Of a stretch of DNA of 41,150 nucleotides, positions 1 through 41,150 are shown piece by piece. Both the position numbers and the translations under genes were made by a program. The DNA is from Anaerolineales bacterium (lineage in GTDB: Bacteria > Chloroflexota > Anaerolineae > Anaerolineales > Villigracilaceae). The notes below the pieces were generated by a model that did no database searches, was not told where the DNA came from, and saw only the letters and a list, made by a program, of their open reading frames with translations. The stretch is taken from contig CAKKRM010000199.1 of assembly GCA_919902735.1 (NCBI GenBank), positions 1 through 41,150 of the forward strand. The letters run 5' to 3'. How positions within the stretch are numbered: position 1 is the first letter of the stretch; each line of letters starts with the position of its first letter.

Positions 1-238
1 CCACGGCGAGGCGGGCGCGCAGGGCAATGCCTTCGGGGGTGATGATGTAACGCAGCTTCTTGCGCTCTGCACGCGAGACTTTGACCGCGCCTTTGGCGAT
101 GAGCCGCTTTAAATGCCAATTGACCGTGCCCACCGCCACGCCCAATTGCGTGGCAAGCGTGGACTGGTTGACATCGGGGTCGCTCTCGATTCGTTCGAGC
201 AGGGAAAGTTCGCGGAGTTCGTCGTTTGTTGATTCCAT
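1..238 (-). CDS. EPS-associated MarR-like winged-helix regulator (partial, C-terminus off the left edge)
   Basis: An ATG at 238 opens a minus-strand frame that runs off the window edge after 79 codons. The product begins MESTNDELRELSLLERI and has a winged-helix core: STLATQLGVAVGTVNWHLKRL is the helix-turn-helix and KLRYIITPEGIALRARL the wing and start of the next helix. The spacing resembles the small MarR-type regulators linked to exopolysaccharide loci (MarR_EPS family), in which the HTH is followed by a LTPKGI-like motif. That family assignment is from memory of its motifs. No good Shine-Dalgarno precedes the ATG. The promoter region carries a perfect 17-bp palindrome overlapping the -10 box, which suggests autoregulation. 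The same site occurs at the gmd promoter, so a role in controlling glycan genes is plausible but inferred. Confidence 0.8.
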   Translation of the reverse strand, partial: MESTNDELRELSLLERIESDPDVNQSTLATQLGVAVGTVNWHLKRLIAKGAVKVSRAERKKLRYIITPEGIALRARLAV

Positions 239-253
239 GGTTACAATTCAATC

Positions 254-276
254 CAAAATTCAGTGACTGAATTATA
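254..276 (-). promoter_or_regulatory. Promoter with palindromic operator of the EPS-type regulator
   Basis: Read on the minus strand, a TATAAT -10 box (271-276) is followed by the palindrome AATTCAGT-C-ACTGAATT (257-273), a perfect 8-1-8 inverted repeat that shares 3 bp with the -10 box. The regulator ATG lies 33 bp from the -10 edge. The same 23-bp stretch, with one mismatch, occurs at 20227-20249 in front of gmd. No good -35 hexamer is visible, which would fit a promoter needing help or a short-lived basal promoter. Binding by the adjacent regulator is inference. Confidence 0.65.
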
Positions 277-288
277 ACCCCGTTTTTT

Positions 289-359
289 GATTCACGATTT
301 ACGATTTTTGATTTACGATTCCCAACCTGTAACTTGTAACATTCAAACTTTCCAACCTT
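289..359. repeat. Degenerate 7-bp-period repeat, locus H1
   Basis: Successive words GATTCAC, GATTTAC, GATTTTT, GATTTAC, GATTCCC, then AACCTGT, AACTTGT, AACATTC follow one another with a strict 7-bp step. It lies between the divergent regulator and methyltransferase/GT2 genes and ends just before the -10 box at 370. Confidence 0.7.
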
Positions 360-369
360 AATATTCAGG

Positions 370-375
370 TAAAAT
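370..375 (+). promoter_or_regulatory. Candidate -10 box, leaderless start of the methyltransferase/GT2 gene
   Basis: TAAAAT is followed by nine bases (CATCCCGCC) and the ATG at 385. Transcription would begin at or very near the start codon, and there is no Shine-Dalgarno. The CCCGCC-ATG context is the same as at the thioesterase gene (33668-33682). Confidence 0.45.
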
Positions 376-384
376 CATCCCGCC

Positions 385-1818
385 ATGAATGTAAACCCGC
401 CTTTTGATGCAGCAGGCGTTGCATATCAACGCACCCGCAGCGCGCACTGGAATCAGGTTGCAAAAAAACGCGACCACTGGCGCGGACTGGGTCTCTGGTA
501 TCACCGCCGATTAAACGACATCTACAAATTTCTCGTCAACCCAAACCAGCGCATCCTCGAAATCGGCTGCGGAACGGGCAGTTTAATTGCACACCTGAAA
601 CCCTCCCACGGCGTCGGCGTGGATTTCTCCCCCGAAATGATCGCCCGCGCCAAGCAACGCCACCCTGAGATCGAATATCATCAACTGGATGCGCACGACC
701 TCTCCAGCCTCGAAGGCGCCTTCGATGTCATCATCTTCTCAGACACCGTCAACGACCTGTGGGATGTCCAGCGCGCGCTCGAAGGAGTCAAAAAATTCTG
801 CACACCGCAGACCCGTCTCATCCTGAATTTTTACAACCACCTTTGGCAGTTGCCGCTCAACATCGCGCAAAGCCTCAACCTCGCCGCGCCCATGCTCAGC
901 CAAAACTGGCTCACCCCCGAAGATGTAAATAACATGCTGCGCCTCGCTGGCTTTGAAAGCATCCGCACCCTATGCGAGGTTTTATGGCCCCTCCCTCTCG
1001 GCGGCTTCGCAGACCGCTATCTCGTTAAACTCTGGCCCTTCCACAGTTTTGGCTTATCCAATTTTGTGATCGCACGCCCCGCCCCCCAGCCAGTTAAAGA
1101 ACCGAGCGTTTCCGTTGTCGTCGCCGCGCGCAACGAAGCAGGCAACATCAGATCCATTTTCGAACGCCTGCCCAAAATGGGATCGAGAACCGAACTCATC
1201 TTCGTCGAAGGACATTCGCGTGACAACACCTTTCAAACCATTGCGGACGAAATTCCGCTTCACCCCCTAACCCCCAGCCTGCTCCTGCGCCAACCGGGCA
1301 TTGGCAAAGCGGACGCAATTCGACTCGGCTTCGAGAAAGCCTCCGGCGACATCCTCATGATCCTCGACGCAGACCTCACCGTCCCGCCCGAAGACCTGCC
1401 GCGTTTCTACGAAGCCATCACCACAGGCAAAGGCGAATTCATCAACGGCGTGCGTCTCGTCTACCCGATGGAAAAAGAAGCCATGCGCACCCTGAACTTC
1501 ATCGGCAACAAATTATTCAGCATGGCCTTCTCATGGATGCTCGGCCAGCCCATCAAAGACACCCTCTGCGGCACAAAAGTAATGTGGAAAAAAGACTACG
1601 AACAGATCGCCGCCAACCGCTCCTACTTCGGCGACTTCGACCCCTTCGGCGATTTCGACCTGATCTTCGGCGCGGCCAAACTCAACCGCAAAATTATTGA
1701 TCTCCCCATCCGCTACCGCGAACGTACCTACGGCGCCACCAACATCTCCCGCTGGAGACACGGCATTCTACTATTTCGAATGGTCGCATTCGCCGCGAGA
1801 CGGATCAAGTTTGTATAA
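385..1818 (+). CDS. Bifunctional SAM-dependent methyltransferase / GT2 glycosyltransferase fusion
   Basis: The 477-aa product has two domains. Residues ~20-220 are a class I Rossmann methyltransferase with SAM motif ILEIGCGTGSLIAHL near residue 52 and the acidic GVDFS strand after it. Residues ~235-477 are a GT-A family 2 glycosyltransferase starting at PSVSVVVAARNEAGN, with the nucleotide-sugar/metal motif DADLT and the donor-binding run GIGKADAIRLGFEKASGD. The GT2 half resembles dolichyl/polyprenyl-phosphate-sugar synthases but lacks the C-terminal TM pair. The start is the only ATG near the -10-like box at 370. The methyl acceptor is unknown; it could be the lipid, the sugar or a separate glycan substrate. 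A sequencing-derived fusion is unlikely, since the frame is continuous with an interdomain linker. Confidence 0.85.
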   Translation: MNVNPPFDAAGVAYQRTRSAHWNQVAKKRDHWRGLGLWYHRRLNDIYKFLVNPNQRILEIGCGTGSLIAHLKPSHGVGVDFSPEMIARAKQRHPEIEYHQLDAHDLSSLEGAFDVIIFSDTVNDLWDVQRALEGVKKFCTPQTRLILNFYNHLWQLPLNIAQSLNLAAPMLSQNWLTPEDVNNMLRLAGFESIRTLCEVLWPLPLGGFADRYLVKLWPFHSFGLSNFVIARPAPQPVKEPSVSVVVAARNEAGNIRSIFERLPKMGSRTELIFVEGHSRDNTFQTIADEIPLHPLTPSLLLRQPGIGKADAIRLGFEKASGDILMILDADLTVPPEDLPRFYEAITTGKGEFINGVRLVYPMEKEAMRTLNFIGNKLFSMAFSWMLGQPIKDTLCGTKVMWKKDYEQIAANRSYFGDFDPFGDFDLIFGAAKLNRKIIDLPIRYRERTYGATNISRWRHGILLFRMVAFAARRIKFV

Positions 1819-1868
1819 CACCCAATTACCAACGGAAGAACTCTTTGCCGAAAATTTTAACGCCAAGC

Positions 1869-1916
1869 CGCAAAGACGCGAAGTTTTATTTCCCTTTGGG
1901 CCTTCGCGTCTTTGCG
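1869..1916. repeat. Inverted repeat of CGCAAAGACGCGAAG words (family D)
   Basis: CGCAAAGACGCGAAG at 1869-1883 and its exact reverse complement at 1902-1916 form a 15-bp stem with an 18-base loop. Related CCGCAAAG/CTTTGCG words recur at 1995-2003 and at 31656-31727. It sits just downstream of the fusion gene and could end its transcript, although no T-run follows. Confidence 0.7.
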
Positions 1917-1957
1917 TTAGATGTTTTGGGCAAGTATCCCACCCTGCAGAGCGGAAT

Positions 1958-1988
1958 GCGTAAGGTGAGTTAGTAACTCACCTTACGC
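1958..1988. repeat. 31-bp near-perfect palindrome of TTACGC family (family C)
   Basis: GCGTAAGGTGAGTTA (1958-1972), a single G, then TAACTCACCTTACGC (1974-1988): 15-bp arms without mismatch. The first 18 bases recur at 34180-34197 and in reverse complement at 35678-35695, so this is a dispersed repeat and not a local operator. Confidence 0.75.
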
Positions 1989-2111
1989 AATTAACCGCAA
2001 AGAACACAGAGTTCTTTGAGCTTTTTCTCGTGATTTCTCTGTGAACTCTGTGGCAAATTTGCAGGGTGCGTAAGATGAGTGAATGAGTAAAACCTAAATC
2101 AAGGAATATCC

Positions 2112-2756
2112 ATGCCCCCAAAACTAAAACTGCTCCCCGCCGAAAAATACAAAGGCGTCAACGATCTCGACCCTATCAAATATTATTACTGGCCCGTCTT
2201 CGGAAAAATGTACCGCCGCCGCGTGGAACTGGCCCTGGGCGAATGCTCAGGCGGCGAGCGCATCCTCGAGGTTGGTTTTGGAACCGGGCTCGCCTTCCTC
2301 AACCTGCACGACAACTACAAGCAAATCCACGGCATAGACCTGACCGCCGATATCGAAGCCGTCCAATCCGTGTTCGAGCCAATGGGCATTCCGCTCTTCC
2401 TCAAAAACGGCGACGTGCTGGATATGCCCTATTATGAAGACAACACCTTCGACACGGTACTGATGATCAGCATATTGGAGCACCTAAAGCCGCTCGAGCT
2501 GGAGCAGGCCTTCGCGGAGGTGAAGCGCATCCTCAAGCCCGGCGGACAGATGGTGTACGGAACTCCCGTCGAAAAACCGTTCATGGTCTTCATGTTCAAA
2601 ATGCTGGGGCACAACATCCGCGACGAGCATTTTTCCACAGAAAAAGAGATCGCCGCCGCCGCGCACAAGGTTTTCGCCAAAGGGAAGGTAATCGAAATGA
2701 AAAGTACACCGCCCATTGCAGGCACGGTGTACACGGTTGGAAATTTTATAAAATGA
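2112..2756 (+). CDS. Class I SAM-dependent methyltransferase
   Basis: The 214-aa protein has the Rossmann SAM-binding motif ILEVGFGTGLAFLNL near residue 50, the acidic strand end IHGIDLT, and a UbiE/BioC-like core: DTVLMISILEHLKPLE followed by EVKRILKPGGQMVYGTP. The nearest recognisable shapes are small-molecule or phospholipid methyltransferases of the Methyltransf_11 group; the acceptor cannot be told from sequence. An AAGGAA Shine-Dalgarno stands six bases before the ATG. It follows the methyltransferase/GT2 fusion on the same strand after a 293-bp repeat island and converges on the GT39-like gene, the two stop codons being joined by a palindrome. Confidence 0.8.
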   Translation: MPPKLKLLPAEKYKGVNDLDPIKYYYWPVFGKMYRRRVELALGECSGGERILEVGFGTGLAFLNLHDNYKQIHGIDLTADIEAVQSVFEPMGIPLFLKNGDVLDMPYYEDNTFDTVLMISILEHLKPLELEQAFAEVKRILKPGGQMVYGTPVEKPFMVFMFKMLGHNIRDEHFSTEKEIAAAAHKVFAKGKVIEMKSTPPIAGTVYTVGNFIK

Positions 2757-2778
2757 TAAAGTGACCGTCACTTTATCA
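2754..2778. terminator. Palindrome joining two convergent stop codons, possible bidirectional terminator
   Basis: TGATAAAGTGAC, one central base, then GTCACTTTATCA form a 12-bp perfect stem. Its outer ends are the TGA stop codons of the methyltransferase (2754-2756) and of the convergent minus-strand gene (2776-2778). There is no T-run on either side, so intrinsic termination is uncertain. Confidence 0.45.
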
Positions 2779-4419
2779 ACGCACTCTCTCGTAAATCCGT
2801 ATCTGCGGGTTGACCGCAGAAATGAAAACATGCGGCAAATAGGGGGGCAAATCGTAAGTAAATTCCCTTATCAACTCGAAGGACGCAGCCTCGCCTGCCA
2901 GCAATCGCTTGAAGAAATCACATTCCACAAGATTGGTCTCGCAAACCGATTCGGTGTAAAAGCGGTTATAGGTATAACTGTCGATCAAAAAATAATCGGT
3001 GTCGCGCTCCAGCAATCCCTGCCCGCCCAGGTTGTATTCGTAACGTCCGCCCGTGGGTACAATGTCCGCCGGGTACTTCACAAAGTAGATCGGGTAGTTA
3101 TGCGCCCGCTCGAATTGCTTTTTGTTCACAAGCGGGGGATACAACGTATATTCAAGGCTTTGCCCATACCCGCGCATCGACTCAATATATTCACCCGCAG
3201 GGATGCGTGCATCGTTCGCGAACAGCAGGGCAATGCTCACCAGACGCAGCCCTGAATAAGCCAGGCCGAAAACCAACAGCGTAAGAACAGCCCAATGGAC
3301 AGCGGCCAGCTTCCGTCTTGAAGCGAGGCGTAGAACTTCATCCATAAATAACGCGCCAAGAATCGCCAGAAACGGCACAAAGGGAATAAAGTACCGTTCG
3401 ATGTAATTGATGGATACCAGGAACGGCAAATCGAAGATCAACACAGCCGCCATGAAGACGCCCACACCCTGCGCCTGTTTGCCTTCAAAAGAACCCCTCC
3501 CCATTTTCCACAGGATGAGCCGCCCCGCAAACCAAAGGAAAGCGAAGATAAACAGATAATACGCGAAGATTCCCACCGCGCTTTTGAACACCCCCCATTG
3601 ACCGAACAGCCCAATCGCCGCGCTGGAATTGAATCCATACTGCGGATAATTCCGCAGGGAGGGAATCACATTCATAAAATAATACACGGGGGCAAACAAG
3701 GCCTTCGGCGTGCCCAGCCCATATCCCAAATAGGAAATCAGGCCGCCCAAAACAAGGCTGCCAAACATGGCAAGCCAGCGGGCTGCAATCTCGCGCCAGT
3801 TTACGATCAAATACACCGCCACAGGCAGAAGAATGAGACTCCCACCCGTGTACTTGCTCGAAGCCGCCAACCCCACCGAAAAGAAGCAAGCATACAACCA
3901 CAACCTTGAATTGGTATATTGATACTTGATCACAAAATACACACAAAGGATGGCAAACAACTGCAAATAAAGATCGTTATGGGCAAAGCGTCCATTTGCC
4001 GCCGCCACACCGCTGGCAACGTAAAACAAGCCAGCCAATGCCGAGATGCGTTTGTTCGCGCCGATCATGCGCGCAGTGGAGTAAACCAAAGCGCCGGCTA
4101 ATGCTCCAAGTAAACAGGAAAACGAACGCGCCGCCACGATGAACGCAAAGCTCGAACGCCCCGTTCCATACACAAGCGAACCAATGACGTACATCACGTA
4201 CTTGGGCAACGAAGGATAATTGAAGTCCGGTTCGGTTACATCGAAGATCATTTCCCCGCGCAGGGCGCTGTCCACGCGCCAAACCAATTCATCCGGGTTC
4301 CACAACGCAGGCGCGCCCCAACTCACCCCCGGCAGGGAAACCGCAAAGAACAGCAAAAAAATAAAAAGCGGTATCGAAAATTCATACCGCGAAAAAAATG
4401 AATTCAACTTATTTTGCAT
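2776..4419 (-). CDS. GT39/ArnT-like polytopic membrane glycosyltransferase
   Basis: The 547-aa protein has an N-terminal TM segment (13-32), then an extracytoplasmic loop with the acidic pair D43-E44 in NPDELVW, as in the first loop of PMT/ArnT GT-C enzymes where such an Asp is catalytic. About ten further hydrophobic segments follow to residue ~395, then a soluble tail of ~150 residues with three Cys in SVCETNLVECDF. Members of this family use polyprenyl-phosphate sugars on the outer face of the membrane; the acceptor here is unknown. It begins 15 bp after the methyltransferase at 4435 and is probably the last gene of the minus-strand glycan run. Confidence 0.75.
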   Translation of the reverse strand: MQNKLNSFFSRYEFSIPLFIFLLFFAVSLPGVSWGAPALWNPDELVWRVDSALRGEMIFDVTEPDFNYPSLPKYVMYVIGSLVYGTGRSSFAFIVAARSFSCLLGALAGALVYSTARMIGANKRISALAGLFYVASGVAAANGRFAHNDLYLQLFAILCVYFVIKYQYTNSRLWLYACFFSVGLAASSKYTGGSLILLPVAVYLIVNWREIAARWLAMFGSLVLGGLISYLGYGLGTPKALFAPVYYFMNVIPSLRNYPQYGFNSSAAIGLFGQWGVFKSAVGIFAYYLFIFAFLWFAGRLILWKMGRGSFEGKQAQGVGVFMAAVLIFDLPFLVSINYIERYFIPFVPFLAILGALFMDEVLRLASRRKLAAVHWAVLTLLVFGLAYSGLRLVSIALLFANDARIPAGEYIESMRGYGQSLEYTLYPPLVNKKQFERAHNYPIYFVKYPADIVPTGGRYEYNLGGQGLLERDTDYFLIDSYTYNRFYTESVCETNLVECDFFKRLLAGEAASFELIREFTYDLPPYLPHVFISAVNPQIRIYERVR

Positions 4420-4434
4420 CCGAAAAGCTCCGCG

Positions 4435-5256
4435 CTATTTTGGCTGGCTCGCGATCACATGGATCAACGTCACCGCATCCACAGCCTCATCCCCCGTTTT
4501 GAACTCCGCGCGAATCTGCGCCCTCGCCCCGCGAAATTCACCCGTCAACCGCTCCAACACCGTGATTTCCACTTTCGCAAAATTTGCATCAAAGATACGC
4601 CGATAATCGCCCAATCGAAAACGGTTCAAATTACTGGTGGGGTTCAGGAGTTTTTTCCACACGCTTTCAGAATACTTCAACATCTCGAACGGATAATTAA
4701 AATAATGATCGCGCAAATCCACAAAATGCAAATGCACGCCCTGCGGCGCGGTCAATTTCGCCAGCGCATTTGTGATGCCGGCCACGTCATCCAAATGCTC
4801 AAAGACCGAAGTGCTGAGGATGACATCCACCTGCGCGGCCTGCTTCTGGATTTGCCCCTCGCGGATATCTCCATGCAGCAGCGTGATGAATTCGCTTCGC
4901 GGCCTAACCCCAGCCTGCTCGAGTTTCAGATAGTCTTCATACGCTGGCAGTAATTCCCGGTTGCGCTCGTCATCCAGCAAAACAAAGTGATCGCACAACA
5001 CCACATGCGCCGCGCCGCGCTTCAGCAGATCCACACCCACTGCAAAACGGCCACCATACCCAAAGACCAGAACCCGCTTCCCGTTAATAGACCGGCCACA
5101 GGCTGTCAACACATCTAGATATTGTTTGACCGCCGCGGATGGATCGCTCGACTCCAAACCAGGGCGGATAATCCACCTGCGTTTCAAAAGAAAGCGGGCT
5201 GCATTTTCAGGCACAAAATGGCGGACAAGACGGAGAAAAAAATACTTGAAATTCAC
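4435..5256 (-). CDS. Class I SAM-dependent methyltransferase (GTG start)
   Basis: I place the start at the GTG at 5256, giving 273 aa: AAGGAA lies seven bases upstream and overlaps the TAA of the preceding gene (5267-5269). A longer frame back to 5328 would run through the upstream gene. The Rossmann motif is KRVLVFGYGGRFAVGVDLL, followed by the adenine-binding acidic segment HVVLCDH and the strand DVILSTSVFEHLDDV. The C-terminal half carries HFVDLRDHYFNYPFEML, a His/Asp-rich segment of unknown role. The context between GT-C membrane proteins suggests methylation of a sugar or glycan end, which is inferred. Confidence 0.75.
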   Translation of the reverse strand: MNFKYFFLRLVRHFVPENAARFLLKRRWIIRPGLESSDPSAAVKQYLDVLTACGRSINGKRVLVFGYGGRFAVGVDLLKRGAAHVVLCDHFVLLDDERNRELLPAYEDYLKLEQAGVRPRSEFITLLHGDIREGQIQKQAAQVDVILSTSVFEHLDDVAGITNALAKLTAPQGVHLHFVDLRDHYFNYPFEMLKYSESVWKKLLNPTSNLNRFRLGDYRRIFDANFAKVEITVLERLTGEFRGARAQIRAEFKTGDEAVDAVTLIHVIASQPK

Positions 5257-5266
5257 AAAGATTTCC

Positions 5267-7336
5267 TTATGGCAGTTGGGCAGGGCAATTTGTCGGTTGA
5301 TGTTTTGGCACAAGCAATTGCACGCCAACTTCCTTCAGGGTAATTTTTGGCTCATAGTAACACAAGAGCGGGTTGGAGACCCACTTTACCCAGGCATTAT
5401 TCTCTTCGCCAAATTGATAGGAACTGTCTTTAATGGGAGACCGCAGGGGTTCAGAAATAATCAATGCAAACCGCTGCACAGAAATATCCAGATAAAAATT
5501 TTCGAAGTACGCAGAATTCGAACTTAATGCCTCATCCATTAAAAATTTCTTTTCATACTCGGCCACAAGAGGTACATTGGTAATGAAGCCAAACGTCAGC
5601 AATTGCCGTTGATCCAGGAAGAGCACCTCACCGCCCTGGGATTGCGCGAGCGCCACTTCGGCGCGTATGGTTTTTAGGGCCGCATCTGTCACGGCCTGGG
5701 TCGGGTACATGTCCAGGGATTTTTCAGTTGGCGCATCTGTCAATATCATAAGCCACGATGCATCTTCACCGAAATTATGGGAACGCATTACTTCCACTGA
5801 CCGAAGCCCTGGCAGGGTTAAAGATAATACAAGCGCGAGTTTTATCCAAAAGGGAAAGGCGTCGATTTTTGCAAACCACTCTTCCGTGTTTCTCCTCCAT
5901 GCAATTGCCATGGTGAACACAAGGCCGATCAAAAACATATCCATGTTATGCAAGTCGCCGCCGCCGCCTATTTTTGTGCTCACAACCAATCCGACCATAA
6001 GGAAAGCGAGCAAAGGGAGTGTAATTGCCAATGCCTGCCACATATTCAAAGCCCATTTTTTACGAACGGCCAGATGGAATAATATAACGATCAAAGGCAA
6101 TGTGGCAATCGATAAACCGGCAAGAATCCCTGTGCCATAAGTCGCATTGGGGAACAGGCGATACCAGAGCAGGGGCTGATCAGAAACGATTGACGCGATA
6201 TCACCGACGGAAACCGCCGTCCCTGCGCTTGCGTTGCTTGCAAAAAAATCTACAATTTTAGGAACAACGTATCCACCCACTGCGCCAGCCAGACTCAATA
6301 AAATTGCGCGAATCCACGAATTGCGATCCAGCTTCTTATTTTGCAAAACCGCGCCTGCCAGTTCGAGCATACCAATCCACATGCCCGGGGCAAACAGCCA
6401 GGTAAAACGGCTTTGTTCGGCTGCATACCCTGTCAGCGTGATAAGAGGAAGCGCAAGCCAAAGCGGCCGCTGCCAGATTAAAGCAACCGCCGCCGCGCAA
6501 AAAACAAGGGGCGGATGAATCGGTCCCTGCTTCAGAAAGATCAAAACCCACAAAGCAGCCAACAGCCACATCTTCTTATCGGAACGGATAAAACGAAAGA
6601 TTGCAATACCAAGTAAAAGATAGGGAATAAGCACGGTTAATGCAATCCAGAAGCGTTCCATACCAATCGTAACGCCAGGGAATATAAAAGGCAGGCCGCC
6701 TATAAATTTCCTGCCAATATCCAATAGCACAACAATTTCGCGGTCGGCAGGGTAATCATACAAATGCCTGCCAAACAGGATCGAATAATCCCACATGCGA
6801 TTGCCTTCAGACCAGCCCAGCGAAAAGGGATAATCCGTCACATTCATAAAGGGTTCCATAATGACAAACAAGCTGGAGGTTAAAAGAATTGCGGCAACAA
6901 ACTCATTCCAACTGAACAAGGCGTTTCCCCGTTTCATAAAGAAGGCAAGCGTTAAGACCACAAAAAACCATATTAATACGCGCATATAAATATCGTTGAA
7001 AACCAATCCCCATGGCGTATATTGAAAAAACCACACAGGCGCTATAAAAACCAGCAAGGCGGCAAGCCAGCGCATATATCCCATTCGTTCACGAAAGGCA
7101 GTCATCCTGTCAAAAAGGGATTGAAATCTTTCCTGCCGCCACAACAAAAAGATTGCAAGAACGATAGCGCACACACCAACTGCCATGTAAACAAGAAATG
7201 CCGCTCCCCATTTTAGGGAATACTCACCCCGCCATGTTCCCGTTCCCCAGGCAATGTTCTGGAATCCAAAACAGGATTTAACGATGAGGTAGATAAAAAT
7301 AATCAATATCGAAAATCTGTCGAAATTTTTCTTCAT
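5267..7336 (-). CDS. Large polytopic membrane protein, GT-C-like, function unknown
   Basis: The 689-aa product has about twelve strongly hydrophobic segments from residue 8 to ~500, an acidic extracytoplasmic loop with GWSEGNRMWDYS near residue 175, and a soluble C-terminal region of about 170 residues. That outline is usual for GT-C glycosyltransferases and for proteins that build or trim surface glycans, but I do not recognise a named family and see no certain catalytic residue. A TTGGAG Shine-Dalgarno precedes the ATG at 7336. The stop overlaps the ribosome-binding site of the methyltransferase that follows, so the two are translationally linked. Confidence 0.7.
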   Translation of the reverse strand: MKKNFDRFSILIIFIYLIVKSCFGFQNIAWGTGTWRGEYSLKWGAAFLVYMAVGVCAIVLAIFLLWRQERFQSLFDRMTAFRERMGYMRWLAALLVFIAPVWFFQYTPWGLVFNDIYMRVLIWFFVVLTLAFFMKRGNALFSWNEFVAAILLTSSLFVIMEPFMNVTDYPFSLGWSEGNRMWDYSILFGRHLYDYPADREIVVLLDIGRKFIGGLPFIFPGVTIGMERFWIALTVLIPYLLLGIAIFRFIRSDKKMWLLAALWVLIFLKQGPIHPPLVFCAAAVALIWQRPLWLALPLITLTGYAAEQSRFTWLFAPGMWIGMLELAGAVLQNKKLDRNSWIRAILLSLAGAVGGYVVPKIVDFFASNASAGTAVSVGDIASIVSDQPLLWYRLFPNATYGTGILAGLSIATLPLIVILFHLAVRKKWALNMWQALAITLPLLAFLMVGLVVSTKIGGGGDLHNMDMFLIGLVFTMAIAWRRNTEEWFAKIDAFPFWIKLALVLSLTLPGLRSVEVMRSHNFGEDASWLMILTDAPTEKSLDMYPTQAVTDAALKTIRAEVALAQSQGGEVLFLDQRQLLTFGFITNVPLVAEYEKKFLMDEALSSNSAYFENFYLDISVQRFALIISEPLRSPIKDSSYQFGEENNAWVKWVSNPLLCYYEPKITLKEVGVQLLVPKHQPTNCPAQLP

Positions 7337-7452
7337 CGACGCACTCCAAAGGGCGGTTGATTAATCCAGGCCAGCTTCACAAAAAAATACAGCTTAACAT
7401 GTTATTTTTTTACACAGGTTGTTTGCGCAAGAACATCAGCCTCAAGCGGCAA

Positions 7453-8469
7453 TCACTTAGCCTTTCCTGATGAACGGTTCTGGAGAAATGGATAGAGAGG
7501 CAAGTATATTAATATTACCAAATTAGTTAAATAAAAAAGCAGGCGCATACCTACCAAAACTGTCGCTAATTGCCCCTGGGGAAAGCCAAATAATTTGAAG
7601 AAATATAAAGAAGCAACTTCACTAAGCCCCAGGCCGCCAAATACCTGGACGGGAATAATTGAAAGCAATTGAAGCATGGAACTTACAAAGACAACCACCC
7701 ACATCGTAACTGGAAGGTTGAAAGTGTGTAAGGAACTATAGGTCCAGGTAAAGGTGAGGATTAAATATATACAGGAGAGTCCGCTGGCGGTCAACATGAT
7801 GCGGATCACATCCTTTTGCTCGAAGTCAGCCAGCGCGCCTGCAAACTCAAGCAGGCGTTGGGTCAGTCGAAATTTCAGCAAACCGGTTCGTTCAAGGATA
7901 CCGCGCAGAATACCAACAAATTTACGACGTAGAAGAACTGTCGCTCCAAAAACAGCCAGGCCAGCGCCGATCAAGACGATCAAAAATAGAACGAGATTGT
8001 GAACAGCCTCAACCTGACCCCAAACGAACAACAGGGAGATAATCAACCCAAGCCAGATCGCAATTAAGTCCCCGACTTTTGTAATTATGAAAACAGAAGC
8101 GCTCCGTCTCACTTTGATGCCTTGTTCAGCCCTTAATGCGGTCAAGTAAGCAGCGATGCCCGCACTGGATGCGACAAAATTTGAGACTGCATTCTGTAAG
8201 ATCACCACACTCAAGATTTGCAAATAAGGGAAATCGGTATCAAACAGCACATGATATTGCCAGGCTTTTAGCATGGAAAGCAGGAGGAACAAAACGAAAG
8301 TTGCCCACAGCCAGATCCAGGAGACTTGAGCGGCAAGTCCCGACAATTCGGATAGACTGGTCTTGGAAAGCAAAAAAACAGCCAAGCTCAGCCCTAAAAC
8401 TATTTTGGCAATCAACCAGATCGAGTTTTTTTTCAGTTCTGGCGAGGTGGGGGGGATTGGAATCTCCAT
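7453..8469 (-). CDS. UPF0104 / LPG-synthase-TM-like membrane protein (AglD C-domain family)
   Basis: The 338-aa protein has eight or so TM segments and the family features: an N-terminal positively charged lead, the LSMLKAWQYHVLF segment, NAVSNFVASSAGIAAYLTALR, and a late glycine-rich VFGGLGLSEVASLYFF. The family covers the membrane half of lysylphosphatidylglycerol synthase and of AglD; roles include lipid or lipid-linked sugar transfer across the membrane. The neighbours are a GT4 (stop six bases upstream) and glycan genes, which favours handling of a lipid-linked sugar. A GGGGG run precedes the ATG by about nine bases. Confidence 0.8.
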   Translation of the reverse strand: MEIPIPPTSPELKKNSIWLIAKIVLGLSLAVFLLSKTSLSELSGLAAQVSWIWLWATFVLFLLLSMLKAWQYHVLFDTDFPYLQILSVVILQNAVSNFVASSAGIAAYLTALRAEQGIKVRRSASVFIITKVGDLIAIWLGLIISLLFVWGQVEAVHNLVLFLIVLIGAGLAVFGATVLLRRKFVGILRGILERTGLLKFRLTQRLLEFAGALADFEQKDVIRIMLTASGLSCIYLILTFTWTYSSLHTFNLPVTMWVVVFVSSMLQLLSIIPVQVFGGLGLSEVASLYFFKLFGFPQGQLATVLVGMRLLFYLTNLVILIYLPLYPFLQNRSSGKAK

Positions 8470-8475
8470 AAATAT

Positions 8476-9645
8476 TTACCCCCCTGAAGTCAGGGAGGAA
8501 TAAATTCGTGAATACGAAGCAACCATCTGATTTACAGAAAAGGCGCTCTGAGCTACTGATGCTGAATACCGAGATCTTTTCTCATAATAAATACCATCTA
8601 TCACAAGCTTTTTAAGCTCTGTCGCTAAAACATCCTGTGAAGTTGAATTAAAGAATATAGGGTCGGAGCCGCTCCATTCAGTGTCCATTTGTAATGAAAC
8701 AACCGGAACTCCCATGGAAGCCGCTTGTAATCCCGCGATCCCAACCAAATCCTCGATTCCTGCAATCAGAAAAGCCCTGGCAATTGAGCAGGGCAATTTA
8801 ATATCATCCATATATCCTGTAAACTTAACATGGTTACCCAAGTCCAATGAGCGAACCAAATCCTCGGCACGCTGTCTGTCAGGGCCATCTCCAACCAATA
8901 AATATATAAATGGTTTGTTGTAAATCTCCCTAAACCGATCAATCACCATCAACAGATCCAAAACTTTTTTCTGTTGCTGTTGCAAACGCATAACACTTAG
9001 AATAACAGGGATATTCCCATATGTGTTTTTATACTCATCCACCTCGCTTTGACCAGGCAAATCCAAAGGCAACACACCAAAAGGAATATAATCAATAAAA
9101 TTTTCAGGCATTCTATTTCGTAATATTTTCAAATCTTTTCGTCTTAATTCAACTATCAGACCGTCATTTTTTTTCCAGAACACAAAAAAAAGGTTTCGCT
9201 CCCAGGGAAGCAATGAAACCAGGTCAGAGTGAAAAGTTTCAATATATTTAGGTGCAGGTTTCCGACTCAGGGGTTGAAAAACCAGGCAAATCCAAGAAAA
9301 AAACGAGGCCAATAGCAGATTACTATGAGCAATATGATATCGGGCCATTCTGCCGCTAATGGTCCACCACATAGCAAACAATGGCAGCAAGAATATTGTC
9401 AATATCTTTTTAGATGAATTTTCATGGTCGGACGCCAAAGTAAAAGGCAAAATATTCAATAATCCCACACGTGAATCCAACTCAACCAGAACAGACTGGT
9501 CTTGTGCTGTATGGTAAAAAATCAACAAATCCACCCTTGCCCCAGCCGCCGCCATTGCATTAGCCAGGTCAAGAACTATACGTTGTGCCCCCCCCTTTCC
9601 CATTTTTGAGATGATAAATAAAATTCTTAAATCACGAACTTCCAT
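8476..9645 (-). CDS. GT4 family glycosyltransferase with altered EX7E motif
   Basis: The 389-aa GT-B protein starts RILFIISKMGKGGAQRIVLDL, the glycine-rich N-terminal loop of GT4, and has VILSVMRLQQQQKKVLDLL and FIYLLVGDGPDRQRAEDL in the donor half. Where most GT4 enzymes have E-x7-E, it reads DLVGIAGLQ, that is D-x7-Q, so the usual nucleotide-contacting glutamates are replaced. The following GVPVV is normal. The gene is clearly more AT-rich than asnB (9121-9180 has 16 G+C of 60; 13741-13800 has 35 of 60). It sits 41 bp after the acetyltransferase and six bases before the UPF0104-like gene. Confidence 0.8.
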   Translation of the reverse strand: MEVRDLRILFIISKMGKGGAQRIVLDLANAMAAAGARVDLLIFYHTAQDQSVLVELDSRVGLLNILPFTLASDHENSSKKILTIFLLPLFAMWWTISGRMARYHIAHSNLLLASFFSWICLVFQPLSRKPAPKYIETFHSDLVSLLPWERNLFFVFWKKNDGLIVELRRKDLKILRNRMPENFIDYIPFGVLPLDLPGQSEVDEYKNTYGNIPVILSVMRLQQQQKKVLDLLMVIDRFREIYNKPFIYLLVGDGPDRQRAEDLVRSLDLGNHVKFTGYMDDIKLPCSIARAFLIAGIEDLVGIAGLQAASMGVPVVSLQMDTEWSGSDPIFFNSTSQDVLATELKKLVIDGIYYEKRSRYSASVAQSAFSVNQMVASYSRIYSSLTSGG

Positions 9646-9686
9646 AGCAACCTTTCGAGTTCAAACAACAGTTACATAGCTGCTTC

Positions 9687-10307
9687 TTACGTTTTTGCAT
9701 AGGCCGAGCCAACCTGCCGGGCTGGGTTCCCAGCAACAATCGATCCAGCAATAACATTTTTTGTAACCACGCTTCCAGCCGCAACGACGGAATCTTTTTC
9801 AATAGTCACCCCCTTAAGAATAATTGAGCGAGAACCGATCCAGACATTATCTTCCAACCGGACTTTGGCGGTTTTTCCCAATTCATTACGCACTTCTGGA
9901 GCCAGGCCATGAAAATCTGCATCATAGATCAAAGTATGCGGGCCTATACGACAATCAGCCCCAATCACGATGGACGAGCACGCAATAATCTCACATCCAT
10001 TCATGATCGCTGTCCGTTGCCCGATTTGTATAATTGATTCGGACTCGCGCGGCTGTAAAATAATCGAAAGATTCACCCCTCCTGCCATGGCATAGCCCAA
10101 CGTCACCCGATCATGAATAACCAATTCTCCCTGCCCTTGAAACAACGTGGAGGATTTAACACGTACAGCTTTTCCAATAACACAATGTCCGCCATACCAC
10201 CAAGCTGCCAGATAAAGGCCATTAATACGTAACATTGACAGTAAAAATTTTAACGGCAGCGAATAAAACGCCGGAGTTTGTAGCTGTCTAAAAATCTTAG
10301 TTTTCAT
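9687..10307 (-). CDS. Hexapeptide-repeat (LbetaH) O- or N-acyltransferase
   Basis: The protein (206 aa from the ATG at 10307) has a left-handed beta-helix signature: a run of hexapeptide turns from IHDRVTLG to [16 protein letters not shown], the His-containing DADFHGLA loop usual at the acetyl-CoA active site, and the closing [27 protein letters not shown] and [10 protein letters not shown]. The chosen ATG overlaps the aminotransferase stop by 11 bp; TTG/ATG codons at 10341-10349 would add up to 14 residues, and neither start has a strong Shine-Dalgarno. It likely acetylates a sugar of the glycan made by this cluster, since the WxcM-like gene already carries the amino-sugar acetyltransferase. 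Confidence 0.8.
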
Positions 10308-11406
10308 GGAATGCACGTATTGCCGATATGACTTGAATTGCATCATCAAGCGCCATGTGAGGCCCCATTGGAAGGCTTAGTACTGTTTGAGCGCTATTCT
10401 CAGCAATTGGAAAATCGCCTTTCTTATATTCAGCATCTCGATAAGCATCTGATAAATGCGGTGGTATTGGGTAATGAATCAGTGTTCCTATTCCACTTTC
10501 ATTAAGGCACTTTTGTAAGCCGTCGCGTTGCGAATGTCGAATAACGAACAAATGCCACGCAGGGTCTACCAGATCTGGCACGTGCGGCAAGATTAAGTCA
10601 GGCAAATCAGATAAATTCGTAAGATACTCTCGAGCGATAATTTTTCGCCGCAAATTCCATTCATTTAGATACTTTAATTTGACCTGTAAAAATGCGGCCT
10701 GCAAAGGGTCAAGACGCGAGTTGTAACCGATAACTTCGTTATAGTATTTTACTTTCGAGCCGTAATTACGCAACACTCGAATACGTTCTGCCAAGCGATC
10801 ATCATTAGTAGTCACGGCGCCTGCATCGCCAAACGCGCCAAGATTCTTGCCCGGATAAAAACTCCATCCTGCTGCATCACCTATGGACCCGGCATATTTT
10901 CCTTTATAAACCGCTCCATGCGCCTGAGCGGCATCTTCTATAACCTTCAAATTATATTGACGCGCTATTGCAAGAATGGCATCCATCTCGGCTGTTTGCC
11001 CATACAAGTGAACCAGTAAAATGGCGCGTGTACGAGACGTAATAGCAGACTCGATTCTAGCAGGGTCAATATTATAGGAAGCAGGGTCAGGCTCCACAGG
11101 GACGGGACGGGCACCTGTATAAGATACCGCCAGCCATGTCGCAATATAAGTATTGGAAGGGACGATCACTTCATCCCCGTTTCCAATTTCGTATACTCTC
11201 AGGATAAGATGCAAGGCATCCAGGCCATTTGCAACACCAATACAGTGTTTCGAGCCGCAATAGGATGAATACTGTGCTTCAAAAGCGTCAACCTCTTCAC
11301 CTAAAATATACCATCCAGACTTCATGACACGACGATAGGCGGCGTCCAATTCATCCTGTATTTCCTGATACGGTTTATTAAGATATAGAAATGGAACTTT
11401 ACTCAT
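10297..11406 (-). CDS. DegT/DnrJ/EryC1/StrS sugar aminotransferase (FdtB/QdtB/WxcK-like)
   Basis: The 369-aa product is a full-length PLP-dependent aminotransferase of the nucleotide-sugar class: [17 protein letters not shown] at the N-terminus, the cofactor segment [11 protein letters not shown] and the lysine-bearing [14 protein letters not shown] near residue 185, with [12 protein letters not shown] later. Enzymes next to a WxcM/FdtA-type isomerase use dTDP-3-keto-6-deoxyhexose and glutamate to give dTDP-3-amino-3,6-dideoxyhexose. The ATG overlaps the WxcM-like stop by 8 bp (ATGAGTAA), so the two are coupled. The precise sugar, Fuc3N or Qui3N, cannot be decided by sequence here. Confidence 0.85.
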
Positions 11407-12334
11407 GTTTGCTCTTATTCAAAAACTGGTCATAATCATTCACATAGTCAGTTTGATCGTATCCGCCAGATGCAAAAACAAGCAATACAGCATCGGGCGA
11501 ATATTTATACTGTATGCCCCATACCATGGGTGGAATATGCAACCCAACTTGCGGGGATGAAAGAATTATCTCATCCCGCTCAGAACCATCATCCACAACA
11601 ACATGACAGGAACCATGAAGGCACGTCAAGAACTGATGTTGCTGACGATGCGCATGCTGCCCACGGATCTCATGGGGGGGAACATGGGAAATAACAAAGT
11701 ACCGTTGTGGAATAAAAGGCAGGCGGTCACCAACTTCGCCAAACGAGAGATTACCCCGGCTGTCATGAAAGTTTTTCAAAGATACAATCTTCACATCTTT
11801 AACTTTCAGGCTGCTTTCCGGCAGTAGTGCATTAAGCGGGATTATTCTTTCGCTATCCCGTCCACTGACAAAACCAATCACTCGTCCGGGATTCCCGACG
11901 ACAACAGCATTCGGCGGGATATCGTGTGTAACTACCGAGCCTGCGCCAACCATGGCAGATTGTCCAATGATGATCCCCGGCAAAATAGTGGCATTCGCTC
12001 CAATGGAAGCCTTGTTTTTGATCAAAGTGCGCGAATAAACTTCAGGTCGATTCTTGCTGCGTGGAAATGAATCATTTGTAAACGCCACATTCGGGCCAAT
12101 GAAGACATCGTCTTCAAGAGCTACGCCATCCCACAACTGAACTCCACTCTTAATAGTTACACGATCTCCAATTTTTACTTCATTTTCAATGAAAACATGA
12201 TCGCACACATTGCAGTCCACACCAAGCTGCGCTCCAGGTAGTACATGCGCGAACGCCCAAACACGAGTCCCGTCTCCGACACGGGCGCCATCTTCAACAA
12301 TTCCTTTTGAGTGAACGAAGTAGTTTTTTTTCAT
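11399..12334 (-). CDS. WxcM-like bifunctional sugar N-acetyltransferase / dTDP-4-keto-6-deoxyglucose 3,4-ketoisomerase
   Basis: This 311-aa product has the two-domain order of WxcM. Residues 1-~175 are a left-handed beta-helix acetyltransferase ([20 protein letters not shown], then [15 protein letters not shown] and [14 protein letters not shown]). Residues ~180-311 are an FdtA/QdtA-type cupin with RGNLSFGEV, the catalytic-site [14 protein letters not shown] and [16 protein letters not shown]. In WxcM, the cupin half isomerises dTDP-4-keto-6-deoxyglucose and the helix half acetylates the 3-amino sugar after the aminotransferase has acted; the next gene encodes that aminotransferase. RmlA and RmlB, needed for the precursor, are absent from the window. 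No clear Shine-Dalgarno precedes the ATG. Confidence 0.85.
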
Positions 12335-12442
12335 AATGACAATTCAAAGACTTTTACCGAAAAAAATTTTGAAACCCTTACAAGGCTTACAATGAATAAA
12401 AGCCAGTATATCAGCAGGTTTAAATGAATACCCTGGAATTTA

Positions 12443-14317
12443 TTATTTTTTCGCCCACACACCCAACATCGCCAGCGCGTACAGGCGCTTGCCGTGATCC
12501 ATGCGGGCGGAGGTGTGTTCTTCGATAAGTTGATTCAACGCCGCGCGGTCAAACCATCGATGCAGCGGGCTTCCATTTGTCAGCAGCATTTCACGCGACC
12601 AATTATATAGCGGCCCGCGAAACCAGGCGCTGACGGGGATGCCGAATCCCTGTTTGCCGCGGCCTTTAATAGACTCGGGTAACTCTTTGGCAAATGCCTT
12701 CTTAAGCAGATATTTTCCGCTTCTTCCTTTGACCTTGAGCTGGTCGGGCACCCGGGCAGACCACTCCACGATTTCATGATCGAGAAACGGCGAGCGGCCT
12801 TCGAGCGAGGCGGCCATCGTCATGCGGTCGGCTTTGACGAGCAGGTCGCCGGGCAGGTAGGTGTGCAGGTCGGTGTAGAGGGTCTTGTCGAGGTAGGAGC
12901 CTTGAGCGGAGTCGAATTGTTTTGCCAATAAATTTTGGGCGTTGGCAGAATCGAAACGGAATTCAGGTTTCCATAATGCAGAGCGTTGACTCGGCGAGAA
13001 GTACGATCCCCAGCGCAGGATGCTGGCGCGGCGGTCTATTTCTGGAATCTGTTCGAGGCGTTTGATTCCGTTGACGAGACTGTGCCCAACGGGGCGGTCA
13101 GCGTTATCGGGGAGGAAATTTGCAATGGATGGAATCAGGCGTCGGGTTAGGAAACGAGGCGCGCGGGCGTAGGCGTCCGCGAATCCATCCAGCCAGTAAC
13201 GCTGATAGCCTGCGAAGTCCTCATCGCCGCCATCGCCATTCAGCGCAACGGTGATGTGTTCGCGAGTCAAAACGGAAAGGTGATAAAGCGGAATGGCGGA
13301 GGCGTCTGCGAAGGGCTCGCCGAAGTGAGCTGCAATTTTTTCGAGGGTGGCGGGAATGTCTCCATACGTGAGGGTGAACTCGTGATGATCGGTGGAATAT
13401 TTTTGGGCGACGGCGCGCGCGTGAGGAAGCTCGGTGAAATTTTGTTCTTCAAATCCTGCTGAAAAAGTTTTAACGGGGCCGCTCGCAAACTCGGACATGA
13501 GCGCGACGATGATGCTCGAGTCAATGCCGCCGCTGAGGTGCGCGCCAAGCGGACGTTCGCTGAGCAGGCGTATCTTGACGGCTTCACGCAGGCGGGCGCG
13601 GAGTTCTTCGATCAGTTCATCTTCGGATGCAGTGTGTTTGGGAAAATATGAATAATCCCAGTATCGTTTGATTGCCGCGTGTCCATTTTCCCAAACGAGG
13701 GTGTGCGCGGGCGGAAGTTTGAAGATGCCCTGATAAATCGTCAGCGGGTCGGGGACGTATTGCAGGCTGAGGTAGAGGTCGAGGGCTTCGAGGTTGATTT
13801 CGGGTTTGTGCGGGAGGGCGGCGAGGATGGCGCTGAGTTCGGAGCCGAAATAAAGCGTGCCGTTTTGAACCGTGTAATACATCGGCTTCTTGCCGAGGCG
13901 GTCGCGGCCAAGCAGGAGTTTTTTTCGTTTGTCGTCCCACAATGCAAAGGCAAACATGCCGCGCAGACGTTTGATGCAGTCGTCGCCTTCGTCTTCGTAA
14001 AAATGGACGATGCATTCGGTGTCGGTTTGGGTCGAGAGGCGATGTCCGCGGCGTTCGAGTTCGGCGCGCATTGCGGGGTAGTTGTAGCATTCGCCGTTGA
14101 AGATGATCCAGATGGATTCATCTTCGTTGGCGATGGGCTGGTCGCCGCCGCTGACGTCGATGATGGCGAGGCGGCGCATGGCGAGTCCCACGCCCGCGTG
14201 GATGTGAAAGCCGTCGCTGTCGGGGCCGCGGTGCGCGATGGTTGCGTTCATTTTTTCGAGCAGGGCGCGGGGAGGAGTTTGATTATCAGAATGGGAGAGG
14301 CCGCAGATGCCGCACAT
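12443..14317 (-). CDS. asnB: Asparagine synthase (glutamine-hydrolysing) family amidotransferase
   Basis: The 624-aa protein begins MCGICGLSH, so Cys2 is the class II glutaminase nucleophile after Met removal. The glutaminase domain shows RGPDSDG, RRLAIID and FNGECYNY; the synthetase domain shows the ATP PP-loop LSGGIDSSI near residue 262 and ALNGDGGDEDFAGYQRYW. Length and motifs match AsnB-type enzymes found in polysaccharide clusters. It may make asparagine, but placement at the 3' end of the gmd operon also fits amidation of a uronic acid. It follows a GT4 by 37 bp made partly of a 7-bp-period repeat. No frame damage was seen. Confidence 0.85.
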   Translation of the reverse strand: MCGICGLSHSDNQTPPRALLEKMNATIAHRGPDSDGFHIHAGVGLAMRRLAIIDVSGGDQPIANEDESIWIIFNGECYNYPAMRAELERRGHRLSTQTDTECIVHFYEDEGDDCIKRLRGMFAFALWDDKRKKLLLGRDRLGKKPMYYTVQNGTLYFGSELSAILAALPHKPEINLEALDLYLSLQYVPDPLTIYQGIFKLPPAHTLVWENGHAAIKRYWDYSYFPKHTASEDELIEELRARLREAVKIRLLSERPLGAHLSGGIDSSIIVALMSEFASGPVKTFSAGFEEQNFTELPHARAVAQKYSTDHHEFTLTYGDIPATLEKIAAHFGEPFADASAIPLYHLSVLTREHITVALNGDGGDEDFAGYQRYWLDGFADAYARAPRFLTRRLIPSIANFLPDNADRPVGHSLVNGIKRLEQIPEIDRRASILRWGSYFSPSQRSALWKPEFRFDSANAQNLLAKQFDSAQGSYLDKTLYTDLHTYLPGDLLVKADRMTMAASLEGRSPFLDHEIVEWSARVPDQLKVKGRSGKYLLKKAFAKELPESIKGRGKQGFGIPVSAWFRGPLYNWSREMLLTNGSPLHRWFDRAALNQLIEEHTSARMDHGKRLYALAMLGVWAKK

Positions 14318-14324
14318 GGGAGTC

Positions 14325-14380
14325 CTTGGTAAGTGGTAATTGGAGACTGGAGAATTAGAGAATTAGAGATTGGAGGATGG
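14325..14380. repeat. Degenerate 7-bp-period repeat, locus H2
   Basis: On the plus strand, words such as ATTGGAG, ACTGGAG, AATTAGAG, AATTAGAG and ATTGGAG follow each other at 7-8 bp. They fill the gap between the GT4 and asnB genes, and the repeat reads into the last codons and the TAA (14355-14357) of the GT4. Confidence 0.65.
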
Positions 14381-15485
14381 TGGAATACTGACGGGCGACA
14401 TGCTCCCATGAATATTCTGTTTCGACTCTCTGGCGGGATGCCTGCCCCATTTGCATGCGCATCTTTTCTTCGACGATGAGCCTGCTCAATCCATCTCGAA
14501 GAGAATCTACATCCTCAGGATTGACCAGCAAACCCGTCACGCCATCCAAAACGAGTTCTTCACTGCCTGCGATTCTGGTCGCCACCACGGGCAGTCCGCT
14601 GGACATGGCTTCGAGTACGGCGTTCGGCATGCCTTCGTGGCGCGAGGGGAAAAGGAACAGATTGGCTTGATGATAATCCTTTTCCAGTTCTTCGCGGGAT
14701 TGCCAGCCGAGGAAGGTGACGCGGTGGGCAATTCCAAGTTCACGCGCCAATGATTTCAGGGTATTCATTTGCGGGCCATCTCCTGCGATATTCCAATGCC
14801 AATCCAAATCCTTGAGTCCGGCGAGCGCGCGCAAGCCGAGATCGAGTCCCTTTTGGTGAACGATGCGGCCAACGGAAAAGAGCTGGGGGGGCAACCAATT
14901 ACGAGATTGGGAGGTGTAGCGTGTTGCGTCTACTCCGTTGGGGATGATGGGGATTTCGATGGATGAGTCGAAGGCGAGGGCGAGGTCGCGCAGTCCGCGG
15001 CTGTTGGCGATGACTGCGTCTGCCTGATGCCAGATGACGCGCAGGAAGGGGCCGATCAATTTGTGGAAGGTTTTGAAATCATACGGGCGAAAGCCGGGCA
15101 CGTCCCCGCCGCGCAGGGAAACGATGTACGGGATGCGGTAAAGCTTTTTCAAAAGCCAGGCCACTACGCCCGAAGGCACGCCGAAAAATGCCAGGGTGGC
15201 TGTCGGTTTGGTTTTTCGAATCAAGCCAAAGGTATGTAATGAAGCGGCTGCAATGAAGGTCAACTGCTCGAATGCAGTGGAACGATCCTGCCTGCGGCGC
15301 AAAGCGGGGATGCGGTAAATCGTCACGCCTTCATGAATTTCGAGTTTTGGCTGTCCGTGAAAATGGGCGGTGACAACGGTTATGTCATATCCAATGGATG
15401 CAAGACAGCGCGCAAGGTTTGCGCTGGCATTGCCGGCCCCGCCGCCGATGGGTGGATATTCACTGTTGATGATCAGAATACGCAT
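14355..15485 (-). CDS. GT4 family glycosyltransferase
   Basis: The 376-aa GT-B protein opens MRILIINSEYPPIGGGAGNAS and has SRGLRDLALAFDSSIEIPIIPNG for the hinge, LFSVGRIVHQKGLDLGLRAL for the donor domain and the E-x7-E signature in SRHEGMPNAVLEAMSSG. These are the features of retaining GT4 enzymes of polysaccharide assembly; donor and acceptor are unknown. The final residues LQSLIL and the stop are encoded by a 7-bp-period repeat (locus H2), so the original C-terminus may have been replaced. It lies eight bases after the UPF0104-like gene and belongs to the gmd-led operon. Confidence 0.85.
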   Translation of the reverse strand: MRILIINSEYPPIGGGAGNASANLARCLASIGYDITVVTAHFHGQPKLEIHEGVTIYRIPALRRRQDRSTAFEQLTFIAAASLHTFGLIRKTKPTATLAFFGVPSGVVAWLLKKLYRIPYIVSLRGGDVPGFRPYDFKTFHKLIGPFLRVIWHQADAVIANSRGLRDLALAFDSSIEIPIIPNGVDATRYTSQSRNWLPPQLFSVGRIVHQKGLDLGLRALAGLKDLDWHWNIAGDGPQMNTLKSLARELGIAHRVTFLGWQSREELEKDYHQANLFLFPSRHEGMPNAVLEAMSSGLPVVATRIAGSEELVLDGVTGLLVNPEDVDSLRDGLSRLIVEEKMRMQMGQASRQRVETEYSWEHVARQYSTILQSLIL

Positions 15486-15493
15486 GAAAAAAT

Positions 15494-16408
15494 TTAATCC
15501 GATTGAACGGGCTTCGGTTTTTTCTCATTCATCGCGGCGAGAATGGACGGCAGGAAGAATGCCCCGGGCAGGCTGGTGATGATGAACAACACGCGGGTCA
15601 GCAGGGCAACGGTTGCGCTTTCGGAGGGGCTTAATCCGCCGAACTGGGTAAGCAGGAAGGTCATGGAGAGTTCCTGCACGCCCAGGCCATTCATGGAAAT
15701 GGGAATAAGCGTCACAAAGTATGCCAGAGTGTATAACCCTGCCGCCAGCCAATAGGAAACATGATGGTCGATGCCAAGTAAAAGAAGGTAGATTGCGAAG
15801 TAAATAAATATCATGTTGCCCAGGGTGGCAAGCAGGGAGCCGCTCAATGCCAGCGGTTTCTTCAACCAAATGGAAAACGACTCAAAGGTGCGTTTGGAAA
15901 AATCCACGCCTTTTTGAATCAGCGCAGAAATTGCAAGGGACTGTGAGGCTCCATTGCCGAGCGAAAAGACGGGGATCAAACCCAAAGGGAGAGCCAGCGC
16001 CATGCCTGCCAGTCCAATCAAACGGTCGGCCACGAGCGAGGCGAGGCAGATGGCGCGGTCGTAGCCCAATTGCATCGCGCCGCCAAGCCGCACCACATCC
16101 CCGCCGATGGTGGTTGGCAAAAAGTTGGATGAAAAGTTTCCTGTAAAAGTCAACATGGTCGAGCGGAGAAAAGAAATTTCCACGCCTGCCGACCTGAGCA
16201 AGATATGCCAGCGCACCGTGGCAAACAAACGCGAGATAAGCAACGCGGCAATCGCCGCCAGAAAATATCCGCTGGAAACGCGCCGCAGTGCAGAGAAAAG
16301 TTCGCCGTCCCCTTTTTCTTCAAGCAAAACAACCAGAAGCCCCAACGCCAGAATACTGCCCAACGCGCGCGCGAGGGTCTGGCGGTTCTCACGCAGCCAA
16401 TTAATCAT
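15494..16408 (-). CDS. UPF0104 / LPG-synthase-TM-like membrane protein (second copy)
   Basis: The ATG at 16408 gives 304 aa; it overlaps the stop of the GT2 by 8 bp (ATGATTAA) and has AAGG six bases upstream. A TTG at 16411 is an alternative. Eight hydrophobic segments are seen, with family hallmarks RLFATVRWHILLRSAGV, FSSNFLPTTIGGDVVRLG, SLVADRLIGLAG, and ISMNGLGVQELSMTFLL. It is fused in archaeal AglD to a DPM1-like GT2; here the GT2 is the adjacent, overlapping gene. That pairing supports a lipid-linked-sugar role (inference). Confidence 0.85.
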   Translation of the reverse strand: MINWLRENRQTLARALGSILALGLLVVLLEEKGDGELFSALRRVSSGYFLAAIAALLISRLFATVRWHILLRSAGVEISFLRSTMLTFTGNFSSNFLPTTIGGDVVRLGGAMQLGYDRAICLASLVADRLIGLAGMALALPLGLIPVFSLGNGASQSLAISALIQKGVDFSKRTFESFSIWLKKPLALSGSLLATLGNMIFIYFAIYLLLLGIDHHVSYWLAAGLYTLAYFVTLIPISMNGLGVQELSMTFLLTQFGGLSPSESATVALLTRVLFIITSLPGAFFLPSILAAMNEKKPKPVQSD

Positions 16409-17360
16409 CAATGCCCTTGTCGAGGTTTATCTTTGTGCGGATGGTGTAAGTGGGCTTATGTTGGGATTCATGATAGGTGCGCACCAACTGTTCTGCAATC
16501 AGCCCCATCAGAACAGATTGGAATCCCATGATGGCAAACATGACGCCAATCGGCAAAAGCGGCGAGGTGGATGCCGGCACATTCCAGAATCGGCGGATGA
16601 ACAGGTAGAGCAGGTCAGCCAAGCCAATGAAAATCAGCGCCATGCCCGTGCCGCCAAAAAGATAGATCGGTTTGGAGGAATAGGATACGAGGAATTTTAC
16701 AGTGAACAGATCGAGGATGACTTTCACGGTTCTTTCCAGCCCGTACTTGGTCTTTCCAAATTGGCGGGGGTGGTGGCGGACGGCGACTTCGGTAATATTC
16801 GCGCCGACTGAATTGGCATAGACGGGAATAAAACGGTGCATTTCGCCGTAGAGACGGAAGCCTTCGAGCACATCGCGGCGGTAGGCTTTCAACGTACAGC
16901 CGTAATCATGCAGGTGAACGCCCGTCACCCGTGAAATTAATCGGTTTGCCAGCATGGATGGGAAGTTGCGAGTCACCGCATTGTCCTTCCTGTCTTTGCG
17001 CCAGCCGCTGACGAGATCGTAGCCTTCGTCCAACTTGGCAAGCATCATCGGGATATCGGCGGGGTCATTCTGCATATCCGCGTCCAAAAGAACGATGATC
17101 TCGCCCTGGGAATAATCCAACCCTGCGGCAATGGCGGCGGTCTGCCCAAAATTGCGGCGAAAGGAAACCACGCGAATATGCCCAGGGTCCTTTTGGGCAT
17201 ATTCGCTGAGGACAGAGAGGCTTTCATCGCGGCTGCCATCGTCCACAAGGATAACTTCCCAGGATTTTTGCAGGGTATTCATGGTTTTGTAGACGGCTTC
17301 AAATAAGAACGGCAGGTTCTCCTGCTCGTTATAAACGGGGATGACAAGTGATAGGTTCAT
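16401..17360 (-). CDS. DPM1/GtrB/ArnC-like polyprenyl-phosphate glycosyltransferase (GT2)
   Basis: The 319-aa product has the GT-A fold with LSLVIPVYNEQENLPFLFEA, the DDGSRDES metal-side motif, RRNFGQTAAIAAGLDYSQG for donor binding and LLDADMQNDP for the DxD metal site. Two TM segments near residues 233-255 and 265-295 close the protein, which is the GtrB/ArnC architecture: transfer of a sugar from a nucleotide donor to undecaprenyl phosphate on the inner face. Family members usually make the donor for a GT-C enzyme; the next gene upstream is such an enzyme. The ATG overlaps that gene by 4 bp (ATGA). Confidence 0.85.
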   Translation of the reverse strand: MNLSLVIPVYNEQENLPFLFEAVYKTMNTLQKSWEVILVDDGSRDESLSVLSEYAQKDPGHIRVVSFRRNFGQTAAIAAGLDYSQGEIIVLLDADMQNDPADIPMMLAKLDEGYDLVSGWRKDRKDNAVTRNFPSMLANRLISRVTGVHLHDYGCTLKAYRRDVLEGFRLYGEMHRFIPVYANSVGANITEVAVRHHPRQFGKTKYGLERTVKVILDLFTVKFLVSYSSKPIYLFGGTGMALIFIGLADLLYLFIRRFWNVPASTSPLLPIGVMFAIMGFQSVLMGLIAEQLVRTYHESQHKPTYTIRTKINLDKGIDD

Positions 17361-19231
17361 GGGATTCTGTGAAATATCCTTAATGTGCCGCCTTCATAGC
17401 AGGTGGGAGCGGTTGGGGGCGGCGCATATTCTTCAAAAGCCTGCGGGGGGAAAAAATCCTTCCAGTCGGAGAAGCGTTTTGCTTCGATGATGAAGACATT
17501 CGCACTGGCTTTCCACTCGGCGCGCAGTTCATCGTTCCAATGGCTGAGACGGTGCAGGGTATCCGCATCGCCTCCGATTCGATAGGTATACCCGCCGTTG
17601 ATCTGGGCGGGGAAAATTCGGACATTCGGCACATAGACCATGGGCGTATAAGCGTTGCCGCCGTCCCAATATACCAGACTATTCGGCGGGATGATTTCTG
17701 CAAGATACGCGCCAAGCCGTTCGTGGGCGAGGATCATATCCTGCTTGCAATTCAGGCTGCTCTCTCCCAAATTGAGCAGCGGAGATAGCAGCAAGCCCAC
17801 AGCGAGCGTGGCATGGATAGCCACCAGCGCAAAGGATGATTGTTTTGGCTCCTTTTTTGCGCGCCGCCAGATCAAAAACGAAATGAGCAGAATGCCCATC
17901 CCAACCAGCAAGCCCATGAATGAGCTGATCCATCTTTTGATGAGGGGTAATTGCAAGCCAAATTTATATTTGATAACGTCCACCAGGGTGGTGGCGCCGG
18001 GCAGGAATTGTCCATCCCTCATGCGCGGCAGGGACAGGTTGAGGATGCCCTCGTCGATATATTCAAAGAGGGAGAATCCGATTCCAACGGAAAATACGAT
18101 CACGAGGACAATGGAGAGGATTCCCACAAAGCGCGAGGGGTTGGTTGCCCATGCGGAGGAAAATACGATGATGAAGAATAGAATTCCCAGCGGGTCGAAA
18201 AATGCCAGGTAATTTGAAAAGCAGAAGACGCAGCTATAGCTTTCGTATTGACTCGCCAATGCCGCCCAGCCGTGCATGGCGAAGAGGATGGAATATGCCA
18301 GGGCTAGGAAAACTGCCGCTCGCATGGCAGGAGCAGTTTTCAGGGCGGTGCGAAGCGGCCAAAGGAGGAAGGCAAACATCCCGCCAACGATCATGATGAA
18401 ATGGTAGCGCATCCCCTGAAAGAAGGCATTTGTGCGATTCCAAAAATCGATGGATGGATCCCAAACAGGGATGGCATCCTTTGGCAGGCGAAACGCATCG
18501 AGGAAGGGAGTGAGAGAATCGGGCAGCCAGGGCGCCCAAATGGTGAGGATGTTGGGCCAGTAATAGATATGAACGGCAAAAAAAACAATTGTCATCGCTG
18601 TTAACGACCAGATGGCTTTTTGCCTGCCGTGCTGCCAGAAAATATACAGGGCAAGCAAGGGCAGGACCAACACCATGTTCTGGCGCGTCATCACCGCCAG
18701 GGATGCCAGCGCTGAGCCGAGGATGATCTGCCAGAGTGGGCGTTCCTCGTCCAGCACCAGCACACACATCCACGCCAGCAGGGAGGCAATGACCACTTCG
18801 GAGACGGTGCGCGCGTGTAATTTAATGATCATCGGGCTGAGCGCAAAGACCCAGACCGTGCCAGCGGCCATCCATTTGCCTGCCCAGCGGCGGGCAGTGA
18901 TCCACACTCCCAGCACGGTCAGCAGACCGAGGAAGATGGAGAAGTAGCGTCCTGTGCGCAGGCCGGGGCCGAAGATGTATTCCGCGAAGCCGGGAATCAA
19001 AAAGGCGAAAGGGGCTTTATTCGTGAGGGGGCCGTACGGTTCGAAAGGCTCGTATATTCCGCGCCAGTAAAAAATCCCTTTGATCAGATACGAACCTTCA
19101 TCGAGGCTGCTCACGGTGGTATGCGCGTACACCACTGCCTGGATTAAATAGAGAAGCGCCCCCACGCCCGCCAGCAAGGCTGGCGACCATGAAGGCCACT
19201 CGCTGATTTTGAGAAACTCAAGCCTTTTCAT
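17357..19231 (-). CDS. GT39/ArnT-like polytopic membrane glycosyltransferase
   Basis: The 624-aa protein has an N-terminal TM segment (18-38), then the first-loop acid pair D44-E45 in SSLDEGSYLIKG, the site of the catalytic Asp in PMT/ArnT enzymes, and the long loop with GPLTNKAPFAFLIPG that such enzymes use for acceptor binding. About eleven hydrophobic segments run to ~500, followed by a soluble tail with YWDGGNAYTPMVYVPN. It is expected to use the polyprenyl-phosphate sugar made by the adjoining GT2 gene (4-bp overlap). A 21-bp gap separates it from gmd. The acceptor is unknown. Confidence 0.8.
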   Translation of the reverse strand: MKRLEFLKISEWPSWSPALLAGVGALLYLIQAVVYAHTTVSSLDEGSYLIKGIFYWRGIYEPFEPYGPLTNKAPFAFLIPGFAEYIFGPGLRTGRYFSIFLGLLTVLGVWITARRWAGKWMAAGTVWVFALSPMIIKLHARTVSEVVIASLLAWMCVLVLDEERPLWQIILGSALASLAVMTRQNMVLVLPLLALYIFWQHGRQKAIWSLTAMTIVFFAVHIYYWPNILTIWAPWLPDSLTPFLDAFRLPKDAIPVWDPSIDFWNRTNAFFQGMRYHFIMIVGGMFAFLLWPLRTALKTAPAMRAAVFLALAYSILFAMHGWAALASQYESYSCVFCFSNYLAFFDPLGILFFIIVFSSAWATNPSRFVGILSIVLVIVFSVGIGFSLFEYIDEGILNLSLPRMRDGQFLPGATTLVDVIKYKFGLQLPLIKRWISSFMGLLVGMGILLISFLIWRRAKKEPKQSSFALVAIHATLAVGLLLSPLLNLGESSLNCKQDMILAHERLGAYLAEIIPPNSLVYWDGGNAYTPMVYVPNVRIFPAQINGGYTYRIGGDADTLHRLSHWNDELRAEWKASANVFIIEAKRFSDWKDFFPPQAFEEYAPPPTAPTCYEGGTLRIFHRIP

Positions 19232-19252
19232 AAGCTCTGTACCTGAAAAAAA

Positions 19253-21897
<2,645 letters not shown>

Positions 21898-21935
21898 ATC
21901 CCCACTTTTACCATGAAATTCCAAGTTGCCCCATG

Positions 21936-23696
21936 CTATTCACACCCGATCACCTGATAAACCCTTGCTTTTGAAAGAGCGAAAATTTCCAGATACCAAT
22001 TGGGTTGACCGGCAAGTTGAGAGACGCTGAAACTTTGCGGCATCCCGCCGCCATAAATATAGTTTATTTTTCGCCTGCAAATTTCAGCATGGATATCGGG
22101 CTGGTCAAATTGTATATCCCAGCGCATGTGAACCGCTTTTCTTGAGATCAACGGAGTGACCCAGGCCCCGCCATCCACGCCGGCCAGCGCGTCCGCCGCT
22201 TCGAATGATGTAACGAATAAGTCGGTGGAGGCGACCAAGACATCGGCGTCGCGGGGGAGTGAGTTGTCCATCCACTGCAGGGCGGCCAGGTCATCGCGGC
22301 TGACGATTTGGCAGCAATCTGATGGATAAAAATGGTGACGGAACCCGGCGTTCAAGATCACGAGGCCAAATGCCAGCAGAGCCGCGAAACGAGTTAAGAG
22401 TTTTGGGTGAAAAGAAAGCCTTTGCAGGAATTGATGCAAACCCGCCAGCCCCAGCCCACCAAAGATGGAAAGCGGGAGGTAAAACAGCATTTGGACATAG
22501 GGCCTGTCCAGCAGGGTCAACGCGCCGAGGCTGGGCAAATGCACGGGGACGAACAGACCAAGCATCAGCAGGGATAGGGAAGCGAGCAGGAAAAACGCCT
22601 GGTCGGAATAGAATTTTGTCGAGAAAAACATCAAGACGGCAACGAGCGCGATCATCCAAACGTCATCGCGGAGGTATGCTCCAAAGAGCGGGGAAAGCAC
22701 ATCGCTCTTTTGTATGAAAACGATCTCGATCAAAATGACACAGGCGACAAGCGCAAAAAGAAAACGCTGAAACATTGCGGACATTTTTTTGCGCCACACT
22801 GTCAACAGTGCAGACAGCGCCACAAAAGCAAAAACGATCAGCGAGCGGGTGTGAATCAACGCGGAGATGAAAATGCCGAAGCCCAACAGCCAGTACAAGG
22901 CGGGTCGCCTGTCTTTGAATTTATCATTTCGATACATCGAGTACCCAACATTCAAAACAAAATGGATGCCGACCAAACTAAAAAGGGCGGGGTACTTTCC
23001 CCAATTCATCAAATGGGAGGGCATGTGCCAGCCAAAACCAGCCAGCAGGCAGGCAAAGAACGCCGCGGCATTTGATTGGGTTTCCTGTCTGGCGATGAAA
23101 AATAAAGAGAACGGCAGGATCGCCAGCATCACCTGCCCGAATACGAGCATGACGTTCACGATGTCCAGTTGGAAAAGACGGGAGATGGCTGCAATCAATA
23201 AATGAAAGCCAACATGATAATACGCCGCGGAAGGCAGGAGGAAGGAGGACAGATCGTAGGTATCCGCAAGGTATTTGATAATTCGATAGTGTTCGGCGGA
23301 ATCGAAGTACAAAGGCAGGATGGTTTTCTCAAGGAAGGCAAGCTGTAAAACGAGGGAGGCCGCAAGTAAAAAGGTCAACGCAAGGCCGGGCCAGATGGAT
23401 ATTCGCCTGGGCCATCCAGAATACAAGGCGAATATAAAAATAACCACAGCAAGGACAGAGGCGGCTATTATTGCGGCTTCTCCAAACAGGAATGTTCCCG
23501 CAACCCAAAGGGCCGCTGGCAAAATCCAGCCTGCCATCCCGAGGGAAAAATATTCGATGTCTGTGAAATCAGTCTTGAAGATTTTCCTGAACGCCGCGCT
23601 AAATAGGGTATGCCCCCAAATGATCGGAATCAGGATGCTGAAAACCGCCCACGCCCCGTCAAGCAGAACGTTCAGGCCATCTGTCCAAATTGTCAT
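21936..23696 (-). CDS. Polytopic membrane protein, GT-C-like, function unknown
   Basis: The 586-aa product has roughly thirteen hydrophobic segments and a first large loop with FDSAEHYRIIKYLADTYDLS near residues 131-150, an Asp/Glu/His cluster often seen in uncharacterised surface-glycan membrane proteins. A soluble C-terminal part of about 100 residues contains SNASTDLF-like secreted-enzyme outline features and GGGMPQSFSVSQ. No named family is recognised with confidence. It sits 11 bp after the small anchored protein at 23708 and is followed closely by another GT-C-like gene, so the three probably form one operon. The start has no obvious Shine-Dalgarno. Confidence 0.65.
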   Translation of the reverse strand: MTIWTDGLNVLLDGAWAVFSILIPIIWGHTLFSAAFRKIFKTDFTDIEYFSLGMAGWILPAALWVAGTFLFGEAAIIAASVLAVVIFIFALYSGWPRRISIWPGLALTFLLAASLVLQLAFLEKTILPLYFDSAEHYRIIKYLADTYDLSSFLLPSAAYYHVGFHLLIAAISRLFQLDIVNVMLVFGQVMLAILPFSLFFIARQETQSNAAAFFACLLAGFGWHMPSHLMNWGKYPALFSLVGIHFVLNVGYSMYRNDKFKDRRPALYWLLGFGIFISALIHTRSLIVFAFVALSALLTVWRKKMSAMFQRFLFALVACVILIEIVFIQKSDVLSPLFGAYLRDDVWMIALVAVLMFFSTKFYSDQAFFLLASLSLLMLGLFVPVHLPSLGALTLLDRPYVQMLFYLPLSIFGGLGLAGLHQFLQRLSFHPKLLTRFAALLAFGLVILNAGFRHHFYPSDCCQIVSRDDLAALQWMDNSLPRDADVLVASTDLFVTSFEAADALAGVDGGAWVTPLISRKAVHMRWDIQFDQPDIHAEICRRKINYIYGGGMPQSFSVSQLAGQPNWYLEIFALSKARVYQVIGCE

Positions 23697-23707
23697 GGGT
23701 CAAATGA

Positions 23708-24304
23708 TTATGGGTACGATGGGTTGGGATACGACAGTCCCGGCATAAAAGTGGGCGTTACAAGAACCCCGCTGGAAGAGGATTCCTCTTCTTTCAAGGT
23801 AAAAGCTGCCGCCGATGTTGAAGTGTCAGCCGCTACCCCGCCCATGGATTGCGAGAAAACCATCAGCGCTTTCAACGTAAAATTTCCCGCGGCAAGCTGG
23901 GTGTCATCCTCCACCGAGTGAAGGCTGACATCCATTTTCTCCTGCAAACCGACCATGTCGCCCAGGCAATACACGCTCGTCGGAACTTCCCCATTTTGCA
24001 CGCATTCGTAAAGTCCCGGCCCGGCTGTTCTTTCGATCTTCACATAAAACTCCGGGAGATCACCCTCGGGTACGAATAAATTCACCACGAATTTTTTATC
24101 CATGTCACGCCCAAAGGACAGCACACACAGCTCTTCGGGTTCCGCCCCGCAATAACGGACTTTGAGAACTGGTTCCGCAGCAGGTTTGGACAAGGCCTGT
24201 CGCAGTGAAACAGCCTGCCAGACGAGCAAAAGCAAAGCCAGGGCAATGATGCCCGCTAAAACGAGCAGTTTTGATTTTCGTGAGCTAAAGTATTGTTGAA
24301 ACAT
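23708..24304 (-). CDS. Small membrane-anchored extracytoplasmic protein, unknown
   Basis: The 198-aa protein has a short basic lead (SSRKSK), one TM segment at about residues 13-33 and an extracytoplasmic domain. Two Cys close to the membrane (C52 and C60) and two more further on (in YECVQNG and VYCLGDM) could form disulfides. The last 35 residues are rich in Ser, Thr and Pro (KEEESSSSG, then SYPNPSYP), as in cell-wall spanning or glycosylated tails. I do not recognise the family. A TAGAAT box seven bases before the ATG suggests a leaderless transcript. It is the first gene of a three-gene set with two GT-C-like proteins. Confidence 0.6.
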   Translation of the reverse strand: MFQQYFSSRKSKLLVLAGIIALALLLLVWQAVSLRQALSKPAAEPVLKVRYCGAEPEELCVLSFGRDMDKKFVVNLFVPEGDLPEFYVKIERTAGPGLYECVQNGEVPTSVYCLGDMVGLQEKMDVSLHSVEDDTQLAAGNFTLKALMVFSQSMGGVAADTSTSAAAFTLKEEESSSSGVLVTPTFMPGLSYPNPSYP

Positions 24305-24311
24305 ACTGAAA

Positions 24312-24317
24312 ATTCTA
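24312..24317 (-). promoter_or_regulatory. Candidate -10 box (TAGAAT), leaderless start
   Basis: On the minus strand TAGAAT is followed by seven bases and the ATG at 24304. The gap upstream to the preceding gene is 87 bp and no Shine-Dalgarno is visible. Confidence 0.4.
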
Positions 24318-24391
24318 CCACCAGATGAAAGCGCGCTGATTAATGCAATTTTCCCGCAAGCCTGGCATTCAAAACCTTGAAGACCCGTACA

Positions 24392-25531
24392 TCAATTTCC
24401 AACATCAACAATCCTCTCCATCACCATCTCCTCCCTCTTCAGCCAGGTCAACCTCGTCACATCCTTGCGTACCTGAGCGCCCAACGCCAGCCTGCGCGGC
24501 TCATCCGCAAGCAAAGCCTCAATCTCCAATCTCCAGTCTCCAATCTCGCCTGGCTCGCACAACACCGCACACCCCTCATTCAACACCTCGCGGATCGAAG
24601 GCAAGTCCGCCGAAACGATGGCCCGCCCCGCCGCCATGTACTCGAACATCTTCATCGGGTTGATGATCTCGGTAATGTCCTGCCCGCTGCTGGCTTCGAT
24701 GGAGCGGCTGTACGGCATCAGCAAAATATCCGCCGCAGCTTGATAAAGCGGAATGCTCTCATGCTTCACAAACCCCGTCATCGTCACATTCGTCATTTTC
24801 GCGCGCTGCAACTCGCCGCGCCAATGCGCCACCAACTCAGGCGTGCCGCCCACCCACAAAAAATTCACCTGCGGCATTTCCTTCGCAAGCGCGAACAACA
24901 AGTCCGCGCCGCGCCCGGGGTAAATGTGGCCTGTGAATCCAACGGTCAACCCTTCAGGCAGATTTAATTGACGACGCGCCTCAACGGGATTTGGCAACCC
25001 GTCATATTTTTCCAGTTCGACGCCGTTCGGCGCGAGCAAAATCGCTTCATCCCTAAACTGCAAGTTGGTCGAACGTTCCAAGGCATTTCTCAACGCTGAC
25101 GTAGTGACCGTCATCAGCTTGCGTCCATCTGATTTCCAGAATTGACGCAGCCACCACGCGCCCAACTTGCCAGAATTATCCGCGTGCATTTCCAACACAA
25201 CGGGATACCCAGACCACAACCCCAGCGCCGCGGATTGCGGCAGCCATGTGTAAATTAATTCCGCGCCAAAGTTTTTGGCAGCGCGCTGGGCGTGGAAGAT
25301 AAAGTCAAAGCGTTTGAGTCGCTTGATGGATGGGAGCAATTCAAGGCGGGGAGAGAGGCGTAATCCATAATGCGTGAGGAGAGTTTCTTCAGTCGCAGGT
25401 CCAACTTCCGCGGGCGCAAACATCCGCAAGTCATGTCCCAGTTGCATTAACGCCTGAGCAACCTTCATCACCTGAATCGAATTGGCAGTAAGCGATGGAA
25501 TACGCGAGTTTGTAATCAACGCAATCTTCAC
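24392..25531 (-). CDS. GT4 family glycosyltransferase (GTG start)
   Basis: The start is placed at the GTG at 25531: GGAG lies six bases upstream and the TAG of the upstream flippase gene ends one base earlier, which gives 379 aa. The N-terminus VKIALITNSRIPSLTANSIQ is a normal GT4 opening; a longer reading would prepend repeat-coded residues. The donor half has LTVGFTGHIYPGRGADLLF and INPMKMFEYMAAGRAIV. Near the C-terminus GEIGDWRLEIEALL is encoded by a 7-bp-period repeat (24518-24550). The operon partners are a nucleotide-sugar dehydrogenase, an epimerase and a Wzx-like flippase, so it probably builds the exported repeat unit. Confidence 0.8.
   Translation of the reverse strand: MKIALITNSRIPSLTANSIQVMKVAQALMQLGHDLRMFAPAEVGPATEETLLTHYGLRLSPRLELLPSIKRLKRFDFIFHAQRAAKNFGAELIYTWLPQSAALGLWSGYPVVLEMHADNSGKLGAWWLRQFWKSDGRKLMTVTTSALRNALERSTNLQFRDEAILLAPNGVELEKYDGLPNPVEARRQLNLPEGLTVGFTGHIYPGRGADLLFALAKEMPQVNFLWVGGTPELVAHWRGELQRAKMTNVTMTGFVKHESIPLYQAAADILLMPYSRSIEASSGQDITEIINPMKMFEYMAAGRAIVSADLPSIREVLNEGCAVLCEPGEIGDWRLEIEALLADEPRRLALGAQVRKDVTRLTWLKREEMVMERIVDVGN
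24518..24550. repeat. 7-bp-period repeat inside a GT4 gene, locus H3
   Basis: Plus-strand words CAATCTC, CAATCTC, CAGTCTC, CAATCTC are tandem at exactly 7 bp. The minus-strand gene reads them as IGDWRLEIE. The same words occur outside genes at 14325-14380 and 25533-25566. Confidence 0.7.
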
Positions 25532-25532
25532 G

Positions 25533-25566
25533 CTAATCTCCAGTCTCCAATCTCTTAATCTCTCGC
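25533..25566. repeat. 7-bp-period repeat at the flippase/GT4 junction, locus H4
   Basis: Plus-strand CTAATCT, CCAGTCT, CCAATCT, CTTAATCT, CTC at a 7-8 bp step. On the minus strand it encodes the last flippase residues (EIKRLETGD) and its TAG, and supplies the GGAG Shine-Dalgarno of the following GT4. Confidence 0.65.
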
Positions 25567-26858
25567 ATCCCACGCAACACCATCACGCCTACCGAAGCAA
25601 TGTAATAAAACGAAAGCAAAGCGCCCGCTACGACGATACCGTATTTTGGAATCAGCCAAAACGCCAGCGATAGTTTGACAAGGCCAACTGCCAGCGTGAC
25701 CCAAACGGGAAAATCGGGCAGGTTCAGTGAAAGCAAGAGCGGGCGATTCCAAAAGAGAGTGTAATTAAAGGTGAGCCCAATGGTCAAGGCAAGCAGCGTG
25801 GGGTAGGCCAGGATGTATTTTTCGCCTGAATAAATCAGGATGATCCAGCGGCCAAAAAGCACGAGTCCCAAACCAAGGGCAAGATTTATTGCAAAGGAAA
25901 GCGTTGTGATCTTGCGGAGAAAGTCTCTAAGCTGAGGCCATGCCTTTTGTGTAATTAGGCGATTGATCTCAGGGAATGTGGTTGAGATAAGCGGGTCTGT
26001 AGGAATGGCAACAAAACTAACGATGGTATACGCCACACTGTATAACGCAACAACTTCAGTGGGGAGAAAGAGCGCCACCCAAAGAAGTTCGCTCTCGCGA
26101 AAGACCTTGATGATGGTTGCGCTAACATTCGAACTCACAGCGAAACGAATCATCTCGCGCGTGGACGTAAGTATCGAAAGCGAAACTTTCGTCCAGCCAG
26201 CGCCGAGAATTTTACGCAACTGAATCTGCGCAGCGATGAACATCCCAAGGCCAAGGATGAACTTGCCAAGCAGATATGCGCCCAGCACAACAGGCAATGT
26301 CCCATTCCATAAAAATGCTGCACCAATAATGAGAGTCGCGATTACGTTTTGTACAAGGTTGAATACGCCCTGCAACTGAATTTTGTGTGTCACTTGCAAA
26401 ATACCTGTGGAAGTCTCCACGTTGAAATTTGCAAGCAGCCCGATCGCGTAGATGATAAACATCCATGCGACGCCTTTCGATTCGGTAAAGTATCTCTGGG
26501 CTAATCCTGCCGTAGCCGCCACGACAAGAAATGCGAGCAGAGAGACAAATGCTTCCAGCAAACCTGCGGCTTTCATGATCGCTGATGCTTTGTCTTTTTC
26601 CCCACGCCCAAGATATTCACCGCCATACCGAACAACCAGCTCACTCATGCGAAAGGAAAGCAGACTGTTCACAGTGGATGCATACACCATCACCACTCGA
26701 AGCAAACCGTAGCTTTCCAAATTCAGCAGGCGCGTAATCATGGCTCCTTGAAAAATGGTCAACGCCAGGCTAAGGGTGTTTGTGCTAAGTAATGCCCCGC
26801 TGGAACGGATCACTTTGCCGAACAGAGGGTCATCTTTGAATTTTGAGAGGAGGGACAT
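25533..26858 (-). CDS. Wzx-like polysaccharide flippase (MATE/MVF superfamily)
   Basis: The 441-aa protein has an expected 12-14 TM segments and the N-terminal outline of Wzx/RfbX exporters: GALLSTNTLSLALTIFQGAMITRLL, then RYGGEYLGRGEKDKA in the first cytosolic loop and TFPEINRLI midway. Such proteins move lipid-linked repeat units from the inner to the outer leaflet. No polymerase (Wzy) is certain in the window, although the 559-690-aa membrane proteins could include one. The C-terminal nine residues come from a 7-bp-period repeat. A 48-bp gap upstream holds a hairpin (26870-26902). No Shine-Dalgarno is seen at the ATG. Confidence 0.8.
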   Translation of the reverse strand: MSLLSKFKDDPLFGKVIRSSGALLSTNTLSLALTIFQGAMITRLLNLESYGLLRVVMVYASTVNSLLSFRMSELVVRYGGEYLGRGEKDKASAIMKAAGLLEAFVSLLAFLVVAATAGLAQRYFTESKGVAWMFIIYAIGLLANFNVETSTGILQVTHKIQLQGVFNLVQNVIATLIIGAAFLWNGTLPVVLGAYLLGKFILGLGMFIAAQIQLRKILGAGWTKVSLSILTSTREMIRFAVSSNVSATIIKVFRESELLWVALFLPTEVVALYSVAYTIVSFVAIPTDPLISTTFPEINRLITQKAWPQLRDFLRKITTLSFAINLALGLGLVLFGRWIILIYSGEKYILAYPTLLALTIGLTFNYTLFWNRPLLLSLNLPDFPVWVTLAVGLVKLSLAFWLIPKYGIVVAGALLSFYYIASVGVMVLRGMREIKRLETGD

Positions 26859-26864
26859 GGGAAT

Positions 26865-26905
26865 TTACGATTTACGAATTACGAATGTCGTAATTCGTAA
26901 ATAAT
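26865..26905. repeat. 7-bp-period repeat with 15-bp hairpin, locus H5
   Basis: Words TTTACGA, TTTACGA, ATTACGA at 7-bp steps also form an inverted repeat: ATTTACGAATTACGA (26870-26884), loop ATG-like three bases, and its complement at 26888-26902. It lies between the epimerase stop and the flippase start on the minus strand. Confidence 0.7.
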
Positions 26906-26906
26906 T

Positions 26907-27878
26907 CTACGGCGTAAGAATATCCTTCGCCCATTCGCGTTCGGCATTGTACCATTCGACCAGCTTCTCAATTCCAGCACGCATATCGAACTGCGGCTCC
27001 CAGCCAAGCAATTCGCCTGCTTTTGTCACATCGGCCCAGTTCGAACGCATATCCGCGAGGTCAGGGGGGCCATATTGAACTACGGCTTTTTTACCGACAA
27101 TATCTTCAACCAACCTGATAAGATTATTGATTGTTATCGTCTCGTGCCCGCCTAAGTTAATAATCTCATAGCCAACTGGTTTAAGCGCCAGAATTACTCC
27201 GCGTGCAATATCATCGATAAATGTAAAGCCGCGTGATTGTTCGCCATCGCCGTTGACCCGCACAGGCCGCCCCTCGCTAATCCATTGCACAAAACGGAAA
27301 ATAGACAAGTCCGGGCGACCAGCAGGACCATACACAGTGAAAAAGCGAACGACTGTTACATCGACCTCATATAAGTGATGATAGGCATGTGCCATTGCCT
27401 CTGCGCCTTTTTTACTGGCAGCATACGGTTGAAGAGGCTCGCTGCTCGACGCAGATTCCGGCGTGGGATAGGGGGGGTTTTCGCCATAAATGCTCGAAGT
27501 GGATGCAACCACGAATTTCTTCGTACCGGTCTGGCGGCATAACTCCAGCATGTTCAAAGTTCCGGTCATGTTGGTCTCTACATAGATCCACGGATTTTTC
27601 ACGCTACCGCGCACTCCCGCCCAGGCAGCGAGATTAATCACGCCATCGAATTTCTCATCCTTCAACTGATCGATGATCGACTTATCGGAAATATCCAGTT
27701 TGCGAAAAGTAAATCCGGACATTGCCTGTAATTCATTCAGGCGATATTCCTTCACACGCAGATCATATGCTTCATTCAGGATATCCACGCCGACAACGGT
27801 GTGCCCATCCTGAATCAGCATTTGCGAAGTTCGCGCGCCGATGAAGCCTGCCGCGCCTGTTACCAGATAATGAGCCAT
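26907..27878 (-). CDS. NAD-dependent nucleotide-sugar epimerase (UDP-glucuronate 4-epimerase-like)
   Basis: The 323-aa extended SDR starts YLVTGAAGFIGARTSQML (NAD motif GxxGxxG), has NLAAWAGVRGSVKNPWIYVE, catalytic Y-x3-K in PYAASKKGAEAM, and RFFTVYGPAGRPDLS. The layout is that of UDP-GlcA/UDP-GlcNAcA C4-epimerases. The neighbour, a UDP-sugar 6-dehydrogenase, ends exactly one base before this ATG (TAG-ATG abut), so substrates are likely passed on: a uronic acid oxidised by the dehydrogenase and inverted at C4 here. The exact substrate is inferred. Confidence 0.85.
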   Translation of the reverse strand: MAHYLVTGAAGFIGARTSQMLIQDGHTVVGVDILNEAYDLRVKEYRLNELQAMSGFTFRKLDISDKSIIDQLKDEKFDGVINLAAWAGVRGSVKNPWIYVETNMTGTLNMLELCRQTGTKKFVVASTSSIYGENPPYPTPESASSSEPLQPYAASKKGAEAMAHAYHHLYEVDVTVVRFFTVYGPAGRPDLSIFRFVQWISEGRPVRVNGDGEQSRGFTFIDDIARGVILALKPVGYEIINLGGHETITINNLIRLVEDIVGKKAVVQYGPPDLADMRSNWADVTKAGELLGWEPQFDMRAGIEKLVEWYNAEREWAKDILTP

Positions 27879-29201
27879 CTATAATCTCTCCACCTTCTCG
27901 TGATATTTTCCAAATTTCCCCGTGGCGTTGCGCGAGTCAAAGACAAATTTGGCCGCTTCGATGATCGCCTTATAATCATATCCGCTGTGATTGGTAATAA
28001 TCACAACCGCATCCGCTTCCTTTACAGATTTCATCATATCCGCCACGCTGTCCATGCGCCAGCCATCATATTCATGGTGAATATGCGGGATGTATGGATC
28101 GTGAAACTCCACAATTGCACCTTTCTTTTGCAGAAGGCCGATCACATCCAGTGCGGGGGATTCGCGCACATCATTGATGTCTGGCTTGTAAGCCACGCCC
28201 AACACAAGCACCTTTGAACCCTTGAGAGGTTTACCGCGATCATTCATCCCTTCGAGGATACGGCTGACCACATAGCGCGGCATGTTCGTATTGATCTCGG
28301 ATGCCAGCTCGATGAAGCGGGCATTGTAATTAAAGGATTTCATCTTCCATGAAAGATACAACGGGTCAATCGGAATGCAATGGCCGCCCAGCCCAGGGCC
28401 AGGAGTGAACTTCATAAAACCAAACGGCTTGGAGGCGGCGGCGTCGATCACTTCCCACACATCCACGCCGAGGCGCTCACACATGATCGCCAGTTCATTG
28501 ACGAGGCCGATATTGATCATGCGGAAGGTATTTTCCAACAGTTTCGACATTTCCGCGGCCTCGGCAGTGGAAACATGATGCACAGTCTTGATTGCGCCTT
28601 CATACCAGACTGTGGCAACTTCGCCGCAGGCTTCGGTGATGCCGCCCACCACTTTGGGCGTGTTGATGGTTGTGTAATCTTCGCGTCCGGGGTCAACGCG
28701 CTCTGGGGAAAATGCGAGGAACCAGTCTTCGCCAACTGTCAGGTTATGAGCAACTCCCAGTTTTGGCAGGAGCAGTTCGCGGGTCGTGCCCGGATACGTG
28801 GTTGATTCCAGCACCACCACCATGCCTTTGTGCATGTACTTCGCCAGTTCCTCCGTCGCGGAAATGATGAAGGACATATCCGGGTCACCCGTCTGGCGCA
28901 GCGGAGTTGGCACACAAATGCTGACCGCATCCATGTCTTTCAAAACAGAGAAGTCCGTTGTCGCAGTAAACAAACCGTCTTTGACGAGTTTCGCGACGGC
29001 CTCAGTTTTCACATCAGGGATATAAGACTTTCCCTCTTTCAACGCATCGATCTTACGTTTATCAGGATCCACACCAGTGACGTGGAAGCCCGCCTCGCCA
29101 AATACAACCGCGAGCGGCAAGCCTACATATCCCAACCCAAGAATGGCAATCTTTGCATTTTTATCTTTTAGTTTCTTTACAAGAATTTCTTTTGTAGACA
29201 T
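27879..29201 (-). CDS. UDP-sugar 6-dehydrogenase (WbpA/TviB/WecC family)
   Basis: The 440-aa protein has NAD-binding ILGLGYVGLPLAVVFGEAG (residues 20-38), ESTTYPGTTRELLLP, FSPERVDPG, and the active-site cysteine in PGPGLGGHCIPIDPLY near residue 265. Its C-terminal domain shows LVLGVAYKPDINDVRESPAL. This arrangement fits UDP-GlcNAc or UDP-ManNAc 6-dehydrogenases more than UDP-glucose dehydrogenase, whose motif order differs in detail. Two NAD-dependent oxidations would yield a UDP-aminohexuronic acid. AAAGGA stands four bases before the ATG. It opens the epimerase-flippase-GT4 operon; a hairpin repeat (29220-29303) lies just upstream. Confidence 0.87.
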   Translation of the reverse strand: MSTKEILVKKLKDKNAKIAILGLGYVGLPLAVVFGEAGFHVTGVDPDKRKIDALKEGKSYIPDVKTEAVAKLVKDGLFTATTDFSVLKDMDAVSICVPTPLRQTGDPDMSFIISATEELAKYMHKGMVVVLESTTYPGTTRELLLPKLGVAHNLTVGEDWFLAFSPERVDPGREDYTTINTPKVVGGITEACGEVATVWYEGAIKTVHHVSTAEAAEMSKLLENTFRMINIGLVNELAIMCERLGVDVWEVIDAAASKPFGFMKFTPGPGLGGHCIPIDPLYLSWKMKSFNYNARFIELASEINTNMPRYVVSRILEGMNDRGKPLKGSKVLVLGVAYKPDINDVRESPALDVIGLLQKKGAIVEFHDPYIPHIHHEYDGWRMDSVADMMKSVKEADAVVIITNHSGYDYKAIIEAAKFVFDSRNATGKFGKYHEKVERL

Positions 29202-29219
29202 TTTATCCTTTTATTTTAT

Positions 29220-29303
29220 GTCATTGCGAGGAGGGCTTCAGCCCGACGAGGCAATCTCATTATGAAGAGGGAGATTGCTTTGGGCTGGCGCCCTCGCAAT
29301 GAC
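29220..29303. repeat. Family A hairpin repeat (CATTGCGAGG type)
   Basis: GTCATTGCGAGG (29220-29231) pairs with CCTCGCAATGAC (29292-29303), and inside GCAATCTC (29251-29258) pairs with GAGATTGC (29271-29278). The long imperfect hairpin separates the UDG stop from the dehydrogenase start. A related copy is at 34339-34408. Short repeats of this wording are common in many bacterial genomes. Confidence 0.75.
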
Positions 29304-29306
29304 GAA

Positions 29307-29954
29307 TTAAAACATACTCAACTGCTGCGGCTTTTCATCCTGCTCAACAACTGCTTCCTTTTTTTTCGCAGCCACAATCTTTCTGCCTAATCCAGCGCGC
29401 GCCTCATTTAATTGATCGGGCAGTTTTGCAAAATCTGCAAGGATGGATGGTTTCAACGGCGGCTGATGCAGCGCCGCCGCAGGATGGAACATGGGGATCA
29501 CATACCGTTCCCCCACCTTCTGCATCTGCCCGTGGATCGTGCTGATCTTCGCGCCGGGGATAAACTTATTCATCGAGAAACGCCCAAGCGTCACAATGAT
29601 ACTCGGATTGATGGCTTTTATCTGAGCTTCAAGATGAACGTCACATGCCGTCAACTCTTCGGGCAGCGGGTCGCGGTTGCCGGGCGGGCGACACTTGACC
29701 ACGTTGGCAATAAACACATCCGCGCGCGTAACGCCTGCCTGCGCCAGCAACTGATCTAAAAACTTACCCGCCGCACCCACGAACGGATGTCCCTGCTCGT
29801 TCTCGTGAAAGCCCGGGCCTTCGCCAATGAACATGATCTCCGCATCCGCAGGCCCATCCCCCGGCACAGACTTCTTGCGTTCTTCATGCAACGCGCAATT
29901 GGTACAAACAGATACATCTTTCGCAATTTGAGCAAGCGTTTCTTCGGCAGTCAT
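29307..29954 (-). CDS. Family-4 uracil-DNA glycosylase (Fe-S)
   Basis: The 215-aa product matches the iron-sulfur UDG of family 4: cluster cysteines in SVCTNCALHEERKK (C17 and C20) and further ones in VVKCRPPGNRDP and ELTACDVHL, motif A GEGPGFHENEQGHPFVG, and the active-site FHPAAALHQP. It removes uracil from DNA in base-excision repair. The gene abuts rimI (TGA followed directly by ATG, with GGAGG at four bases), so it is the last cistron of the tsaE-tsaB-rimI operon. The C-terminal tail KKKEAVVEQDEKPQQLSMF is charged and of unknown purpose. Confidence 0.9.
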   Translation of the reverse strand: MTAEETLAQIAKDVSVCTNCALHEERKKSVPGDGPADAEIMFIGEGPGFHENEQGHPFVGAAGKFLDQLLAQAGVTRADVFIANVVKCRPPGNRDPLPEELTACDVHLEAQIKAINPSIIVTLGRFSMNKFIPGAKISTIHGQMQKVGERYVIPMFHPAAALHQPPLKPSILADFAKLPDQLNEARAGLGRKIVAAKKKEAVVEQDEKPQQLSMF

Positions 29955-30410
29955 TCATCCTCCGGGCAAATGATCCAGCGACATCAAAATAGCATCTTCG
30001 CCATTATCCTTGTAATATTCCTTGCGGCGGCCATCTTCCACAAAACCAAAACTGCGATACATCTTCTGCGCGATCTCATTGCCTTCGCGCACTTCCAAAA
30101 ACGATTTGATTGCGCCCTCTTCCTTTGCGGAACGCAGCGCGTACAAAAGAATTTCCCTGCCAATACCCTGACCGCGAAACTCCGGATGCGTGGCAATCGT
30201 GGCAACATGAAGTTCATCCACAATGAACCACCCGACCAGCATTGCAATCACCCGCCCATCAAGTTCAACAACCCACGAACGTGATGCGGCGTTATCCGTC
30301 AATTCAAATTGAAAGGAACGCGCAGGCCACGGCAAACTAAATGAAAGCTGGTCAATTGCAACGACCTGCTCCAGGTCGTTCAAAATCATTTTGCGAATTA
30401 CATAGCTCAT
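29955..30410 (-). CDS. rimI: Ribosomal protein alanine N-acetyltransferase
   Basis: The 151-aa GNAT protein begins VIRKMILNDLEQVVAIDQLSF, contains the acetyl-CoA loop ATHPEFRGQGIGREIL (Q/R-x-x-G-x-G/A) and ends with FLEVREGNEIAQKMYRSFGF. RimI acetylates the N-terminal alanine of ribosomal protein S18; in many bacteria the gene travels with tsaB and tsaD. The ATG overlaps the tsaB stop by ATGA, and the stop abuts the UDG start, so co-translation is likely. Nothing odd in the reading frame. Confidence 0.88.
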   Translation of the reverse strand: MSYVIRKMILNDLEQVVAIDQLSFSLPWPARSFQFELTDNAASRSWVVELDGRVIAMLVGWFIVDELHVATIATHPEFRGQGIGREILLYALRSAKEEGAIKSFLEVREGNEIAQKMYRSFGFVEDGRRKEYYKDNGEDAILMSLDHLPGG

Positions 30411-31072
30411 GCAATCGGCGTCCCGGCTACATGCAAATAGATCGGCGCAAGAGATGCGGCATCGTCCACATTATTTTCCTGCCAGCGCGCCCATGCCAAT
30501 TCGGCGAGCACAGATGGGCGGCGCACACAATTCACAGGCGAAGCCAGCAACACATTTTTCTTTTTCGAAAACTTCTTGCGATCTTCAGCGGATAATTCCC
30601 CTGCGACAAGGGTCGGACTCTCGATCTGATTAAGTAACTCATCCACCGTCCCGCTTCGGACTCCGCCCTCCGCCTGCCACTCTTTCTTCTGGCTTTTATA
30701 CACGCTGAAAGCGATTCGCGTCCGCCCGGCTTGCAGCAATGCCACCAGCGGGTGTTTCGACACAGGCTGTGCCGCCGCAATGATATCCAGAGTGGGGATA
30801 CCCATGATCGGCAGACGGCGCGCAAGCGCAAGTCCCTTCACCAAAGACAACCCGACTCGCAAACTTGTGAATGAGCCTGGGCCAATGGCAACTGCCAAGG
30901 CGGTGAGCATGTCCATCGAAACCGCCGACCGATTCAAAAGTCCAGAAAGAGCGGGCGCCAATTCAGTGGTGTGATGCTGGCGAGTCGTCCAAATCATCTC
31001 GCCGAGCACTTGAGTCCCATCATATAAAGCCAGCCCCACCTGCGCGGTGGAGGTGTCAATTGCAAGCAGCAT
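30407..31072 (-). CDS. tsaB: tRNA t6A biosynthesis protein TsaB
   Basis: The ATG at 31072 gives 221 aa, with GGAGG six bases upstream; a GTG one codon before (31075) has a poorer spacing. The ASKHA-fold N-terminus reads LLAIDTSTAQVGLALYDG and IGPGSFTSLRVGLSLVKGLA, both typical for TsaB, the scaffold partner of TsaD in forming N6-threonylcarbamoyladenosine at position 37 of ANN-decoding tRNAs. The TGA of tsaE overlaps the ATG by one base. tsaD itself is not in this operon; family-4 UDG occupies the operon end instead. Confidence 0.9.
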   Translation of the reverse strand: MLLAIDTSTAQVGLALYDGTQVLGEMIWTTRQHHTTELAPALSGLLNRSAVSMDMLTALAVAIGPGSFTSLRVGLSLVKGLALARRLPIMGIPTLDIIAAAQPVSKHPLVALLQAGRTRIAFSVYKSQKKEWQAEGGVRSGTVDELLNQIESPTLVAGELSAEDRKKFSKKKNVLLASPVNCVRRPSVLAELAWARWQENNVDDAASLAPIYLHVAGTPIA

Positions 31073-31569
31073 CACGCCCCTCCAAACATGGATTGGCGAA
31101 CGCCATCCAAGAGACCATCAAAACGTTTGCCGCGCGCATGAAAATTCATCTGACGATGTTCCTCGGCGATGTGATCGAGATTGATCCATAAATTTTCTGC
31201 GGGAATTAAATTACCCAGCCGCTCCGGCCACTCGATAATAAGTGCGCCCTCCGCAAGCATGGCATCGAGATCAAGCTCCTCAGCCTCTGGCACAGAGTCG
31301 AGCCGATACGCATCAAGATGAAAAAACAGTCCGCCATCGGCGCGGCGATATTGATTGACGAGAATGAAGGTGGGGCTTGAAACCGAATCGATGGAACCCC
31401 AGCCTTGAGCAAGTCCCTGCACAAAGGTGGTCTTCCCCGCGCCGAGGTTGCCTTGCAGGCAGATCACATCCCCTGTTTTTAACGAACCGCCAAGACGCAC
31501 GCCAATACGGCGCGTCTGCTCGGGGCTGCGGCTGAAAAACTCCAACATGTGTGCGTCTAAAATGGGCAT
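31072..31569 (-). CDS. tsaE: tRNA t6A biosynthesis ATPase TsaE
   Basis: The ATG at 31569 gives 165 aa, near the usual 150-165 for TsaE; longer readings start inside or before the promoter. The P-loop GNLGAGKTTFVQGLAQ, SSPTFILVNQYR, the Walker B-like FHLDAYRL and IIEWPERLG identify TsaE, which drives the TsaB-TsaD cycle in t6A synthesis. A TATAAT box ends nine bases before the ATG and no Shine-Dalgarno is seen, so the transcript may be leaderless. It is the first gene of tsaE-tsaB-rimI-UDG. Confidence 0.9.
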   Translation of the reverse strand: MPILDAHMLEFFSRSPEQTRRIGVRLGGSLKTGDVICLQGNLGAGKTTFVQGLAQGWGSIDSVSSPTFILVNQYRRADGGLFFHLDAYRLDSVPEAEELDLDAMLAEGALIIEWPERLGNLIPAENLWINLDHIAEEHRQMNFHARGKRFDGLLDGVRQSMFGGA

Positions 31570-31578
31570 GGCGAAAGA

Positions 31579-31584
31579 ATTATA
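31579..31584 (-). promoter_or_regulatory. -10 box of the tsaE operon (TATAAT)
   Basis: Minus-strand TATAAT with nine bases to the tsaE ATG, in the context GGTGTATAATTC that also occurs at the gmd promoter. No consensus -35 stands at 17 bp. Confidence 0.5.
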
Positions 31585-31647
31585 CACCGCCCCCATTCGC
31601 AAGACTTCAGAAATCCGTTTTGATTTGCCTACCTTGAACATATCCAA

Positions 31648-31892
31648 AAAAGTTGAACCGCGCAGCGCGCAAAGGCCGCTAAGAAAAAACCTTAAATATC
31701 TTTGCGTTCTTCGCGAGCTTTGCGGTTAAAAATTCTTAAGTAGGACTTTCGCTCAATCTCGCTTTTTCATGTCACCCTGAGCGTTAGCGAAGGGTCTCTA
31801 CCCCGAAATCAGAGATTCTTCGCTTCGCTCAGAATGACAAGCGAAAGTCCTGTTAAGAAACGTTTTTTTCGCGCAATCCGTGTACAAAAAAT
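31648..31892. other. Intergenic repeat region between tsaE promoter and GT4 stop
   Basis: The gap from the tsaE start to the GT4 stop at 31893 is about 320 bp. It contains a family D repeat (AACCGC at 31656-31661 pairing with GCGGTT at 31722-31727) and the family B element at 31741-31852. No gene is supported. Confidence 0.7.
31741..31852. mobile_element. MITE-like palindromic element (family B)
   Basis: AGGACTTTCGCT (31742-31753) and AGCGAAAGTCCT (31840-31851) are exact inverted repeats with CTTAA flanks on both sides. Inside, GTCACCCTGAGCG and CGCTCAGAATGAC pair, with GCGAAGGGTCTCTA words also seen at 35742-35780 and 38366-38397. Non-autonomous mobility is inferred. Confidence 0.5.
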
Positions 31893-33215
31893 TTATTTCT
31901 TCTTTTTTCCCGGCATCATTCTCCCGATCTCCGTGCGAATGATGCGGTTGATGCGCCTTGGTATCTTATTCATGTTGTTCATATTGTTCGAGATCATCCG
32001 CTGAAAGAAATTACCGCGCCAGTTTTGCAGGATGGCTTCCAGATACAATTTCTCCAGCAGCCGCACCTGCCCTTCAATGGAATACTTCTCACTCAACATC
32101 ATGGAATGTTTTCCAAAGCGTTCCAATTTCTCACGGTCTGCCAGCAGGTCTGCAACGGTATCTGCAAAGGTCTGGAGATTCAGCGGAACCGTGTACCCGT
32201 TCAGGTCATTTTCGATCATACCTTCAAAGGCTTCATCCGCCACTGCCACCAGCGGCTTGCCCGAAGCAATCGCTTCGATCACCGAAATCGGATGCACCTC
32301 GGTTGTGGATGCAGACAAAAATACGGTTGCATCATGAAAAATATCAGGCAGTTCTGCGCGGTTGACCATGCCCAAAAAGTGGATGCGGTCTTTCACACTG
32401 GTTCCATCCACTTTGATTTCAAGCCCCGCGCGCGCGCTCCCATCCCCTGCAAAAACCAAATGTGCATTCGGGATTCGCTTCGACAAAAGTTCAAACGCAT
32501 CCACGATGAAATCGAGACGCTTCTCCGGGTCCATGCGGCCCACGGTCAGGAGGATCGGCGCATCGGACTTAATCCCCAGCCTGTTTCGCAAACTAGCGGC
32601 ATTTTTCGCCGCCTTGAAACTGGTCAGATCAATTCCGTTTGGAATGACATTGATCGGGCGGTTCACCTTTTGCTCCAATAACAAGCGCTGGAATTTGGGC
32701 GAAGGCACAACGATCTGATCCCCAAGATTGGTGGAGGCCGAACTGAACCAGCCCGCCGCGTACTTCAACACGCTCGTCCCGCCAATGAACTTGACATAGT
32801 GGGTGTAATCGGTGATGGATGTGTGATAGGTGTAAATCAACGGCAGGCGCTTCGTGGATGCAGTGAGATAAGCCAGCAGTCCCACACTCAATGGGCTGTG
32901 CGCGTGCAGCACGTCAAAGTGCCTGCGCGTGAGTGACCACGTGGAGCGCGGCGTACCCAACACCGCCACATAAATGGGCGGGTTGTTCAAATACTTGAGC
33001 GATGGCAATCGCATCACGTTCGACTCACTGCTGTCCTTGTATCCGGGGAAACGCGGCGCAAAAATGGTCACTTGATGCCCGCGATTCTTAAGTCCCTCCG
33101 AGACCAGTTGCAGGGAAATGGAAACGCCGTTCACCTGCGGCGCATATGTATCTGTGAACAAGCCAATACGAAGCGACCCAATGGGAAGCTGCTGGTCTGT
33201 TTGCTGTAATTCCAT
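31893..33215 (-). CDS. GT4 glycosyltransferase, diacylglycerol-glucosyltransferase-like
   Basis: The 440-aa protein opens RIGLFTDTYAPQVNGVSIS, the N-terminal signature of monoglucosyl-/monogalactosyl-diacylglycerol synthases and of PimB-like enzymes, with HAHSPLSVGLLAYL and YTYHTSITDYTHY in the acceptor domain. The donor domain has LLTVGRMDPEKRLDFIVDAF, VFAGDGSARAGLE and E-x7-E in STTEVHPISVIEAIASG. A basic C-terminal tail (MISNNMNNMNKIPRRINRIIR...KKKK) may help membrane association. A strong AAGGAG lies before the ATG, directly downstream of a hairpin. It shares an operon with DUF951. Lipid glucosylation is the best guess, not proven. Confidence 0.8.
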   Translation of the reverse strand: MELQQTDQQLPIGSLRIGLFTDTYAPQVNGVSISLQLVSEGLKNRGHQVTIFAPRFPGYKDSSESNVMRLPSLKYLNNPPIYVAVLGTPRSTWSLTRRHFDVLHAHSPLSVGLLAYLTASTKRLPLIYTYHTSITDYTHYVKFIGGTSVLKYAAGWFSSASTNLGDQIVVPSPKFQRLLLEQKVNRPINVIPNGIDLTSFKAAKNAASLRNRLGIKSDAPILLTVGRMDPEKRLDFIVDAFELLSKRIPNAHLVFAGDGSARAGLEIKVDGTSVKDRIHFLGMVNRAELPDIFHDATVFLSASTTEVHPISVIEAIASGKPLVAVADEAFEGMIENDLNGYTVPLNLQTFADTVADLLADREKLERFGKHSMMLSEKYSIEGQVRLLEKLYLEAILQNWRGNFFQRMISNNMNNMNKIPRRINRIIRTEIGRMMPGKKKK

Positions 33216-33229
33216 GAAATCTCCTTGAG

Positions 33230-33262
33230 AAACCCCAAAGGTTTTATAAACCTTTAGGGTTT
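33230..33262 (-). promoter_or_regulatory. Hairpin in the DUF951-GT4 gap, abutting the Shine-Dalgarno
   Basis: AAACCCCAAAGGTTT (33230-33244), a three-base loop and AAACCTTTAGGGTTT (33248-33262) form a 15-bp stem; in the minus-strand RNA the one mismatch becomes a G-U pair. The AAGGAG of the GT4 follows within a few bases. It may act as a processing or translation-control stem, or as a weak terminator; there is no T-run on the minus strand. Confidence 0.45.
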
Positions 33263-33462
33263 AATTTTTCTTCTTCGTGTGGCGTCAAATTTACCTTTAA
33301 TCGTTTCGCAAGCTCCCGCCTTGTCAGCATCACGCGATGCCGACACCCCTTGCATTCCAAACCAATATCCGCGCCGAGGCGAATGACCGTCCACTCGTAT
33401 GAGCCGCACGGATGCGGCTTCCGCAAGCGCAAATGATCGTTCAATTGCAAATCTGGAAGCAT
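33244..33462 (-). CDS. DUF951 family small protein
   Basis: The 72-aa protein has the family pattern: LNDHLRLRKPHPCGSYEW, then VIRLGADIGLECKGCRHRVM and RRELAKRLK. Cysteines C19, C37 and C40 suggest metal binding or a small zinc-ribbon-like fold, but the function of DUF951 is unknown. A TATAAT box at 33470-33475 lies seven bases from the ATG, so the transcript is probably leaderless. It is followed on the same strand by the GT4 at 31893, with a hairpin overlapping its stop codon. Confidence 0.85.
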   Translation of the reverse strand: MLPDLQLNDHLRLRKPHPCGSYEWTVIRLGADIGLECKGCRHRVMLTRRELAKRLKVNLTPHEEEKLNPKGL

Positions 33463-33469
33463 GTGCAGA

Positions 33470-33475
33470 ATTATA
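33470..33475 (-). promoter_or_regulatory. -10 box (TATAAT) of the DUF951 operon
   Basis: Minus-strand TATAAT with seven bases to the ATG at 33462 and the same GGTATAATTC wording as the tsaE and gmd promoters. Confidence 0.5.
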
Positions 33476-33527
33476 CCGCTCGGATATGGAATGACACGCC
33501 GCGCATATTAAGGATCAGTAGATCACG

Positions 33528-33607
33528 ATTCTGGAGTCCATCAGCTTGCTGATGGGAATTTCGGGCAGCATCCACAGGACGGTGAGCTGCCCGACTCCAG
33601 AGTTTTT
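33528..33607. repeat. Family E structured repeat, three-way-junction shape
   Basis: An outer stem TCTGGAGTC (33530-33538) with GACTCCAGA (33593-33601) encloses two hairpins: CCATCAGC-TT-GCTGATGG (33538-33555) and GGGCAGC (33563-33569) with GCTGCCC (33586-33592). TTTTT follows at 33603. It lies in the divergent gap between DUF951 and the thioesterase; the T-run is also suited to a terminator. Confidence 0.65.
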
Positions 33608-33667
33608 CATGAAGTATTGAGGATTTGTAAACGTAATCCGCGACTGTTCGACTAAAGACTATTTGAC

Positions 33668-33673
33668 TATAAT
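33668..33673 (+). promoter_or_regulatory. -10 box (TATAAT) of the thioesterase, leaderless start
   Basis: TATAAT is followed by CCCGCC and ATG at 33680, leaving six bases. This matches the CCCGCC-ATG start of the gene at 385. Confidence 0.5.
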
Positions 33674-33679
33674 CCCGCC

Positions 33680-34099
33680 ATGACTACTTTCAAATTCTTC
33701 CACCCAACCGAAGTCCGCTACGGGGATTTGGACCCGCAGGGGCATGTGAACAATGCCAACCATCTCACCTATTTCGAGCAGGCGCGGATTGCCTACATGA
33801 TCGAGCTGGAATTGTTCACAAAGAACCAATCCTTCATGGAGATCGGAGTGATTCTGGCGGATGTTCACGTCGCCTACCTTGCGCCGATCTATTTTGGCGA
33901 ACGCATCAAGGTTGGGGTTCACGTTTTGAAATTAGGGAACAAGTCCATGACGTGGGCGCAGAATATCGTGGATGCAAAAACGGGCAAAGAGTTGGCCAAA
34001 GGGGAAGTTATCATGGTAACGTATGACTACAAGGAAGAAAAGACAATCAATATTCCGCACGAATGGCGCGAGAAGATCAAAGTGTTTGAAGGTTTGTAA
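33680..34099 (+). CDS. Hotdog-fold acyl-CoA thioesterase (4HBT/YbgC family)
   Basis: The 139-aa protein has the 4HBT signature VRYGDLDPQGHVNNANHLTYFEQARIAYM, where the Asp (D17) is the expected catalytic residue, and a second strand pattern AYLAPIYFGERIKVGV. Enzymes of this group hydrolyse short or aromatic acyl-CoA thioesters in the cytosol; the substrate cannot be given. A promoter box six bases before the ATG suggests a leaderless message. It is transcribed alone, followed by the repeat island at 34101-34410. Confidence 0.85.
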   Translation: MTTFKFFHPTEVRYGDLDPQGHVNNANHLTYFEQARIAYMIELELFTKNQSFMEIGVILADVHVAYLAPIYFGERIKVGVHVLKLGNKSMTWAQNIVDAKTGKELAKGEVIMVTYDYKEEKTINIPHEWREKIKVFEGL

Positions 34100-34100
34100 A

Positions 34101-34200
34101 TTAGTATCTGATGTTACGCACCGTCCCGAAGGTTTGGGCTACAAACCAGCTTGATTTACGAGAACCTTCGGGACGTTTCGCGTAAGGTGAGTTAGTATCT
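34101..34200. mobile_element. MITE-like element with 9-bp direct flanks (family C)
   Basis: TTAGTATCT occurs at both 34101-34109 and 34192-34200. Between them GTTACGCACCGTCCCGAAGG and its partner GAACCTTCGGGACGTTTCGCG form a long imperfect inverted repeat, ending with GCGTAAGGTGAGTTAGTA. The 9-bp direct flanks look like a target duplication. CTGATGTTACGCACCGTCCC at 34108 is repeated at 35422. Confidence 0.55.
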
Positions 34201-34407
34201 CGTGCCGAGTCATTTTTTGGCGACACACGCGCGGCGCTACGTTTGGCGCAGTGCAACGGATTGAACGCCACCACGAATTGGATCATGGCGTATTTGCTTG
34301 GTTAATGTCACACCTGCACTTGCGTGCTGGTGCAAGTGTTGCGAGGGCGATAGCCCGAAGCAATCCCACACTATGCTGGAGATTGCTTCGTCGCTCCGCT
34401 CCTCGCA
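34201..34407. other. Intergenic region with hairpin repeat before the LLM oxidoreductase
   Basis: From 34201 to 34337 nothing but a small CACTTGC/GCAAGTG hairpin near 34317-34338 is seen. A family A hairpin (TTGCGAGG at 34339-34346 with CCTCGCAA at 34401-34408, and GAAGCAATC at 34357-34365 with GATTGCTTC at 34381-34389) reaches the next gene. Confidence 0.6.
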
Positions 34408-34422
34408 ATGATGGGAGATAAT

Positions 34423-35421
34423 ATGAAACTAGATGCCGCACTTCCCGCCTTTCAATTGAAGGATGTACCTGCAATTGCGAAAGCCGCACAAGAGACGGGC
34501 TTCGCCGCGCTGTGGACTCAAGAGACCCAGCACGATCCTTTTCTGCCCTGTGCGCTGATCGCTGAACATTCAGAGACTCTCCGCTTTGGCACGGCTATCG
34601 CGGTCTCGTTTTCACGTTCGCCCGCCAACCTTGCCTACACCGCATGGGACCTGGCGGCACAGTCTGGGGGTAGATTCATTTTGGGGTTGGGCACGCAGGT
34701 CAAGGCGCATATTGAGCGGCGCTTTGGGGTTCTGTGGCCCGAGTCTGTGACGGGGAAACTGCGCGAGCAAATTCAAGTCATCCGCGCATTTTGGGACACC
34801 TGGCAGAACGGCACGAAGTTAAATTTCCGCGGCGAGTATTACAAAATTACGTTGATGTCGCCGTTCTTTAATCCTGGCGCAATTGAGACTCCGAACATTC
34901 CAATTTATATTGCGGGTGTGAATACAGGTCTTGCAAAACTCGCGGGCGAATTGTGCGAGGGATTCCATGCGCATCCATTTAATAGCCCGCGCTATATGAA
35001 TGAAGTGATGATGCCAGCCATCGAAGAAGGTTTGCAAAAAAGCGGAAGAAAGCGCAGTGACATCACCGTTTCGATGACTCCCTTCATAGCGACCACGCCC
35101 GAAGAAGAAGGCTTCGCACGGATGCAGGTAGCTTTTTATGCCAGCACCCCCTCCTACAAAGCCGTGATGGATTTCCACGGTTGGGGTGAGACTGCCGAAA
35201 AATTATCAGGCTTCGCATCCAAGGGCGAATGGGCCGAGATGCCGATGCTCATCACCGACGAGATGCTGAACGAATTTTGCCTGATGACCACGCAGGAAAA
35301 CCTGGCCGAGGATTTAAAGAAACGCTTTGAAGGAATTGCGGACAGAATTACGCTGTACACGCCCTTCGTCCCTGGCGAGAAGGATGAGTGGTGGAGGGGG
35401 CTGGCGGGGGCGCTTAATTAA
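34423..35421 (+). CDS. LLM-class F420-dependent oxidoreductase (TIGR03617-like)
   Basis: The ATG at 34423 gives 332 aa; GGGAG stands five bases upstream, whereas ATGs at 34408 and 34411 lie inside a hairpin repeat. The protein has the luciferase-like TIM-barrel outline: LWTQETQHDPFLPCALIAEH, LRFGTAIAVSFSRSPANLAYTAWDL and FILGLGTQVKAHIERRFG, which recall the MSMEG_2256-like F420 group. It probably transfers hydride with F420; the substrate is unknown. The stop TAA (35419-35421) lies inside a 16-bp repeat terminus. A flavin-dependent cofactor is the alternative. Confidence 0.8.
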   Translation: MKLDAALPAFQLKDVPAIAKAAQETGFAALWTQETQHDPFLPCALIAEHSETLRFGTAIAVSFSRSPANLAYTAWDLAAQSGGRFILGLGTQVKAHIERRFGVLWPESVTGKLREQIQVIRAFWDTWQNGTKLNFRGEYYKITLMSPFFNPGAIETPNIPIYIAGVNTGLAKLAGELCEGFHAHPFNSPRYMNEVMMPAIEEGLQKSGRKRSDITVSMTPFIATTPEEEGFARMQVAFYASTPSYKAVMDFHGWGETAEKLSGFASKGEWAEMPMLITDEMLNEFCLMTTQENLAEDLKKRFEGIADRITLYTPFVPGEKDEWWRGLAGALN

Positions 35422-35833
35422 CTGATGTTACGCACCGTCCCGACACTTGCGCCGCGCGTCAGTGCGGTGAGGATCACTACTCCAGCAGTAAGTAACCGTG
35501 TAAAAACAACTTCCCTATTTTGAACTTTGAGCTATCCCATGCTCGGCGGGATAAATCCCTGCCTCAGTTCTTGCAAGTCGGCTAAAGCCGACTCAGCCCC
35601 GAAGGGGCTTCCATGTACTGAGGCAGGACTTTAGTCCGACGGTTCTGCGGGAAAAGCGGAAGTTATTAATGCACAATTACTAACTCACCTTACGCACCGC
35701 CTATGATTCCCTCCCGAAGGACATCGGGACGATGTGAGCGGAGCGAAGGGTCTCTAAGATAGTCGTAGAGACCCTTCGCTATCGCTCAGGGCGACATGAC
35801 CCTAAAACACGCAAAACTGCGTAACATCAGTTA
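35419..35833. mobile_element. Composite repeat island with 16-bp terminal inverted repeats
   Basis: TAACTGATGTTACGCA (35419-35434) and TGCGTAACATCAGTTA (35818-35833) are exact inverted repeats bounding about 415 bp without a gene. Inside are a three-way-junction element (35558-35627), a TACTAACTCACCTTACGC copy (35678-35695) and a 15-bp stem of the AGCGAAGGGTCTCTA family (35742-35756 with 35766-35780). The left terminus contains the stop codon of the LLM gene. Non-autonomous mobility is inferred. Confidence 0.6.
35558..35627. repeat. Structured repeat, three-way-junction shape (family F)
   Basis: An 11-bp outer stem (CCTGCCTCAGT at 35558-35568 with ACTGAGGCAGG at 35617-35627) encloses hairpins AGTCGGC-TAAA-GCCGACT (35576-35593) and AGCCCC-GAA-GGGGCT (35595-35609). 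Confidence 0.7.
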
Positions 35834-35909
35834 CTAAGAGACTCTTCGGTCGCGAAGATTAGCGTATATATTTAAAAATTTCACGAACAAAGGAAGCAAA
35901 GAAATACCA
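35834..35909. other. Upstream region of the MazG-like gene
   Basis: A TATATT box near 35864 and an AAAGGAAG stretch about 13 bases before the ATG are the only signals; the Shine-Dalgarno distance is long. Nothing else is seen in these 76 bases. Confidence 0.4.
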
Positions 35910-36239
35910 ATGAACTTCACCGACTACCAGCTCAAATCCCGCGCCACTGCAAAATACCCCGCCATTGGGCACGCCGTTATTTACCCCGTTCTCGGCCTCG
36001 TCAACGAAGCGGGCGAAGTGGCTGGCAAGATCAAAAAAGTCTTTCGCGATAAAGACGGCCAGATCAGCGCTGAAACCCGCGAAGCCCTCAAAGCCGAACT
36101 CGGCGATGTGCTCTGGTATCTGGCCCAAACCTGCACCGAATTGGACATTTCCCTCGACGAAGCGGCCGAAGCCAACATAACCAAACTTTTGGACAGGCAG
36201 GCGCGCGGTAAGATACAGGGAGACGGGGACAACCGATAA
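35910..36239 (+). CDS. MazG-like nucleotide pyrophosphohydrolase
   Basis: The 109-aa all-alpha NTP-PPase has VNEAGEVAGKIKK, with the E-x-x-E metal site, and ELGDVLWYLAQTC, with the E-x-x-D site of MazG-type enzymes. It hydrolyses nucleoside triphosphates to monophosphates and pyrophosphate, mostly as a house-cleaning activity. The final 12 residues (RGKIQGDGDNR) are encoded by a 29-bp sequence that recurs after the last GT4 (36205-36233 and 41044-41072). It is followed by 7-bp-period repeats and the membrane HTH gene. Confidence 0.8.
   Translation: MNFTDYQLKSRATAKYPAIGHAVIYPVLGLVNEAGEVAGKIKKVFRDKDGQISAETREALKAELGDVLWYLAQTCTELDISLDEAAEANITKLLDRQARGKIQGDGDNR
36205..36233 (+). repeat. GCGGTAAGATACAG...GGGGACAAC repeat, copy 1
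   Basis: GCGGTAAGATACAG (36205-36218) and GGGGACAAC (36225-36233) are spaced as in copy 2 at 41044-41072, with only the six bases between them differing. Both copies are followed by a 7-bp-period repeat. This one encodes the MazG-like C-terminus. Confidence 0.65.
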
Positions 36240-36240
36240 C

Positions 36241-36338
36241 CAGTTCGAGTTTCAAAGTTGCAGGTTCAAAGTTGAAATTACGAACCTTATAACCTTCAAC
36301 CTGCCACCCGCTAACCTTCCAGCCTGCAACTTTCAAGA
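36241..36338. repeat. Degenerate 7-bp-period repeat, locus H6
   Basis: AACCTTAT, AACCTTC, AACCTGCC, then AACCTTCC, AGCCTGC, AACTTTC at about 7 bp; GTTGCAGG and CCTGCAAC words also pair across it. It occupies the whole gap before the strong AAGGAGG of the next gene. Confidence 0.6.
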
Positions 36339-36350
36339 CAAGGAGGAGTC

Positions 36351-38093
36351 ATGTTATTTCAAGCGACATTATTGGTTGATCTCATGGCAATGGCAACCTG
36401 CCTGTGGATGGCATTCTATCTTTTCGCGCGGGGGTTTCCAAGCAAAGTAACCATGCGGGGGGTGATCCTGCTCCTGGCCCTATCCGCTTTTTTCTTTGGC
36501 GCGTACAACAACCTCTTCAATCAAGTCTCTGGCACAGCCGCATGGCGCGCCACTTTCCTCATCATCGGCATCGCCGCCTGGTACGACCTCACGCTCACCA
36601 TCCTGCCCGATTCGCATCGCAAATCCCTGCTCCCGTGGGCGGTTGGGATTTACACCCTCGGCCTCGTGACCATCGTACTTTTGCTCAGCACGCGCAACGT
36701 CTTCATTGGCGAGCAAGGCAATATATTGTATGTCGCCCGCATGGGAGTCGGCCTGCCTTATATTTTGTATGGGGTTTTTGAGATCGCCGCTTGTTTCGGG
36801 CTTTTCCAGAACCTGCTCTCGCACGGAAAGATCGGCATCACCTCGCAAGGGAAATTTTTTCTGTTCGCATCCATCTTCCCAGTGGTAGGCGTCGCCTACG
36901 GCGTCATCGCCCTTGCCATCTCACCGCCCCTGCCGCGTTTATATCAAGACCTGCTGATCTTCAGCGGCGTCTTTCTGATGGGCATTTCCATAGCACGCCA
37001 TCAAACCCTTGTGGAGCGACGCACGACTCTTCAGGATTTTCCCGTCACCAGCCTGACGATTCTTCTACTAGCCATCGCCTACACCCTGATAGCGCTGCGC
37101 CTCGGACTCCCCCTTCAGTTGGTCGGTCCACTCGTGGCATTTGTGGTGCTGACACATGCCCTGTACGACCTCGTGCGCGAGTTCCTCGAACGTCTGCGCA
37201 TTCGCAGCGAGAGCAGGCTCCGCAAACAATTACGCCAGCTTGAAAATGAAAGTTCCTCAGAAAATACGCTCCGCCTGCGCCTGCAACATGGACTTGATCT
37301 GCTGTGCAGCACGCTCAATGCATATAGCGGGTTTATCGCCATCAAACGGGGAGATGAATTCGTCGTAACAGCGAGCAGGTCTTCGGTCCAGTTGGAGCGG
37401 CATTTTTCTTCGTCCACACTTGCCTACGAAGATATCTCCCACACGCAAAACGACGAAGTTCCAAATATCATCTATTTCGCCCCATCGTTTGACGGGCAAA
37501 CCCAAATTGCCATCGTGGGCATCGGCAAGCCAAACAACAGACTGGATTATTCCCACGGAGACCTGGACCTGCTCTCGGAAGTGGCTGACCAGATCGGCAC
37601 GATCGTTTCGCTGAGCAATGGACAGCCACAGTTTGAGCAGACCTTTGCACAATCGGAAATCAACGAAAATGAAGCGAGCATGGTCGCAGGCGAAATGCTT
37701 GACGCGATGGGCAGCAACCCAGACCAGGAGTTCGTCAAGATTGTCGAAGAAGGCCTGCGCAATTTGTCGGATTATATTGTGCTGGGGCAGTCACCGCTCG
37801 CCGACAAGCTGGGAGTGAAAGCAGGCTCGCACATCGAGCGCGGCAGGGAATTGCAAAAGACCATCGTCGCTTCGATTGAATTATTGCGGCCTGCCGATAA
37901 ACGCCCGCCTGAGCCGCTCCCGCGCGTTTGGTACAACCACGCAGTTCTGCACGATGCCTACGTGGAGGGCGTGCCCAACCGCGAGATCATGGCGCGCTTG
38001 TATATTTCCGAAGGCACGTTCAACCGCACCCGCCGCAACGCCATCCGCGGGTTGGCGAGGTTGTTGATGGAGAAAAAGACGGCAGTGAAATAA
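36351..38093 (+). CDS. Membrane-embedded sensor with GAF-like domain and C-terminal HTH
   Basis: The 580-aa protein has about nine TM segments to residue ~272, a charged helical linker (RLRIRSESRLRKQLRQLENE), a GAF-like domain at roughly 310-425 (GLDLLCSTLNAYSGFIAI to LSEVADQIGTIVSL) and a C-terminal HTH at 525-578 in which NREIMARLYISEGTFNRTRR is the recognition region. No His-kinase or receiver domain is seen. The shape is that of a one-component transcription regulator anchored in the membrane; the ligand is unknown. AAGGAGG precedes the ATG, and a strong terminator follows at 38111, so it is probably monocistronic. HTH assignment is from pattern only. Confidence 0.7.
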   Translation: MLFQATLLVDLMAMATCLWMAFYLFARGFPSKVTMRGVILLLALSAFFFGAYNNLFNQVSGTAAWRATFLIIGIAAWYDLTLTILPDSHRKSLLPWAVGIYTLGLVTIVLLLSTRNVFIGEQGNILYVARMGVGLPYILYGVFEIAACFGLFQNLLSHGKIGITSQGKFFLFASIFPVVGVAYGVIALAISPPLPRLYQDLLIFSGVFLMGISIARHQTLVERRTTLQDFPVTSLTILLLAIAYTLIALRLGLPLQLVGPLVAFVVLTHALYDLVREFLERLRIRSESRLRKQLRQLENESSSENTLRLRLQHGLDLLCSTLNAYSGFIAIKRGDEFVVTASRSSVQLERHFSSSTLAYEDISHTQNDEVPNIIYFAPSFDGQTQIAIVGIGKPNNRLDYSHGDLDLLSEVADQIGTIVSLSNGQPQFEQTFAQSEINENEASMVAGEMLDAMGSNPDQEFVKIVEEGLRNLSDYIVLGQSPLADKLGVKAGSHIERGRELQKTIVASIELLRPADKRPPEPLPRVWYNHAVLHDAYVEGVPNREIMARLYISEGTFNRTRRNAIRGLARLLMEKKTAVK

Positions 38094-38110
38094 GACGCCA
38101 TTTGGCTTTT

Positions 38111-38151
38111 AGCCCCTGAAGGTTTGCAACCTTCAGGGGCTTTTTATTTTT
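38111..38151 (+). terminator. Rho-independent terminator of the membrane HTH gene
   Basis: AGCCCCTGAAGGTT (38111-38124), loop TGC and AACCTTCAGGGGCT (38128-38141) form a 14-bp perfect GC-rich stem followed by TTTTTATTTTT. Confidence 0.9.
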
Positions 38152-38493
38152 ACGGTGTCATTCTGAGTAAAACCACGGCGAAACAAAGCGCCGTTCATTG
38201 CGTCCTCTTTGGGGAAAGCCAAAGAAACAAGAGCTTCAGCCGCGAATTACACGAATTTTCGCGAACTGGTTTTTAAAATCCGTTTAATTTAGCGAAATTG
38301 GTGGCAAAAAGGGTTTTGAAAATCCTTGTTCCTTAGTAGCGAAGCGAAGAATCCCCGTGACTTTCGTAGAGACCCTTCGCTATCGCTCAGGGTGACATTC
38401 AAGGGGGCTTTTAAAGTTGGCGTCTTTTGGCAGTTCCTGACCTGTCTTTGGCAGTTCAAAAATGCGAAAGTGGGACTACCAAAGGAGTTCGCC
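38152..38493. other. Repeat-rich gap upstream of the TVP38-like gene
   Basis: The region after the terminator holds family B wording (GCGAAGAATC at 38344, then TAGAGACCCTTCGCT near 38366-38380 and TCGCTCAGGGTGAC), CGCGAATTACACGAATTTTCG (a stem near 38241-38261) and GACTTTCG/CGAAAGTGGGACT pairing. AAAGGAG at 38481 is the ribosome-binding site of the next gene. No gene is supported. Confidence 0.65.
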
Positions 38494-39153
38494 ATGAAAA
38501 AAATCTTTACTATAGTATTTCTGGTCGCCGCTTTAGCCGCCGTCTGGATCTTCCGAGTTCCCGCTGCGGATTTGCTCAGCTGGTTCGGAAATCGCGAGGC
38601 TGTTGTCAACTCCATTGAGCAACTTGGGATGTGGGGACCGCTCGTCCTGATCGTCCTGCTTATTCTGCAAGTCTTCCTGGCTTTCATCCCCGGCCAGGCG
38701 CTGATGGTGGCCTGCGGATATGTCTACGGCTTTGGGCTGGGACTCCTGATTTCATGGTTCGGGTTATTCGCAGGCGGGCAAATGGCTTTCGCTCTCGCGC
38801 GCCGCTACGGGCGTCCCTTTGCCGAACGCTGGATCACCCCTGACATTTTATCGAAATGGGACAAGGCCGCAAACGGACAAGGCGTTGGCTTCTATGCCCT
38901 CTCCCTGGTTTTGCCCATCTTCCCCAACGATGCCATGTGCTACGTGGCCGGGCTTGGGAAAATTCAATCCCGCCGCTTCACCGTTGCCAACACCCTTGGC
39001 CGCGGATTGGCCTGCCTGTTCACCAGCGCTGCTGGCGCGTTCGGAAGTCAATTAAGCATTCAAAGCTGGGTCATCATCGCCTTCGTTGTTGTACTGGTTT
39101 GCATCGGCTGGCTCGTCGTCAAAAATTTCAAGCCGAATCTTTTGATCGCATAA
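38494..39153 (+). CDS. TVP38/TMEM64 (DedA-like, VTT domain) membrane protein
   Basis: The ATG at 38494 gives 219 aa, with AAAGGAG six bases upstream; longer readings would include repeat DNA. The VTT core shows IPGQALMVACGYVYGFGLGLL and, later, LPIFPNDAMCYVAGLGKIQSRRF, the F/LP-x-D/N-type second motif, with about six hydrophobic segments. The superfamily acts in lipid scrambling or flipping and membrane homeostasis; the substrate is unknown. Its TAA overlaps the AAAGGAG of the PlsC-like gene, so the two are coupled. Confidence 0.85.
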   Translation: MKKIFTIVFLVAALAAVWIFRVPAADLLSWFGNREAVVNSIEQLGMWGPLVLIVLLILQVFLAFIPGQALMVACGYVYGFGLGLLISWFGLFAGGQMAFALARRYGRPFAERWITPDILSKWDKAANGQGVGFYALSLVLPIFPNDAMCYVAGLGKIQSRRFTVANTLGRGLACLFTSAAGAFGSQLSIQSWVIIAFVVVLVCIGWLVVKNFKPNLLIA

Positions 39154-39164
39154 AGGAGACCGCC

Positions 39165-39848
39165 ATGATGACACCCATTCAAATCTCCCGAATCGTCCTG
39201 AAATCCTATTTCACAATTTTCAACCGCAGCTTTGACGTCAACGAAAACTGTCCCCTGCCCGATGGGCCCAAGATCATTGCGATGAATCACACCCCAGGCT
39301 TCGACCCGCTCTACCTGCCTTTCATTCTCAAAGACACGCCTCACTTTCTCCTGCAAGACGGCATGTTCAATATCCCATTCATCGGTTGGATGCTGAAAGA
39401 GTCAGGCCAGATCCCCGTCTACCGTGGGACGGATAGGGCCAGGGAAGCCAGGGAACAGGCGTGTGAAATCCTGCGCGCAGGCGGGACGATTGCCATCTTC
39501 CCCGAGGGAAAAGATGTCGAGTTCGGAAAACGCATCCCCGCAAAAACAGGTGTTGTGCGAATGGCGCTCGAAACGGGCGCGCCGATCATCCCGCTCGGCT
39601 TGTTCGCACCGAGTCAAAAACTCACCCCGCTTAACTTTCAATGGGAAGGAACCCCGCGCAGCGGAGCATGGCAATTCTCAGGCAAAAGCTACATGCGCAT
39701 TGGAACTCCGTGGATGCCGAAGGCCCATTCAGATATTCACATGCAAACCGAAGAATTAATGGACCGCATCTATTTACTCGTTGCAGAAGCAGAAAAGGAA
39801 TCGCAATGCGTATCGCATACCTTACTCAACCCTATCCCCCAATGGTGA
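39165..39848 (+). CDS. 1-acyl-sn-glycerol-3-phosphate acyltransferase-like (PlsC family)
   Basis: ATG at 39165 gives 227 aa with AAAGGAG seven bases before. NHTPGFD is the NHx4D catalytic motif (near residue 42), GQIPVYRGTDRAREARE the acceptor segment and IAIFPEGKD the FPEG motif. The enzyme transfers a fatty acyl chain to lysophosphatidic acid or a related lipid at the membrane. The last 14 codons overlap the start of the GT4 gene (39806), and the GT4 Shine-Dalgarno lies within this coding region. Whether it makes phosphatidic acid or a special lipid is not known. Confidence 0.85.
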   Translation: MMTPIQISRIVLKSYFTIFNRSFDVNENCPLPDGPKIIAMNHTPGFDPLYLPFILKDTPHFLLQDGMFNIPFIGWMLKESGQIPVYRGTDRAREAREQACEILRAGGTIAIFPEGKDVEFGKRIPAKTGVVRMALETGAPIIPLGLFAPSQKLTPLNFQWEGTPRSGAWQFSGKSYMRIGTPWMPKAHSDIHMQTEELMDRIYLLVAEAEKESQCVSHTLLNPIPQW

Positions 39849-41032
39849 GCGGAGCCTCGATCGTGGCCGAACAACTGGCGCAGGAAATGGCAAACCGCGG
39901 GCACGAGGTACTCGTCATTGCCGCGAGCGAAAAGCAACATGCCTACACCCAAACGGAAGGGAATCTCACGGTCATCCGTCTGATATCCATCAACAACCCG
40001 CTGCGGGTCGGCCAGAAAATTTTACTCGCCCCACGCCGTAAAGTATTACAGGCCCTGCGTGATTTTCAACCAGATGTGATTCACGCCCACGAACCCGTTC
40101 AAATGGGCTCACCTGGCCGCGAGTATGCAAGGCAATCCTGCATTCCCATCACAATGACCACGCACCAACTGCCCTGGTTCGTTGCAAGCTACCTGCCAGA
40201 TAAATTTGGCATCCGCAAGATCGTGGAAGCAGCCCTCTGGAAATATGCAAGCTGGCTGACAAAAGAGTTTTCATCCGTGATCTCACCCACACAAACCATC
40301 TCGCGGATCATCAAGAGTAAAACAGGCACAAAGCCGAGAACCATTTCCTACGGGATCGACCTGCAAATCTTTCATTCGCATTCATCTGCTGAGGAGGAAA
40401 TTGCAACCCGCTGCCAATTTGACCTGCCTTTGAATGCCCCAATCATCCTCCACACTGGCAGGCTTGACACTGATAAATCAGTGGAACGTGTGATCCTCGC
40501 AGCAGGAGCAGCTATTCGGGAGTCCGATGCGTATCTGCTTGTCGTGGGAGATGGCAACCAGAAGCGTTCACTCATCCAGCTTTGCAGGTCGCTTGGCATC
40601 GAGTCACGAGTCCACTTCACTGGCTTTATTTCAAATAAGGAAGAACTTGCAAGGATATACAGAATATCCAGTGTGTTTGTGACCGCCTCCGAAATCGAAA
40701 CCCAGGGCATCGCCATCCTCGAAGCCGCCGCCAGCGGGCTGCCCATCGTGGCGGTCAAGGCCACCTGCATTCCTGAGATCGTACAGCATGGAGTCAACGG
40801 CTACCTCGCCAATCCCGGTGACATTGACGCCATGAGCAGATGCATTGCCAAAATATTAAGTAACCCAGCCAAAGCTTGCGAAATGAAGCTGAAAAGCCGC
40901 GCCATCGCGGAAAAATTCAGGGCAGAGGTCACATTCGCGAAGCACGAAAGACTTTACAAACAGATGATCAGGCAAAAAAGCAGGCAGGCATTCGCCCCCG
41001 AAAAACCAGCCAAAAATCCCCTATACGTTTAG
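39806..41032 (+). CDS. GT4 family glycosyltransferase
   Basis: ATG at 39806 gives 408 aa, with AAAAGGAA five bases upstream, and the gene overlaps the PlsC-like end by 43 bp. It opens MRIAYLTQPYPPMVSGASIV, the N-terminal signature of lipid-linked GT4 enzymes (PimB/monoglucosyl-DAG type), with IHAHEPVQMGSPG and ISPTQTISRIIKSKTG. The donor half has ILHTGRLDTDKSVERVILAA, VVGDGNQKRSLIQL and E-x7-E in EIETQGIAILEAAASG. Coupling to PlsC and TVP38 genes suggests a glycolipid product. The tail is basic (RQKSRQAFAPEKPAKNP). Confidence 0.85.
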   Translation: MRIAYLTQPYPPMVSGASIVAEQLAQEMANRGHEVLVIAASEKQHAYTQTEGNLTVIRLISINNPLRVGQKILLAPRRKVLQALRDFQPDVIHAHEPVQMGSPGREYARQSCIPITMTTHQLPWFVASYLPDKFGIRKIVEAALWKYASWLTKEFSSVISPTQTISRIIKSKTGTKPRTISYGIDLQIFHSHSSAEEEIATRCQFDLPLNAPIILHTGRLDTDKSVERVILAAGAAIRESDAYLLVVGDGNQKRSLIQLCRSLGIESRVHFTGFISNKEELARIYRISSVFVTASEIETQGIAILEAAASGLPIVAVKATCIPEIVQHGVNGYLANPGDIDAMSRCIAKILSNPAKACEMKLKSRAIAEKFRAEVTFAKHERLYKQMIRQKSRQAFAPEKPAKNPLYV

Positions 41033-41043
41033 CTAGGTATTTT

Positions 41044-41072
41044 GCGGTAAGATACAGACGGAAGGGGACAAC
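41044..41072 (+). repeat. GCGGTAAGATACAG...GGGGACAAC repeat, copy 2
   Basis: Same two blocks and spacing as 36205-36233, here outside any gene, just after the final GT4. Confidence 0.65.
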
Positions 41073-41083
41073 AAGGAACTGTA

Positions 41084-41141
41084 AGCGGCCAGCCATTAGC
41101 TTTTAGCTAACAGCCAACCGCTAAACGCTAAACGCTAAAAG
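41084..41141. repeat. 7-bp-period repeat, locus H7
   Basis: AGCGGCC, AGCCATT, AGCTTTT, AGCTAAC, AGCCAAC are followed by three perfect tandem CGCTAAA units (41119-41139). It reaches almost to the window edge; the next gene is not seen. Confidence 0.75.
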
Positions 41142-41150
41142 AACCCGTAG

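Follow-up and report, generated by a model that had tools for sequence, protein, structure and literature searches.

How might a protein that is anchored in the membrane by many segments act directly on DNA, and on which DNA would it act? The question is raised by a gene in a stretch of 41,150 nucleotides (termed the window) from an Anaerolineales bacterium. Its product, here termed REG, had been described as a sensor wired directly to DNA. All coordinates below refer to the plus strand of the window. REG (36351-38093, 580 aa) starts with an ATG that is preceded by the SD-like motif AGGAGG. Since 18 relatives of 28-90% identity can be aligned over (nearly) the whole length, the reading frame is, as judged from the alignment, not a chance one. 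In the 19-row alignment conservation is highest in the C-terminal 80 residues. The gene is followed by a strong intrinsic terminator (38111-38151; 14-bp stem, loop of 3, T tract), which confirms that it is set off by a terminator of its own. The genes behind this terminator, however, are conserved as well, and a candidate operator is common to them. No tRNA or Rfam match was found in the window. The gap before REG (36240-36340) contains the short repeated words AACCTTC, CCTGC and GTTCAAAG, noticed by eye, and the gap after the terminator (38155-38410) contains GTCATTCTGAG / CGAAGCGAAGAATCC-like words, which we take to be a common bacterial interspersed repeat.

The preliminary description had proposed about nine TM segments and a GAF-like domain, and both were recovered. 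A crude hydropathy count yields nine TM segments in REG (predicted residues 2-276; 36354-37178) and five to ten in its full-length relatives. The full-length AF2 model, calculated from a 10-row alignment of REG and nine relatives (mean pLDDT 64), contains nine long helices (2-28, 32-54, 62-83, 94-113, 135-156, 168-189, 197-220, 230-250 and 255-298), within the last of which we take residues 255-276 as the predicted ninth TM segment. The charges of the predicted loops give a weak signal for an N-out/C-in topology. Behind the TM helices AF2 places an alpha/beta fold of the GAF type (residues 304-422; 37260-37616), followed by a helical C-terminus. Foldseek searches with the model retrieve GAF domains from E 4.1e-3 onwards with a probability of 1.00, no match reaching 0.001, and Pfam GAF_3 matches the excised stretch with an E-value of 1.8e-4, below its gathering score. 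On the modelled topology and the Foldseek matches we count this part as a predicted GAF fold, though the Pfam score stays under the cut-off. Rhodopsins and GPCRs, too, are matched by the full model, presumably via its TM helices (match ranges not shown). We discarded the idea of a retinal protein, as the seventh predicted helix has no lysine.

The C-terminal part, for which a helix-turn-helix (HTH) had been claimed, has two halves. The helical N-terminal half of the Chloroflexota output domain (residues 459-510; 37725-37880) is conserved in a 36-row alignment and reaches block pLDDT values of 82-91 in the C-terminal AF2 model. The second half (residues 525-579; 37923-38087) is similar to the HTH of sigma region 4, as indicated by conservation among relatives, Pfam and weak PDB matches. 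It is nearly invariant in close relatives, and AF2 forms HTH-like helices at residues 525-537, 544-551 and 558-579. Confidence in these helices is low, however (about 33 for the HTH in the full model, with block pLDDT values of about 32-53, and 40-72 in the C-terminal model), the AF2 prediction of the C-terminus on an 11-row alignment is poor (mean pLDDT 63.9), and a search of the PDB with the C-terminal model gave only chance-level fold matches. The structural check thus delivers helices of the expected kind, but is too poor to settle the issue, and no conclusion drawn here depends on the C-terminal model.

Profile searches are divided in a similar way. REG alone has only sub-threshold HTH matches. 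In Pfam, DUF6962 is hit by an excised stretch with E 3.7e-4, below its gathering score, and no gathering score is passed by REG itself, so that by this threshold alone it would not count as having a DNA-binding domain. The family, on the other hand, matches sigma region 4 and HTH models. Among 36 homologous output domains (E up to 1) 31 match DUF1492, 14 HTH_23 and 12 Sigma70_r4_2. When eight output domains were scanned singly, that of L015 passed the gathering scores of Sigma70_r4_2, Sigma70_r4, Sigma70_ECF and HTH_23, that of L041 passed the one of DUF1492, and five of the eight gave nothing at E 0.01. A profile search of the PDB yielded seven weak matches; the best, a ribosomal protein (E 0.025), is taken as chance, and the remaining ones (0.058-0.84) include three sigma factors, the first at 0.058, and NarL. 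Neither HisKA, HATPase or receiver domains (Pfam and NCBIfam, E up to 5) nor a sigma region 2 (Pfam) were matched in REG. The HTH is thus upheld as HTH-like by evidence at the level of the family, and the proposed absence of a kinase agrees with these searches. With a similarity that seems restricted to region 4, REG does not qualify as a sigma-70 family factor.

Low AF2 confidence and the sub-threshold family scores of REG would also fit the case that the C-terminal domain does not bind DNA at all and that REG is a membrane signalling protein with some other output. We consider this most improbable. No non-DNA-binding output module, which would have refuted the original proposal, was matched in REG; the homologous domain of L015 passes sigma-region-4 and HTH gathering scores; a DNA element co-occurs with the output domain, as detailed below; and the same domain is joined to receiver and STAND ATPase domains in other proteins. 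A DNA-binding output is common in proteins with such domains.

To see how far this architecture extends, we surveyed the family and its neighbours. Matches are found in 14 of 41 near genomes; 11 of them belong to the family proper and three (G030, G034, G037) are distant or partial. Ten REG loci come from records named Anaerolineales, Anaerolineaceae, Anaerolineae or Chloroflexi, and relatives recognized by similarity occur in Anaerolineales and other Anaerolineae. Some copies are interrupted or split (L016 in G011:C21, L011/L019 in G015 and L076 in G086), or else these might be assembly errors; an operator-like site persists beside two of the three (G011, G015). The output-domain profile is found in 30 of 101 genomes of the phylum (E up to 0.001), which confirms the remark that C-terminal motifs of this wording are common in Chloroflexota. 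The domain forms the C-terminus of a second 7TM-GAF-HTH type, family B (about 650 aa, L045-L060), which matches HisKA_7TM (E 5e-13 for L045, 2e-12 for L060), is frequent in Chloroflexota and has a member in the window's own genome (G000:C27; L002, L079). That the order of TM, GAF and HTH is unusual, as first stated, has to be tempered: family B is frequent in the same phylum, and polytopic regulators have been surveyed before. Compared by hhalign, REG and family B can be matched along 542 columns with a probability of 99.8 and E 1e-28, and separately over the TM part (probability 93, E 4e-7), the GAF domain (96) and the output domain (99). REG itself has no match to HisKA_7TM (PF16927) and does not reach its gathering score; its relation to this family would be distant and only indirect, via family B, and rests on the TM-only hhalign probability of 93. 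The output domain is also found close to the N-terminus in two other settings: in L013, L040 and L015, where a middle domain and then a C-terminal receiver come after it, and in front of STAND/NB-ARC-type ATPases (L038, L044, L061). This distribution points to a phylum-wide module shared by membrane, receiver and STAND proteins that is scarcely covered by Pfam, whose models as a rule match it weakly.

Membrane-bound regulators are a known class. A survey of transmembrane transcription regulators includes proteins with as many as 22 TM regions, and very few of the many have been tested (PMC10269533). As that survey relied on Pfam DNA-binding models and REG passes no gathering score, we infer that REG was probably missed by it. 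Like ToxR and CadC, REG would be a single chain that senses at the membrane and binds DNA without phosphotransfer (PMC10269533, PMC5936718). These proteins, however, cross the membrane once (bitopic), their winged HTH being N-terminal and their sensor periplasmic, whereas REG has about nine TM segments, a GAF domain and a C-terminal HTH, which places it outside the ToxR/CadC family. The 7TM histidine kinases (HisKA_7TM, PF16927) and LytS/BtsS share a polytopic sensor with REG, which in BtsS consists of six TM segments plus a GAF domain (PMC5936718), but REG has no kinase match and its output is a predicted DNA-binding domain. Proteins of the ChiS family likewise end in a DNA-binding domain, and a combination of 7TMR-DISM with a ChiS-type domain is already in print; the DNA-binding domain is a different one, and the genomes are proteobacterial (PMC8092284). 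A paper on the signalling helix mentions that signalling domains are, at low frequency, linked to HTH domains (PMC1592074). Compared to sigma-70 region 4, ArpU and DUF1492, REG shares the HTH similarity and has a half-site, described below, that resembles TTGACA, but lacks region 2 and carries an extra conserved helical half-domain before the HTH. Family B (e.g. L045, L060, G000:C27) has the domain order of REG, yet its output domain is only 23-30% identical to that of the window and differs in the sequence of the recognition helix. No REG-type operator was seen near family B genes in the stretches examined, most of which lack the gene start. Among the papers listed by our literature searches, which did not cover subscription papers, none was seen to describe the REG family or its operator.

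The candidate operator lies between REG and the next gene (38417-38457). It is a tandem direct repeat of half-sites of the type TTG[GA]CAG, one helical turn apart, with the units TTGGCGTCTT / TTGGCAGTTC / CTGACCTGTC (weak) / TTTGGCAGTTC following each other in steps of 10-11 bp. Its period-21 pair does not occur in any of 100 shuffles of the window. An RNA element was rejected, as Rfam has no match in the window and the repeat is direct rather than inverted. The operator recurs in close relatives, in L027 twice, before each of two genes. When 12 four-unit loci are lined up on the operator without gaps, the operator itself shows a mean pairwise identity of 83% and the 13 nt that follow one of 91%, compared to 25-33% in the 60 nt before it and 54% after. 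Distant relatives (28-54% identity) have a pair with a 10-bp step, roughly TT[AG][AG]CA[GC]TTTTTG[AG]CAGTTTT, located either downstream of REG or, on the opposite strand, upstream of it and aimed at a divergent gene. A half-site matrix built solely from the close clade was tried on these distant loci: none of 200 shuffles reaches the pair in L064, L065, L066, L067, L068, L073, L075 and L078, and at most four of 200 do so in L063, L069 and L077. L070, L072 and L076 failed this test, L070 because its site is placed right at the border of the flank that was scanned, and no good site was found in L204 or in L076, where REG is split in two frames.

We then asked whether site and regulator occur together. 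The 28-bit pattern DRNCASTYTTKGNCASTYTT has exactly four matches in the 41 genomes, all adjoining REG, and its reversed control has none; one match (G029) had not been used for defining the pattern, and one of the REG copies is interrupted (G011:C21). A site model built from 22 sites (R1) gives 18 matches in the same genomes at E up to 0.036, of which 11 adjoin REG, six lie elsewhere in genomes with REG, and one lies inside a long open frame of a genome without it. At E up to 10 the model matches 32 of the 41 genomes, so that weak matches mean little. Among 150 family genomes REG was called in 39 (REG-alignment profile, E below 1e-60, fragments included) and the site in 42 (E up to 0.1), 33 having both. 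The site is thus present in 33 of 39 genomes with REG compared to nine of 111 without it (Fisher p 5e-19). Thirty-two of 61 sites lie within 500 nt of REG and all of these are aimed away from it, 28 downstream on the same strand and four upstream and divergent. In genomes that had not contributed to the model 17 of 36 sites lie within 500 nt of REG, a neighbourhood that covers about 0.02% of their sequence. Unlinked sites, too, are found in 15 of 39 genomes with REG and nine of 111 without (p 4e-5). These p-values overstate the independence of the data because of shared ancestry, because certain genomes outside the training set are closely related to members of it (G120 to L023), and because the REG cut-off of E 1e-60 was set after the list had been seen.

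Eleven of 14 further REG loci that we read had been chosen because of a site match; of the three chosen without one, G244 has a clear four-unit array after REG (matrix score 25.8), G164 a weaker one in the right place (17.1), and G247 nothing convincing. If the best match anywhere in the examined stretch is taken, 38 of 41 REG loci reach a matrix score of 20, many of them being part of the matrix and L023 and L074 counting as one locus. None of 31 sister-architecture loci, two of which overlap, reaches 15 (best 14.9). This control is weaker than it looks, as the sister loci span only 2.0-3.3 kb each, mostly without the gene start, versus 4.4-15 kb for REG loci. The window's own genome has one convincing site, the next model matches having E-values of 0.58 and 2.4. 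A wider regulon in this genome is not supported: the pattern with two mismatches gives 78 matches, below the 124 of the control, and the model matches besides the window site are weak, one that was inspected falling in a long open frame.

Could the repeat belong to another regulator or to an alternative sigma factor, and lie beside REG by chance? The half-site does resemble the -35 hexamer TTGACA, and nine genomes without REG have a site match. At E 0.1, however, 11 such genomes would be expected, so that this number is near chance. Of these sites we inspected six: two appear genuine even though REG was not found there, namely that in G217, which precedes the hydrolase target known from other loci, and that in G248, which lies 138 nt from the end of a contig; the one in G002 is possibly genuine without REG, and those in G235, G147 and G255 are not convincing. 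The best matches track REG and adjoin it in both arrangements over 28-90% identity, and an unsystematic look noticed no other regulator gene recurring beside REG. We hence hold this explanation to be unlikely. On the combination of about nine TM segments, a family-level HTH and a co-occurring operator, REG meets the description of a transmembrane transcription regulator. Its DNA target is inferred from co-occurrence without binding data, and the same applies to the direct wiring of the sensor to DNA that had been suggested, which the domain order supports in addition.

The position of the sites bears on the direction of control. A -10-like hexamer, GAAAGT in the window (38466-38471), lies at a fixed offset. 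Sites with four units have it at 16, counted from the last unit, and sites with two units at 25, counted from the second. At this offset at least four of six positions match TATAAT in 10 of 19 four-unit and 10 of 18 two-unit sites, and none of 2000 shuffles reaches the mean -10 match of either class. One site (G029:C821) has no -10-like box at the usual offset. The ATG of the next gene lies 77 nt from the operator start in the window. Of 19 four-unit sites, 16 have a distance of 75-79 nt (the start of L069c being doubtful), and they precede unrelated genes coding for VTT, PLD, hydrolase, lipoprotein and small 4-TM proteins. The TTGRCA-like words lie 21 or 12 nt from the -10 box and not at the usual spacing of 17 nt, and the sites end upstream of the box, leaving the start uncovered. 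Such a placement and off-spacing are more usual for activator-dependent promoters. A membrane-bound repressor that occupies the repeats and blocks RNA polymerase until a signal arrives would also fit the co-occurrence data, and the operator is close to the promoter; it would not readily explain why the sites stop short of the -10 box and why the TTGRCA-like words are off-spaced. We regard repression as unlikely, though not to be dismissed. Our preferred reading, which we consider probable, is that REG acts as a one-component regulator bound to the membrane and activates envelope genes. Activation is inferred from the site position alone, and regulation from the membrane is likewise an inference, in the absence of localisation, binding or expression data.

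In the window the predicted targets are three genes: a VTT-domain membrane protein (38494-39153; VTT_dom E 1.4e-19), a PlsC-type acyltransferase (39165-39848; Acyltransferase E 3.8e-26) and a GT4-type glycosyltransferase (39806-41032; Glycos_transf_1 E 5e-35, Glyco_transf_4 E 2.8e-24). All three are supported by Pfam and by synteny, and the VTT gene also by its distance from the operator; the starts of the PlsC and glycosyltransferase genes are inferred from the reading frame. Among 13 distinct loci of 57-90% identity, the window included, VTT follows REG in 11, PlsC in seven and the glycosyltransferase in six, counts that are limited by flanks of differing length. VTT is still the next gene in L078, from another genus and with 29% identity to REG. 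The first gene can also code for a PLD-type enzyme or an alpha/beta hydrolase (L071 and L027 checked, others by eye). The cluster in the window suggests that REG controls which lipids or glycolipids make up the membrane, and the VTT-PlsC-GT4, PLD and hydrolase targets together point to membrane lipids; the signal of REG itself is unknown.

The inspected unlinked sites precede, on the same strand, genes for lipoproteins, for polytopic proteins both large and small, and for beta-propeller proteins that have a membrane segment at the N-terminus; one precedes a radical SAM enzyme. In L080, L084 and L085 (G029, G018, G003) they lie before a gene or small operon with a conserved small 4-TM protein, for which the L185 copy has no Pfam match. 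A strongly hydrophobic segment is found in 27 of 31 non-redundant targets compared to 94 of 186 background ORFs (p 8e-5). For this count six near-duplicates were dropped (L063a, L066b, L026, L024, L068, L005), the background is a crude ORF set, and G029:C821 gave no downstream start. Operator targets are thus mostly predicted membrane or exported proteins.

For an activator, the following sequence of events can be envisaged. A REG dimer or oligomer would be re-oriented when the membrane or envelope changes, or when a ligand binds to the membrane part or the GAF domain, and several of its C-terminal domains may then bind the phased TTG[GA]CAG half-sites along the same side of the DNA. Positioned just upstream of a -10 box that lacks a properly spaced -35 element, they would recruit RNA polymerase to transcribe envelope genes, in the window the VTT-PlsC-glycosyltransferase cluster. 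That the half-site resembles TTGACA while the predicted HTH resembles sigma region 4 is suggestive only. A bolder extension, to which we give a modest chance at best, is that of a lineage-specific class of sensors embedded in the membrane whose output mimics sigma region 4, reads tandem TTGRCA half-sites at promoters without a usable -35 and thereby supplies the -35 recognition, pulling envelope promoters and RNA polymerase to the membrane, so that the products would be inserted or exported in step with transcription. What the locus offers is a nine-TM regulator family together with a candidate operator of 41 bp, a promoter geometry that is fixed, and predicted targets in 33 of 150 related genomes. 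In vitro assays and a reporter strain could thus directly address how a polytopic membrane protein acts on DNA.

Next to a distant homologue in G027 (28% identity; L069, G027:C31, about 150.7-156.6 kb) each of five downstream genes has a four-unit element, which we interpret as a putative local regulon array; the five elements, within about 6 kb, were found by reading, their model E-values being merely 0.4-3.7. In L023/L074 (one locus; 90% identity) the VTT cluster is lost while REG and the operator are kept. There the gene next to REG resembles clpC by eye, and the -10 part of the operator promoter is altered (L023 6898-6960, and L074), which gives the impression of a promoter in decay now that its genes are gone. 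Finally, G033 carries tandem arrays of the heptamer TGGCAGT at many contig ends, which are unrelated to the operator.
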